NCBI GenBank assembly: GCA_946481965.1
Contig: CAMLPN010000002.1
Location: forward strand, 51,654-115,653
Reading direction: 5' to 3'
Origin: an uncultured Neisseriaceae bacterium
GTDB taxonomy: Bacteria > Pseudomonadota > Gammaproteobacteria > Burkholderiales > Neisseriaceae
Length of the DNA: 64,000 bases
This document shows positions 1-64,000 of the stretch, piece by piece. The position numbers were made by a program, and so were the translations under genes. The notes below the pieces were generated by a model. It saw only the letters and a list, made by a program, of their open reading frames with translations, was not told the DNA's origin and ran no database searches. How positions within the stretch are numbered: position 1 is the first letter of the stretch; each line of letters starts with the position of its first letter.

Positions 1-21
1 ATATATACAAATTTTATTATC

Positions 22-444
22 ATGGAAGGAAAAACAAATATGAAAAAAATCCTTTTTTTATTATTGCTTCCAATAACCTGTTTCGCACAAAATGAAATAA
101 GTCATTTGGGGGAAAGTGGTACTCGGAGAATTAGTTCAGTCATAAATCACGGAGCTGGTTCATATCGGATAAATAGAGATCTAAAACAGGATTCAGATCG
201 TTATGGTAGTTATTTAAATCTTAATGCTGATGGTACTTTCACTTCATGAAGCTCGATGTCATGTGGTAACGATTGTTTTTATTGTTCGCACAGTACCTTT
301 AAAAAAGTTGATGAAACATATATACGATTACAAATCAATTAATATTCATATTCACAATCGGAACCTTGCTCAAGTGGAGGAATATCAGATACAAAACCAC
401 GATATTTGTGTATTTTTGAAATTAAATCCTCTGAATGGAGCTGA
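22..444 (+). pseudogene. Remnant of a small secreted protein gene (signal-peptide N-terminus, interrupted by two in-frame stops)
   Basis: ORF 22-249 starts MEGKTNMKKILFLLLLPITCFAQ (signal peptide). The same frame continues after TGA (247-249) as SSMSCGNDCFYCSHSTFKKVDETYIRLQIN, TAA (340-342), then YSYSQSEPCSSGGISDTKPRYLCIFEIKSSEWS to TGA (442-444). Confidence 0.55.
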
Positions 445-447
445 GAG

Positions 448-680
448 GTTTAGCTTAATTCGGCATACATTTGTTTGAGTTTACGATTTTCAGCTTTCAG
501 CTGTTTTAACCACTTGATATCCGAAGATTGTAAACCGCCATATTTATCCCGCTATCAATAAAAGTTAGAGACTGCCATGCCATATTTAAAGTAAAGCTCT
601 TTGATAGGGATGCAGGCTTCAGTTTCCTTTAAAATAGATACAATTTGATGTTCTGAAAAATTTCCATATTGAAATTCTCC
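448..680 (-). mobile_element. Degenerate IS3-family transposase OrfA fragment
   Basis: Minus-strand translation reads ..FSEHQIVSILKETEACIPIKELYFKYGMAVSNFY**RDKYGGLQSSDIKWLKQLKAENRKLKQMYAELS, which resembles IS3 OrfA HTH plus leucine-zipper (xFYxWRxKYGGL..D.KRLKxLExENRKLKxxxA). Two adjacent in-frame stops, no OrfB nearby. Confidence 0.8.
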
Positions 681-785
681 TTAAAAATATCATAGAGAAT
701 TTTTTACTTTCTTGTTGTACAATTTTAGCAGATAGTTACATCGTGTATATATCAAAAAAATCACGAAATTTTTATAATCAAAGTC

Positions 786-3700
786 TTAAGTGAAAAAATA
801 AAAATCCTCTCCCACTAAAACATCATTTTCCAAATAATAAATCCCCGAAATATTCAGTCTCTTTTCTGTTGATTTTCTTGAATGATACATGGCAGTTTTT
901 TCTGACAGCACAGTCCAAATTACTCTGCAACCAGTCTTTTCTTGCAGTATTTCCAGATAATCCTTCCTAATTAATAAATTTGTTTCTTTATTGTTGCTAT
1001 AAAGAGATTCATCATATATAACCACCTCCCCATTATCGTTGACCCAAGAACCTGCAAATTGGTCGTTTTTAAGGTTTAAAGTTTCATGTAACAACTGAGT
1101 GGGAGCGGAAATATGATAAGACATATCATGATTTTTAATACCTTCTGAAATATGCCGTTCTGAGCATAAATAAACTTTTCCTATTATAGTTTTTTTTCTT
1201 ATGCCTCTATAAAATTCAATTTCTTGCCAGTCTGTACTACCATAATAATTACTCTCATAGATTTTTAATAATGGTGACCAGTAATATTCTAGATTAAAAA
1301 TATTGTTATAGCGCTGTACAGGCTCTGGCATTCGATTATCCATAAAATTTTTATTTTTTAGCTTTTTAACAACATTTTTAAAAACCTGCTCTTTCACAAG
1401 ATAGGCATTAACCGTGTACCACATAGATTGATATTCAGATAAAATATCTTCTTTCCCCAATTTTTTTTCTGGTCTGAACGCAATATGTCTATCTAATGAA
1501 AACCATTCATTGTTTTGATAAGAATTTAAAATTAATGACTTTGAGTTAATTAAATTAGCTGTAGATACAGCCCAGGATTCAAGATCGTTTCCCCAGTCAT
1601 TGTAAGTAGGTCTTTCTATTTCTCTAATATCAGACTTATTTGGCGAAATAAAACTTGGGTCAATATCCCTAAAAGATGGTTCAATAGAACCGTTATACCA
1701 TATTTGCTTTTTATCATCATTCCACCTAGTAGCAGGGTCTGTCATTTTTGTATGGTCAGATAATCTTGCAACTACTTCATACATAGCAAGCCATTGATAT
1801 TTTTTACCAATTCTTTCTATGGTATTGAGGAAACGAGAGTCAGAATACTGCTGTTGGTCAAATTTTCCATGTTTTTGAGCATCATAACCATATTTTTCAA
1901 AAATCAATTCAACAGCATAATTACTTAATTTATCAACATCAATATTTTTCCAATCATATAAATGTGATTGAAATGTATAACGTCCAAAATCACCATACCA
2001 ACCTACACCACGGCCGTATTCGGTTGTCATTGATGATAATATTGTATTTTGTTCCAAATAAAAATCAGGACTAGATTCATTTTCATATTCAATTTTATAT
2101 TTTTTATCAATTTCTTCATTAGTTGGTAAAATTACGGGTATTGGTGTACTTTTATATGGCGGTCGTATTCTTTCCAACGTCTTTAAGTCGCACTCTATTA
2201 GTTTATGGATATGAGAATATTCAATAATATTTCTAGCGAAATCCCTAACTAAAACATTAGGATAAACCTCTGATTGTAAGAATAAATCCTCAATTAAGAA
2301 GTAACACAATTTATCAATACCTTGATAATAAGATGATGAAAGCAATGCTCCATATGAAGCTGACAATACTCGTTCAAAAATATAAGGGTCATCAATGACG
2401 ATAAAGTGTTTAATTAGTTTCTCTGCAACATCAAGATTGTTTTGTAATAGTCTTGCCAATGCAATTGTAGCGTTATCTCTTAGTTGAATATAAGTGCTTG
2501 ATAAAATCCAACTAATTGCAATTGCTATTAGCAATCTACTGTTATGGGATAAACTCTCTGAAAATCCTTTTTGCTTTGCCCACTCTATTAAATCCATTAG
2601 CGCAGGGAAGGAATTATATTTATTTTCACTAATCACTGTAGTCCAATATGAATCTCTAATAGCTAAACTGCTTTTTGATAGGCAGCGATAAAGTTGATTT
2701 GCATTTAATGGGTGATTTTCTTTTCCCGCAACCTGATATTGCATATCAATAAATTTTTTTAATAAAGAATCATTTCTAAATATATTTTTATAAATAAATC
2801 TCTTACATTTAGCTAAACTAAAATTCTTATTATTTCTCCAATATAAGCTGTCAATAAACGCATCTCCTAGCAAATGATTATTAAATCTATCATTTTCACT
2901 AAAAATTTCAAAAAATTCAAAATTACTTCTTAAAGGTAACAATATAGATAAAAACCCTAGAACACCTTGAGATATAGTCTTACCACTATATGTTATTGTG
3001 TCATTGTCTATTTTTAAAAGATTTTTGAAATTATTAATATCTTCAATATTACTAATAATGACTTGAGCAGAAAAGTAATCATTAAATTTCTCATAAGAGA
3101 AAGTTAGAACCTCTTCCCCTCTAATCTGATAAGACATGAGTAAATTTTCTGAAATTAATTCCTGTAAAAATAAATTCTCATTGATATTTGTGAAATTTAG
3201 AGAAGCTAAAACATTTAATGCCTCTTCATATTTAATACTAGAAGAATTTGTATGAAAAATAGTTTCAGCAATTTTTAGTAGATATTTCTCAACATACTTT
3301 AATGATTTTCTATATTCAAATTTTTCTGAAACTTTTTCATTAATAACATCAATATATTTTTTAAAAATTTTATCAATATCAATGTCATCATATATTGAGC
3401 TAGATGTACTTTTTCTATATTCGCAATAAATTTTAAGAAATAATGGGTTTTTAAATTCATCTAACATCAGTGGTTCAGTTGGAAATGCTAATTGATAGTA
3501 GTCAAAAAAAGATTGAATAGCTTGATAAATATTGGTCTCAAAACCTTTATGCATTACTACATTAAGATAATTTTCGGCTATATCCGAATTTAAATTGGTT
3601 AAGATATTATCTTTATATTCACTTCTAATTGATAAAATAAGTGCTACCCACGGATATTTTTTAAACTTTTCAATAAAACCTGCTAATGTATCTTTCCACA

Positions 3701-4934
3701 ACTTTTGACCTTGTCCTTCATTTAAAGCATCAATAATAACAGGAACTCGTTCTTTCTGTATCTGTCCAATTGTATTTAATGCACCTAAGAATTCAGCTTC
3801 ATTACACTTCAATCTTAATTCATCTTGCAAAATTTGAGTCCAAGGATTGATCTGTGTCGTTAATCTTTGACCCAATATAAAAATACAAGGCTTATGTTGT
3901 AAAATTAAATGATTGGCAAAATCTCCCAATAAATGCGACTTACCTATACCGGCATCTCCATAAATAACCAAATATGGATAATCAATCAGATTGAATTGAG
4001 TACTTTTTAATTTATTGGATAGCTTTTCTAATTGATATATTTCAGAGCTAAACTGTTCCATTTCAATTTGGTTAGTTTGGTTAGTATTTAATAATTCAAT
4101 AAATTTATTTAAATTAGTGAAAATATGATTTCTTATTTCTTTTGGATTGACACAATCAGATATATACTTCCAATATTGATGAACATATTGAATTAAATCA
4201 TTAATAACCTCTTCCAACCTTACATTATTTTTAGTAAATTTTCCTTTAAAATTTTCCAATAACTTAAATAATGCATTAATTTCATTAAAAACATTATTTC
4301 TGGATAATTCGTTATAAATTATTGAGTTGAATAAAATAGCAATATCATCTATTTTTACATTGAATTCTTTACTGTATCTAGCACCCAAATTTTTTATTGA
4401 ACCATTGACGTGCTCTTGAAACCACATTTCAGAAAAGAATTCTTTATCAAACCAGTATTTAAGAATGCCGCTATTTTCTGGTTTCATTAATTTGTTGTTT
4501 AACTCAAAAGCTCCCCAGTATTCAATATCAATATTTATTTCTTGATTTAGAGCGAAATTTTTGCATTCATCAACAAATTCATTCCATCTATCTTGAAGAT
4601 ATCTTTTACCTTTAATTCTAGGATCTTGTTTGTCAATAGGACAGCAGACAATATATTTAATTAATCTAGGATGTGTTTTTAAAGCAGTTTGAAATGATTC
4701 TTTTATTTGTTTAAATTGCGGGTCTTGAATATCAAAGAAATATTTTGCCTGCCAACCAATTTCGTCACCATTCTCTAATACTAAATAGGCTTCAACACCA
4801 CCATCAGGTGCATCTATCCGTGTAAAATATCCTTTTTTTCTATTTTCACTAGATGCTAATTGACAAACTATCTCCTCAAAAGCTGTACGTTGAGACTGTT
4901 GGTAACTTTTTATTTGATGCCAGTTAATATCCAC
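786..4934 (-). CDS. Avs-like STAND/NACHT NTPase with N-terminal PD-(D/E)xK nuclease-like domain; candidate anti-phage protein
   Basis: 1382 aa, GTG start. N-terminal D-x(n)-E..GWQAKYFF motif, Walker A GDAGIGKSHL, Walker B-like RVPVIIDALNEG, LILSIRSEY; long C-terminal region of unclear type. Confidence 0.75.
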   Translation of the reverse strand: MDINWHQIKSYQQSQRTAFEEIVCQLASSENRKKGYFTRIDAPDGGVEAYLVLENGDEIGWQAKYFFDIQDPQFKQIKESFQTALKTHPRLIKYIVCCPIDKQDPRIKGKRYLQDRWNEFVDECKNFALNQEINIDIEYWGAFELNNKLMKPENSGILKYWFDKEFFSEMWFQEHVNGSIKNLGARYSKEFNVKIDDIAILFNSIIYNELSRNNVFNEINALFKLLENFKGKFTKNNVRLEEVINDLIQYVHQYWKYISDCVNPKEIRNHIFTNLNKFIELLNTNQTNQIEMEQFSSEIYQLEKLSNKLKSTQFNLIDYPYLVIYGDAGIGKSHLLGDFANHLILQHKPCIFILGQRLTTQINPWTQILQDELRLKCNEAEFLGALNTIGQIQKERVPVIIDALNEGQGQKLWKDTLAGFIEKFKKYPWVALILSIRSEYKDNILTNLNSDIAENYLNVVMHKGFETNIYQAIQSFFDYYQLAFPTEPLMLDEFKNPLFLKIYCEYRKSTSSSIYDDIDIDKIFKKYIDVINEKVSEKFEYRKSLKYVEKYLLKIAETIFHTNSSSIKYEEALNVLASLNFTNINENLFLQELISENLLMSYQIRGEEVLTFSYEKFNDYFSAQVIISNIEDINNFKNLLKIDNDTITYSGKTISQGVLGFLSILLPLRSNFEFFEIFSENDRFNNHLLGDAFIDSLYWRNNKNFSLAKCKRFIYKNIFRNDSLLKKFIDMQYQVAGKENHPLNANQLYRCLSKSSLAIRDSYWTTVISENKYNSFPALMDLIEWAKQKGFSESLSHNSRLLIAIAISWILSSTYIQLRDNATIALARLLQNNLDVAEKLIKHFIVIDDPYIFERVLSASYGALLSSSYYQGIDKLCYFLIEDLFLQSEVYPNVLVRDFARNIIEYSHIHKLIECDLKTLERIRPPYKSTPIPVILPTNEEIDKKYKIEYENESSPDFYLEQNTILSSMTTEYGRGVGWYGDFGRYTFQSHLYDWKNIDVDKLSNYAVELIFEKYGYDAQKHGKFDQQQYSDSRFLNTIERIGKKYQWLAMYEVVARLSDHTKMTDPATRWNDDKKQIWYNGSIEPSFRDIDPSFISPNKSDIREIERPTYNDWGNDLESWAVSTANLINSKSLILNSYQNNEWFSLDRHIAFRPEKKLGKEDILSEYQSMWYTVNAYLVKEQVFKNVVKKLKNKNFMDNRMPEPVQRYNNIFNLEYYWSPLLKIYESNYYGSTDWQEIEFYRGIRKKTIIGKVYLCSERHISEGIKNHDMSYHISAPTQLLHETLNLKNDQFAGSWVNDNGEVVIYDESLYSNNKETNLLIRKDYLEILQEKTGCRVIWTVLSEKTAMYHSRKSTEKRLNISGIYYLENDVLVGEDFYFFT

Positions 4935-5881
4935 TATAAAACCTGTTTAAATTGAAGATTTAAATTGATTTTGGGGCTGTTACAGACTATTCAACTCCAA
5001 TATTTTATTATTTCTCAATCTGGCTAAAAGCTTTTAAGTTCTTATCCTATCCTTCTCCTTTACCACCAAATGCCTCATTAATGCTACGCTTTCATACTCG
5101 TTATGGAGCCTGCTGCGCTCCTATAATATCGCTATTGCTTTATCAACAAAGTCTTTTCAGTACACATCAGGTAAATGCCATTATATATTCATCAATAGAA
5201 CCACTAGATTATAAAGTCCCCCGTCTCTATCGCTTAGCTTACGCTTGCAGATTGATAATCAATTACAGAGGGATTGGCACTCATGAAGTACACAGCCTTT
5301 ATGGGGAATTTTTAATATGCCCTTAATGTGAGGTCTAAATAAGACATAAGTCATGATTTGCACCATATCCAAAATTGTAACGGCAATCGATTTGTCCAAA
5401 TCGCTGTTTACGCTGAACATGGTTCCAATATAGCGGATACGTTGGTACAGCGTACATTCGTCCATAAAAAGACGTGGTAGTCTAGTGCGGTTATATGCTG
5501 TCGCCAATCATAGGTATCAACCATAAGATAAATTAAATGCCATAAGAGCTGCGTTCGTTGTCAATAGCGGTTTGTCACAAGGCTTGGTAGTTAATATTTT
5601 GTCTTCTCATGGTGTTCAGAAAGCAATATAAACTATTGAAGTAGTCGAAATTCTTGATGAGCCAAAAACGTAGCGCAGTATACGTTTGATTTATCCATCC
5701 AACGAATTTCTTCACAATTGCAAATGATCGAAATCTGCAAAATTTTTGCGGATTTCGACCGCTGTTCTTTAAAACTACGCTAATTCAGGATCTGTCGGAA
5801 TAATCCGAGTTGGGTTGATTTAGCCGTATACGTATACGTAATAGTAGTGCGTTTAGATATGGGCAGTATCAATTGCTGTCT

Positions 5882-6379
5882 TCACTTAGGTAAAGGTATA
5901 AGTTGATATTTACTTTTACCCGTTAAAAGTTGGTTAAATTTATCTAAAAACTCTGCTACATCTTTATTTTTACGCTCTGGAATGTCCAAATTAAAACTCT
6001 GACAGTTGATATAATGAGAATTAGTACAAAAACGAATTTTATACCCCGATCGATCAAACTCTGACACATGATACCGATTGTCTTCCGTTAAAAATATTTT
6101 TGGGATTGAATCAAAAAAATCATTAATACCAGTGTACATACTAATTGCTTCAACGTCTTCGCACCGAGTAACATTATTTTTTTTAGCACAAATTTTCTTG
6201 TATTTAGTAATATCTTTAGGTGTAATGCTAAAAAGTAATATTGAGTTAGGCTCTTCAGGTATTGATTGATAGATATTAAATTCAGCATAATCAGGATGGA
6301 GATAGATCATTTTTGCATCAGCAATAAAACCTATATTTAAAAGAAAAAATAACCAACTCCAAAAAAATTTTATTTTCAT
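5882..6379 (-). CDS. Small secreted hypothetical protein, 165 aa
   Basis: ORF with N-terminal hydrophobic signal sequence MKIKFFWSWLFFLLNIGFIADA and four Cys in the predicted mature part. A decayed partial copy lies about 1.3 kb away. Confidence 0.6.
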   Translation of the reverse strand: MKIKFFWSWLFFLLNIGFIADAKMIYLHPDYAEFNIYQSIPEEPNSILLFSITPKDITKYKKICAKKNNVTRCEDVEAISMYTGINDFFDSIPKIFLTEDNRYHVSEFDRSGYKIRFCTNSHYINCQSFNLDIPERKNKDVAEFLDKFNQLLTGKSKYQLIPLPK

Positions 6380-7193
6380 TATCGCTCCTTAATCTATTAA
6401 TTCAATTTCAGGATTTTGTAGCTTATAGTCGCTTATGTCTCCATCATACATTCGCTAATTTATTTTATCCAGAAATATATTTATTTTACATCATAATAGC
6501 TCTTACCAGCATAAGTATTCAATATGATATTATATTGGGCATCAGCAAAACAACTTTCTATTTTATATGCTGTAAAATTATTATGTTATCTGGGATCAAC
6601 AAAATCTAAGCCGGATAAAAATAGAGTTGTGGAGTGTTAATGAAGTTGTATTTATCTTGGTACTGAAATTTTCACTTTGTGCCCAACAATGAAATTTGCC
6701 ATGCTTTAAAGAGCAGCTTTTGACAGGATATCTTGTTACCAAAACAGCAGTCATTGTATAAAACAGCATTGTCAGAAAAAATCAATTAATTCATATACTT
6801 TATGACAACGAGCATTAACGAAACAAATTTTTAATTTTTGCACTACTCGTTTAAGGTAGAGGAATATAGCTTGATTTTCTTAAATAGGTTTCTGGTACAA
6901 ATTTAAAAATATCATCAGGATCCTAGATATGGTTCTTAAGGACGATCCAAAACCAATTTATACTAAAGTCAGTACAAATTGTGTGTGTAAGAATGATTGA
7001 GTTGGCAGATATTTTAATCAATGATGAGCGTTCGGATAAAACTTAATGACCATATTTACGATCCTCAATAGTGATGAAATATTCTGATGACTTGGTATTT
7101 AAGCCTTTGTCGTAAAGCTCAATAATAGTCATATCAACAACAGTAAAATAGGTTTTAATGTTTATGTTATTTGCTTTATTTTTCCATTATTAA

Positions 7194-7335
7194 AGGTTTA
7201 AATTGATATTTACTTTTACCTGTTAAAAGTTGGTTAAATTTATCTAAAAACTCTGCTACATCTTTAATCTTTACGATCTGGAATGTTCGGATCAAACCAA
7301 TAATAATTGTTAAGAGAATTAGCACCATAACGACC
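7194..7335 (-). pseudogene. Decayed partial duplicate of the 3' end of the 5882-6379 gene
   Basis: Nucleotide match to about 5892-6032 (TTGATATTTACTTTTACCYGTTAAAAGTTGGTTAAATTTATCTAAAAACTCTGCTACATCTTTA...). Encodes RYGANSLNNYYWFDPNIPDRKD, comparable to RFCTNSHYINCQSFNLDIPERKN. A 1-nt length difference shifts the frame. Confidence 0.8.
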
Positions 7336-7956
7336 TATATAGTCCTAAACATTATGCATTCTTTATGAAATTTGCATATAATTAAAACAATCGATGATTA
7401 AAAATAGATTTTAAAATAAAGTATTTTTATATTAGATTAAATGGTCTACTGAGTCCCATTGATGCTGTTTTTTTTAACCAAACAATTAAATTTCCATTTT
7501 TACCACTAGACCATATTATTTCTCTGATCGTATTGTCTCTGCTATTAATTTCTTTTTCTGTAAATATATTTTAGACTAATTCTGAATTCAGTAATGAAGT
7601 CATCTGTTTTCTCAATAAACATTTATATCAGTAATGCTATTCCAGAAAACTGGATGAATTCAATAAAACCATATGAAATAATTAAATATTCAGATTAAAT
7701 ATATCTTTGAAAAATAGAGATTTTTAAAATATGAATGTCGTCTATTAAAGCTGCCTAAAAACTCAGTCTATTGATAAATCAGGCTGTGGTTTGTTTGGTT
7801 AATCTGAGTAATGAGATTCTAAGCTAATAATGAGAAATCAAAAAAAATTGGTTAATATCATGTCAGATCAAATGGGCTTATTATTCTTTAAAATAGTCGT
7901 TTTAAACGTTGCTATTTTATACCGGTCTGCTAAAATAACACATATGGAACTGCGCA

Positions 7957-7993
7957 AGCCGCCAAACACTGGTCGGCTTGCTTTTTGTTTTAA
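7957..7993 (+). terminator. Rho-independent-type terminator upstream of greA (no intact + strand gene before it)
   Basis: GCAAGCCG-ccaaacactggt-CGGCTTGC followed by TTTTTGTTTT; about 50 nt before the greA ATG. Confidence 0.75.
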
Positions 7994-8040
7994 TGCGAAT
8001 ACCGTTGTTGCACTTAACTGCGGTATCTTGGAGAAATACG

Positions 8041-8517
8041 ATGCAAAAAATTCCGTTGACCGTAATTGGTGCCGATTTGCTAAAACAGGAGCTGCAACAA
8101 CTCAAAAGCGTGGCTCGTCCTGCTGTGATTGAAGCAATTGCTGAAGCACGTTCGCATGGCGATCTGTCGGAAAATGCAGAATATGAAGCAGCAAAAGAAA
8201 AACAGGGCTTTATTGAGGGTCGTATTGCTGAAATTGAGCATAAACTTTCACTGGCACACATTATTGACCCAAAAGAAACTAATGCTGATGGTAAGGTAGT
8301 TTTTGGGGCTACTGTGAAAATGCAAGATCTGGAGACAGAAGAAGTGGTTAGTTACCAGATTGTTGGTGAAGATGAAGCGGATATCAAACAAGCAAAAATC
8401 TTTGTTGGTTCGCCCATTGCACGGGCATTGATTGGTAAAGAAGAAGGTGATGTAGCGGAAGTGCAAGCACCGGGTGGGGTGCGCGAATATGAAATTCTTG
8501 AAGTATTTTATATTTAA
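8041..8517 (+). CDS. greA: Transcription elongation factor GreA
   Basis: 158 aa from ATG 8041, [22 protein letters not shown]...[27 protein letters not shown]; typical GreA. Confidence 0.95.
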
Positions 8518-8578
8518 ACTGTCTGCTTATAAAAAATGTTTACTGTTTTGCACTAATTTTGTCGGATGAAAATACGCA

Positions 8579-8607
8579 AGCGATTCATAAATGAATCGCT
8601 TTTGTTT
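8579..8607. terminator. Hairpin terminator between convergent greA and yhbY
   Basis: AGCGATTCAT-aa-ATGAATCGCT followed by TTTGTTTATT. Confidence 0.7.
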
Positions 8608-8896
8608 ATTCTGCTGATTCTGCTTTGGGGCGGAATAATACCAGTTGTTTACCAATGTGCTGAATTAATTCGGCGTCTGTCGCTTTACATAATTCTTCCG
8701 CGATTGCAATGCGCGCAGCGCGATCGTCACCAGCTACTTGCACTTTAATCAGTTCATGAGCATCAAGATTACGGTTGGTTTCGGTGATGACTTCGGTAGT
8801 CAGTCCGTGCTGACCAATCAGTACTACTGCATGTAATTGATGGGCACGTGCTTTTAATGCCTTTTTTTCTTTACTGTTTAATTTATTTGTTGCCAT
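8606..8896 (-). CDS. yhbY: YhbY family RNA-binding protein
   Basis: 96 aa, LNSKEKKALKARAHQLHAVVLIGQHGLTTEVI...ELIKVQVAGDDRAARIAIAEELCKATDAELIQHIGKQLVLFRP; CRM domain. Confidence 0.92.
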   Translation of the reverse strand: MATNKLNSKEKKALKARAHQLHAVVLIGQHGLTTEVITETNRNLDAHELIKVQVAGDDRAARIAIAEELCKATDAELIQHIGKQLVLFRPKAESAE

Positions 8897-9177
8897 TTTA
8901 CTTTCCGGATTGATTATGATCTGATTAATTGTTATTCAGATTAGATTCGTAGGTAAACTATTTTAAATGAGACAGATATTTTTTTATAGAGAGTCTATTT
9001 ATCTTTCTTGAAAAGAAAAATTTAAAATCAGTATGGTTAATAATGTATTGTGTTATTTTAATTAAAATAGTGAATTATAAAATAATTAAGTACATTTCAT
9101 TTGTGTGATATTTGTTTATTGTTGATAATCATTTTAGTAAGTGAAATTTAGTCACTTTTCTATAAGTTATAATAATT

Positions 9178-9510
9178 ATGAAATTACCGCAGATTTTATA
9201 TTTTGTCATACTAGGGGATCTGGATACCTTTATTTTCAGATTGGTTGCAGGGTTTTATTTAGCCATAATATTTATGGTTTTATTGTCATATGTAGACACA
9301 AGAAGTAGCATTAAAAACGACTCTTTTTCCTTTTTGAGTTGCAGTATTTCAGCCTGATTGTACTACTACCCAAGGTAAGATATGACACGGATAAGAATTT
9401 TGAATCTGAAAATACATCGTTTCTAGCCAAATTTTCCAGTGGGAAAAATAAATCATCAGATGATATTTATTCCTTTAGTTATAGTGTTCTTAAAAAGAAT
9501 TATAGATGCA
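9178..9510 (+). pseudogene. Possible frameshifted small membrane protein gene
   Basis: ATG 9178: MKLPQILYFVILGDLDTFIFRLVAGFYLAIIFMVLLSYVDTRSSIKNDSFSFLSCSISA* (stop 9355-9357), followed in another frame by LLPKVRYDTDKNFESENTSFLAKFSSGKNKSSDDIYSFSYSVLKKNYRCN*. Confidence 0.3.
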
Positions 9511-9904
9511 ATTAATTGAAATTATTGAAAAGGATGTTGATAGAGGTACATGGGCAATATATGTTGCTACGGTCAATGCTATTATGCCTTAAGTACTTGA
9601 GTTAAAGCCTTAAATCCTATGGTGGGAATTTCCGGTCTGATAGTCTTTATTTTTATACAGCTAATGAAACAATTTATCAGATATTTGCGCTGGAGTTTTA
9701 TTGTGTCAATCTATTCAGATACACAAAATGATTACACAAAAAAAATGTGGAATAAAACCTCAGGTGCATGTTTGATTCATTGCTGAGTATAGCTGATGGA
9801 TAAAACTATTTATGCAGATGAATTTATCTTTTAAATAAGGGGTAATGCTGTATTCTGTCGCAATTTCACGCTACAATAGGGCGGGTTTTTCAAGAATTTG
9901 CGTC

Positions 9905-10525
9905 ATGGGTGTTCGTTCTAAATCTTCCAGTGCTTGGCTCAACGAGCATGTTAATGATCATTATGTTCATTTAGCACAGAAAGAAGGCTACCGCGCACGT
10001 GCGGCTTACAAGTTGCTGGAAATTAATGATAAAGATCATTTAATTAAGCCTGGATCGGTGGTGGCTGATTTAGGCAGTGCACCAGGTAGCTGGTCGCAGG
10101 TTGCTGCTAAGCTGGCAGGTCTTCAAGGACAGGTATTTGCTTTGGATATTTTGCCAATGGAGCCGATAGAAGGGGTCAAGTTTATTCAGGGGGACTTTCG
10201 CGAAAATGAAGTGCTGGTTCAATTTGAAGGATTACTAGCTGAATGCGAATTAGATCTTGTAATTTGCGACATGGCACCCAATATGTCAGGAAATAATATA
10301 ACTGATCAGGCCAGAAGTTTTTATCTTGCTGAGCTTGGTTTGGAGTTTGCTCAAGCACATTTGAAACGCGGTGGTGACTTTTTGGTCAAAATATTTCAGG
10401 GCGTTGGTCAAATTGAGTTTCAACAGGCAATGAAGGATAATTTTGCTCAAGTGCTTGTCCGTAAACCTAAAGCTTCCCGAGATCGATCTAATGAAATTTA
10501 TTTATTGGGTCGTGGAAGGAAGTAA
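9905..10525 (+). CDS. rlmE: 23S rRNA (uridine-2'-O-)-methyltransferase RlmE/FtsJ
   Basis: 206 aa from ATG 9905; RSKSSSAWLNEHVNDHYVHLAQKEGYRARAAYKLLEI...VADLGSAPGSWSQVA...DLVICDMAPNMSG. Confidence 0.95.
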   Translation: MGVRSKSSSAWLNEHVNDHYVHLAQKEGYRARAAYKLLEINDKDHLIKPGSVVADLGSAPGSWSQVAAKLAGLQGQVFALDILPMEPIEGVKFIQGDFRENEVLVQFEGLLAECELDLVICDMAPNMSGNNITDQARSFYLAELGLEFAQAHLKRGGDFLVKIFQGVGQIEFQQAMKDNFAQVLVRKPKASRDRSNEIYLLGRGRK

Positions 10526-10603
10526 TGACAGATCAGTGTTGCTATGTGGTGTTGTACTGATTAACCTAGGTAAACAACAATTATTTAACCTCCTTAGGAG
10601 TTT

Positions 10604-12589
10604 GTGATAGTGCGGAATACCGTAAAAAATCTTTTGGGCTTGTTGGTGTTGGCTGTATTTTGTATGGCCGCATTCAATGCAGTTAGTACTAAAAAAGATA
10701 ACAAGCAAATTGAATATTCGCAGTTCATGCAGCAGGTAAACAAGGGTGAGATTACCAGTGTAAATGTTGAAGGTTCGCTGGTTAATGGCTTTCAGCTTGA
10801 AGGTAAGCGTAACGATAATTCTTCATTTATTGTGAATGCACCGACCCCACTTGAAGCTAATTTCATCAGTACTTTGCTGGCGAAAAATGTGCGTGTTAAT
10901 GTCATTCCTGAAAAGAAACCCAGCTTTCTGAGTAATTTGCTCGTCAGTATGTTGCCGTTATTACTGGTGGTAGGTGTATTTGTTTATTTTATGCGCTCAA
11001 TGCAAAGCGGTGGTAAAGGTGGTGCATTGTCTTTTGGCAAAAGTCGTGCTCGGTTGATGGATAAGGATAGTAATAAAATTACTTTTGCTGATGTAGCCGG
11101 TTGTGATGAAGCCAAAGAAGAAGTTCAGGAAATTGTAGAATATTTGCGTGCTCCGCAGCGTTATCAGTCTTTAGGCGGACGTGTGCCACGCGGGATTTTA
11201 TTGTGCGGTAATCCGGGTACCGGTAAAACATTGCTTGCTAAAGCGATTGCCGGCGAAGCTCAAGTACCCTTTTTCAGTATTTCCGGTTCTGATTTTCTAG
11301 AAATGTTTGTCGGCGTGGGTGCTGCCCGCGTACGTGACATGTTTGAACAAGCGCGGAAAAATGCTCCTTGTATCATTTTTATTGATGAGATTGATGCAGT
11401 AGGTCGCCAGCGTGGTGCTGGTCTTGGTGGTGGTAATGATGAGCGTGAACAGACTTTGAATCAGTTGCTGGTAGAAATGGACGGTTTTGAAAGCAATACT
11501 ACGGTAATTGTCATTGCGGCTACAAACCGTCCTGATGTTTTGGATCCGGCATTAATGCGTCCGGGTCGTTTTGACCGGCAAGTAGTTGTACCATTACCAG
11601 ATATCCGTGGTCGTGAACAAATTCTGAAAGTACATGCAGAAAAAATACCTTTGGATAAATCAGTAGATTTACCTGTGCTGGCACGTGGTACCCCTGGATT
11701 CTCTGGTGCTGATCTGGCTAATCTGGTAAATGAAGCCGCTTTGTTTGCTGGTCGTCGCAATAAGTCCAAAGTTGATATGGGTGACTTTGAAGATGCGAAA
11801 GACAAGATTTATATGGGACCAGAACGTCGTTCTATGGTCATGCATGAAGATGAGAAAAAAGCCACGGCTTACCATGAATCCGGGCATGCAGTTATTGCTG
11901 AGACTTTAGAATTTACTGATCCAGTACATAAAGTCACCATTATGCCGCGTGGTCGTGCTTTAGGTTTAACTTGGCAGTTGCCGGAGCGTGATCGTATCAG
12001 TATGTATCAGGATCAGATGCTCAACCAGATTTCAATCCTGTTTGGCGGACGCATTGCAGAACAATTGTTTATTGGTCGGGTATCTACTGGTGCTTCAAAT
12101 GATTTTGAACGGGCTACCCAGTTAGCTAGGGATATGGTGACTCGTTATGGTATGTCGGAAAAGATGGGACCGATGGTATATGGCGAAAATGAGAGTGAAG
12201 TATTCTTAGGTCGCTCTGTCACCCAATCAAAAAATATTTCTGAAAAAACTATGCAGGAAGTTGACGCAGAAGTTCGACGTATTATTGATGAGCAATATGC
12301 GGTTGCTTACAAAATTTTGGATGAAAACCGCGATAAGATGCATACTATGGCCAAAGCTCTGATTGAATGGGAAACCATTGAACGGGATCAGGTATTAGAA
12401 ATTATGGCGGGTAAGCAACCAAGTCCGCCAAAAGAGTATAATGATAATATTATTCAGGAAAATGCTATAGTAGAACCTTCTGGTGAAACAGAGGCTGAGG
12501 CTACTACCTCAAATGAGTCTGAGCAAAAGGGTTCAGCAGAAACTGACAAAGAAGAAAAGTCTGTTGATCAAGAAAAAGTACCGGAATAA
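10604..12589 (+). CDS. ftsH: ATP-dependent zinc metalloprotease FtsH
   Basis: 661 aa, GTG start (10604 or 10610); Walker [27 protein letters not shown] zinc motif. Confidence 0.96.
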
Positions 12590-12601
12590 TGATTGATAGA
12601 T

Positions 12602-12630
12602 AAACGGTAGCCGATAGGCTACCGTTTTGT
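12602..12630 (+). terminator. Terminator after ftsH
   Basis: AAACGGTAGCC-gata-GGCTACCGTTTTG, 11-bp perfect stem. Confidence 0.8.
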
Positions 12631-12943
12631 TATTTGGCCAACTGTTTTTTTCAATTATTCTGTGGTAGCCGAAATTTATCCGGTTGTCACGGGTCAATAA
12701 TGAATTAATTTTTTAATCGACAGATAGCAGCTTGCTGATTTAATAAAAATAATATGTAGTTTATTTAGATTTCAGCGATTTACTAATCTTAACATCATAA
12801 TAACGAGTTAAGCTGGGAATTGTATTGTCAGTATGATCTCCGTGATAAATAAAAAGTTATAAAAAATGGGTAAACACTTAAATGATTGATGACAAAAGAC
12901 AAAAAACAAAGCTCGAAATAAATGAAATTGAATGGTAGTTTAA

Positions 12944-13822
12944 ATGATGAATAAAAATATTGCTTCTGAACAGTTATTTTGGCAATGTGGTCGTTTTCAG
13001 TTATCTTTGCAACAGCCTAAAATTATGGGGATTGTTAATCTGACGCCGGATTCATTTTCTGATGGTGGGCATTACAATCATTCTATAGTTGCTGCACTGA
13101 AGCATGCTGAACAATTGCTTTCAGATGGAGCTGATATTCTTGATATTGGCGGAGAAAGTACTCGCCCCGGCTCGGCTAATGTCTCAGCACAGGACGAATG
13201 GCGGCGAATCGAACCAGTTTTGCAGGAATTGGTGACATGGAATATACCAATTACAGTGGATACTCGTCGGGCATGGGTAATGCAACGCTTAATTGATCAG
13301 CAGTTAACGGATGGTATCAATGATATTCAGGCTCTGGAAGATGAAGATGCAGTAATGGTGCTGGCGAGTGTTGAAAAAATTGGTATTTGCCTGATGCATA
13401 TGCAGGGACAGCCTGAAACGATGCATTTACATCCTATTTATGAAGATGTGGTATCGGAAGTAGGACAATATTTACAGCAACGAGTGGCAGTTTGTGAACA
13501 AGCTGGTATAGACCGACGGCGTATTACTATTGATCCGGGCTTTGGTTTTGGAAAGACTCAACAGCACAATATCATGTTGATGCAGCACTTTCATGAGTGG
13601 CAAAGTCTGGCTGCCTGTCCAGCCTTGATTGGTATTTCACGTAAAAAAACTATTGGGACACTAACTAATGAAAAAGATCCAGAACAACGTGTTACAGGCA
13701 GTGTTGTAGCCGCAATAGCTGCAATAGCAAGAGGGGCTTCGATTGTGCGCGTACATGATGTACGTGCAACTAAGCAAGGTCTACAGGTATGGGCAGCCAT
13801 GGGCGGACAATTGTCAGTGTAA
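12944..13822 (+). CDS. folP: Dihydropteroate synthase
   Basis: IMGIVNLTPDSFSDGG, DIGGESTRPGS, DPGFGFGKT motifs. Confidence 0.95.
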   Translation: MMNKNIASEQLFWQCGRFQLSLQQPKIMGIVNLTPDSFSDGGHYNHSIVAALKHAEQLLSDGADILDIGGESTRPGSANVSAQDEWRRIEPVLQELVTWNIPITVDTRRAWVMQRLIDQQLTDGINDIQALEDEDAVMVLASVEKIGICLMHMQGQPETMHLHPIYEDVVSEVGQYLQQRVAVCEQAGIDRRRITIDPGFGFGKTQQHNIMLMQHFHEWQSLAACPALIGISRKKTIGTLTNEKDPEQRVTGSVVAAIAAIARGASIVRVHDVRATKQGLQVWAAMGGQLSV

Positions 13823-14241
13823 TTAAGCTTATTGTATCGAACAGAAAATGTTTAAATAATTGCATACACCAGTTATTTAGTCTTTTTGATTGTGGCAAAT
13901 AGTTTACTGGTTTTGAGAAATATTAGATATTTAGTTTTATTGATAGAACGCAGCTAAACAATAATGATAGGTTAAAGTGCTCTAATTAGTTATTGATAGT
14001 AATACAAGTATTCATTGTTATTATTTGTGCAGAATAATCATTTTTAATATTTAACAGGTTCTTGTTCTCGTAGGATAAAATACGCTGATCTAAGGTGGTT
14101 TCAGCGCGCATTAATGCAGTGTTTTGGATTGTAAAGCTGATCTTAAGTTCTTTGTGGTCAGATGAGGGTATTTTATTTACTGACTTACGTCGCTTAGCTG
14201 TTTTACAATGTCCACTTTGTCGCAACCAATTGGAGAGGATA

Positions 14242-15585
14242 ATGGTTAAAAAGTATTTCGGTACAGATGGTGTGCGTGGTGAAGTTGGAACATATCCTAT
14301 AACGCCTGAATTTGTGCTGAAACTGGCTTATGCTGCTGGACATGTGTTAGTGCAGCATGGCTTAGACCATCAGCCTACCGTATTGATTGGAAAAGATACT
14401 CGTATTTCTGGTTATATGTTAGAGGCAGCGATGGAGGCTGGTTTTACTGCTGCTGGAGTGAATGTTCTGCTAACAGGGCCTTTACCTACCCCCGGAGTAG
14501 CTTATCTCACCAGAGCATTACGATTGGATTGTGGCGTGATGATATCTGCTTCACATAATGCTTTTCATGATAACGGGATTAAATTTTTTGCTGAGGGCGG
14601 CGTTAAGCTTAGTGATGAATTGGAACTAGAAATAGAAGCAGAGTTGGATAGGCCAATGCAAACTGTTCCTTCGACACAGTTAGGACGAGCTCGACGGATT
14701 AATGGCGCAGTTGACCGATATATTGAATTCTGTAAATCTACTTTTCCGAATCATTTTCATTTGCGTGGTCTGAAACTGGTAGTTGATACTGCCAATGGTG
14801 CTGCCTATGCTGTGGCACCCAAGGTATTTCATGAGCTGGGAGCAGATGTGATCAGTATTGGTGATAAGCCAGATGGTTATAATATTAATCACAAAGTAGG
14901 GGCCACTTATATAAAATCTTTGCAGGCTGCCGTATTACAAAATGAAGCTGATTATGGCATTGCACTGGATGGCGACGGTGACCGGTTAATGATGGTCGAT
15001 AAGGTCGGCAAGGTTTATGATGGTGATGCGTTGATTTATATTATTGCGAAAGCACGTGCTCATGCGGGTACTTTGAGCGGTGGCGTTGTCGGTACTGTAA
15101 TGACAAATCTGGCTATGGAGCAGGCTTTTACACGCGCCAATATTGATTTTGTTCGTGCTAAAGTAGGTGACCGTTATGTGCTGGAGCAGCTGCATCAACG
15201 TAAATGGGAATTAGGTGGTGAAGCCTCTGGTCATATCGTTTGTCTGGATAAACATAATACCGGTGATGGAATTATCGCTGCATTGCAAGTATTGGCAGCT
15301 ATGCAGGTTTTGCAACAAGATTTAGCCGGTATTCTTGCCGATTGGCAACCATTTCCACAGACCATGATTAATGTCAAGATTAAAAAAGATCAGGACTGGG
15401 AAAGTATTGCCAGTCCGGTTGCAAAAGAAGTTATGGCTGAGTTAGGTGATAGTGGTCGGGTGGTGTTGCGACCTTCTGGTACTGAACCAGTTGTGCGGGT
15501 AATGGTAGAGGCACGGCAGGCAGAAGCAGCGCAGAATGCCGCTGAAAAAATTGCTAATGCGATTATGACCGGATTAGCCGGATAA
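14242..15585 (+). CDS. glmM: Phosphoglucosamine mutase
   Basis: 447 aa from ATG 14242; [39 protein letters not shown]. Confidence 0.95.
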
Positions 15586-15621
15586 TCTGTTGCTAAGAGA
15601 TAAGAGAAAGACGGGCATAAT

Positions 15622-16296
15622 ATGTTTGCTTTGTTAGAAGCTTTTTTTACTCAATATGGCTATGTGGCAGTTTTTTTTGTGTTGGTCATATGTGGTTTCG
15701 GAATACCCATTCCTGAAGATGTGACTTTGGTAGCAGGTGGTGTGATCGCCGGTTTGGGTCATGCTAATGCGCATATTATGTTTGCTGTTGGTATGGCAGG
15801 TGTGCTAACCGGTGATAGTCTGATGTTTGTTTTAGGTAGATTATACGGCGACCGCATTCTTAAGTTCAGGTTTGTGCAGCGACTATTAACACCACAGCGA
15901 TATGCGCAGGTACAGGATAAATTTAGTCGTTATGGTAATCGGGTTTTATTTATCGGTCGATTTTTGCCAGGATTACGTGCTCCGATATTTCTCACCGCAG
16001 GGATCAGTGGAAATGTTTCAGCGGTAAAGTTTTTTGTGATGGATACATTAGCTGCGTTGATATCAGTGCCGATATGGATCTATTTGGGGGAATACGGAGC
16101 AGAGAATGTTGACTGGCTAATGCATAAAGTTCATCAGTTCCAGGCTGGTTTGTATGTCGTTCTGGTTATTGTTGCTTTGATTATTTTTTATTATTGGCAA
16201 AAAAAACGCCAGCGCTCTCTATTTTTTAAGAATAAAATTGCTGAAATCCGTCAGGCTCGTTCTAATAAGATGAATAAAAAAGAAGATGCGGAATAG
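15622..16296 (+). CDS. DedA family (VTT domain) membrane protein
   Basis: 224 aa; FGIPIPEDVTLVAGG, FIGRFLPGLRAPIFLTAG motifs. Confidence 0.9.
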   Translation: MFALLEAFFTQYGYVAVFFVLVICGFGIPIPEDVTLVAGGVIAGLGHANAHIMFAVGMAGVLTGDSLMFVLGRLYGDRILKFRFVQRLLTPQRYAQVQDKFSRYGNRVLFIGRFLPGLRAPIFLTAGISGNVSAVKFFVMDTLAALISVPIWIYLGEYGAENVDWLMHKVHQFQAGLYVVLVIVALIIFYYWQKKRQRSLFFKNKIAEIRQARSNKMNKKEDAE

Positions 16297-16334
16297 TTAA
16301 ATCTTTAAACTCCAGATATATTTTAACTACTTAT

Positions 16335-16368
16335 AAAAAAGACAATTCTGAAAATTGTCTTTTTATTT
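16335..16368. terminator. Hairpin terminator between convergent dedA-like gene and plsY
   Basis: AAAAAGACAATT-ctga-AAATTGTCTTTTT. Confidence 0.75.
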
Positions 16369-16372
16369 GTCT

Positions 16373-16975
16373 TTATTTTGTGGCACCAATTTTACTCTCT
16401 TTACCGCTTAATAAGTTTTTAATATTACTTTTATGACGATATAGCACCAATAAATCAATGATAACTATTGCTATGATCCAATTGTGATGCTGTATAAACC
16501 ACCAAGCAACAAACGGACTAATTAAAGTAGCAATTAAAGCAGCCAGAGAAGAAACTTTAAAGCCAAAGGCCATAATAAGCCATACGGCAGCACAAATGAG
16601 TGCTGTAGGCCATGATAAAGCCAGTAAAACGCCCAGTGCAGTGGCTACGCCTTTACCACCCTTAAATTTAAAAAAAAGTGGCCACATATGTCCTACTAAA
16701 ACGGCCACAGCAACTATTGCAATGGTATTGTTATCTAGTTGCCATGTAAATTGGTAATAACTGGCCAGCCAGACTGCTAACCAACCTTTTAAAGCATCTC
16801 CCAATAGTGTTAATGCAGCTGCACTTTTACGCCCTGAGCGCAATACATTGGTGGCGCCGGGATTACCTGAGCCATAGCTATGCGGATCTGGCATGCCCAT
16901 ACAACGGGAGACAATGACAGCAAAAGACAGGGAACCAAGTAAATAGGCACCGATAATTGCTAAGTAGTTCGACAT
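16373..16975 (-). CDS. plsY: Glycerol-3-phosphate acyltransferase PlsY
   Basis: YLLGSLSFAVIVSR...DPHSYGSGNPGATNVLRSG...FKFKGGKGVAT. Confidence 0.94.
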   Translation of the reverse strand: MSNYLAIIGAYLLGSLSFAVIVSRCMGMPDPHSYGSGNPGATNVLRSGRKSAAALTLLGDALKGWLAVWLASYYQFTWQLDNNTIAIVAVAVLVGHMWPLFFKFKGGKGVATALGVLLALSWPTALICAAVWLIMAFGFKVSSLAALIATLISPFVAWWFIQHHNWIIAIVIIDLLVLYRHKSNIKNLLSGKESKIGATK

Positions 16976-17033
16976 AGAGCTGGATCTTTAGTCTACAATT
17001 TCAAAATTAACATTTTAACTGAGCAGGTGAGAC

Positions 17034-17393
17034 ATGGATACTATCTTTTTACATGGTCTGAAAGCTGAGACATTGATTGGTGTATATGAATGGGAGCGTC
17101 AGCAGCAGCAAAGTTTAATATTCGATATTGATATTGGTACTGATTTTCAAACCTCAGCACAGAGCGATGATATTGCCGATACCCTTCACTACGCGCAGGT
17201 GGCCGATGATCTGCGTACGGATTTGGCTACGCAGAAATTCTTGTTGCTGGAAGCGCTGGCTGAATATGTAGCGCAATTTATACTGAAGCGATATCAGGCC
17301 GAAGCAGTTAAAGTAAAAGTCGTCAAACCCGGTATTTTGCCGGCGGTTAACGAGGTAGGTGTGATGATTGAACGCTATCGCAAAAGCCAATAA
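17034..17393 (+). CDS. folB: Dihydroneopterin aldolase
   Basis: DTIFLHGLKAETLIGVYEWERQQQQSLIFDIDIGTDF...DTLHYAQVADDL...LLEALAEYVA. Confidence 0.93.
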   Translation: MDTIFLHGLKAETLIGVYEWERQQQQSLIFDIDIGTDFQTSAQSDDIADTLHYAQVADDLRTDLATQKFLLLEALAEYVAQFILKRYQAEAVKVKVVKPGILPAVNEVGVMIERYRKSQ

Positions 17394-17425
17394 ATACCAA
17401 CTGGACGAAATGGAGGGCTGGAAAG

Positions 17426-18043
17426 ATGAAACATCCGGTAATGACGGTTGCTCAAATGAAACATTGGGAAGCAGAACAAGATCGTCAAGGTTTCAGTTAT
17501 GCACGAATGATGGAAAATGCCGGCAGTCGAGCAGCTATGGATATGGTACGGCGATTTGCCCAACAGGAAGTGCTGATGCTGTGCGGTAAAGGTAATAATG
17601 CCGGTGACGGGCTGGTACTTGCACGGATATTAGCAGGCAAGGGTTGGCCTGTGAATGTGATGTGGTTACAAGGACAGCAACTATCAGTTTTGGCAGAGGC
17701 TAATCGTTTGCAATTGCCTTCAGAAATACAAATAGTGTCTGTAGATAAGCTGACTAACTGCTTATCTTCGGTAGGTATGGTGGTGGATGCTGTTTATGGA
17801 ACCGGGTTTCACAGCTCTTTATCACCACTTATCCAACAATGTTTTGCTGCTGTGGGCAAAAGCAAAAGTTATAAAATAGCACTGGATATGCCTAGTGGTG
17901 TTGGCGGTGATGGTGGAATCATTGCCGATGGTTGTTTTCAGGCACAATTAACCTATGTTTTTCAAGCATTAAAACCCGCACATTGTCTGCCAGAAGTACA
18001 GGCATTATGTGGAGAAATTAAGTGTATTGATTTACTGGATTAG
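17426..18043 (+). CDS. NAD(P)H-hydrate epimerase-like (YjeF N-terminal domain only)
   Basis: MTVAQMKHWEAEQDRQG..MMENAGSRAA..VLMLCGKGNNAGDGLVLARIL..DAVYGTGF..ALDMPSGV. Confidence 0.85.
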   Translation: MKHPVMTVAQMKHWEAEQDRQGFSYARMMENAGSRAAMDMVRRFAQQEVLMLCGKGNNAGDGLVLARILAGKGWPVNVMWLQGQQLSVLAEANRLQLPSEIQIVSVDKLTNCLSSVGMVVDAVYGTGFHSSLSPLIQQCFAAVGKSKSYKIALDMPSGVGGDGGIIADGCFQAQLTYVFQALKPAHCLPEVQALCGEIKCIDLLD

Positions 18044-18188
18044 TGAAGATAATGTTGATAAGTTAATCACAATGTAACTCAGCAAGCACGTGAGCACAGA
18101 TGTTTTTGAGTGTGAAAATGCTATGAAGTTGTATTAAATCATGAACTAATAGATTAGATAAGATTTTAACTATAAAATAATCAAAACA

Positions 18189-18968
18189 ATGAAACATTAT
18201 CATACGGAAAATTTAACGAAAATAAGCCATATAAATGTTCATAAAGATTTTATTGTGGTAAATGGAGTTTATTTTAAATAATCACATTATTACAAAAAAT
18301 GCGATATCAATTACAGAGCATTAATTATTTTATATGATAAAGAAAAAGATATTATTAATGACGAAATACAGCAAAATCCATCTATATACTCAAATATATT
18401 AACTGATGACGATATTATTGAAAAACTGATTTTATTTTTATCCATAAAACCCATGATATACCGAGCTTTAAGTACGGCAACACAACAGATTATTAGTAAG
18501 GCATGTGAAGTTAATCTGAATAATTTTGCCGTAGCATTTTTTTTATCGGAATCAGAAACACCAGAAAATCATTTAAAAGATGTTATTGGGAAGATGAAGT
18601 CAAGCTCCATTGATCAGTTTAAGAATACTATTATTGGTGAACAACAATTTGAATTAATAGAAAATATATGTTTAGAACTAGACCGATTTGATATATACAG
18701 GCAATTAAGGATAATGTATTACCTTATTAGTTCTTCATTTTATGAAGCTGATCATCGCTTTCCTATATGTATTGAACCATATTCAGATAGTTATACTGAA
18801 CAAAAATTGATTATGTTGTTAGAGGGTATTAACTCTAATGACCAAATTTATAGAAGAAAAAAATTTAGTTATGATGATAAATTAGTTATCGGAAAAGCTA
18901 TGCAAAAGTATCCTAACATATCATTAATGAACTATGATAATTTAAAAAATAGATTACTAGATATTTAA
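18189..18968 (+). pseudogene. Hypothetical protein gene interrupted by one in-frame TAA (intact 3' ORF 18453-18968)
   Basis: ATG 18189 opens MKHYHTENLTKISHINVHKDFIVVNGVYFK, TAA at 18279-18281, then the same frame stays open as SHYYKKCDINYRALIILYDKEKDIINDEIQ... into the listed 171-aa ORF ending 18968. Confidence 0.5.
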
Positions 18969-19570
18969 TTATTTGTAGGATTTTTATTCTAAATTAATGA
19001 AGGATATTGTTATTTTTGTATGATATTTGAAGCATCACTTATTGTCTATAATTAGTATTTATGTAAATATAATTTCTAATCTATTTCAAATTAATCAGCC
19101 ATGTCCAAATTTTTTAATTTTATAAAATTAGTTATGATGGCAGAGAGTTTTTATTTAGAATCCCCGATAATGGGATGAAGTTTGATAAAAACTGAGCTGA
19201 TATTTTATTTTTCAGCAAGGAAAATGCTGTGCAAATGACAGGAAAACACGGGTTTTAATAAATCAATATTTGACTGGATAGATGAAAATCATCATATATC
19301 TGATAAGGAAGTATAATATCTTTTAGATGGAATTAAATCATAATTGCAAATTAGGCGTTTAGATATCTTTATTCAAACGCATTATCAATAACTGTGCAAA
19401 TGATTTGTTATAAATAATCCAGATTGATAATTTTTAAAATAGATTAATTTTTATATTATACTTAGTTAATATAACTATTTTTGCTGCGTTTGTATTATCT
19501 GAATATCACATTGTCTTGGCTCTGATAGTGGAGATATTTTTGACTTACCTGACGGGGCTGCGAATCATGA

Positions 19571-19891
19571 TTGGTAATGGATATGGACAAATCAGAGTTT
19601 TCTCATGAGCAACTAGTTGAGATTAACCAGAGAGCTAATGAATTAGGTAAGGCTCTTGATCAATTTGCTCTAGATTTACGACATAAATATCATTTTTACC
19701 CTGATCTAACTGTTCATGCATGTGGAACAGCTTTAGGTAATATGATTAACATAAATATGCTTGTCTATCACCTGTGTCCTGAATTAGCACCACCATATTT
19801 ACATGGTACTGATTATTCCGTTGTTGTTGAAAGGATCAAACAAGAAAAACAAGAGTTTGATAATGAGATAGCGCGATATGAACAGAAATAA
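19571..19891 (+). CDS. Hypothetical protein, 106 aa, unknown family
   Basis: Balanced composition, followed directly by a strong terminator at 19914-19945; not recognised. Confidence 0.6.
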   Translation: MVMDMDKSEFSHEQLVEINQRANELGKALDQFALDLRHKYHFYPDLTVHACGTALGNMININMLVYHLCPELAPPYLHGTDYSVVVERIKQEKQEFDNEIARYEQK

Positions 19892-19913
19892 GCTGCAAAA
19901 TCTTTGTGAAATT

Positions 19914-19945
19914 AAAAAAAGCCCCAAACGAGGCTTTTTTTGTTT
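19914..19945 (+). terminator. Terminator after the 106-aa ORF
   Basis: AAAAAAAGCC-ccaaacga-GGCTTTTTTTG. Confidence 0.8.
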
Positions 19946-20193
19946 AGCTTACAGTCTATGACTTAATCACGCTTCAGCATGTACCATGAAATTTAATAGC
20001 TCGCTTATGATACAGACAGCTTGTAATTGTTCTAGCGCCCCTGTTTCAAGCCACGTTTTATCTTTGCCGGAAAGAGCAGGCAGCGACATAAGCACTATAA
20101 TTAATACCTTGCACACTAATATAATTAAAGCAGCTATTTCAAGATTTAATTATCTAGTTTATTAGTTTTAATCATTGTGCTAATCACAATTAA

Positions 20194-21579
20194 TTATAAT
20201 GTCCGCGAATAATGCGCTGCAGTTCGTTTCTGGCGCAAATAATAATCAAATATCATCGCAATGTTACGAATAAGCAGCCTTCCTTTCGGGGTAACATGTA
20301 ATTTATCTGTGCTCAGTTCCACTAAACCTAGTTGTGCCAGTTGTTTCAGATCAGTCATTTCAGCAGCAAAATAATGCTGGAATGGTTGTGGAAGTATAGT
20401 GGTGTAATCCAGATAATTTAGTTCAAAATGGCACATTAAATCTTGGATAACGCGCCGGCGTAATAAGTCATCTGCATTAAGTTGATAACCTCGCAGAACA
20501 GGCAGGCGGTTTTCATCTAGGGCTTGATAGTAGGCGTTTAATTCTTTTTCATTCTGGCTGTAAATATCGGCAATTTTGCCGATACTGGATACGCCGATAG
20601 CAATTAAATCGCAGTCGGCATGGGTTGAATATCCCTGAAAGTTACGTTGCAGGCGATTTTCTGCCAGTGCGATAGCCAGCTCATCTTCCGGTTTGGCGAA
20701 ATGATCCATACCAATAAATATATAACCGTTTTCCAACAGATAATGGATGGTATTTTGTAATATATCCAGTTTGGTCGTGCTATCGGGTACAGCGGTGGTA
20801 TCTATACGTCGTTGAGGTTTAAATAAATGTGGCAGATGTGCGTAGTGATACATAGCAATACGGTCAGGCTGTAAGTCCACTATATGCTGTAGTGTTTCCT
20901 GCATGGATGATTCGCTCTGGTGAGGAAGACCATAAATTAAATCCACGCTTATAGAATGAAAACCATTGTTACGCGCTGCTTCGATTACGGTTCGGGTTTC
21001 AGCCTCACTTTGGACGCGATTAACTGCTTTTTGGACGGTTGGATTAAAGTCCTGAATACCCACGCTCATACGGTTAAAACCCAGTTTCCCCAGAAAGGCG
21101 ACGGTTTGAGCAGAAACGTTGCGTGGATCTATTTCTATTGAGTATTCACCATCTATTGTGAGGGTGAAGTATTTACGGATTGTAGTAAAAATATGGTTTA
21201 GCTGCTCTGTATTGAGAAAGGTTGGTGTTCCTCCGCCGAAATGCAGTTGTGCAAGTTGAGGTTTACCTGTCCAGTGCTTTGCTAAAAGTGCCAGTTCTTT
21301 GTCTAAATATTGAATGTAACGATCTGCTCTGGTGGTGTCTTTGGTAATGATTTTATTACAACCACAGTAATAACAAATGGTATTGCAAAATGGGATATGC
21401 ACATATAATGATACTGGTTTGCTGCCAATATGCTGATGTAGCGTAGTCTGTAACTGATTGGCAGTAAATTCAGGGCAAAAACGGTCAGCAGTAGGGTAGG
21501 AGGTGTAACGCGGACCTAAGGAAGGCAATGATGCGATCAGAGCACGGTCAAATTCTATGGCATATCTAGGTGTTTTCAT
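20194..21579 (-). CDS. hemN: Oxygen-independent coproporphyrinogen III oxidase
   Basis: 461 aa; PRYTSYPTADRF, SLYVHIPFCNTICYYCGCNKI radical-SAM motif, HFGGGTPTFL. Confidence 0.95.
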   Translation of the reverse strand: MKTPRYAIEFDRALIASLPSLGPRYTSYPTADRFCPEFTANQLQTTLHQHIGSKPVSLYVHIPFCNTICYYCGCNKIITKDTTRADRYIQYLDKELALLAKHWTGKPQLAQLHFGGGTPTFLNTEQLNHIFTTIRKYFTLTIDGEYSIEIDPRNVSAQTVAFLGKLGFNRMSVGIQDFNPTVQKAVNRVQSEAETRTVIEAARNNGFHSISVDLIYGLPHQSESSMQETLQHIVDLQPDRIAMYHYAHLPHLFKPQRRIDTTAVPDSTTKLDILQNTIHYLLENGYIFIGMDHFAKPEDELAIALAENRLQRNFQGYSTHADCDLIAIGVSSIGKIADIYSQNEKELNAYYQALDENRLPVLRGYQLNADDLLRRRVIQDLMCHFELNYLDYTTILPQPFQHYFAAEMTDLKQLAQLGLVELSTDKLHVTPKGRLLIRNIAMIFDYYLRQKRTAAHYSRTL

Positions 21580-21762
21580 TGGGTGTTACAGATAATCTTT
21601 GATTGATTGAGGGTGTTTAAAAGTCAGAATAATAGTTATTTGTGTTAGAATAAACATTTGTAGCTTTTTGGCTGTAACCAGGAAAAAATACCTTCTATTA
21701 GATCAGGATTGAATAAAAATTTCAATCTATTCTGCTGAAGTTGGTCATTATACTATACATAT

Positions 21763-21776
21763 TTGATATATATCAG
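21763..21776. promoter_or_regulatory. Putative FNR box between hemN and fnr-like gene
   Basis: TTGAT-ATAT-ATCAG, one mismatch from TTGATNNNNATCAA; about 55 bp before the fnr ATG. Confidence 0.6.
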
Positions 21777-21830
21777 ATTATCAAAATAGTATGTGGTTGG
21801 CAATGGATCGGTAAATACTAGATTATTATT

Positions 21831-22571
21831 ATGATAAAAATACACAAACAGAGTGAAATAGTACAAAATTTATGTGAAAAATGCTCTTTTCATGTACTGT
21901 GCGTGCCTGTGATGTTGAATGATAAAGAGATAAACGAACTCAATAGTGTGATTCGTCATAGCAGACGTTTGAAAAAGGGGGAATATCTTTTTCACGCTGG
22001 TGAGTCTTTTCGTTCGATATTTGCTGTACGTACGGGTTTTTTCAAAACTATAGTAAATAGTCAGGATGGTCGCGATCAGGTTACCGGTTTTTTTATGTCC
22101 GGAGAGCTTTTAGGGCTAGATGGTATTTGTAATAATTATTATAGCTGTGATGCAGTTGCTCTAGAAGACAGTGAGGTATGTGAACTGCCATTTGTGAATC
22201 TTGAACATGCAGGTAGTTTGATTCCTACAGTGCAGTCGCATTTTTATAGGATGATGAGCCAAGAAATTGTGCGCAATCAAGAAATTATGTTGATGTTGGG
22301 TAATATGCGTGCCGAAGAGAGACTGGCAGCATTTTTGATGAATCTATCGCAACGATTAAATAATCGTGGTTTTGCTGCCAATGACTTTATTTTGCGTATG
22401 TCTCGCGAAGAAATAGGCAGTTATTTAGGACTTAAGCTAGAAACGGTAAGTCGCACTTTATCTAAATTTCAACATGAAGGTTTGATTAAGGTGGAGCATA
22501 AGCATATTCAGTTGGTACAGCCATGGATTTTGCATGAAATCGTGCTTAGTTGCCAAAAAGCAGTAGGTTGA
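21831..22571 (+). CDS. fnr: FNR-type Crp family transcriptional regulator
   Basis: N-terminal CEKCSFHVLC cysteine cluster, cNMP-binding-like domain, C-terminal HTH MSREEIGSYLGLKLETVSRTLSKFQ. Confidence 0.88.
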   Translation: MIKIHKQSEIVQNLCEKCSFHVLCVPVMLNDKEINELNSVIRHSRRLKKGEYLFHAGESFRSIFAVRTGFFKTIVNSQDGRDQVTGFFMSGELLGLDGICNNYYSCDAVALEDSEVCELPFVNLEHAGSLIPTVQSHFYRMMSQEIVRNQEIMLMLGNMRAEERLAAFLMNLSQRLNNRGFAANDFILRMSREEIGSYLGLKLETVSRTLSKFQHEGLIKVEHKHIQLVQPWILHEIVLSCQKAVG

Positions 22572-23505
22572 TATTTAAAAAAATGAGATGATAACTATTT
22601 CAGACATAACGGATTTATTATTTAAGTTTTGCTAATGGTTGGCATTTACCGTTATCTTTAAAGAATATCGCTTATGATAAATTAGAATAAGCAATATAGT
22701 GTTGGAATGAGATAAGATTCGAAGTCGCCTCAGCTAAAATAAAATTTTGATACTTTAACTATCATAAAAAAATCTATTTATACCAATTGGAGTAGAGACT
22801 ACAAAAAATTTTTAATCAGCAGAATAACGATATAATATCCTTATGATATTTATATCCGATTAAATAAATATCTATCAACAGAGGATAAAATATGTTAAAT
22901 AGAAAGCTTCGTTAATTGGACTAATGCTGCTTATAAAAATAGTAAACAATTTGAAATAGGTAAATTAAATGTATAAGAAGAATTAGTAATTCATCTTTAA
23001 TTTACTGATTATTCTATAAGCTCAGATTTCATTATGATTCTTTTCATCGATAAATAAAAATAAATGATTTGATGTATTAGTTTAATATGTGAAATAAATA
23101 TATTATAAAGGCATAAATATTACTTAAGATAAAGAAAACTAATATTTGCTGGTAAGATTATATTTTAGGAAAATTGAAAAACTGAAAGAAATGTATGACA
23201 AAAGATCCTGTTGGTGTCAACGGATTGTCATATAACTTCAGTTTCCTGACAGGGATGATTTTTTAGGGTGAAACGCGAGAAAAAGCAGAAGGTTTTCAAT
23301 TCCCTGAAATTTAACATAGATAAAGATAAACCTAGAATAAACTATCATAAATATTTATTGGTTTCTCAAAATATTTTGTAATTACAGTTTTTTAGATCTG
23401 CAAATGTAGATATGACTGCTAATTGAAAAAGATTATTGAGAAACTGATTAAGGTCGCCAAAATAACTCTATGGGTTAATCACAAGTTTTATCAATTGCGT
23501 GTAAA

Positions 23506-24288
23506 TCAACCAAAATTGGCCATTGCGGCAAGTTTGAGTGTGTCTTTGCCATAAATCTGCGCAGTAAAGTGACGCATCCAGCGTATTTTACGCAGGCTGG
23601 TTTGAATAATGGTCTGGGTTTGCTCTGGTTGCTGAGCAATAAACTGATGCCACAATTGCCGCGCTTCTAAAGCAACGCCAAATTTAGTCATCAATTGTGC
23701 ACCAGAATGCAGATAACATAATAAATCGCGAGCATGGCAGTGCGGTAACGTCATGGCTGTAAGCGGATCATCTTCAAAATCGATAAATCCTATTTGTTTG
23801 TCATTGATAAAGATCATGTTACGAGCGAAGCATTCACTTAAGTACTGTTGATGCTGGTGTACCTGAGCTATGGCATTAAGACCCAGTAACCAGCGTTGAA
23901 GCAAAGTTTGTTTTACTTTACGACACGCCCACCATTCTGCTTCGAGATTCTTTTCTCCGATATTACTAATCATGGTAGCGGTAGTTTGTTGCGCCAGTAC
24001 TTTAGGCACACAGATACCGGTTTGTGAAAGTGCATGCAACCGTTGTACTTCTGTTCGTAATGAAGAAACGCCTCCCAGATTGGGAACCGGTTGTAACATG
24101 GTTATACCGGTAATTTGCTGAGCAAGTTTTAACAATCGATATCGCCACATACTGTTACGTGCACCTGCCTGTCTTACCCAAACAACTTCGCCACTAGTTA
24201 ATGTGTGCTTTTGCATTAATTTGCTTTGCTTGCCCAAACATTGCTGTAGTGCTTGCTGGTAAGAGGTGGAGTAATTGGTTTGTGACAT
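23506..24288 (-). CDS. LPS-kinase/RIO-like serine/threonine kinase family protein
   Basis: 260 aa; C-terminal catalytic-like motifs CFARNMIFINDKQIGFIDFEDDP. Confidence 0.65.
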   Translation of the reverse strand: MSQTNYSTSYQQALQQCLGKQSKLMQKHTLTSGEVVWVRQAGARNSMWRYRLLKLAQQITGITMLQPVPNLGGVSSLRTEVQRLHALSQTGICVPKVLAQQTTATMISNIGEKNLEAEWWACRKVKQTLLQRWLLGLNAIAQVHQHQQYLSECFARNMIFINDKQIGFIDFEDDPLTAMTLPHCHARDLLCYLHSGAQLMTKFGVALEARQLWHQFIAQQPEQTQTIIQTSLRKIRWMRHFTAQIYGKDTLKLAAMANFG

Positions 24289-24598
24289 TTGTGTTTTTAG
24301 CTGGCTATAAAAATGAAGAATGATTCTACTATAGTTGTGGTTCTATCTTGGTTCAGCAATTTAAATTAGTAACTTTTATTCTAACAATCGATTTAATTGT
24401 TTTTAAAATCTTTGATTTTGATTATATTAGCAAAATTATTATTCAATATATACTTAATTTGTAAAAATAAATTAATGATTTAAGGATTAATGTAGGAAAA
24501 TGATATAGATGATAGTTAAAGCCATAAGATGTGCTGAAAGGTTTTAACATAACATTTTGCTGATCAGTACAACTAGTATGAGCAATAAAATTAGTGTG

Positions 24599-24641
24599 AA
24601 AATTGTGCCAGTTATCAATTACAGATAACTGGCACAATTAT
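24599..24641 (-). terminator. Terminator downstream of the potGHI-like operon
   Basis: Perfect 16-bp inverted repeat AATTGTGCCAGTTATC-aattaca-GATAACTGGCACAATT with a short T-run on the minus strand. Confidence 0.75.
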
Positions 24642-24658
24642 TATTTACTTGGTTCAGA

Positions 24659-25522
24659 TTATTGATTTTGGTTGTAAGCCTCAACCATTTCCCTCTCGCG
24701 ACGAGTACTCTGGCGCATCATCAAGTAGTTAAAGCCAATCGCCATTGTGCCAACTAGAGCAATGATGATGGTCGCTAGTACGTTCATTTGCGGATCCAGT
24801 CCCAGTTTGATTTTAGAAAATATGATCATTGGTAAGGTAGAGGAACCTGGTCCGGAAAGGAATGATGCGATCACTAAATCATCCATTGATAGGGTAATAG
24901 AAAGGAGGAAGCCAGAAGCTATCGCTGGTGCAATCGATGGCAAAGTAATTAAAAAGAAAATTTTTAAGGGTCGTGCGCCTAAATCTTTTGCTGCTTCTTC
25001 TATTGACTGGTCCAGTTCAAGTAATCGAGAACGGATAATTACGGTAACATATGACATACACAGGGTAGTGTGTCCAAGCCAGATGGTAAAAAAACCTCGC
25101 TCAAAATAAAAGATATTTATGGTACTATTTTGTAAAAACATCTGTACCTGAATAATCAATAACAACATGGATAATCCGGTAATGATGTCAGGCATAACCA
25201 TCGGTGCGGAAACCATACCAGTAAATAAGGTGCTGCCACGGAAACGTTTTATGCGTGCCAAAGCATAACCAGCTAGTGTACCCAATACTACGGCAGCCGC
25301 AGCAGAGCAAACGGCAATGCGGATTGATAACCAGACAGCATCCAGTATTTGTTCATTATGCAGCAGTTTGCTATACCATGCAGTTGAGAATCCTCCCCAG
25401 ATAGTAACCAGTCGTGAACTATTAAAAGAATAGATGACTAGGACCACCAATGGCATATACAGGAATAATAATCCCAATAGCAACATTCCTTTCAGGAACC
25501 ATGAGGATTTTTGTTTATGCAT
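24659..25522 (-). CDS. potI: Putrescine/spermidine ABC transporter permease PotI-like
   Basis: 287 aa permease; EEAAKDLGARPLKIFFLITLPSIAPAI EAA loop; linked to potH/potG-like genes. Confidence 0.88.
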   Translation of the reverse strand: MHKQKSSWFLKGMLLLGLLFLYMPLVVLVIYSFNSSRLVTIWGGFSTAWYSKLLHNEQILDAVWLSIRIAVCSAAAAVVLGTLAGYALARIKRFRGSTLFTGMVSAPMVMPDIITGLSMLLLIIQVQMFLQNSTINIFYFERGFFTIWLGHTTLCMSYVTVIIRSRLLELDQSIEEAAKDLGARPLKIFFLITLPSIAPAIASGFLLSITLSMDDLVIASFLSGPGSSTLPMIIFSKIKLGLDPQMNVLATIIIALVGTMAIGFNYLMMRQSTRREREMVEAYNQNQ

Positions 25523-26483
25523 GGCTAGATCCTTTTTCTATTTCTCTGTTTTCAAAACGATGGAAAAGAACAATGGGAATAACCAGCAGCAAAACCATGA
25601 TGACAGCTAAGGCTGAAGCCAACGGCCAGTTGTTTTCATTAAAGAATGTTTGCCACAATACTTTACCAATCATCTGATTTTCTGTACCACCGACCAGTTC
25701 AGGGATGACAAATTCCCCAATAGCTGGAATGAATACCAGCATTGAACCAGAAATAATACCGGCTTTGGATAATGGCAGAGTAACTGAGCAGAAGGTTTTA
25801 ATAGGGCCTGCACCAAGATCCGCAGCGGCTTCCAGATAGCGATTATCCAGTTTCACTAATTGGGTATAAAGTGGCAGTATCATAAACGGCAAATAGGCAT
25901 AAACCATCACTAGAATAAGTGAAAAATTGTTATAAAACATATCTTTAGGGCTATCAATAATGCCCCATTTGAGTAGATAAGTATTGATAATACCATTACG
26001 TCCCAGCAGGCTTATCCATGCATAGACACGTAATAAAAATGATGTCCAGAAGGGTAGCATGATGGCCAGTAATAAACCGTTGCGGTATCTTTCTGGTGCA
26101 CGTGAAATAGTGTAGGCAATAGGATATCCAGCCAGCAAACAAATGAAAGTAGTAATAAACGCCGTTTTAATGGATAACCAGTAAGCCAGTAGAAAGGTAT
26201 TATTCCCCAGATTACCCAGAAACATTTGTCCGAGAGAATGCCAGAAATCATTAAAAATTTCGCTATAATTTTGATAGCTGATAAGGATATTTACTCTACC
26301 CATTTCTTCATTGGCTATGTACAAAGGGGTATATGGCGGAATAGCGATATCCTGTTCGGCAAAACTGATTTTTAACACGATAATGAAGGGCACGAGAAAA
26401 AGTAGTAGCAACCATATATAAGGAATGCCAACTACTACTCCCTGTGAAGGGCGTAGCCCTTTGAGGCGATTAATCCAATTCAT
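25515..26483 (-). CDS. potH: Putrescine/spermidine ABC transporter permease PotH-like
   Basis: 322 aa permease; LEAAADLGAGPIKTFCSVTLPLSKAGI; overlaps the potI start by 8 nt. Confidence 0.88.
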   Translation of the reverse strand: MNWINRLKGLRPSQGVVVGIPYIWLLLLFLVPFIIVLKISFAEQDIAIPPYTPLYIANEEMGRVNILISYQNYSEIFNDFWHSLGQMFLGNLGNNTFLLAYWLSIKTAFITTFICLLAGYPIAYTISRAPERYRNGLLLAIMLPFWTSFLLRVYAWISLLGRNGIINTYLLKWGIIDSPKDMFYNNFSLILVMVYAYLPFMILPLYTQLVKLDNRYLEAAADLGAGPIKTFCSVTLPLSKAGIISGSMLVFIPAIGEFVIPELVGGTENQMIGKVLWQTFFNENNWPLASALAVIMVLLLVIPIVLFHRFENREIEKGSSHA

Positions 26484-26502
26484 AACAAAAACCTCAATGC
26501 CA

Positions 26503-27633
26503 TTAATATGTCAGCGGACTAGCTTGAGTATCTGGCCAACTGATGTAAACTTTTTCTTCCCATGTTGGCATGGGTATATTGCTTTGTTCCCAGTATGAAG
26601 ACAAAACCTGACTTTTAATGATTTTCCCCGATGGCAACTGAATATGAAAAATGCCGAAGCTACCAAGATAAGCAATTTCTTTCACAATACCCACTGACCA
26701 GTTGTATTGCTGCTGTGGTTGCTCACGATAAATATTTATATCCTCTGGACGAATAGAGAGCCAGATATCCTGATCTTCGGGTCCGCTAATCCCGTGACCC
26801 AGATAAACCAGTTGTTCGATATCAGAGCAATGAATGATGGTATGATCAGAACCGTCTTCGGTAACGATTCCAGGCAGAATATTGGTTTCGCCCATGAATT
26901 CGGCAGTAAAACGGCTGTTTGGGTAGTCATAGATATCAGATGGTGTGCCTACCTGCATAAGTTGTCCGTCTGACATAATAGCAATACGAGACGCCATCGT
27001 CATGGCTTCCTCCTGATCATGGGTAACCATAATGCAGGTGGCACCAACTTTTTCCAAGGTATTAACTAGTTCAAGTTGGGTTTGTTGGCGAAGTTTTTTA
27101 TCCAGCGCGCCTAGTGGTTCATCCAATAATAGTAATTTAGGACGTTTGGCCAGACTGCGGGCTAGAGCAACACGTTGTTGTTGTCCACCCGACAACTGAT
27201 GCGGTTTACGTTTGGCGTACTTGGTCATTTGCACCAGACGCAGCATTTCTTCTACGCGGGCAGCAATTTCATCTTTTGGTAGTTTGTCTTGTTTCAGTCC
27301 GAATGCAATATTTTGCTCTACAGTCATATGTGGAAATAATGCATAACTTTGAAACATCATGTTGATGGGACGATCGTAAGGTTGTAGCTTGGTAATGTCC
27401 TCGCCATCGAGAATGATCTGTCCTTGAGACGGTGTTTCCATTCCAGCTAACATGCGCAACAAGGTGGATTTACCGCTACCGGAGCTACCTAGCAAGGCAA
27501 ATATTTCATTTTTTTCAATAGTCAGATTGACATGGTCTACGGCGTAGTTATCGCCAAAGGTTTTGACGATATCTTTAATCTGTAAGTAATGTGCCTGATC
27601 AACATTGGGCTTGGTAGTTGAGTTTTCGCTCAT
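26503..27633 (-). CDS. potG: Polyamine ABC transporter ATP-binding protein PotG/PotA-like
   Basis: Start placed at MSENSTTKPN (27633), not the longer ORF start; Walker A GSSGSGKST, LSGGQQQRVALARSL, LLLDEPLGALD. Confidence 0.9.
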   Translation of the reverse strand: MSENSTTKPNVDQAHYLQIKDIVKTFGDNYAVDHVNLTIEKNEIFALLGSSGSGKSTLLRMLAGMETPSQGQIILDGEDITKLQPYDRPINMMFQSYALFPHMTVEQNIAFGLKQDKLPKDEIAARVEEMLRLVQMTKYAKRKPHQLSGGQQQRVALARSLAKRPKLLLLDEPLGALDKKLRQQTQLELVNTLEKVGATCIMVTHDQEEAMTMASRIAIMSDGQLMQVGTPSDIYDYPNSRFTAEFMGETNILPGIVTEDGSDHTIIHCSDIEQLVYLGHGISGPEDQDIWLSIRPEDINIYREQPQQQYNWSVGIVKEIAYLGSFGIFHIQLPSGKIIKSQVLSSYWEQSNIPMPTWEEKVYISWPDTQASPLTY

Positions 27634-28125
27634 GATAAGTTGCTCCAGAATAATCGTTCCAGCCAATGCAGTGCATATGCAAATGTTCTGTTGTGTATAA
27701 AGAACGATGCAAAAACAAGTCTGCTCCTGCCTTAAGAGGGTGCATTGTATGCAAGCATTTTGTATGGGGCAATGAAATTTAAGTGTTAATACATTAAAAT
27801 TCCATTTATCTAGGAAATCTTTGCATATAAACAAATATTTAGTGAAGCAACATTACTTAGATTAAATTTTGTTATGACAAAATAACGCAACTAATTGCTG
27901 TTTTGTATAAATGAAAATGCAAGTGATTAGGCCGTATTTAGAATGCTGCAAATAAGTGTTGTATTATAGCGCTTAAATATTGATATTTGGATAAAGTATG
28001 CTGGTTTTTGATCCAGATAAATGATTTTAGTTGTAATGGTTACCATTACTGAAATAATGGCTGGAAATAAGATTAATGAAAGCCATGTATGGCAGAAAAA
28101 AATAAGTGTTATTAACGAGGTTTAT

Positions 28126-29316
28126 GTGAATAAAAAAGTATTACTTGGCATTAGTGGTGGTATTGCAGCATATAAAAGTTGTGAGTTGGTGCGGTTGTTG
28201 AAAAAGGCAGGCCATCAGGTTAATGTGGTGATGACGCGTGCAGCAATGGATTTTATTAGCCCAACGACTTTTCAGGCTCTTAGTGGTGAACCGGTTTTTT
28301 TAGACACCCATGATGCTAATAGTGGTAATGGTATGGCCCATATTAATCTTTCCCGCCATGCTGATGTGATGCTGATTGCGCCGGCCTCAGCTAATACATT
28401 AGCTAAAATAGCTCACGGGGTAGCTGATAATTTGTTGACTACGTTAGTGGCGGCACGAAGCTGTCCGCTAGCTGTAGCGCCGGCGATGAATGTGCAAATG
28501 TGGAATAACCCACCTAATCAACGTAATCTGGCGCTATTAAAGCAGGATCAGATAAAGGTGTTTGGTCCGGCGACAGGAGAACAGGCTTGCGGAGAAGTTG
28601 GCAGTGGACGCATGCTGGAAGCTGAAGATTTAGCTGATTTGCTGTCTGATCTTTGGTCGCCATCATTATTAGAGGGTAAAAAAGTATTGATTACGGCAGG
28701 GGCGACATTTGAAGCAATTGATCCGGTACGCGGTATTACTAATATTTCCAGTGGCCAGATGGGTATGGCTTTGGCTCGTGCCTGTCGCGCTGCAGGGGCA
28801 TCTGTATCGTTGGTTTACGGTCAAGTACAGACAAAAATACCTGCTGGATTGAGTCATTATGAACAAGCGATTAGTGGTGATGCTATGTACGCTGCAGTTC
28901 ATCGTCTGATTGACCAACAGGATGTGTTTATTTCTGTAGCAGCTGTAGCCGATTATAAAGTGAAAAACCGCAGTGAACAGAAACTGAAAAAACAAGATGG
29001 CAAAAATGTTCCGGTTATTGAGCTCACAGAAAATGCCGATATTCTTGACTCTGTGGCAAAATTACCTGATCCACCGTTTTGTATTGGTTTTGCTGCAGAA
29101 AGTGAACATGTACTCGAGTATGGTCGTGCTAAACGCTTAAAAAAAGGGGTGCCATTATTGGTCGCCAATCAGGTTTCTCAGGCAATGGGTAAAAGCACCA
29201 ATCAGGTTATTTTACTAGATGATGAAGAAGAAATCGCTTTACCACAAATGAGTAAAAACGAGACTGCTACAGCTATCGTTACTCGGCTGGCTCAATTATT
29301 AAACAGCTTGGTTTAA
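28126..29316 (+). CDS. coaBC: Bifunctional phosphopantothenoylcysteine decarboxylase/phosphopantothenate-cysteine ligase
   Basis: GTG start VNKKVLLGISGGIAAYKSCELVRLLKK; PAMNVQMW; VLITAGATFEAIDPVRGITNISSGQMG. Confidence 0.94.
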   Translation: MNKKVLLGISGGIAAYKSCELVRLLKKAGHQVNVVMTRAAMDFISPTTFQALSGEPVFLDTHDANSGNGMAHINLSRHADVMLIAPASANTLAKIAHGVADNLLTTLVAARSCPLAVAPAMNVQMWNNPPNQRNLALLKQDQIKVFGPATGEQACGEVGSGRMLEAEDLADLLSDLWSPSLLEGKKVLITAGATFEAIDPVRGITNISSGQMGMALARACRAAGASVSLVYGQVQTKIPAGLSHYEQAISGDAMYAAVHRLIDQQDVFISVAAVADYKVKNRSEQKLKKQDGKNVPVIELTENADILDSVAKLPDPPFCIGFAAESEHVLEYGRAKRLKKGVPLLVANQVSQAMGKSTNQVILLDDEEEIALPQMSKNETATAIVTRLAQLLNSLV

Positions 29317-29381
29317 TTTAACTTAGCTTTTTAAATTAACGTTATTTATGTTTTCAATCTATCTATGATAAAGAATGGTTT

Positions 29382-29843
29382 ATGAGTAATTCTCAATTAT
29401 CTGTACAAATTAAAATTTTACATCCGTTAATGGCTGATCAGTTACCTCAATATGCTACATCTGGTTCAGCAGGGCTTGATCTACGAGCTTGTATTGAACA
29501 ACCGATAACTTTGCAACCGGGAGAAACTTATCTGGTCCCAACCGGATTGGCTATACATCTGGCTGATCCAAACTATGCTGCACTGATTTTACCGCGTTCC
29601 GGTTTGGGACATAAAAACGGTATTGTATTGGGTAATTTAGTTGGATTGATTGATTCAGATTATCAGGGTGAATTAAAAGTATCATTGTGGAACCGTGGAC
29701 AAGAAGAGTTTGTTATCGAACCGTTAGCGCGCATTGCGCAGATGATAATTATTCCGATTATGCAGGCGAATTTCACAGTAGTAGAGGAGTTCGCACAAAG
29801 TGACCGTGGAGAAGGAGGATTTGGCAGTACCGGTCATCAGTAA
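29382..29843 (+). CDS. dut: dUTP diphosphatase
   Basis: [62 protein letters not shown]. Confidence 0.96.
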
Positions 29844-29867
29844 TTGAATTATTGCTATACAGATGAG

Positions 29868-29903
29868 AAGCAAGGTATCCCTCCAGGATAACCTTGCTTT
29901 TTG
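29868..29903 (+). terminator. Terminator after dut
   Basis: AAGCAAGGTATCC-ctcc-aGGATAACCTTGCTTTTTG (imperfect stem). Confidence 0.7.
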
Positions 29904-29969
29904 CCATGGCAATGGCGTTGAACTTTTTAAGTTTATCTGCTTCAGATGCAATTACCAAGACAACAATAT

Positions 29970-32033
29970 TTATTGCTGGCTATAACGATCAATCAAAGTT
30001 TGCTGCATATTGACCGGTGCTTCGGCGCCAGTTCGTTTTATACGTTGATATTCTCCATTGGGTTGCATCATCCAGGCACACTGATTATCAGAAAGTGCCA
30101 GCAAAAGAGCTTCTTTAATTATGCGGTGTTTTAAATCCGTTGTTTCTATTGGGGTACAAATTTCTACTCGTCTGAATAAATTGCGTCCCATCCAGTCTGC
30201 ACTGGATATCCATACTTTACTCTGACCTCCATTGGTGAAACAGAATACTCGTGCATGTTCAAGTAAGCGACCGACAATGGAACGTACTCTGATGTTTTCG
30301 GATAGGCCTTTGACGCCTGGGCGCAGAATACACATTCCACGAATAATCAGTTCTACCTGTACGCCAGCCTGACTGGCTTCATATAAAGCTTCAATGATAG
30401 TCGGCTCAACTAATGCATTCATTTTGGCAATAATACGTGCCGGTTTACCAGCTTTGGCATGCTCAATTTCTTCCGCGATACTGTCCAGTAGCATTTTATG
30501 TAAAGTGAATGGACTCTGAGCGATTTTATGCAGGTTGTTAGGTTGACCTAATCCGGTAATTTCCATGAAGACGGTGTTAATATCTCCGGTAATATCATCA
30601 TCGCAGGTCATTAGCCCTAAATCAGTGTAGATACGACTGGTTCCCTGATGATAGTTGCCGGTACTGATATGGGCATAACGTTTCAATTGGCCTTGTTCTC
30701 TGCGCACTATGAGTGCCATCTTGGCATGAATTTTATAGCCAAATACGCCAAATACAACGTGTGCTCCTACGGCTTCTAACTGACTTGCCCAGTTAAGATT
30801 GGTTTCTTCATCAAAGCGAGCCATTAACTCCACGACTACAGTGACCTGTTTACCAGCTAATGCTGCTTTCATTAATGCTTTAACCAAATCGGAACTGCTG
30901 CCGGTGCGGTAGATGGTCATTTTAATGGCAATGACTTCTGGATCCTCAGCCGCCTGCTGAATGAGACGTACTGTAGGTTCAAAAGACTGATAGGGATGGT
31001 AAAGTAAAACGTCTTCTTGTTGAATCACATCGAATAAATTGTGATTTTTATTCAGAGAGGTTGGAACGCCTGGAGTGAAGGGTTTAAACTTCAAATCATT
31101 ACGCTCAATCATGTCTGGAACAGCCATTAAACGTACTAAATTAACCGGACCATTTACCCGATATAGTTCATCCTTACTAAGATGAAAATGACTAAGTAGA
31201 AAATTGTATACATGTTCGGGACAATTATCGGCAACCTCCAATCTAACCCCGTCGCCGTATTGCCGATCCTGTAATTCACCGGCAATCGCCACACCAAGGT
31301 TTTCAAGATCTTCTTCAGCAACACTTAATTCACTGTCGCGCGTCAGTCTAAACTGATAACAGCCTTTTACATTCATGCCGGTGAAAAGAGTATGGACATG
31401 AGCATGTAGAATTGATGACAGAAATACAAAGCCGTCGTGACCATCGCATAGTTCTTTAGGTAATTGCAAAATACGTGGCAAAATACGTGGTGCTTGTACT
31501 ATCGCCATACCGCCTAGGCGACCAAATGCATCTTTTCCTTCTAATTCTACGGCGAAATTAAGTGATTTATTCAGTAAGCGCGGGAAAGGATGAGAAGGAT
31601 CAAGACCTATTGGCGTCAATATCGGTAATAATTCATGACGAAAATATTCGGCAACCCATTGTTGCTGTCCTTCATTCCAGGAACTACGAGGATAAAAAGA
31701 GATACCTTTTTTGCGTAATGCCGGAATTAATTCATCATTAAAAATGCGATATTGTTCCGCAATAATCTTATGTGCTTCTACCGTTACATTAGCAATAACT
31801 GTATCTGGTAATTCACCATTAATCAGTGGAATTTGTGGAGCCCGCTGCTTGGTACGACGTAACCATGCCATTCGTACTTCGAAAAATTCATCCAGATTAG
31901 AAGAAACAATACACAAAAAGCGTAAACGTTCTAGTAACGGAATCTGCTCATCCTGAGCCTGTGCCAGCACACGACGGTTAAAAGCCAACAGGCTCAATTC
32001 CCGACAAAGTAAGCGAGACTGCGATTGGGACAT
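29970..32033 (-). CDS. ppk: Polyphosphate kinase 1
   Basis: 687 aa; RELSLLAFNRRVLAQAQD, FLCIVSSNLDEFFEVRM, KMTIYRTGSSSDLVKALM, YAHISTGNYH. Confidence 0.96.
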   Translation of the reverse strand: MSQSQSRLLCRELSLLAFNRRVLAQAQDEQIPLLERLRFLCIVSSNLDEFFEVRMAWLRRTKQRAPQIPLINGELPDTVIANVTVEAHKIIAEQYRIFNDELIPALRKKGISFYPRSSWNEGQQQWVAEYFRHELLPILTPIGLDPSHPFPRLLNKSLNFAVELEGKDAFGRLGGMAIVQAPRILPRILQLPKELCDGHDGFVFLSSILHAHVHTLFTGMNVKGCYQFRLTRDSELSVAEEDLENLGVAIAGELQDRQYGDGVRLEVADNCPEHVYNFLLSHFHLSKDELYRVNGPVNLVRLMAVPDMIERNDLKFKPFTPGVPTSLNKNHNLFDVIQQEDVLLYHPYQSFEPTVRLIQQAAEDPEVIAIKMTIYRTGSSSDLVKALMKAALAGKQVTVVVELMARFDEETNLNWASQLEAVGAHVVFGVFGYKIHAKMALIVRREQGQLKRYAHISTGNYHQGTSRIYTDLGLMTCDDDITGDINTVFMEITGLGQPNNLHKIAQSPFTLHKMLLDSIAEEIEHAKAGKPARIIAKMNALVEPTIIEALYEASQAGVQVELIIRGMCILRPGVKGLSENIRVRSIVGRLLEHARVFCFTNGGQSKVWISSADWMGRNLFRRVEICTPIETTDLKHRIIKEALLLALSDNQCAWMMQPNGEYQRIKRTGAEAPVNMQQTLIDRYSQQ

Positions 32034-32129
32034 AATAAATACCTTTGACTGTTTTAATGTGTCAGTATTAGTCAGTTAATTTTAAGGGTATTAACCTTGT
32101 CACTAATCTGGCTGAGGGTCAAGTCCTAT

Positions 32130-32669
32130 TCATTCAGAAAGTAACCATGGATTCTGAATAAATTGGCATGGATTATTATAATTCAATACTTTAGCATAAT
32201 TGCCTGCAGCAGTGGCATTTGGTGGGATATCCTTAGTTACGACACTTCCGGCACCGATAGTCGCATTATCGCCAATACAAACATTTTCAATTACATTACA
32301 GTTGGGACCAATATAAACATTATTGCCAATAGTAGCTGCACTTCCTTGATTGGCCCCAATGACCGTATAAGGAGATAAATTGACATTATTTCCCAGACGT
32401 GCGGATTGATTGATAATCAATGGACCACCGTGACCAATATATAAACCATAGCCAATACAGGTATGAGGGCTGATAATAATGCCACTGCGTTTTTTTTGCC
32501 AGACATACATCGGATAGGCTAACTGGTGCCACCAGCCAGAAGCTGAAGCCAATCTAAGCCAAAAAGTGAAACGAAAGCCACGGTTAAACAAATATTGTTT
32601 AATAAAAGTACCCAAATCGGTACGACCACTATAACGAAATAAGTCGCTTTTAATCAGCTTAATAACCAT
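32130..32669 (-). CDS. Hexapeptide-repeat O-acetyltransferase (serine acetyltransferase-like)
   Basis: 179 aa; left-handed beta-helix repeats IGYGLYIGHGGPLIIN..IGNNVYIGPNCNVIENVCIGDNATIGAGSVVTKDIPPNA. Confidence 0.85.
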   Translation of the reverse strand: MVIKLIKSDLFRYSGRTDLGTFIKQYLFNRGFRFTFWLRLASASGWWHQLAYPMYVWQKKRSGIIISPHTCIGYGLYIGHGGPLIINQSARLGNNVNLSPYTVIGANQGSAATIGNNVYIGPNCNVIENVCIGDNATIGAGSVVTKDIPPNATAAGNYAKVLNYNNPCQFIQNPWLLSE

Positions 32670-32701
32670 AGATTTTGAATTGTAAGCTATTCAGTATATC
32701 A

Positions 32702-32732
32702 AAAAGGCTGTTCTATTTAATCTAGAACAGCC
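32702..32732 (-). terminator. Terminator after yggX (minus strand)
   Basis: GGCTGTTCTA-tttaatc-TAGAACAGCC, T-run on the minus strand. Confidence 0.8.
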
Positions 32733-32740
32733 AATGTAAA

Positions 32741-33013
32741 TCAGTTTTCTTGTGGGGTATAGCCACTGATCTGATCAGCGCCTTCTCCAAAAAAATAATT
32801 TTCCATTTGCTCACTGATGTATTCTCGTGCACGTGGATCAGCCAGACTCAAACGATTTTCATTAATAATCATTGTTTGATAACGTAACCAACCGTCCCAA
32901 GCTTCCTGGGAAACATTTTCATAGATGCGTTTACCCAATGCATTTGGCAGGGGTGGAAATTTTAATCCGGGCGCTTCCTTATCCAGTTTGATGCAATGTA
33001 CCATGCGACTCAT
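32741..33013 (-). CDS. yggX: Probable Fe(2+)-trafficking protein
   Basis: 90 aa; [63 protein letters not shown]. Confidence 0.94.
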
Positions 33014-33500
33014 ATGACTTCCTTATGGCAATTCAGGTAAAAAAGAGATTGTAAAAGATTTTTGTACTTTTGCGGCTACCGTGAGCAATGAATTACAAGA
33101 TAAATTGGTTTTTATATCAATGTAAATTATTAAAATAATTATTATAACTATAAATTTACAATAACCTTCTATTAACATATTGATAGCTATAATATATGGA
33201 AATGGTATTGTTTTGATGAAAGTTAAAAAATTTTTAAAAAGAAAGTAAATAATATAACGAATTTAATATTTTCAATTATTGAAATAATTCATTTCAATAA
33301 GTTATTTGTCATATTTTAAATACTTGTTTATAATTAAAATTTAGTGTGAAGTTGAACATTTAAGAGACAAATTCAATTAAGCGTAATCTGTGATAGACAG
33401 AAATTTAGCTTACTAATAATCAATAAATATTTGCAAACTCTACAAATCACAGAAATCAGTAGCTTATTCAGTATGCTAACGTAATGATACGGAATGCTAA

Positions 33501-34289
33501 TTATCTAACCGACATTAAGTAAAACAACTGCATGATCAATACTGTCAAAGCCACAATTGATGCCAGAGTCCAATTGAATTCTTTGGCTAACTTATCCTGC
33601 TGATGATGAAGATATTCGGTTTTAGCATGAATAGCATCCGTTTTTTCAATAGCATCATTTAGCAATAACGGAACATCAGCCTGTCGCTGTGTTTCTCCAG
33701 GCAGTAAAGTAAAAACAAGATTATTAAGATTGCCAATATTGCCATTCATTTCGATATTAGTAGCGCCGGCTTCCGGTAAAGGGATTGGTGTATTAGGATT
33801 ACTGACCACAGAAGATGTCTGCACTACTTCATTATTAATAAGTTGCTTTTGCAGATCGGTTTGGTTCACTACCTGAGCAACATTGGGTGTCTGTATTTCA
33901 ATTCGACGGCTAGATGGATTCAATAACGTGTTCAAATTCGGAGGAAATTTTTCCGCTGTCATTTGCGTTGCTGGCGGAACTGAATCACTGTTTTGAGCTG
34001 ATGATGGTTTTTGCTGGCGTTTGGCTAAGGCGTTTGGATTCATGCTCAGGGCACTGGACAACATATCCATCACTTCAGCAGCATTGGTGGAGGAATTAGC
34101 TGACGAAGTTTTGTTTATATTTTTTCCCTGCTTGGTTGATGAGGTTGATTTTTTAGCAGCCGTTTTTGATACGACAGTAAAACGATGCTGGCATTGACGG
34201 CATTCAACACGACAGCCACCTGTACTTGGTGGGGCAACATAATTTTCCCTATGACATTTGGGGCAGATTACAGTCATCGTTTTAGTCAT
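33501..34289 (-). CDS. MJ0042-type zinc-ribbon protein with C-terminal transmembrane helix
   Basis: 262 aa; N-terminal CPKCHRENYV..CRVECRQCQHRF, long low-complexity linker, C-terminal WTLASIVALTVLIMQLFYLMSVR. Confidence 0.7.
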   Translation of the reverse strand: MTKTMTVICPKCHRENYVAPPSTGGCRVECRQCQHRFTVVSKTAAKKSTSSTKQGKNINKTSSANSSTNAAEVMDMLSSALSMNPNALAKRQQKPSSAQNSDSVPPATQMTAEKFPPNLNTLLNPSSRRIEIQTPNVAQVVNQTDLQKQLINNEVVQTSSVVSNPNTPIPLPEAGATNIEMNGNIGNLNNLVFTLLPGETQRQADVPLLLNDAIEKTDAIHAKTEYLHHQQDKLAKEFNWTLASIVALTVLIMQLFYLMSVR

Positions 34290-34412
34290 AATGATTATAG
34301 CTAACTTAAATGTTAAATAAAGAGTTAACCCAGTATACTCAGCATAGTAGCATTAGCATAACAGGGATTAAATTAATCTCAAAACCACAATAGGTAGTAT
34401 TTAAGCATATTA

Positions 34413-35309
34413 TTATGCTTTTTTGGTACCACTTATGCATACCCAACCATCGTTTAACCGTGGCTGGTTTAATTCGAACCATTGTGCATAAATACTGCTA
34501 AGCTCATCTGTCTGTTCAGCCAGAATACCAGACAAAACTATCTGACCGCCGGTACGAGTTCGCTCGGCCAGCATTTGTGCCAGTAGACGCAAAGGATTTG
34601 CCAGAATATTTGCAATAACAATATCAAACTGTTCGTTTTCGGGTAGCTCATCAGGTAAAAAGAAACGTGCTTCAACCTGATTTTTCTGAGCATTATCTCG
34701 ACTGGCGCGAATGGCTTGTTGATCAATATCCACACCAGTAGCACTTTGTGCCCCTAATTTTAATGCAGCAATAGTCAGAATACCGGATCCGCAGCCATAA
34801 TCCAGAATTTTTTCACCGCCATGAATATTTTGATCCAGCCACTGTAAACATAAATGTGTAGTGGGGTGGCTGCCAGTACCAAAGGCAAGACCAGGATCAA
34901 GTTGTAAATTAATAACATCTGCCTTAGTAGGTAGTGTATGCCATGAGGGCGTAATCCATAATCTGGGCGAAATCTGAATAGGTTCAAATTGCGATTGGGT
35001 TAATCGCACCCAGTCCTGTTCCGGAACAGATTCCAGATAATAAGCAGGCACAGCAATAGCGCAAGCTTGAGCAGCTTGCTGCACAATGATATTAATATCC
35101 GCCTGTTCATCAAAAAGTGCCACAATGTTACTTTGTTGCCATATTTCTTCTGTAGGCATGTCTGGTTCACCAAAAATCGGCTGCTCATTTTCACTGCCGG
35201 CATTGGCGTCTTCGATGGCTGTACTGAGTGCACCGTGCTCAATCAGCGCATCGGATAAAACATCCACCTGATCCTGAGGTACTGTAATGACAACTTGTTG
35301 GTAATGCAT
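34413..35309 (-). CDS. prmA: Ribosomal protein L11 methyltransferase
   Basis: MHYQQVVITVPQDQVDVLSDALIEHGALSTAIEDAN; DPGLAFGTGSHPTTHLCLQWLD; ILDYGCGSGILTIAALKLGA. Confidence 0.94.
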   Translation of the reverse strand: MHYQQVVITVPQDQVDVLSDALIEHGALSTAIEDANAGSENEQPIFGEPDMPTEEIWQQSNIVALFDEQADINIIVQQAAQACAIAVPAYYLESVPEQDWVRLTQSQFEPIQISPRLWITPSWHTLPTKADVINLQLDPGLAFGTGSHPTTHLCLQWLDQNIHGGEKILDYGCGSGILTIAALKLGAQSATGVDIDQQAIRASRDNAQKNQVEARFFLPDELPENEQFDIVIANILANPLRLLAQMLAERTRTGGQIVLSGILAEQTDELSSIYAQWFELNQPRLNDGWVCISGTKKA

Positions 35310-35349
35310 AATTTCTTTTATCACCGTAACGATAGGTTTTATATAAAAC

Positions 35350-35378
35350 TTAAGGCAGCCACTGCGGCTGCCTAAAAA
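35350..35378 (-). terminator. Hairpin after accC (minus strand)
   Basis: AGGCAGCC-actgc-GGCTGCCT; minus strand continues TAAGTTTT. Confidence 0.55.
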
Positions 35379-35407
35379 TTAAAGGCGCAATGTGTGCCTA
35401 TTGTAAA

Positions 35408-36766
35408 TTATTTTTCGCTTTCTTTGTGTTTTTGTAACCATTGTTCAAGATAATGGATACTTTCCCCACCTTTAATGAAACCCGGATCGACAAAAATATC
35501 TCGATGCAGATTAGTATTGGTTTTAATGCCGGTAATGGCTAACTCATTCAAAGCTACGCGCATTTTGGCTATTGCTTCATCACGATTACGACCGTGAGTA
35601 CATACTTTACCAATCATACTGTCATAGTAGGGAGGAACGGTATAACCCTGATAGATATGACTATCAATGCGCACCCCATTACCACCTGGTTGATGACAAC
35701 TCGCTATTAATCCCGGACTGGGTACAAATGTGTAGGGATCTTCAGCATTAATGCGACATTCAAACGCATGACCGCGCAGAGTAATATCTTTTTGGGTGTA
35801 GGATAGTGGTAAACCAGAAGCAATACGGATTTGTTCCTGAACAATATCCACACCGGTAATCAGTTCTGTAATTGCATGTTCGACCTGTACGCGGGTATTC
35901 ATTTCAATAAAGAAAAATTCACCATCCTCGTACAAAAACTCAAATGTACCGGCTCCACGATACTGAATGCGTTGGCAGGCAGCCACACAAGCTTCGCCGA
36001 TCTGTTTACGCTCTTTTTCGGTAATAAAAGGGGCAGGCGCTTCTTCAATAACTTTCTGATGACGGCGTTGCATAGAGCAATCACGTTCACCCAAATAAAT
36101 AGCATTACCGTGTTCATCGCATAAAACCTGTACTTCAATATGGCGCGGTTTTTGCAAATAACGTTCCATATAAACTTCGGGATTGCCAAAAGCAGCACCG
36201 GCTTCAGAACGGGTCATTTCAACCGCGGTGAGTAAATCCTCTGCTTTTTCAACCACACGCATACCACGACCACCGCCACCACCAGAAGCTTTGATAATGA
36301 CCGGATAACCTACCTCTTCACCGATACGTTGAATTTCGGCAGGATCTTCCGGCAAAGCGCCATCAGAACCGGGTACGCAAGGAACTCCAGCTGCAAGCAT
36401 AGCTGCTTTAGCACATACTTTGTCTCCCATTTGGCGGATGGTTTCCGGGCGTGGTCCGATAAAGACAAAACCAGATTCTTCTACTTTTTCTGCAAAATCG
36501 TCATTTTCTGCCAGAAATCCATAACCAGGATGAATAGCATCTGCATCAGTAACTTCTGCCGCAGATATCAAAGCAGGAATATTTAAATAACTTTGTGCTG
36601 AACTGGCTGGGCCAATACAGACAGATTCGTTCGCCAGTTTGACATGCAGAGCTTCACTGTCAGCCTCTGAATGTACCGCAACAGTAGCGATACCCATTTC
36701 ATGACAAGCGCGTAGAATACGCAGAGCAATTTCGCCACGATTGGCAATAAGTACTTTTTTTAGCAT
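35408..36766 (-). CDS. accC: Acetyl-CoA carboxylase biotin carboxylase subunit
   Basis: 452 aa; [58 protein letters not shown]. Confidence 0.97.
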
Positions 36767-36811
36767 AAAGCAATACCTTTTAAAGATCGTTAAATGGGAT
36801 AGGTACTGCTG

Positions 36812-37276
36812 TTATTCAATAATAAACAATGGTTCACCGTATTCTACGGGCTGACCATTGGATACCAGAATTTCTTTTATGACACCGCTGCTGTCAGCTT
36901 CGATTTCATTCATCAGTTTCATGGCTTCAATGATACATAAAGTATCACCGGCATTAACTGTCTGCCCAACTTCAACAAAAGGTGCAGAAGTCGGACTGGC
37001 GGCACGATAAAAGGTACCAACCATCGGCGATTTAAAAGCATTGTCCAAATTTGGACCAGAAGCTGCTACTGTTGTTTCAGCTTGCTCTGCTGTTGTGGTA
37101 ACCGGAGCAGAAGAAGGCACGGCCTGTGGCTGTATAGGAGCGTGATTATAGATAGGTTGTGCCACGTTTGTAGTACGGGTAATGCGTACTTTTTCTTCAC
37201 CCTCTGTTACTTCAATTTCAGCAATACCTGATTCTTCAACCAGATCAATTAATTTTTTTAGTTTGCGTAAATCCAT
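36812..37276 (-). CDS. accB: Acetyl-CoA carboxylase biotin carboxyl carrier protein
   Basis: 154 aa; [45 protein letters not shown]. Confidence 0.96.
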
Positions 37277-37323
37277 AATTAGGAACCCTTGTGATTATTT
37301 TATTACCACTATTACTATTAAAA

Positions 37324-37776
37324 TTAGTGGCCATTCTCTTTAATGTATTGAATTGCTCGACACAATGCCGCTTCATAGCCATAAATACCCAAACCGCAAA
37401 TCACACCAAGTGCGATATCGGACAAATAAGAATGGTGACGAAAGGCTTCGCGTGCATGAATATTGGAAATATGAACTTCTATAAAAGGTTTAGCCGCAGC
37501 TGCAAATGCATCGCGAATGGCAACACTTGTATGGGTAAAAGCGCCGGGATTAATGATAATAAAGGCAGTTTCATCATCCATCGCCGCCTGAATACGCTCA
37601 ATCAGCACATGCTCAGCATTACTTTGTAACGTTTCTAACGTCAAACCGGCAGCCTGTGATTGTTCGGCTAAATTTTGGTTGATATCTGCCAGCGTGGTAT
37701 GGCCATAAATGTGCGGTTCACGCGCGCCTAGTAAATTTAGATTTGGTCCATTCAGAACCAGAATTGAGGCACTCAT
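37324..37776 (-). CDS. aroQ: Type II 3-dehydroquinate dehydratase
   Basis: [61 protein letters not shown]. Confidence 0.95.
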
Positions 37777-38006
37777 ATTTGTTTAATTAAATCGAATTTC
37801 CGTCATTTTTGCCGAAAATGAGCGTAGATGTCCAGCAATTTTGTATTTATTTCACACTGTAAACAGAATAAATAAAAAATTTACTAGCTCAAATGAGCTT
37901 GAGTAAGCCCACTAATCAACGTCTTTCGCTTTGCAAATTAATGTATTTCTCAGCATAGCTAAGCAAGTTTATAATACGCATTTTGCCTGAAGCAGGGCGA
38001 GAATAT

Positions 38007-39038
38007 ATGCATATTAATGAATTTGATTTTGAATTGCCAGCGCAGCTGATTGCTCAACACCCACCAAAAGAGCGTGGTAGTAGCCGATTACTGGTCGCTT
38101 TGCCTGAGCAGAAACCGATTGATAGCCAGTTTAGCCAAATAACTGATTTTATTGCTAGCGGTGATGTGGTTGTATTTAACAATACCCGAGTAATAAAAGC
38201 ACGTTTATTTGGTCACAAGCAAAGTGGCGGGCAGATTGAGGCGTTGATCGAGCGGGTAATAGATGAGCATACGGCGGTGGCACATATTCGTGCTTCGAAA
38301 GCACCAAAATCAGGTACAGAACTTATTTTTGAAGGTCACCTCCATGCGCAGATGGTGGAACGTCAGGGCGAACTATTTGTATTGCGTTTCCACAGTGATG
38401 AGACGGTATGGTCATTATTAGAGACTCATGGTCATTTACCTTTACCTCCTTATATCACTCGTTCAGCTGATGATAAGGATGATGAACGATACCAAACCAT
38501 ATATGCTAAATATCAGGGTGCCGTAGCTGCGCCGACGGCTGGACTGCACTTTACTGAAACTATTTTGCAACAACTACGCGATAAAGGCGTGCATCTTACC
38601 GAAGTTACTTTACATGTTGGTGCCGGTACATTTCAGCCAGTACGAGTAGAAAATATTGCTGAGCATCATATGCATAGTGAATGGTATGAAGTAAGTGAAC
38701 AAGTCGTAGCAGAAATTGTGGCAGCAAAAGCACGTGGCAACAAAGTATGGGCGGTTGGGACTACTGCCGTACGTGCATTGGAATCTGCGGCGCGGTCTGG
38801 TGAATTGCGAGCGGGACAAGGTGATACCAATATTTTTATTACACCCGGCTATCAATTTAAGGTTGTTGATAACATGATTACTAATTTTCATCTACCTAAA
38901 TCAACCTTATTAATGCTGGTGAGTGCTTTTAGTGGTTATCAGAAAATTCGTGATGTATACCAACATGCAGTAGCCCAGCAATATCGTTTTTTCAGTTATG
39001 GTGATGCGATGATATTAGGTAATGGCAGAAAAGACTAA
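38007..39038 (+). CDS. queA: S-adenosylmethionine:tRNA ribosyltransferase-isomerase
   Basis: 343 aa from ATG 38007; [57 protein letters not shown]. Confidence 0.95.
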
Positions 39039-39071
39039 TGGATTAAATAATTGAAGATATGTTATAAAAGA

Positions 39072-39115
39072 TTGCTGGGATGAATTTTGTTGATGGACTG
39101 CTTGGATCCCAGCAA
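39072..39115. other. Hairpin downstream of queA
   Basis: TTGCTGGGAT - 24 nt loop - ATCCCAGCAA, perfect 10-bp arms. Confidence 0.5.
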
Positions 39116-39305
39116 AATGCTGAATATACTTATAATAATATATCCCAATATCACATAAGAAATTTTATTAACTTATTTTGCTTAATAAATTTAAGTTATT
39201 AATTGAGCTATATAATTATTTTATTAGAAAAACAGTCTAATAGTTTCTTTAATAATTCATTCTATACGTAAATAAAAGAAATTCAATAGAGAAAATGCTG
39301 TCGAT

Positions 39306-39338
39306 TACAGTAATTGCTAGAGTTTAGCAATTACTGTA
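39306..39338. other. Strong hairpin without T-tract
   Basis: TACAGTAATTGCTA-gagtt-TAGCAATTACTGTA, perfect 14-bp arms. Confidence 0.6.
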
Positions 39339-39533
39339 CTGTTAAAATATATTTATATGTTAAAATTTATTAACATAATTGGTATAAAAGACTGATCTTA
39401 ATATATTCATGAATAATGTTATCAATATGGAGACTACTAAACAATGTATATCCAATTTACTGTTTAATAAATATATGATTGTTTAATAAACTCACTTTGC
39501 CTAAAATTCAAACAAAAATTTATTGGGAATAAA

Positions 39534-40394
39534 ATGGAAAAACGAGAAATAGTTATCGAATATTATGTTAACACACAGTATTGGTTAGATGCTTATTATG
39601 CAAAAAATGGTGTATTAGACGAGGAGTTTGCTCAAAATTTGAATGATTCAACTGCATATAATATGCGACATTTTACTATTGCGTTTGATAATGAAAAATT
39701 AGTTATTCTCAATAAAGATAAAAACGAAACAAACACCTTCTATTATCAAGATTTATACAGAATTAATAAAACTAAAATTGGTTATTTATTTTTTATCAAT
39801 AATCAAAATTTTTGGTTCGTTAGTAATCAATTTTTCAAATCCTTTGAACAACAAATTATTAATGATTTATTACAAAATTATATTAATAAAAATCAGGAAT
39901 CAGAAATAGCTGTAATTAAAGACTATGAACTAGATGTTAATAGACTCTATAATTTAAATTGTTATCAACAAAAATCTATAATTATTTTTATTCGAATATT
40001 AACAATATTAACACTATTTTTTCTTTGTTATTTAAAAATTAGTGATCCTACAAAGTCAATATATTTTCCTACTGGTATGCTTATAATGTTTTTAAGTTTA
40101 AAACCGGCTATTAAAATTGCATGTAAAAAATTCTATGACTCAAGCGATGAAATTTGGCGTCGTGCAAAAGTAACTTTTTATAACGATAGATTAGAAATGA
40201 TTTCTAAAAAGAAAGGAGTTGTTAATATAATCAAATATAATCAATTTTATAAAATAAAAAGGGAGAAAAAATATTATCTGTTTTTTACCAGTAATGTTAA
40301 TGCTTATTTATTTTATAAGGAAGAATTTACGGCAGATCAACGAGAAACACTGGAAGAAAATCTACTGCAACATAACAATTATTACCCGAAATAA
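39534..40394 (+). CDS. Membrane protein with possibly duplicated YcxB-like domains, 286 aa
   Basis: Central hydrophobic segments (IIIFIRILTILTLFFLCYL / TGMLIMFLSLKPAIKI) between two soluble beta-rich parts of similar pattern. Confidence 0.55.
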   Translation: MEKREIVIEYYVNTQYWLDAYYAKNGVLDEEFAQNLNDSTAYNMRHFTIAFDNEKLVILNKDKNETNTFYYQDLYRINKTKIGYLFFINNQNFWFVSNQFFKSFEQQIINDLLQNYINKNQESEIAVIKDYELDVNRLYNLNCYQQKSIIIFIRILTILTLFFLCYLKISDPTKSIYFPTGMLIMFLSLKPAIKIACKKFYDSSDEIWRRAKVTFYNDRLEMISKKKGVVNIIKYNQFYKIKREKKYYLFFTSNVNAYLFYKEEFTADQRETLEENLLQHNNYYPK

Positions 40395-40567
40395 GAATCC
40401 CATTGTTTACTTACCCCACATAATTATTATCTATCAATACTTTGCTAGGGTAAGCAATTGAATACATAACCTTCGGTTGAAGGAGTTTTTATTTCTTTAA
40501 ATAATTTCAACGCTAAAATTAACAACAGTACGATTACTCAATCCATCCAAACTATCTATTTAGATAA

Positions 40568-40783
40568 GTGATGATGATTGCTATTTATTTGTTTATCTAA
40601 AACACTATTATCAACAAATTTAATTCTTTCACTAACATAAATCTGAAGTAAATTCTGAACCGATTGAGAATTTGCTATCAATGCTTGTTCATCTAAAGTG
40701 GCTGAATATAAGGTAGTTGAGCCTTGAGTTTGAAATAAAGAGATCGTTATTAGCGCTGTTAAAATGATATTTATTCAGCTAAA
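40568..40783 (-). pseudogene. Possible small secreted ORF lacking an ATG
   Basis: Minus-strand frame INIILTALITISLFQTQGSTTLYSATLDEQALIANSQSVQNLLQIYVSERIKFVDNSVLDKQINSNHHHLSK*; preceded by an in-frame TGA with no ATG. Confidence 0.3.
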
Positions 40784-41054
40784 CGGTAATTTGGTGTGCT
40801 TTATCAAACTAGCATCGATAGCTTTGATCTGTAATTATTTAATATTTATGTTCACAATATTTAAATTTATATACTGAGTATCATCTGCTGCATTGATACA
40901 AACAATAATATAATGCCTCGAGTTCATGCCAGTTTTATCCAATCGATAAAAAATCAGTACAACTGTTTCACTTTTGTTAGGTAATTGAAAGATCCTCACT
41001 AATGCATACAGAATAGGAAAGCCATTGTGGTCAAATATTTTCACAATGCCTAAA

Positions 41055-41090
41055 TTCCAGAAAAGTCTTGAAGATAGAACTTTTCTGGAA
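41055..41090. repeat. Perfect 12-bp inverted repeat
   Basis: TTCCAGAAAAGT-12 nt-ACTTTTCTGGAA. Confidence 0.6.
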
Positions 41091-41220
41091 GGTCTATGTG
41101 TCTATACATATTAGCTTCATTAGTGGATTAATTTAGCCACCATGATCAAAGATGTTCTTTGTAATATCAGTCAGACAGAACTGATTAATCAGCAAGAACA
41201 ATAAATTAATATTTTTTTCA

Positions 41221-43956
41221 TCATTTTTTGTCAATTGTACCAATAGCAATATTGTTTTTCGGTGGTAAAGGCGCTAAATAACCAATTATTAGCATAAGTA
41301 TTGCAATGATAATAAAGGCAAATGCACGCAATAATCCATCTAATTCCATACTGTCAACGCACATTAATTTAATTACTACAAGGATTTGAACTATAACTCC
41401 AGTAAACCATGTTTTACGTTGCAGATAACGATGACCGATTGTGACTAAGAGAACGGCTATTAAAGTCCATATTAGGGAGAGTGTAGCCTGAGTCAATTTC
41501 GAATGCCATAAACTATACCATGACCAATTGATATGCAACCATTGACTTAAACTTCTGATAATTATGCTATTTGTCCATAAGAGAGATAGTATAATTAACG
41601 GTATTAAAACACTATTTGGTAGTGATATTTTAAAATTAAGCAGATTGGCATTCGGGCGATCAAATTGAGGATAATTTATAGCTAATTTAAGCCAGATAGT
41701 TATCATACATAAAGCAAAAATTACACTTGCTTCAAGTGGATTAATGAGTGGTAGATAAGGCCAATGAGCAATTATACCGTCCATAGAAATACCGGAAATC
41801 AATAAATATGTTATATAAATAATGATTGGAGCTAAACCGATGAGCCAGTAACTCTTAAATGTATCTGCATTGGTGATAATTCTTTTCTTGAGAAGCAGAT
41901 AAAATATCAAAATTATGCTACTGGACATCAACAGTAGAATACTGAATTTAATCGTTTCAAAATCGGTAGGTAATAAATTTAAAGCATGTTTTGCTTCAAA
42001 AAATACCCAATCTAAAGTCATCCAGAACAGGCTAATATGCAAGAATGAATAGAAATGTTTTAATAGTTGAGTGGATCTTTTTTGGATGACATTTAAATAA
42101 TAGTAACAACTGATAAAGGCAAGCACCCAAACCAAATTCCAAGGTGTCGCAACCAAATCAGTATATTTAAACAAAATATCATTAATTATTCGTAGAATGA
42201 AGAGAAGAGGCCACAGCAGCAATATGAAAAAGCCAAGCAAACTCCATTTTAATTTTTGACCAATAAAATACCAGAGCCATGCAGCAAAGATGAAGCATAA
42301 TAATAATGTTTCAATAATGTGTGTTATTCCATGGAAAATTGAAATACTTTTTACAATCCAAATAAACCAGGAAATATAGGCAAATATAATAAATGATAAT
42401 TTAATTATATTTAAATCGCTTAAATTATTTTGCTTACTGTAATAATGCCACAGACAAGCATTAAGGAGCAGAGTAACGCTGATAAAGCCTCGAAATAAGA
42501 TATATTGTGTAACTACAAAATTCAAAAATAAAATTGAGCACAATCCACTTATCAAACCACAGGCGACAATGAGTGCACCAAACCAGGCAAAATGTAATTG
42601 TTTTCGATCTAGCATCACCCAACTTAGTACAGTTCCTTCAAATAGCCAAATTAGTGTTGTCCATTCCAGATCAAAGGCAAGTACAACTGCAAGTGTTGCA
42701 AATGATATACCTAGACCCAGCCCGCAAAGAGATAATGATTTGGTTATAAAACGATTCCTACGCAAAGTAAAATAAGAACTAATAAAGTAAAATAAGCCAA
42801 ATCCTAATGCTGAATATGCAGGTCCATATTCCCACTGTTGGGTAATAGCATATTGCAAAGAAAATGCAGCCAGAGGTGTTCCGAAGAGTAAAATAACATC
42901 AATAAATTTTTGATGACGTTCTTTAATTAAACTGCGCAGAGAGAGTATGACTGCCAAAATGCCATAAATTATCATATTTGCTAGAATGAAAATCTGACAT
43001 TCGGTATAAAAGGCTGGACGGAAATTGTCGATTCCCCATATTGTTGAAGTAATAAAAGTGAATAAAAAACCGATTAAAATAAGTACGCGCCATGATTGCC
43101 AGATACTGATGACCAAAATAGCGCTGGAAATCATCAAGTAATAACTAAATAATGCAATATGGTTACCTGAGTTTGTTGATAGCAAAATAGGTGCTAAATA
43201 TCCACCAATACAGGCAAGAATTGCTAGACTCATTGCACGCTGTAAAACAGCAAATAAAACGCTGGCAGCACATATCACGGTTAAACATACAAAAGCCAAT
43301 AATAGGGGAATAAGATTGTAAAGTTTGAAAGCAGCAAATACCGTAATATATAAAACGCCAATTCCTCCCCCCTGAAGTATTAAGGCATACAGTTGTTCCT
43401 TAACACGTAAATGCCAGCCTAACATAAATAATATAATACCCAAAGCCAGGGCGCCCAGAATGCGCACTTCCGGTGACAATAATTGATGATCGAAGCTGTA
43501 TTTGAACAAATAGGAAATGCCGAAAAATAAAATAATAACGCCAACTTTGGCAATAGGATTACCTGTTACCAGCCAAGAAAATAAAGAATTAAAAACATTA
43601 GTTGATTCTGATGCAGATATATTTGATTTCGTACTTGATGGTGAAGTTTTGATCGTTTTTTGAAATTGGGAATGAGCAGGCTTGGGTAATTCCGTTAAAG
43701 GTGTCTGAGCTGGTTGCTGCTGATGTTGATTAGTTTGGTTATCAGGTATTCTGGGTTGATCATCTTTTATAGGAGAATCTGGAATGATCTTTTCGGAAAC
43801 AGCTGAGATTTTGTTATATTCAGTTGTCTCAAGTTCGTTAATTTTTTTCCTCAGTTCTTCATATTGCTTTTGTAGAGCTGATATACGTAAGTTAAGCTTA
43901 TTAAATAGTGCAATGATGACTATAATAAAAACTATAATCTGTATAAAAAATAACAT
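41221..43956 (-). CDS. DUF2339-family polytopic membrane protein
   Basis: 911 aa, many TM helices, N-terminal coiled coil then WLVTGNPIAKVGVIILFFGISYLFKYSFDHQLLSPEVRI. Confidence 0.85.
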   Translation of the reverse strand: MLFFIQIIVFIIVIIALFNKLNLRISALQKQYEELRKKINELETTEYNKISAVSEKIIPDSPIKDDQPRIPDNQTNQHQQQPAQTPLTELPKPAHSQFQKTIKTSPSSTKSNISASESTNVFNSLFSWLVTGNPIAKVGVIILFFGISYLFKYSFDHQLLSPEVRILGALALGIILFMLGWHLRVKEQLYALILQGGGIGVLYITVFAAFKLYNLIPLLLAFVCLTVICAASVLFAVLQRAMSLAILACIGGYLAPILLSTNSGNHIALFSYYLMISSAILVISIWQSWRVLILIGFLFTFITSTIWGIDNFRPAFYTECQIFILANMIIYGILAVILSLRSLIKERHQKFIDVILLFGTPLAAFSLQYAITQQWEYGPAYSALGFGLFYFISSYFTLRRNRFITKSLSLCGLGLGISFATLAVVLAFDLEWTTLIWLFEGTVLSWVMLDRKQLHFAWFGALIVACGLISGLCSILFLNFVVTQYILFRGFISVTLLLNACLWHYYSKQNNLSDLNIIKLSFIIFAYISWFIWIVKSISIFHGITHIIETLLLCFIFAAWLWYFIGQKLKWSLLGFFILLLWPLLFILRIINDILFKYTDLVATPWNLVWVLAFISCYYYLNVIQKRSTQLLKHFYSFLHISLFWMTLDWVFFEAKHALNLLPTDFETIKFSILLLMSSSIILIFYLLLKKRIITNADTFKSYWLIGLAPIIIYITYLLISGISMDGIIAHWPYLPLINPLEASVIFALCMITIWLKLAINYPQFDRPNANLLNFKISLPNSVLIPLIILSLLWTNSIIIRSLSQWLHINWSWYSLWHSKLTQATLSLIWTLIAVLLVTIGHRYLQRKTWFTGVIVQILVVIKLMCVDSMELDGLLRAFAFIIIAILMLIIGYLAPLPPKNNIAIGTIDKK

Positions 43957-44405
43957 TTATTTCTCTTTGTTTACTCTATTTGCGTGCAATTATAAAACAA
44001 TTGTTACAGTTAGCAATTGTTAAATAAATAATAATTGAGACTGATAATTATTTATTAAAATTTAATTTATTGAAATTTAATGGATAATTTTAATTTTCAA
44101 AGATATTTTCGAAATAATTGTTTTAGATATTACCTTTATACTTTTGAAATATAGAAATTTTCATTCAAAATATGATTAATGAGTATTGAATAAGATCTGA
44201 TTTTTTTCTAGTACGTTACACTAAAGAATTTTTAAAATTTTTTATCTGGTATTTTTATATAATATTTGTGATGAAGTGAAATTACATTAGCATCCTTTGA
44301 GTTAATATAATTTAGTCTTACAGTTCATTTCTTTTTGATGGATTTCTTGCCCGCAGCAGGTAGTATGTTATCCTTTACTATAAACAAAAACTAAAGGAAT
44401 ACACC

Positions 44406-44786
44406 ATGAGAATGTTACATACTATGCTGCGTGTTGGTGATTTGGATAAATCTCTGGCATTTTATCAGGATGTCTTAGGTATGAAATTATTGCGCCGAGA
44501 AGATTTTCCCGGCGGTCGTTTCACTCTGGCTTTTGTTGGCTATGGTGAAGAAGTTGATCATACAGTGCTGGAACTTACCTATAATTGGGATACCCATAAC
44601 TATGAAATGGGAAATGCTTATGGACATATTGCCATAGAAGTCGATGATGCTTATGCAGCTTGTGAGGCTGTACGTGCGAAAGGACAAAAAGTGGTCCGTG
44701 AAGCTGGTCCTATGCAACATGGCACTACAGTAATCGCTTTTGTTGAAGATCCAGATGGTTATAAAATCGAATTTATTCAGAAATAA
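44406..44786 (+). CDS. gloA: Lactoylglutathione lyase
   Basis: 126 aa; [45 protein letters not shown]...[14 protein letters not shown]. Confidence 0.95.
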
Positions 44787-44824
44787 AAAAGCTGATAGTT
44801 ATTATTCGTAAATAGATTGACATG

Positions 44825-44864
44825 AATTGGTCCTCCTGCGGTCCGAAGGAGGATCAATTTTTTT
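44825..44864 (+). terminator. Terminator after gloA
   Basis: AATTGGTCCTCCT-gcggtccga-AGGAGGATCAATTTTTTT. Confidence 0.8.
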
Positions 44865-45501
44865 CTATCATGTTTCTCTTTTTGCATTTAAAGGATAATG
44901 TGAATGAGCTTAAGTAGTTATTATATTGTGCATGACTAAGCATCTTGAGCATTTTGCTCTGATTGTTGTAATTATGAAATTTTTGAGATGTAAATATAAT
45001 TTAAGTTACTAATTGGGTTTTAAAAGCAAAATTTTTGTAAATATCAATATTATATTTTTTCGCTTAAAGAAAGAAATTACAGGATCTTATAATAGATGAT
45101 TTTGTAAGCAGTGAAAATAATTCGACTAAATCTAAATTGATAAATCAACAAACATTCTTTATAGTCTGTTACTGTATCGTTAAAGAGTTTTAATGATCTA
45201 ACAAATTAAATACAGTTTGTGTTGGTTGTCGTTCATATTTCGTATGATGTGGATGAATTCTGATACGTTGTGTATGCCTTGTAATCATAAGGCCAAATCT
45301 TTGTTTTAATCTAAAGCTTTTTACCTGCTTTGCCTGAATGGAATCTGTAAGATGTATAGGCATCCAGTCTCTTAATATTAGCAATTGAATGAATAGCATG
45401 AATGAGTGATTGAAGTTCAATTCAATTTACTGGGCTGTTATGCGATAACGTTTTGAGCAGATATTAGTTTAAGTGCATATCCTTGGGAAAGGAAATATAT
45501 A

Positions 45502-47040
45502 ATGAAAATAGGTATTCCACGCGAATCTCTGGCTGGTGAGACAAGAGTGGCTGCAACGCCCAAAACCGTTGCTCAATTAATTAAATTAGGACATGAAGTA
45601 GTCATTGAATCTGATGCTGGTAAAGCAGCTAGTTTATCTGACGGGCTGTACCGAGATGCTGGTGCAACAGTTACTAATGCTAAAACTGTATGGCAGTGTC
45701 CAATATTGTTTAAAGTTAATGCACCAAATATGCAGGAAATCGCTGAAATTCAACCAGGAACAATTCTGGTAAGTTTCATTATGCCAGCGCAACATCCAGA
45801 ACTAATACAGGCGCTACAGGAAAAAAATATTACCGTAATGGCCATGGATATGGTGCCACGTATTTCCAGAGCTCAGGCTATGGATGCCTTGTCATCTATG
45901 GCTAATATTAGTGGTTATCGAGCAGTAATTGAAGCGGCTGAAAATTTTGGTCGCTTTTTTACTGGTCAAATTACTGCTGCGGGTAAGGTCCCACCAGCTG
46001 AAGTGTTGATTATTGGTGCAGGTGTTGCTGGTTTGGCTGCAATCGGAACTGCACGACAACTTGGCGCAATCGTGAATGCTTTTGATACTCGCCCAGAAGT
46101 TGCCGATCAGATTGAATCTATGGGTGGCAAATTTCTGCATTTGGATTATCAAGAAGAGGAAAGTGGTAGTGGTGATGGTTATGCCAAAACCATGAGTGCA
46201 GCTTATATTGAAGCAGAGATGAAGCTATTTGCCGATCAGGCTAAACAGGTCGATATTATCATTACTACTGCTGCTATACCGGGTAAACCGGCACCAAAAC
46301 TGATCACCAAAGAAATGGTAGACAGTATGCGTGAAGGTTCCGTGGTGGTGGATTTAGCAGCTGCTACCGGTGGTAATTGTGAATATACTGAAGCGGGTAA
46401 AATTATTACCACACCAAATGGTGTTAAGATAATTGGTTATACCGATATGGCTAACCGATTAGCTGGTCAGTCTTCACAATTATATGGCACCAATCTGGTT
46501 AATCTGGCTAAATTACTGACGCCAAATAAAGATGGGGAATTGGTTCTGAATTTTGAGGATGTCATTATTCGTAATATGACAGTCACTCATGACGGTAATC
46601 TGATGTATCCGCCTCCACCTATTCAGGTTTCTGCTGCGCCTCAAGCTAAAACTCAGGCTGCACCCACTCCGGAACCTGCACCAGCAGCGAAACCATCCTC
46701 ACCTTATGCAAAATTTATCTGGGCTGCAGTCGCCGTGATTTTGATGGTGTGGGTCGGCGCAGTCGCACCCGTCGCTTTTCTGAATCACTTTATGGTGTTT
46801 GTGCTTGCCTGTGTTGTGGGTTATTTTGTGGTGTGGAATGTCAGTCATTCTTTACATACTCCATTAATGTCAGTCACTAATGCCATTTCGGGCATTATTA
46901 TTGTCGGCGCACTGTTACAAATCGGACAGGGACATGGCTTTGTTTCGTTTATGGCATTTATTGCTGTGGCTATTGTCAGCGTCAATATTTTCGGTGGTTT
47001 TGCTGTTACCCGCCGCATGCTCAATATGTTTCGTAAGTAA
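45502..47040 (+). CDS. pntA: NAD(P) transhydrogenase subunit alpha
   Basis: 512 aa; [56 protein letters not shown]-terminal TM segments. Confidence 0.96.
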
Positions 47041-47052
47041 GGGAGAAGCGTA

Positions 47053-48432
47053 ATGTCTCATGGTATTGTGACTGCGGCATATATTGTTGCTGCTGTAATG
47101 TTTATTTTAAGTTTGGCCGGATTATCCCATCAGGAAACTGCCAAACGAGGTTGTTATCTGGGTATCGCAGGCATGACCATTGCCTTGATTGCCACGATAT
47201 TAAGCAAGGATGCACATGGGCTGGGCTGGGTAATTATCGCCATGATTATTGGTGGTGCGGTAGGTCTGTACCAGGCCAAAAAAGTGGAAATGACGCAAAT
47301 GCCGGAACTGATTGCGATGTTGCACAGTTTTGTTGGTCTAGCAGCGGTATTAGTGGGATTTAATAGTTATATTTATCCGATTGATGTTGACATTGATATG
47401 CACACCATTCATTTAGTGGAAGTGTATTTGGGTGTCTTTATCGGTGCCGTAACTTTTAGTGGCTCGCTGGTGGCATGGGGTAAGCTCAACGGCAAAATTG
47501 CCAGTAAGCCACTGCAATTGCCTAACCGCCATATGTTGAATCTGGCTGCATTGTTATTATCGCTGTTGTTGATGTTCTGGTTTGTTGGTGCTGATGGTTC
47601 TACATTCGCGCTGGTGGTTATGACCATTATTGCTCTGGCTTTTGGTTACCATCTGGTGGCGTCCATCGGCGGTGCTGATATGCCAGTTGTGATTTCTATG
47701 CTGAATTCTTATTCTGGCTGGGCAGCAGCAGCGGCTGGTTTTATGCTGAATAATGATTTACTGATTGTCACCGGTGCTCTGGTCGGTTCTTCTGGTGCTA
47801 TCCTGTCTTATATTATGTGTCAGGCAATGAACCGCAAATTTCTATCTGTAATTGGTGGTGGCTTTGGAACGGAAACTGTTGCCAGCAGTAGTTCTGATGC
47901 TCCGGCTGGAGAAGTACAGGAAATCAAAGCGGAAGCAGTGGCTGATATGCTTAAAAATGCCAGTTCAGTTATTATTACACCGGGATATGGTATGGCAGTG
48001 GCTCATGCGCAAAATGCAGTTGCCAGTTTAACCAGCAAACTGCGCGAGCAGGGTGTAAATGTACGTTTTGGGATTCATCCGGTAGCCGGACGGTTACCCG
48101 GTCATATGAATGTGCTACTGGCAGAAGCTAAAGTACCTTATGATATTGTGCTGGAAATGGATGAAATCAATGATGATTTTCCAGAAACGGATGTGGTCTT
48201 GGTTATTGGTGCTAACGATACAGTTAATCCAGCAGCGGTAACTGATCCGGGAAGCCCGATAGCCGGTATGCCAGTATTGCATGTGTGGGAAGCTCAGAAT
48301 GTGATTGTATTTAAACGTTCTATGAAGTCTGGTTATGCTGGTGTGGACAATCCACTGTTTTATAATGAAAATACTAAGATGTGTTTTGGCGATGCCAGAA
48401 CAACTTTGGAAGAGGTTGATAAATACGTCTGA
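47053..48432 (+). CDS. pntB: NAD(P) transhydrogenase subunit beta
   Basis: 459 aa; directly follows pnt[46 protein letters not shown]. Confidence 0.96.
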
Positions 48433-48450
48433 CAATAAGTTCATAAAATG

Positions 48451-48480
48451 GCAGCCTGTATCAATACAGGCTGTTTTTTA
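48451..48480 (+). terminator. Terminator after pntAB
   Basis: CAGCCTGTA-tcaa-TACAGGCTGTTTTTT. Confidence 0.8.
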
Positions 48481-48504
48481 TTTGCAGAAGCGCTTTAACG
48501 GAAA

Positions 48505-49080
48505 TCAGCGTTTGGGTGCTACGACAGGACAAAAATCAGTATCTGTTTGGATTATTGGACCACCCGCTGCATCTACGGCAATCGGAACAGATGCAAATAT
48601 ACCCGGAATTAATGTCTTACCATCAGAATCTTTCACCCCGCCTAAAGTTTCGGCGATGGCTGAGGGTTTACCGGGTAAATTTAAAATCAGACTGTTACCA
48701 CGTAAGACACCAACCTGACGAGAAAGAATAGCAGTAGGCGTAAAATGCAAACTAATTTGGCGCATAAGTTCTCCAAAACCGGGAATAACGCGGTCTGCTA
48801 CTGCTAAGGTAGCTTCCGGGGTAACATCGCGTAAATAGGGACCTGTACCACCAGTGGTTAATATTAACGAACAATGATCTTCGTCGGCCAGACGAGTAAG
48901 AATGCTTTCTATCAGAGGCTGCTCATCAGGAATTAAATGTTCAACCAGAACCAATGGATTTAAAATAGCTTTCTGTAGCCATTTTTTTAATTCAGGTAAG
49001 CCCTGATCAGCATAAATTCCAGTGGAGGCTCGATCACTTATGGATACAAGACCAATTTTCAGTATGGCTAATTTATTCAT
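48505..49080 (-). CDS. mog: Molybdopterin adenylyltransferase
   Basis: 191 aa; ILKIGLVSISDRASTGIYADQGLPEL, ILTTGGTGPYLRDVTPEAT, LPGKPSAIAETLGG. Confidence 0.92.
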   Translation of the reverse strand: MNKLAILKIGLVSISDRASTGIYADQGLPELKKWLQKAILNPLVLVEHLIPDEQPLIESILTRLADEDHCSLILTTGGTGPYLRDVTPEATLAVADRVIPGFGELMRQISLHFTPTAILSRQVGVLRGNSLILNLPGKPSAIAETLGGVKDSDGKTLIPGIFASVPIAVDAAGGPIIQTDTDFCPVVAPKR

Positions 49081-49150
49081 TGTGAAGTAGATAGAGCTAA
49101 GTAGGGAAGAATATTGTAATATAGCCGCTTTAGCCTGTCAGTGATGTAAG

Positions 49151-49633
49151 ATGAATTCAGAAGAACTAACGCATTTTAATGCTCAGGGTGAAGCGCATAT
49201 GGTTGATGTTGGTGGGAAGCAGCATACGAAACGTGTTGCCGTTGCCAGCGGACAAATTCTGGTCAATGAAGTGGCGTATGCGAAAGTACTGAGTGGTCAC
49301 AGTAAAAAAGGTAATGTACTGGAAGTGGCGCGTATTGCTGCCATTCAGGCTGCCAAGCAAACCAGCACTCTTATACCCTTGTGTCATCCGTTGGCTCTCA
49401 CTCATATTAATGTGTCTTTTACTACAGATGATGCGCAGCAGAGTATTACCATCCGAGTTCAGGCAGAAACAGTAGGGCAAACAGGCGTAGAAATGGAAGC
49501 ACTCACGGCAGTCAATATTGGTTTGTTAACTATCTATGATATGTTAAAAGCTGTTGATCGAGCTATGGTTATAACCAATGTGAGTTTACTACATAAGGAA
49601 GGTGGAAAATCAGGATCATGGTCGCGTATCTAG
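49151..49633 (+). CDS. moaC: Cyclic pyranopterin monophosphate synthase
   Basis: [71 protein letters not shown]. Confidence 0.95.
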
Positions 49634-49715
49634 CTCAAGAAGAGATCGCTAGTAAAACGATGATTGAATAGATTTTGATGTTACCTATGAATAGGAATTT
49701 ACAGAAGAATTTAAT

Positions 49716-49910
49716 ATGCCGGATATCGGCGTATTATCTTTTTCACATCAGATTGTAAATCTTTCGCAAAATCAGTATGCATTAAAATCTGAAATTGCCC
49801 TGAGACCGGAGCAAAAACTTGATGCTAAATCCTCTTATGCTTTTCTAAAGCAAATCTCAGATGATATTATAGACAAAGCATATGCTTTAAATCATCTTGT
49901 TGAAAGCTGA
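49716..49910 (+). CDS. Small hypothetical protein (64 aa) coupled to MarR-like gene
   Basis: RBS-like AGAAGA upstream, stop 2 nt before the next ATG (49913). Confidence 0.5.
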   Translation: MPDIGVLSFSHQIVNLSQNQYALKSEIALRPEQKLDAKSSYAFLKQISDDIIDKAYALNHLVES

Positions 49911-49912
49911 AA

Positions 49913-50380
49913 ATGAGTAAGACGAATAAGTTTCTCACCCAATTTACCAATGACTCAGACTCAATTGGTTTTACTTTTATGAAAACTTATTCGTCCTGGC
50001 ACAATCAGATTAAAAACTGTTTGAGAGCACATAAAATTACTCATCCGCAATTTATTGTACTGGCTACACTGGCCTATCAGTCTCAATTCAAAGAAGAAAT
50101 AACACAGGTTTTACTTGCCAGTAAAACTAATATCGATGTAATGACCATCTCACAAATACTGGAAAATCTAGAAAAAAAAGAATACATAACCCGTGTGGTA
50201 TCAGCCAAAGACAGCCGTGCCAAATCAATTACACTGACACAAAGCGGTTTCAATATGGTTAATAAAACCGTGCCACTGGTAGAACAAATTGATAAACAGT
50301 TTTTTGCTGTTTTGGGTAATGATCAACAATTTTTTAATAAAATGCTAATAATATTATTAGGCAAGTCAGTTGTTAGTTAA
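49913..50380 (+). CDS. MarR family transcriptional regulator
   Basis: 155 aa; THPQFIVLATLAYQ..IDVMTISQILENLEKKEYITRVVSAKDSRAKSITLTQSG wHTH signature. Confidence 0.75.
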   Translation: MSKTNKFLTQFTNDSDSIGFTFMKTYSSWHNQIKNCLRAHKITHPQFIVLATLAYQSQFKEEITQVLLASKTNIDVMTISQILENLEKKEYITRVVSAKDSRAKSITLTQSGFNMVNKTVPLVEQIDKQFFAVLGNDQQFFNKMLIILLGKSVVS

Positions 50381-50547
50381 TCATTGGTGTGTATAATCTA
50401 ATAAAATTTTTTTATAACATAGGTATAATATTATTAGCGTTTTTAGTTGGCATAATATTTATTTTTATTAAATTATCGAATCTGAATTTAACAGACAGAT
50501 ATCAAGAATTTTATTAATTTAATGTCTAAAGTTTTATATTAATACCC

Positions 50548-50567
50548 CTATAAATAGTGTTATTTAT
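50548..50567 (+). repeat. Copy 1 of CTATAAATAGTGTTRTTT motif
   Basis: CTATAAATAGTGTTATTTAT; second copy at 51136. Confidence 0.45.
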
Positions 50568-51135
50568 TAAGAAAATTAAAAAACCTTATATTCTTTAATG
50601 ACTTCAAAGTAGAGAAGCTTTATAATTTAAAGTTTATAGTTTTTAAGCTTAAAATAATTATTTTTTAAGTTGGTAGAATGTAAACGCAATTTTATTATAT
50701 TTTTTCTTATAAATTAGCAGGATTTCTATAGCGAAATAATTAAATTATTAGTTGGTGATTAAATTAACACGATCATGTTGAACTCAGTGTATTTGTGCTA
50801 TAGTAGATGCATTAAACATATAGCATACATAAATGAAATTTTTGTTGTTTTATTAAACTATGTTTAACTAGTCTAGCTTAATTTAAAGGGTATCTAAATT
50901 GTTATATTTTTCACTAATATACCCTACCTTTTCAGTTTAATTTTTCAAACTGAATATAAATACCTGACTAACAGTATTGCTTTGTCAGGTGCATACTGGC
51001 GTCAGATTACATATTTATCACATATATTTAATCTTTAAATTACAGAGATATGATTATTTAAATGTATTCCTTCGTATATTGGTAGGTTGAATTATATATG
51101 AAAAGTTAAATTTAGCAAGCTTTTTTTAAATAAAA

Positions 51136-51155
51136 CTATAAATAGTGTTGTTTTT
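51136..51155 (+). repeat. Copy 2 of CTATAAATAGTGTTRTTT motif, upstream of S24 regulator
   Basis: CTATAAATAGTGTTGTTTTT, about 90 bp before the ATG at 51245. Confidence 0.45.
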
Positions 51156-51244
51156 ATTAATTATGAATTTTAAATTATTGTTTATCAATAATTTATTGTT
51201 TCGAAAGTTGCAGAAATAGTTTGAATTTTTAAGGTATACACATT

Positions 51245-51997
51245 ATGGATGACTTCAATATTGGCTTTGCAGCAAGAATGCAAGAAGTAGTAGATATTCT
51301 TGGAAGTGTTTCTGAATTGTCTCGCAGGGTACAGGTTGCCTATCCTACAGCTGCTAAATGGGTAAAAGAAGGTGCAGAACCCAGTACTACTAATTTGATT
51401 AAGATTGCTGACGTTGCAAAAGTTAATTTATTGTGGTTAGCAACGGGTAAAGGCCCCAAATCTGATCAGGATGCTTTGAATACCACTATAGAATTACATG
51501 CCGCTCACTCAGAACGCAGATCTAATTTGCGTGAGCCTATACCCGTTTACGGCGGTAAATTAGCCGCAGTTAATGTGAATGCCTTTACTTTTATTCCGAT
51601 GTATTCAATTGAAGAGGATGAAGTAAGCAAACTGGCCGGAGATGATAAACTAGCATGCACGATGGCTTTTAATCGTTGTTGGCTGGAAAATAATTTGAAT
51701 GCGGAAGCATTGAAACTGAGTACACTGATTGTAAAAGATGACAGTATGACTGGTGTGTTAAATGATGGTGATCATGTTTTGATCAATCACGGCAAAAAAA
51801 CTGGCGGTGATGGTTTATATGTTTTGCGTATGGGAAATAATCTTCTTATTAAACGGACACAGTTATTACCAAATAATAAACTATTGATTACTTCAGCCAA
51901 TGCGGCTTATGAATCATTCACTATTGATCTTGATGCCAATAAAAATAATGAAATTGAAATTATTGGCAAAGTTGAATGGTTTGGTCGTAAGATTTGA
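51245..51997 (+). CDS. Phage-repressor-like regulator: HTH plus S24/LexA-like peptidase domain
   Basis: 250 aa; N-terminal HTH SELSRRVQVAYPTAAKWVKEGAEPSTTNLIKIA, C-terminal VKDDSMTGVLNDGDHVLIN..GDGLYVLRMGNNLLIKRTQ (candidate Ser/Lys dyad). Confidence 0.85.
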   Translation: MDDFNIGFAARMQEVVDILGSVSELSRRVQVAYPTAAKWVKEGAEPSTTNLIKIADVAKVNLLWLATGKGPKSDQDALNTTIELHAAHSERRSNLREPIPVYGGKLAAVNVNAFTFIPMYSIEEDEVSKLAGDDKLACTMAFNRCWLENNLNAEALKLSTLIVKDDSMTGVLNDGDHVLINHGKKTGGDGLYVLRMGNNLLIKRTQLLPNNKLLITSANAAYESFTIDLDANKNNEIEIIGKVEWFGRKI

Positions 51998-52066
51998 TCA
52001 CTTATTATTAAGAGCCATCCTTATATTAATCAGTTTGTTTTTATTTCAGTCTAAATTCTTTAAATA

Positions 52067-52103
52067 AAACATTCGGATGCCAGCTGCATCTGAATGTTTT
52101 TTT
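52067..52103 (+). terminator. Terminator after the S24 regulator
   Basis: AAACATTCGGATGC-cagct-GCATCTGAATGTTTTTTT. Confidence 0.8.
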
Positions 52104-52677
52104 GGTGGTATGCAATTATAGATAAGTAGTTAATATCGGTCTTAATAAGGTTTATCGATCAGATAATAAATATGAAAATTTCATCCGATCATGGCTAGTA
52201 TATATACTAAATTCGCTTTGATATATATTTTGCTTATGCTAATAATTTACGCTAATGAATTATTTGCGTGATCTATTGTCTAGTAGGAATTTCAAAAATT
52301 TATAAAGATAGATCTTATTTCCAGTAAGTGATAACGCATTTGAATTTTAACTACACAAATTTTAGTAGATGCCCTTCACAATATTTTTTGCCTTGAATGA
52401 TCTGGATATTCGGCTTTCAATAATTATGTAAATTCATCATGCATAATTATTTTGCTTATTGATGCTGATTGGGCAAAATTAAATTTAACATTGAACAGAG
52501 AAGTGATTAGAAAATTAAAAATTGATTTGACCGCATTGCTGCTACGCTATTTTAGGTAAAAATTCAATTTAAATGATTAATTTACATACTATTTGATTGC
52601 AATCTTGCAGATGCTTTTATAGACTGAATTTGAATTATTCTTTTAAATCATGGAATTAATTTATTATTTGGAGATGA

Positions 52678-53010
52678 ATGATGAATGCAATGCAATTTAA
52701 AGAATGCATAGAGGCTTGTAATCGTTGTATCGCTTTATGTCGTTATTGTTCGGTTGCCTGTTTGCATGAGGATGATGTCAAAATGATGGCAAAGTGTATT
52801 CATTTGGATATGCAATGTGCTGAAATCTGCACTCTGGCCGTTAATTTCATGTCTTTAGATAGTCCATTTGTGATGGATATTTGTAAGCTATGCGCTAAAA
52901 TATGTCGTGCCTGTGCCAAGGAATGTGGAAAATATAATATGGATCATTGTCAACACTGTGCTAAAGCTTGCACAGAATGCGCAGATAAGTGTGATGCAAT
53001 GGCTGCCTGA
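52678..53010 (+). CDS. DUF326-type Cys-rich four-helix-bundle copper-binding protein
   Basis: 110 aa with many CxxxC/CxxC motifs (CIEACNRCIALCRYCSVACLH...CKLCAKICRACAKECGKYNMDHCQHCAKACTECADKC). Confidence 0.88.
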   Translation: MMNAMQFKECIEACNRCIALCRYCSVACLHEDDVKMMAKCIHLDMQCAEICTLAVNFMSLDSPFVMDICKLCAKICRACAKECGKYNMDHCQHCAKACTECADKCDAMAA

Positions 53011-53037
53011 AAAAATTAAATACAGGCAGCTTTTTTT
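53002..53037 (+). terminator. Terminator whose left arm overlaps the last codons of the DUF326 gene
   Basis: GCTGCCTG-aaaaaattaaata-CAGGCAGCTTTTTTT. Confidence 0.75.
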
Positions 53038-53319
53038 ATCGTTGCAATGCATAGGTTTAAATGGTTAACATTGAGATGCATTGGTAAAAATCCTTATTGA
53101 GGATTCTGCTGTCTTTGGATTATTAATGGTGATTGATTAGTTAAAGCTATCAGTAATAACACTGAGATACTCATTCGGGAAGTGTCTGTTATGATATTGA
53201 ACAGACAGTTGCTGAGATGATGAGTTTATGATCAATAGCAGTTGAACCGATAATTCAGTGCTGGTCTGCTTACAATATTTAAGTTAGTTTATGTTGCATG
53301 TAGACGTTCTACTGTGGTT

Positions 53320-53350
53320 ATTAAAACAGGCTAGCACTTGGCTAGCCTGT
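53320..53350 (-). terminator. Terminator after dapB (minus strand)
   Basis: ACAGGCTAGC-acttg-GCTAGCCTGT, TTTTAAT on the minus strand. Confidence 0.75.
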
Positions 53351-53370
53351 CGTGGATTGAAAATCTGCGG

Positions 53371-54575
<1,205 letters not shown>

Positions 54576-54710
54576 ACGGATACCTTAAAATTCGGGGTGA
54601 AAATGGTGCAATGCCATTAGCAGTATATATTAGTAGACGGTGTGGTGGGCAATTGCCTTAAAATTGCGTATTATAACGACTATTATCATCAAGTGGTAAA
54701 AATAGGCATC

Positions 54711-55124
54711 ATGAATAATAATATAGCGCAATTAAAAGACAATGGTTTGAAAGTAACCGGTCCCAGATTAAAAATTCTGGAATTATTCGAAGCTCGTCCT
54801 GAGCAGCATATGAGTGCAGAGGATGTATATCGTCTTTTATTGGATGAGGATGTAGAAATTGGCGTAGCCACGATTTATCGGGTTTTGACTCAGTTTGAAC
54901 AGGCCAATATTCTATTACGCCATCATTTTGAAAGCGGTAAGGCCGTTTATGAACTAAACCGGGGCGATCATCACGATCATTTAGTTTGTATCAAGTGTGG
55001 CAATGTTACTGAATTTTGCAGTGATGAAATTGAAAAGCTGCAAAAGAAAATCGCTGATGACAATGGCTACCGTATTGTTGACCACGCTTTATATATGTAT
55101 GGAATTTGTGGTGAATGCCAATAA
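54711..55124 (+). CDS. fur: Ferric uptake regulator
   Basis: 137 aa from ATG 54711; [53 protein letters not shown]. Confidence 0.95.
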
Positions 55125-55165
55125 CAGAGCAATAACTAGCTCAATCTGACAGCTTAAGGCAGTAT

Positions 55166-55936
55166 ATGCAGGAAAACGAGATGGATTTGTCCGTGAAGGT
55201 TCTTGATCCGGATAATGTGGAATTTCCTGATGTCACCGAGGCACATACAAAGCATGATGGACTAGTAGCAGTCGGGGGTGATTTGCAACCACAACGTTTG
55301 CTGGCTGCTTACCGTCGAGGTATTTTCCCATGGTATGGTGACAATCTGCCTATAATGTGGTGGTCGTTCCCTCTGCGTATGGTACTGTTACCCAATGCAT
55401 TAAAAATAAGCCGCTCACTGAAGAAAACTTTACGCAATAAAGTTTACGAAGTAACAGTGAATTATGCCTTTGATCAAGTGATCAGTGCTTGTGCCAAGAT
55501 AGAAAGACCCGGACAAAATGGCAGATGGTTAGTGCCGGAAATGCAAGCTGCTTATCGCAAATTGCATCAGCAGGGAAATGCCTGTTCATTTGAATGTTGG
55601 TATTACGATGAATCTGGTCACAAATTTTTAGCCGGTGGTTTGTATGGAGTAGTGCTGGGACGAATATTTTACGGCGAATCGATGTTTGCTCATGCCACTG
55701 ATGCATCCAAAATTGCTTTTGTACATGCTGTACACTTTTTACAGCAACAAGGGGTACCACTAATTGACTGTCAGGTCTATTCAGAGCATCTGGCTAGTCT
55801 GGGCGCCGGTGAAATACCGCATGCAGAATTTATGCACTATTTGTACCAATATAATTCTCAGCTTTTACCTGAACCGTTACATCAAAAGATACTGGCAAGT
55901 AATGCCACTGTATCTAACACTTGCAATGTAAGCTGA
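55166..55936 (+). CDS. aat: Leucyl/phenylalanyl-tRNA--protein transferase
   Basis: GLVAVGGDLQPQRLLAAYRRGIFPWY, LAGGLYGVVLGRIFYGESMF, DCQVYSEHLASLGAGEI. Confidence 0.94.
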   Translation: MQENEMDLSVKVLDPDNVEFPDVTEAHTKHDGLVAVGGDLQPQRLLAAYRRGIFPWYGDNLPIMWWSFPLRMVLLPNALKISRSLKKTLRNKVYEVTVNYAFDQVISACAKIERPGQNGRWLVPEMQAAYRKLHQQGNACSFECWYYDESGHKFLAGGLYGVVLGRIFYGESMFAHATDASKIAFVHAVHFLQQQGVPLIDCQVYSEHLASLGAGEIPHAEFMHYLYQYNSQLLPEPLHQKILASNATVSNTCNVS

Positions 55937-55964
55937 TCTGAAAATTAATTACTAGGATAACAAA

Positions 55965-56783
55965 ATGTCTTTACAACAAATAATTGAAACTTCTTTTGAA
56001 AATCGTGCCAATATAACTCCTGCTTCAGCAACTGCCGAAGTAAAAGAAGCTGTTCTGGAAACTTTACACCAGTTGGACAATGGTACATTGCGTGTAGCGG
56101 AAAAAAACGGCAATCAATGGCAGGTTAATGAATGGGCTAAAAAAGCAGTTTTGTTGTCATTTAGACTGAATGACAATGTGGTCACTGATGATGGCGTTAA
56201 CCGCTATTTCGATAAGGTCGCAACTAAATTCGCAAACTGGCAAACAAATGATTTTCAACAGGCTGGTTTTCGCGTTGTCCCTGGCGCAGTAGTTCGTGCC
56301 GGTAGTCATATTGGTAAAAATGTAGTGTTAATGCCTTCCTTTGTGAATATAGGTGCTTTTGTTGATGAGGGTACCATGGTAGATACATGGGCTACTGTAG
56401 GATCATGTGCTCAAATAGGTAAGCATGTTCATCTGAGTGGTGGTGTGGGTATTGGTGGCGTATTAGAACCATTACAGGCTGCGCCGACTATTATTGAAGA
56501 TAACTGTTTTATCGGCGCCCGTTCTGAGATTGTGGAAGGTGTAATCGTAGAAGAAGGTAGTGTGATTTCTATGGGTGTCTATATTGGTCAGTCCACTAAA
56601 ATTTACGATCGTGAAACCGGAGAGATCAGCTATGGTCGAATTCCTGCTGGTTCAGTTGTGGTATCCGGTAATTTGCCCAGTCAGGATGGCAAATATAGTT
56701 TGTACTGTGCGGTAATTGTGAAAAAAGTAGACGCTAAAACTCGGGCAAAAACCAGTGTCAATGATTTATTGCGCGGTATCTGA
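55965..56783 (+). CDS. dapD: 2,3,4,5-tetrahydropyridine-2,6-dicarboxylate N-succinyltransferase
   Basis: 272 aa; [20 protein letters not shown], hexapeptide core [47 protein letters not shown]. Confidence 0.95.
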
Positions 56784-56930
56784 TTGTTCCTAAGAATATG
56801 ATTGCCAAGTCATTTAATTTTCATTAAAGGGCTTGGCATTTTATTAGAAATCTTAAGAATATATCAATTTTGGATAACATTACTTGATTTTGACATGAGC
56901 TCAAATTTAATGGCTATTGCTGATTGAACC

Positions 56931-57233
56931 CTATTTACGTTTCAATTTACGACTGATTAACGAGGCGGACATCAGCACTGCTCCAAGCAGTATTTTATTA
57001 CGCCAGCGTTTGGGTTTGGTCGCCATTTTCAGAGCAAAACCATCTAATGGTATTTTTTCTGCCCACGCTAAAGATTTTTTCCACAATGTAGAATTTGGCT
57101 GTATTTTAAGATTGCTTAACTGCTCGGCCAGTAACTTTAAACGGGCGCCCTGTGCCTGAAGATTAAGAAGTTCACGCTGTTGAGATAAACTCAGCTTTTC
57201 TTTTTTACTCATAATCATTTTCCTTAGTTTCAT
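56931..57233 (-). CDS. YqjK-like small protein
   Basis: 100 aa basic protein overlapping the end of a YqjE-like gene; LSLSQQRELLNLQAQGARLKLLAEQL. Confidence 0.5.
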   Translation of the reverse strand: MKLRKMIMSKKEKLSLSQQRELLNLQAQGARLKLLAEQLSNLKIQPNSTLWKKSLAWAEKIPLDGFALKMATKPKRWRNKILLGAVLMSASLISRKLKRK

Positions 57234-57624
57234 TGTTGTGCTTCAGAAGACTGATATCTTCAGAAATTGCGTTTAACGTTGATGTCATAAACTGGCTTTG
57301 TTTGCACCATAATTTCACAATCAGCACTAAGAGGATGATGATCAATAACAAAAATAATCCGGCTATCCCAAAAAAAGTCCAGATTTTCGCCTGAGGTGTT
57401 AAAACCACATTAAGAGCAAACAATAAGGTAAGGAAACCTAAAAAAAACAATACTGCAGTAAATAACAGTGCTGTAATCAATAGCAAGATACTTTTTATTT
57501 GCTCAATTGCGTCAAGTCGCAGCATGCGCGCTCGAATCCACAGTAACTCACTACCGTGAGTCAGCCAGACTTTTAAAACATGCAGATCACGACGAAAGTT
57601 ACCCATACTCATGTTTTTGTCCAC
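57205..57624 (-). CDS. Phage holin/YqjE (DUF1469) family membrane protein
   Basis: 139 aa with two TM helices, next to a YqjD-like gene. Confidence 0.75.
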   Translation of the reverse strand: MDKNMSMGNFRRDLHVLKVWLTHGSELLWIRARMLRLDAIEQIKSILLLITALLFTAVLFFLGFLTLLFALNVVLTPQAKIWTFFGIAGLFLLLIIILLVLIVKLWCKQSQFMTSTLNAISEDISLLKHNNETKENDYE

Positions 57625-57684
57625 TAATATTCATAAATCTTTCAGGCAAACCCTATGGATTGCCTGAAATGCTTGATAAAGCTA

Positions 57685-58020
57685 TCAGTTACGACCACGA
57701 CTCAGTAATACACCAGCTACAAATCCAACAGCAGCGGCAATACCAATAGCATAATAGGGTTGTTCACGAACCATCTCATCAGTGCGTTCAGCTGTAGCGC
57801 GAGCTTTTTCTACCAGTGTATCCTCAAGTTCGCTCATCTTTGATTTGGTTTTATTGAGTTTGTCATGAACCTGAGCTTTTAACTCTTTGCCTTTATCACT
57901 ACCATCATCGCTGGCATTTTCATACAGATTTTCAACTTCATCCAAAACGGAACGAACTTCTTTCATCAGATCTTTTTTCTGAGATTCAAAATCAGCCATA
58001 ATCTTCTCCTTCAATCGCAT
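57685..58020 (-). CDS. YqjD/ElaB (DUF883) family protein
   Basis: 111 aa; ATAERTDEMVREQPYYAIGIAAAVGFVAGVLLSRGRN C-terminal anchor. Confidence 0.85.
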   Translation of the reverse strand: MRLKEKIMADFESQKKDLMKEVRSVLDEVENLYENASDDGSDKGKELKAQVHDKLNKTKSKMSELEDTLVEKARATAERTDEMVREQPYYAIGIAAAVGFVAGVLLSRGRN

Positions 58021-58214
58021 TTGAAATGAATGGCATCAAGGTGTAATTTAACGTGACTTTGACTGTAGAGATAATGTCTATACAACACTAATATCAGTTA
58101 AAATAACAACCTGTTGTACCAATGTTCACTACTTAATGACTACCATAGCACAAGGATGTGCATTTGCACAGACACCTCTAGAACGGTAACAGAATACTTA
58201 CAGAATGGTGATTT

Positions 58215-59081
58215 ATGAATAAACTAGCGTTAACAAAAATATATTCCGGCAAAGTACGCGACCTCTACGCGATTGACGAGCAAAAAATGCTGATGGTAGC
58301 CACGGACCGCTTATCCGCTTTTGATGTAATTTTACCTGAACCGATAACAGGTAAAGGTGAAATATTGACACAAATTTCTAATTTTTGGTTTAAAAAACTA
58401 GAACATATCATGCCAAATCATTTTACAGGTGAATCTGTTTATGATGTGTTACCAAAAGAGCAAGCTGAGCAATTAGTTCATCGTGCTGTCGTCGTGAAAA
58501 AACTAAAACCATTAAAAATCGAAGCAATTGTGCGCGGATATCTTTCCGGTAGTGGCTGGCGAGACTACCAACAGACTGGTGCCGTATGTGGTATCGTTTT
58601 ACCGGCTGGATTGCAGGAAGCTGAAAAACTGCCTGAGGCCATTTTTACTCCGTCCAGTAAGGCAGCAGTAGGTGATCACGACGAAAATATCAGTTTAAAA
58701 CAATGTGCTAGTTTGCTAGGGGAGGAGCTAACTGAACAAGTTCGTCTAAAGGCGCTAGCGCTTTATAATGAAGCGGCAGCCTATGCATTGAGCAAAGGAA
58801 TTATCATTGCTGATACCAAATTTGAATTTGGTTTGGATGAGCATGGAACTTTAACATTGATGGATGAAGTACTTACTCCCGATTCTAGCCGCTTCTGGTC
58901 GATAGATAATTATCAGATTGGCACTAATCCGCCTTCTTTTGATAAACAATTTGTTCGTGACTGGCTGGTTGTGTCTGGCTGGAATAAACAGCCACCTGCT
59001 CCACATGTACCACCAGAAATAATTGCCAAAACCCTTGCTAAATATCAGCAAGCGCTGCATTTACTGACAGATGCCAGCTAA
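58215..59081 (+). CDS. purC: Phosphoribosylaminoimidazolesuccinocarboxamide synthase
   Basis: 288 aa; [46 protein letters not shown]. Confidence 0.95.
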
Positions 59082-59219
59082 CTTAAGCACGAATACCCTG
59101 TTACTTTTATCATCACAATCGAAATATTGGAATCAATGATTGCGATATGATTAAAAATTATTGTTCGTGCATCATTTATTTAATTGATTTTAGCTTTAAA
59201 GTATTTAAAGGGAGTAATT

Positions 59220-59972
59220 TTGAATAATTCAATTACCACTGAACAGTTACTGTTACGGCGACGGACTGTGCGTCATTTTAAAAAACAATCTTTAACATCA
59301 GAACAATATGCCCGTCTGATGGAAGTAGCACGGCAGGCACCCACTTCCAATTTTTTACAGCAATGTTCCTTTATCCATATTACCGATCCTGCAATACGTG
59401 AACAAATTCGTGCCATTTGTCAACAGCAGTACGTCGGGGCAAATGGTGATTTGATTGTGTTTGTCGTTGATCTTTATCGTAACCATCGGATACGTGCTCA
59501 GTTTGGATTAGCCGATGATGCTTTGAATTCTACCGATGCTTTTATTCAAGGTATGGAAGACACCATGATAACAGCCCAAAGTGTGGTGATGGCAGCAGAA
59601 AGTATGGGGCTGGGTTGTGTCTATCTAGGTAGTATTCAGAATGATATTCGATCAATTATTAAGATTCTTAAATTACCTAAACTGACTTACCCATTAGTGG
59701 CATTGCAAATTGGTATTCCTGAATTAATACCGGAACTGAAACCGCGTTTGCCATTAAAATTGCGCTCTTTTGAAAATCAGTATGAAGATAGGTTCGATCT
59801 CAATAATCTGAATGAATATGATGCAATTGTTGAAAAGTATTATGATCTGCGCGATACCAGTAAGCACGTAGATTCATTTACTCAGCAGATTGCCACTAAA
59901 TTGTCACAGACTAACCATAAGCGTGACGAAATATTAGCTATTATTCAAGAACAGGGTTTTTGTCAGTACTAA
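59220..59972 (+). CDS. NfsA-like NADPH-dependent nitroreductase/flavin oxidoreductase
   Basis: TTEQLLLRRRTVRHFKKQ..ARQAPTSNFLQQCSFI; likely TTG start at 59220. Confidence 0.85.
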   Translation: MNNSITTEQLLLRRRTVRHFKKQSLTSEQYARLMEVARQAPTSNFLQQCSFIHITDPAIREQIRAICQQQYVGANGDLIVFVVDLYRNHRIRAQFGLADDALNSTDAFIQGMEDTMITAQSVVMAAESMGLGCVYLGSIQNDIRSIIKILKLPKLTYPLVALQIGIPELIPELKPRLPLKLRSFENQYEDRFDLNNLNEYDAIVEKYYDLRDTSKHVDSFTQQIATKLSQTNHKRDEILAIIQEQGFCQY

Positions 59973-60211
59973 ACAGAACACCTATTTTGCTACATCTATA
60001 TAATAGCAGCTACTAAGAAAACTGTTATTTGGGTTATTTAGTCTGGTTATGGATATTCTATTAAGCAGGCTTTGTCTTAATGTCAGCATAAACTGGCTAC
60101 AGTTGCTTATAAAAAGGTAACTGATGCTGACTTCTGTATGAATACATTTCAGTAAGCATTAAAAACGGCAATTACCCTCTTTTAGACAGTCAAAAACTAC
60201 ATAGTTATCTG

Positions 60212-61024
60212 ATGATGGAAACTACCATGCCACAACATCCTTATCGCCGATTACGTCCTGCTCGCCATGAATTACCGGAAGTAGGCATATCAGAATCAGG
60301 CAATATCCGTTCCCTGCATTTGGGAACACCAACTATACAAAGTTCCATGAATGTTGATAATCCGGCTGAACTGGTATTGTCTTACAGTCGCGCCATGATG
60401 GCATGGTTGTTATTTGTTGATGAATTGCCTCGGCATATAACCCAGATTGGACTGGGTGGAGGGTCATTCGCACGCTGGATAGATGCATATCTGCCGGAAA
60501 CCAGTCAAACTGCGGTCGATATTAATCCTCAGGTTATCAGCATCGCCCGCTCTATGTTTGAGTTACCTTATGAAGGAGAAAAATTCGAAATTATCGAAGA
60601 CGATGGTGCAGAATACATTAAAGTTTTACGTGGTAATACCAATATCATATTGGTGGATGGCTTTGATGGAGAACAGATTATTGATAGCTTGGTGGCTGAA
60701 CCATTCTTTGCTGATTGTCGTCAGGCACTCAGTGAGCAAGGAATTTTTGTGACCAACTGGTGGCAGGGTGACCGACGGTTTCACACCTTTGTGCAGCGTT
60801 TACGCGAAGTATTTGAAAATCGTGTTCTTATGGTACCGGCAGAAACACACGGAAATATTGCTGTTCTGGCTTTTCAGCAGCCACCGTCAATACGCGATTG
60901 GGTTAAATTAAAAAAACGAGCCCAACAGCGCGCAAGCCAGTTTAATCTGGATCTACCAGCAATGCTGACTTCAATTAAAGCACAGCAACCACAAAGCAGC
61001 CGTATGGTGACATTTAATTATTAA
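60212..61024 (+). CDS. Spermidine synthase-like (polyamine aminopropyltransferase family) protein
   Basis: 270 aa; ITQIGLGGGSFARWIDAYLPETSQTAVDINPQVISIAR..ILVDGFDGE. Confidence 0.8.
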   Translation: MMETTMPQHPYRRLRPARHELPEVGISESGNIRSLHLGTPTIQSSMNVDNPAELVLSYSRAMMAWLLFVDELPRHITQIGLGGGSFARWIDAYLPETSQTAVDINPQVISIARSMFELPYEGEKFEIIEDDGAEYIKVLRGNTNIILVDGFDGEQIIDSLVAEPFFADCRQALSEQGIFVTNWWQGDRRFHTFVQRLREVFENRVLMVPAETHGNIAVLAFQQPPSIRDWVKLKKRAQQRASQFNLDLPAMLTSIKAQQPQSSRMVTFNY

Positions 61025-61089
61025 ACAAAACATAGTGGTACCTTAATATCCTTCACCAGAGTACCAATACCAATAAAAAAGGAAAATTC

Positions 61090-61425
61090 GTGAGTTACTA
61101 TGCCAAACATCTGTTTGTTTGTACTAATCGCCGTGATAAACCTTGTCGCCAAAGTTGTGGAGATAATAATATTGGTGCTAATGCCATCGATTATCTCAAA
61201 GGTCATGCTAAAGCTATGGGTTTAATGGGAGTAGGTAAACTGCGTATCAGTAGTAGTGGGTGTCTTGGGCGCTGTAATGAAGGTCCGGCTATAGTGCTTT
61301 ATCCTCAGGGACGCTGGTATACTTATCGTAGCGAGAGCGATTTGCAAGAAATTCTTGAAGAGGAATTGGCCAATGACCGAATCGTCACTCGACTATTAAT
61401 GGATGAATCAATAAGTAGTGAGTAA
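61090..61425 (+). CDS. (2Fe-2S) ferredoxin, thioredoxin-like type
   Basis: 111 aa, GTG start; HLFVCTNRRDKPCRQSCGD...RISSSGCLGRCNEGPAIVLYPQGRWYTY. Confidence 0.88.
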   Translation: MSYYAKHLFVCTNRRDKPCRQSCGDNNIGANAIDYLKGHAKAMGLMGVGKLRISSSGCLGRCNEGPAIVLYPQGRWYTYRSESDLQEILEEELANDRIVTRLLMDESISSE

Positions 61426-61429
61426 TTGA

Positions 61430-62068
61430 ATGCTAAAAAAACAACCTAATATCTGGATTGATGGTCCCGTAGGACGTCTGGAAACAATATATCTGCCAGC
61501 ACAGGGCTGTGCTCGAGGCGTGGCAATTATTAATCATCCTAATCCATTGCAGGGAGGGTTGAATACCAATAAAGTAGTACAGACTGCTGCTAAAGCGTTA
61601 ACAACACTCGGTTTTCATTGCTACCTGCCTAATTTGCGAGGAGTTGGTAACAGTGACGGCGAGCATGATTATGGTCGTGGCGAAGTAGCTGATTGTCTTG
61701 CTGTCGTTGATTTTGCCCGTAACCAACATCCTGAAGTGAACAAACTAGTCTTATCAGGTTTTTCTTTTGGTGGATATGTAGCCATATTCAGCGCACTTAC
61801 GGCGCGTCCTGATGCCTTACTGCTAATGGGGCCAGCAATTGGCATGTATACCATTGACGCCCCTAATGCTTATAACCCAGCAACAACTTTGTTAATTCAT
61901 GGTGAAAAAGATGAAGTCGTGCCTTTACAAAACAGTATGAACTGGGCAGAAAAACAGGATTTACCGGTATTAGTTGTACCCGGTTCCGGTCATTTTTTTC
62001 ATGGCAAACTGATATTGTTACGCCAGTGGATAGAACGCTTTTTTCCGGCTCTGTTAACTGAAAATTAA
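61430..62068 (+). CDS. Alpha/beta hydrolase
   Basis: 212 aa; HPNPLQGGLNTNKVVQTAAKAL, LPNLRGVGNSDGEHDYG, LSGFSFGGYVA, HGEKDEVVPL, GSGHFFHGKL. Confidence 0.9.
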   Translation: MLKKQPNIWIDGPVGRLETIYLPAQGCARGVAIINHPNPLQGGLNTNKVVQTAAKALTTLGFHCYLPNLRGVGNSDGEHDYGRGEVADCLAVVDFARNQHPEVNKLVLSGFSFGGYVAIFSALTARPDALLLMGPAIGMYTIDAPNAYNPATTLLIHGEKDEVVPLQNSMNWAEKQDLPVLVVPGSGHFFHGKLILLRQWIERFFPALLTEN

Positions 62069-62679
62069 AGAAATGTATCCTGGGTAACTATACAATAGTT
62101 TTGTGATCTGTAAAGGTTATTCAGGAATATTTTGTTTAAATCCATAGTGTTGAGAACCAATTCGCTATAGCAATTTTTTTGATTAGCGATTGAAATTTCC
62201 ATCCATGATGAATATTGATAACCAATACTTTAATAAATAGTAAATAAAATTTAAGATAAGTTTAAGTATGCGCTCAAAAATTTTAAATGTTTATTATTAA
62301 TATTCTGTCCGTCTAAACTTGCTTTCTTGTACAAACTAAACTAAAAATTAATTGATAAATAAAAGAATATAAAATTTTATTGATTAGTAAAACTTGATTT
62401 AATAATTCAAATTATTTCCCCATGAAAAACTCTTACAACGGTATCAATTGACAATCCTATTATTACATCCTAATATAAATTAACAATATCTAATCGATGT
62501 TCATTGGTGAAATTAAAGCATTTAAACTCATTAATTTTCGCCGTTTTTTGTAGTTGATCCAATCGTTGGGGATTATAATCAGCTTCAAAGTTGAATCCAT
62601 TATTTCGAAGTTTTACAAGCAAATAATTTACCAGTTGTGCCTTTATATATTTAAAAATTACTGTTTCTGAAATATTCAA

Positions 62680-63702
62680 ATGAATTTGCCTAGTACTAAT
62701 AGCACTCCTGATTTAAGTTCGTTTTTCTCAACTTCTACAAAATGGGATTCTTTTGTTAAAAGAATGAATTTACAACCATGGCGTCTGTTTTATTTTGGCT
62801 TTGTACCTAAAAATATCCGAAGTAAAATAGCATTTAAAGCGGACAAAGAAGTACAGGAAAAATTGGCACAGGCTTCTAGTAACTTTATCAAATTATATTG
62901 TGCTAACGGTCTGACTAAGTTTAATCTTCAACCCAAGAAAAAACTGGATAGTGACAGAATCATCTGGCAATATTGGGGACAGGGTATAAATAGTGAGTCT
63001 TTACCAGAAACTGTGAAAATTTGTTTTAACTCTGTTGACCATTATCAGAAAGATTATCAGATAATCAGGCTGGATGATAATTCCATCAGAGAGTATCTGG
63101 ATTTACCTGAATTTGTGTGGGATAAACGAAAAAATAAAAAATTTAAATATGCTTTTTTTTCAGATTTGCTTAGATTAGCATTGTTAGATGTCTACGGTGG
63201 AATCTGGATGGATGCCACGATTTTACTCACTGATTCAATACCAGAAAATATTGAGAGTTTAGATTTCTTTTTATTTCAAAGAGATGAAAATGCCACCAAT
63301 AAAATATTTTTTGAGAACTATAATAAATTATATTTTGGATGGCATATGCAGCACTATGTAAATATACTAAATAGCTTTATTGTTAGTAAGAAGAAGGGAT
63401 TGATTGTTCACGTCTGGTTAGATTTATTATTAAATTTCTGGAAAACCCAAAAAACAATTAGCCATTATTTCTTTGCCCAAATTATGTTTGATGCACTTAT
63501 TAATCATGAAAAATTCAGAAATTTTAATTGTCCAGTTAGTGATGATACATTGGTGCATATAATGCAAGCGAAATTTAATGATAAATTTGATCCAGCAGAA
63601 TTTGAACGCATTAAACAAAAAACAGTAATTCATAAGTTGAAATATGTGAAAAAATGTAGGCCTAATTCTTATTATGATCATATAAAAAAAATTTATTTAT
63701 AA
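62680..63702 (+). CDS. Capsular polysaccharide synthesis / GT32-like glycosyltransferase
   Basis: 340 aa; IIWQYWGQGINSESLPETVKICFNSV, FSDLLRLALLDVYGGIWMDATILLT (DxD-like). Confidence 0.85.
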   Translation: MNLPSTNSTPDLSSFFSTSTKWDSFVKRMNLQPWRLFYFGFVPKNIRSKIAFKADKEVQEKLAQASSNFIKLYCANGLTKFNLQPKKKLDSDRIIWQYWGQGINSESLPETVKICFNSVDHYQKDYQIIRLDDNSIREYLDLPEFVWDKRKNKKFKYAFFSDLLRLALLDVYGGIWMDATILLTDSIPENIESLDFFLFQRDENATNKIFFENYNKLYFGWHMQHYVNILNSFIVSKKKGLIVHVWLDLLLNFWKTQKTISHYFFAQIMFDALINHEKFRNFNCPVSDDTLVHIMQAKFNDKFDPAEFERIKQKTVIHKLKYVKKCRPNSYYDHIKKIYL

Positions 63703-64000
63703 TTAGATCATATATAAAAATTTTCGAGACTATGACCTCAATTTAATTAATTATTTACATGAACCAGTAAAGTTATCAGCACTTTATAGCCATATGCTGT
63801 ATCTAACACCAATTGCTCTATATGGGTATTACTAGTACTCACCGAGCAAAATAAAATACAAGTCAAGGCATTTTAACATTGTGAAAAATTAATTGAATTT
63901 ATTGATAATTATAATAAAGAGTTTAGTGATGGTGATTTATTTTTTAAATAATAAATCACCACACCACAATGGATTTATAAAATTACTGATCAAAGATAGT

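Follow-up and report, generated by a model that had tools for sequence, protein, structure and literature searches.

Organization of the avs2 Locus

The window, i.e., the whole 64,000-nucleotide stretch of DNA that was analyzed, carries at positions 786–4934 of the minus strand a gene that we designate avs2. As the initial annotation had stated, it starts with GTG and encodes 1382 aa; its frame has no internal stop. The draft genome of the host (2.18 Mb) contains the gene only once. Judged by gene content, this host is plausibly a Snodgrassella-like member of the Neisseriaceae. The following features were distinguished at the locus:

786–4934, minus strand: avs2 gene (1382 aa, GTG start), matching PADLOC Avs2 model PDLC02162 over aa 2–1370
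4425–4934, minus strand: predicted PD-(D/E)xK effector nuclease of the Avs4 type, aa 1–170 (E20, D44, E48, Q62-A-K64), based on the AF2 model, Foldseek, profile, and conservation
4005–4424, minus strand: weakly conserved linker/helical region, aa 171–310, with 13–21% identity to the homologs compared
3015–4004, minus strand: STAND NTPase, aa 311–640, based on sub-threshold nSTAND6, AAA_16, and NACHT matches and on motif conservation
789–3014, minus strand: C-terminal sensor, aa 641–1382, based on the 9o4e profile match, AF2, and Foldseek
1935–2162, minus strand: variable sensor segment in its compact form, aa 925–1000 (76 aa versus 157–211 aa in extended homologs)
436–740, minus strand: decayed, interrupted remnant of an IS3-type OrfA directly downstream of avs2 (Pfam HTH_Tnp_1, E = 2.7e-8)

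The avs2 gene is located alone in an AT-rich insert of approximately 8 kb that is bounded by greA (8041–8514) and by ssb, the latter immediately beyond the left edge of the window (L004). The GC content is 0.26–0.31 over avs2 versus approximately 0.40 in the housekeeping DNA that flanks it. Nine congeners carry ssb and greA on the same contig; their ssb–greA interval contained 0.35–3.7 kb of other DNA and avs2 in no case, and in G079 it was nearly empty (approximately 0.35 kb). The IS3-type OrfA remnant had 21 matches in its own genome, 20–40 in several congeners, and none in others. In addition, the genes flanking avs2 differ in its two closest relatives. The lone position of the gene, the variable interval, the low GC content, the IS remnant, and the differing flanks together fit horizontal transfer of a single gene into a variable site, and the earlier impression of a defense-gene insertion site in a decayed, IS-marked region is supported.

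According to sequence reading, the cargo of the interval varies among the congeners (L020, L022–L027, L029, L032), with an MFS transporter in G075 and only remnants of one in G069, a carbon-nitrogen hydrolase-like protein in G071, or small lipoprotein-like orphans. Within the window, the stretch 4990–5900 is decayed, with many stops in all frames, and was found nowhere else among 14 genomes of the genus. Further along, positions 5882–6379 (minus strand) encode an orphan of 165 aa that likely has a signal peptide, and a partial, degraded second copy of it lies approximately 1300 bases away (7174–7341). This orphan was considered as a partner gene and rejected: it matched no family above threshold, and the two closest relatives showed no link between it and Avs2. 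At gathering thresholds Rfam matched nothing in the window, and positions 1–9000 gave no RNA element at E values up to 0.5 either.

Assignment to the Avs2 Family

The protein matched the curated PADLOC Avs2 model PDLC02162 over practically its full length (aa 2–1370) with 1273.6 bits and E = 0, a value against a full-length family model that is not attributable to chance. All six strong PADLOC matches were to Avs2 models. In the single-sequence PDB search, the sole solved relative was 9o4e, titled AVAST type 2 anti-phage system protein Avs2 (E = 9e-150, with collinear stretches at aa 143–950 and 999–1378), and identity to this solved type was only about 30%. The protein also has intact Walker A and B motifs of the STAND NTPase, a C-terminal sensor homologous to that of 9o4e, and the character of a single-gene system, without a recognizable adjacent partner gene. 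It therefore belongs to an already known family, AVAST type 2 (Avs2).

The NCBIfam Avs2 equivalog NF041813 gave 863 bits, with the best stretch at aa 180–1002, which is below the cut-off of 1000 bits set by NCBI. This result weakens only the equivalence to the type modeled by NCBI, since the protein still belongs to the wider PADLOC Avs2 set. Taken together, the PADLOC, NCBIfam, and 9o4e matches identify the protein as a divergent Avs2 of a type already covered by PADLOC. Members of the PDLC02162 group from Moraxella plasmids, from G053 of the same host family, and from G270 have the same effector, STAND domain, and compact sensor as the window protein along their entire length; however, they score 1720–1896 bits against 1274 bits for the window protein, which falls into its own subgroup with the Bisgaardia and Psychrobacter proteins. 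The predicted N-terminal nuclease is of the Avs4 type and matches the 8dgf N-terminus by profile and fold; however, the STAND/sensor core is not that of Avs4, as all PADLOC Avs matches were to Avs2 and the sensor profile matched only the 9o4e Avs2. Thus, the single-gene PD-(D/E)xK–STAND defense protein of Avs-like type proposed by the initial annotation can be specified as an Avs2 with an Avs4-type nuclease.

Effector Nuclease and STAND NTPase

The AF2 model of the N-terminal 185 aa had a mean pLDDT of 92.9. Its top Foldseek match in the PDB was the portal-bound Avs4 (8dgf; E = 1.3e-5, TMq 0.63), followed by weaker matches to Cap4 and to restriction-type nucleases, including EcoO109I. A PDB search with the single effector sequence returned nothing significant; this blank was resolved by a profile of 39 members, which matched the N-terminus of 8dgf Avs4 with E = 3.9e-6. 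Pfam recognized no family in the effector alone or in the 39 members. Each of the 38 relatives had E20, Q62, and K64, and nearly every one also had D44 and E48 (36–38 of 38 overall), across very divergent hosts that include archaea. In a 10-protein alignment, D44 and Q62-A63-K64 were invariant and E48 nearly so. The predicted fold and these conserved residues place the N-terminal domain in the PD-(D/E)xK superfamily as a predicted nuclease domain, which is of the Avs4 type by profile. The N-terminal domains of 9o4e and its Vibrio relative are unrelated to this effector.

Conservation of the whole protein reaches its minimum at aa 201–320. The NTPase that follows contains Walker A at aa 326–333 (G326-DAGIGKS), a Walker B-like motif at aa 399–407 (IIDALNEG, with D402, N405, and E406), R437 within LILSIRSEY, and NPLFL at aa 496–500. 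Residues G326, A328, G329, G331, K332, D402, N405, E406, and R437 were invariant in the 10-protein alignment. All motifs named in the initial annotation (D..E-x-GWQAK, Walker A, VPVIIDALNEG, and LILSIRSEY) were found in the protein and are conserved in that alignment.

Compact C-Terminal Sensor

The profile of the sensor (aa 641–1382) matched aa 661–1481 of 9o4e with E = 1.9e-277. The AF2 model of this region (pLDDT 90.0) consists of alpha-helical repeats followed by a beta-rich end. The top Foldseek match was the Avs3–terminase complex 8dgc (E = 2.5e-7); however, the global TM was low (0.39), identity was 14%, and Avs3 gave no sequence-profile match to the sensor. Avs4 was absent from the profile matches and from the fold matches listed, and 9o4e was also absent among the latter.

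The segment at aa 925–1000 has a bimodal length among the relatives, approximately 47–78 aa or approximately 157–211 aa. The window protein belongs to the compact form: its segment measures 76 aa, compared with about 160 in proteins of the 9o4e type, and lacks their extension of approximately 85–100 aa. The distribution of compact and extended forms requires nine changes on the tree, and the effector type of the window protein co-occurs equally with both (22 compact, 22 extended). The initial annotation had regarded the C-terminal half as uncharacterized and possibly a new sensor. This idea was not retained, since homology to the sensor of the solved Avs2 extends over the whole length; the region is the compact form of the Avs2 sensor.

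Relatives and Effector Exchange

Homologs were present in two of the 83 genomes of the host family, including its own; the one other, among 82 genomes, had 36% identity. Homologs on Moraxella plasmids showed 32–33% identity over 97–99% of the length. A single-protein scan of genome contigs found no relatives, and an alignment-based scan found 67 loci in many bacterial phyla and some archaea. Homologs were also found on predicted viral contigs.

The closest relative is the protein of Bisgaardia hudsonensis, with 53% identity over aa 3–1380 and 65% in the N-terminal domain; on the tree it is the sister of the window protein (SH-aLRT 97). The second closest, that of Psychrobacter frigidicola (L095), belongs to the same clade, and its core is 46% identical; however, the similarity begins only at aa 167, and the effector is HNH_2 where the window protein has PD-(D/E)xK. 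Further replacements of the nuclease include trypsin-like domains in Bacteroidota. The presence of the nuclease on the core tree required 12 changes, of which at least 10 were forced by supported branches. Effector swaps on the Avs2 tree are thus repeated. Such exchange has already been recognized: PMC12799240 describes how interchangeable genes from a small pool are fused to the core genes of immune systems, among them Avs.

The window protein adds a well-resolved member to an established family of bacterial NLR-like receptors; taken alone, it is an ordinary additional Avs2 and leaves existing knowledge unchanged. Within Avs2, the effector (PD-(D/E)xK, HNH, trypsin-like, or 9o4e type) and the sensor segment vary independently, and natural chimeras, such as the window protein, L073, and L095, could show which part decides the trigger and which the output. 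On one contig (G128, C100), two Avs2 homologs (L054 and L071) lie approximately 9 kb apart.

Proposed Mechanism and Alternative Explanations

PMC12724215, citing Gao et al., attributes recognition of the large terminase to Avs1–3 and recognition of the portal to Avs4. The same paper reports ATP-dependent trimerization of an E. coli Avs2, which activates the N-terminal effector, and a Klebsiella Avs2 appears there to bind Ksap1 in addition to terminase. The effectors of Avs1–4 are described as nucleases, with both phage and host DNA being cleaved (PMC12931631). By analogy with these systems, the C-terminal sensor would most likely recognize the large terminase subunit of a phage. Binding would lead to NTP-dependent oligomerization of the STAND NTPase domain, which would bring the N-terminal Avs4-type PD-(D/E)xK domains together; the assembled nuclease domains would then cut DNA, and the infected cell would die and be stopped from making phage. 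We consider it quite probable that avs2 encodes an intact receptor working along these lines. Sensing of the large terminase is the least certain step and seems only reasonably likely.

The STAND NTPase and sensor are collinear with those of 9o4e from approximately aa 143 to the C-terminus. However, with only about 30% identity and a different N-terminal effector in the solved Avs2, the output need not equal that of the latter. The ligand could also differ from that of the 9o4e type, because the window sensor is without the extension of 9o4e-type proteins. The Avs3 fold match, with its low global TM, also counts against the reading as a terminase-sensing Avs2.

The main alternative retains the same architecture with a different trigger: in place of the large terminase, the compact sensor would recognize the portal, a protein like Ksap1, or some further protein of the phage. 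It is suggested by the portal recognition of Avs4 and the Ksap1 binding reported for the Klebsiella Avs2-family protein in PMC12724215, as well as by the compact sensor and the low identity to the solved type. However, the sensor is homologous to Avs2 over its whole length, and its best solved-fold match is the terminase-bound Avs3 rather than the portal-bound Avs4; we regard this alternative as possible but the less likely one. In a narrower version, the phage ligand of the compact-sensor subgroup (window, Bisgaardia, and Psychrobacter proteins) would be a protein distinct from the large terminase, and gain and loss of the segment at aa 925–1000 would reflect repeated ligand changes within Avs2; this version is more speculative still and rather unlikely.

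Returning to the intact terminase-sensing receptor, two further objections concern its functionality. The N-terminal domain might be no active nuclease but a remnant of the PD-(D/E)xK fold with a structural or DNA-binding role, as it carries the Q-x-K variant of the motif and Pfam recognizes no family in any of the 39 members; this is very improbable given the conservation of its signature residues in hosts as divergent as archaea and the closest fold matches, the Avs4 nuclease domain and then Cap4. It is equally improbable that avs2 is a functionless relic decaying like its surroundings (the IS3-type remnant and the degraded duplicate of the orphan gene) and rare in the host family, since a frame of 1382 codons remains free of stops in AT-rich DNA and all signature residues of effector and NTPase are kept.

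With regard to a host terminase as a self-trigger, PF03237, the one family searched, had no match in the draft genome. Elsewhere in the window, the plus strand at 51245–51997 encodes an S24 peptidase with a phage CI-type HTH, i.e., a prophage-type repressor.
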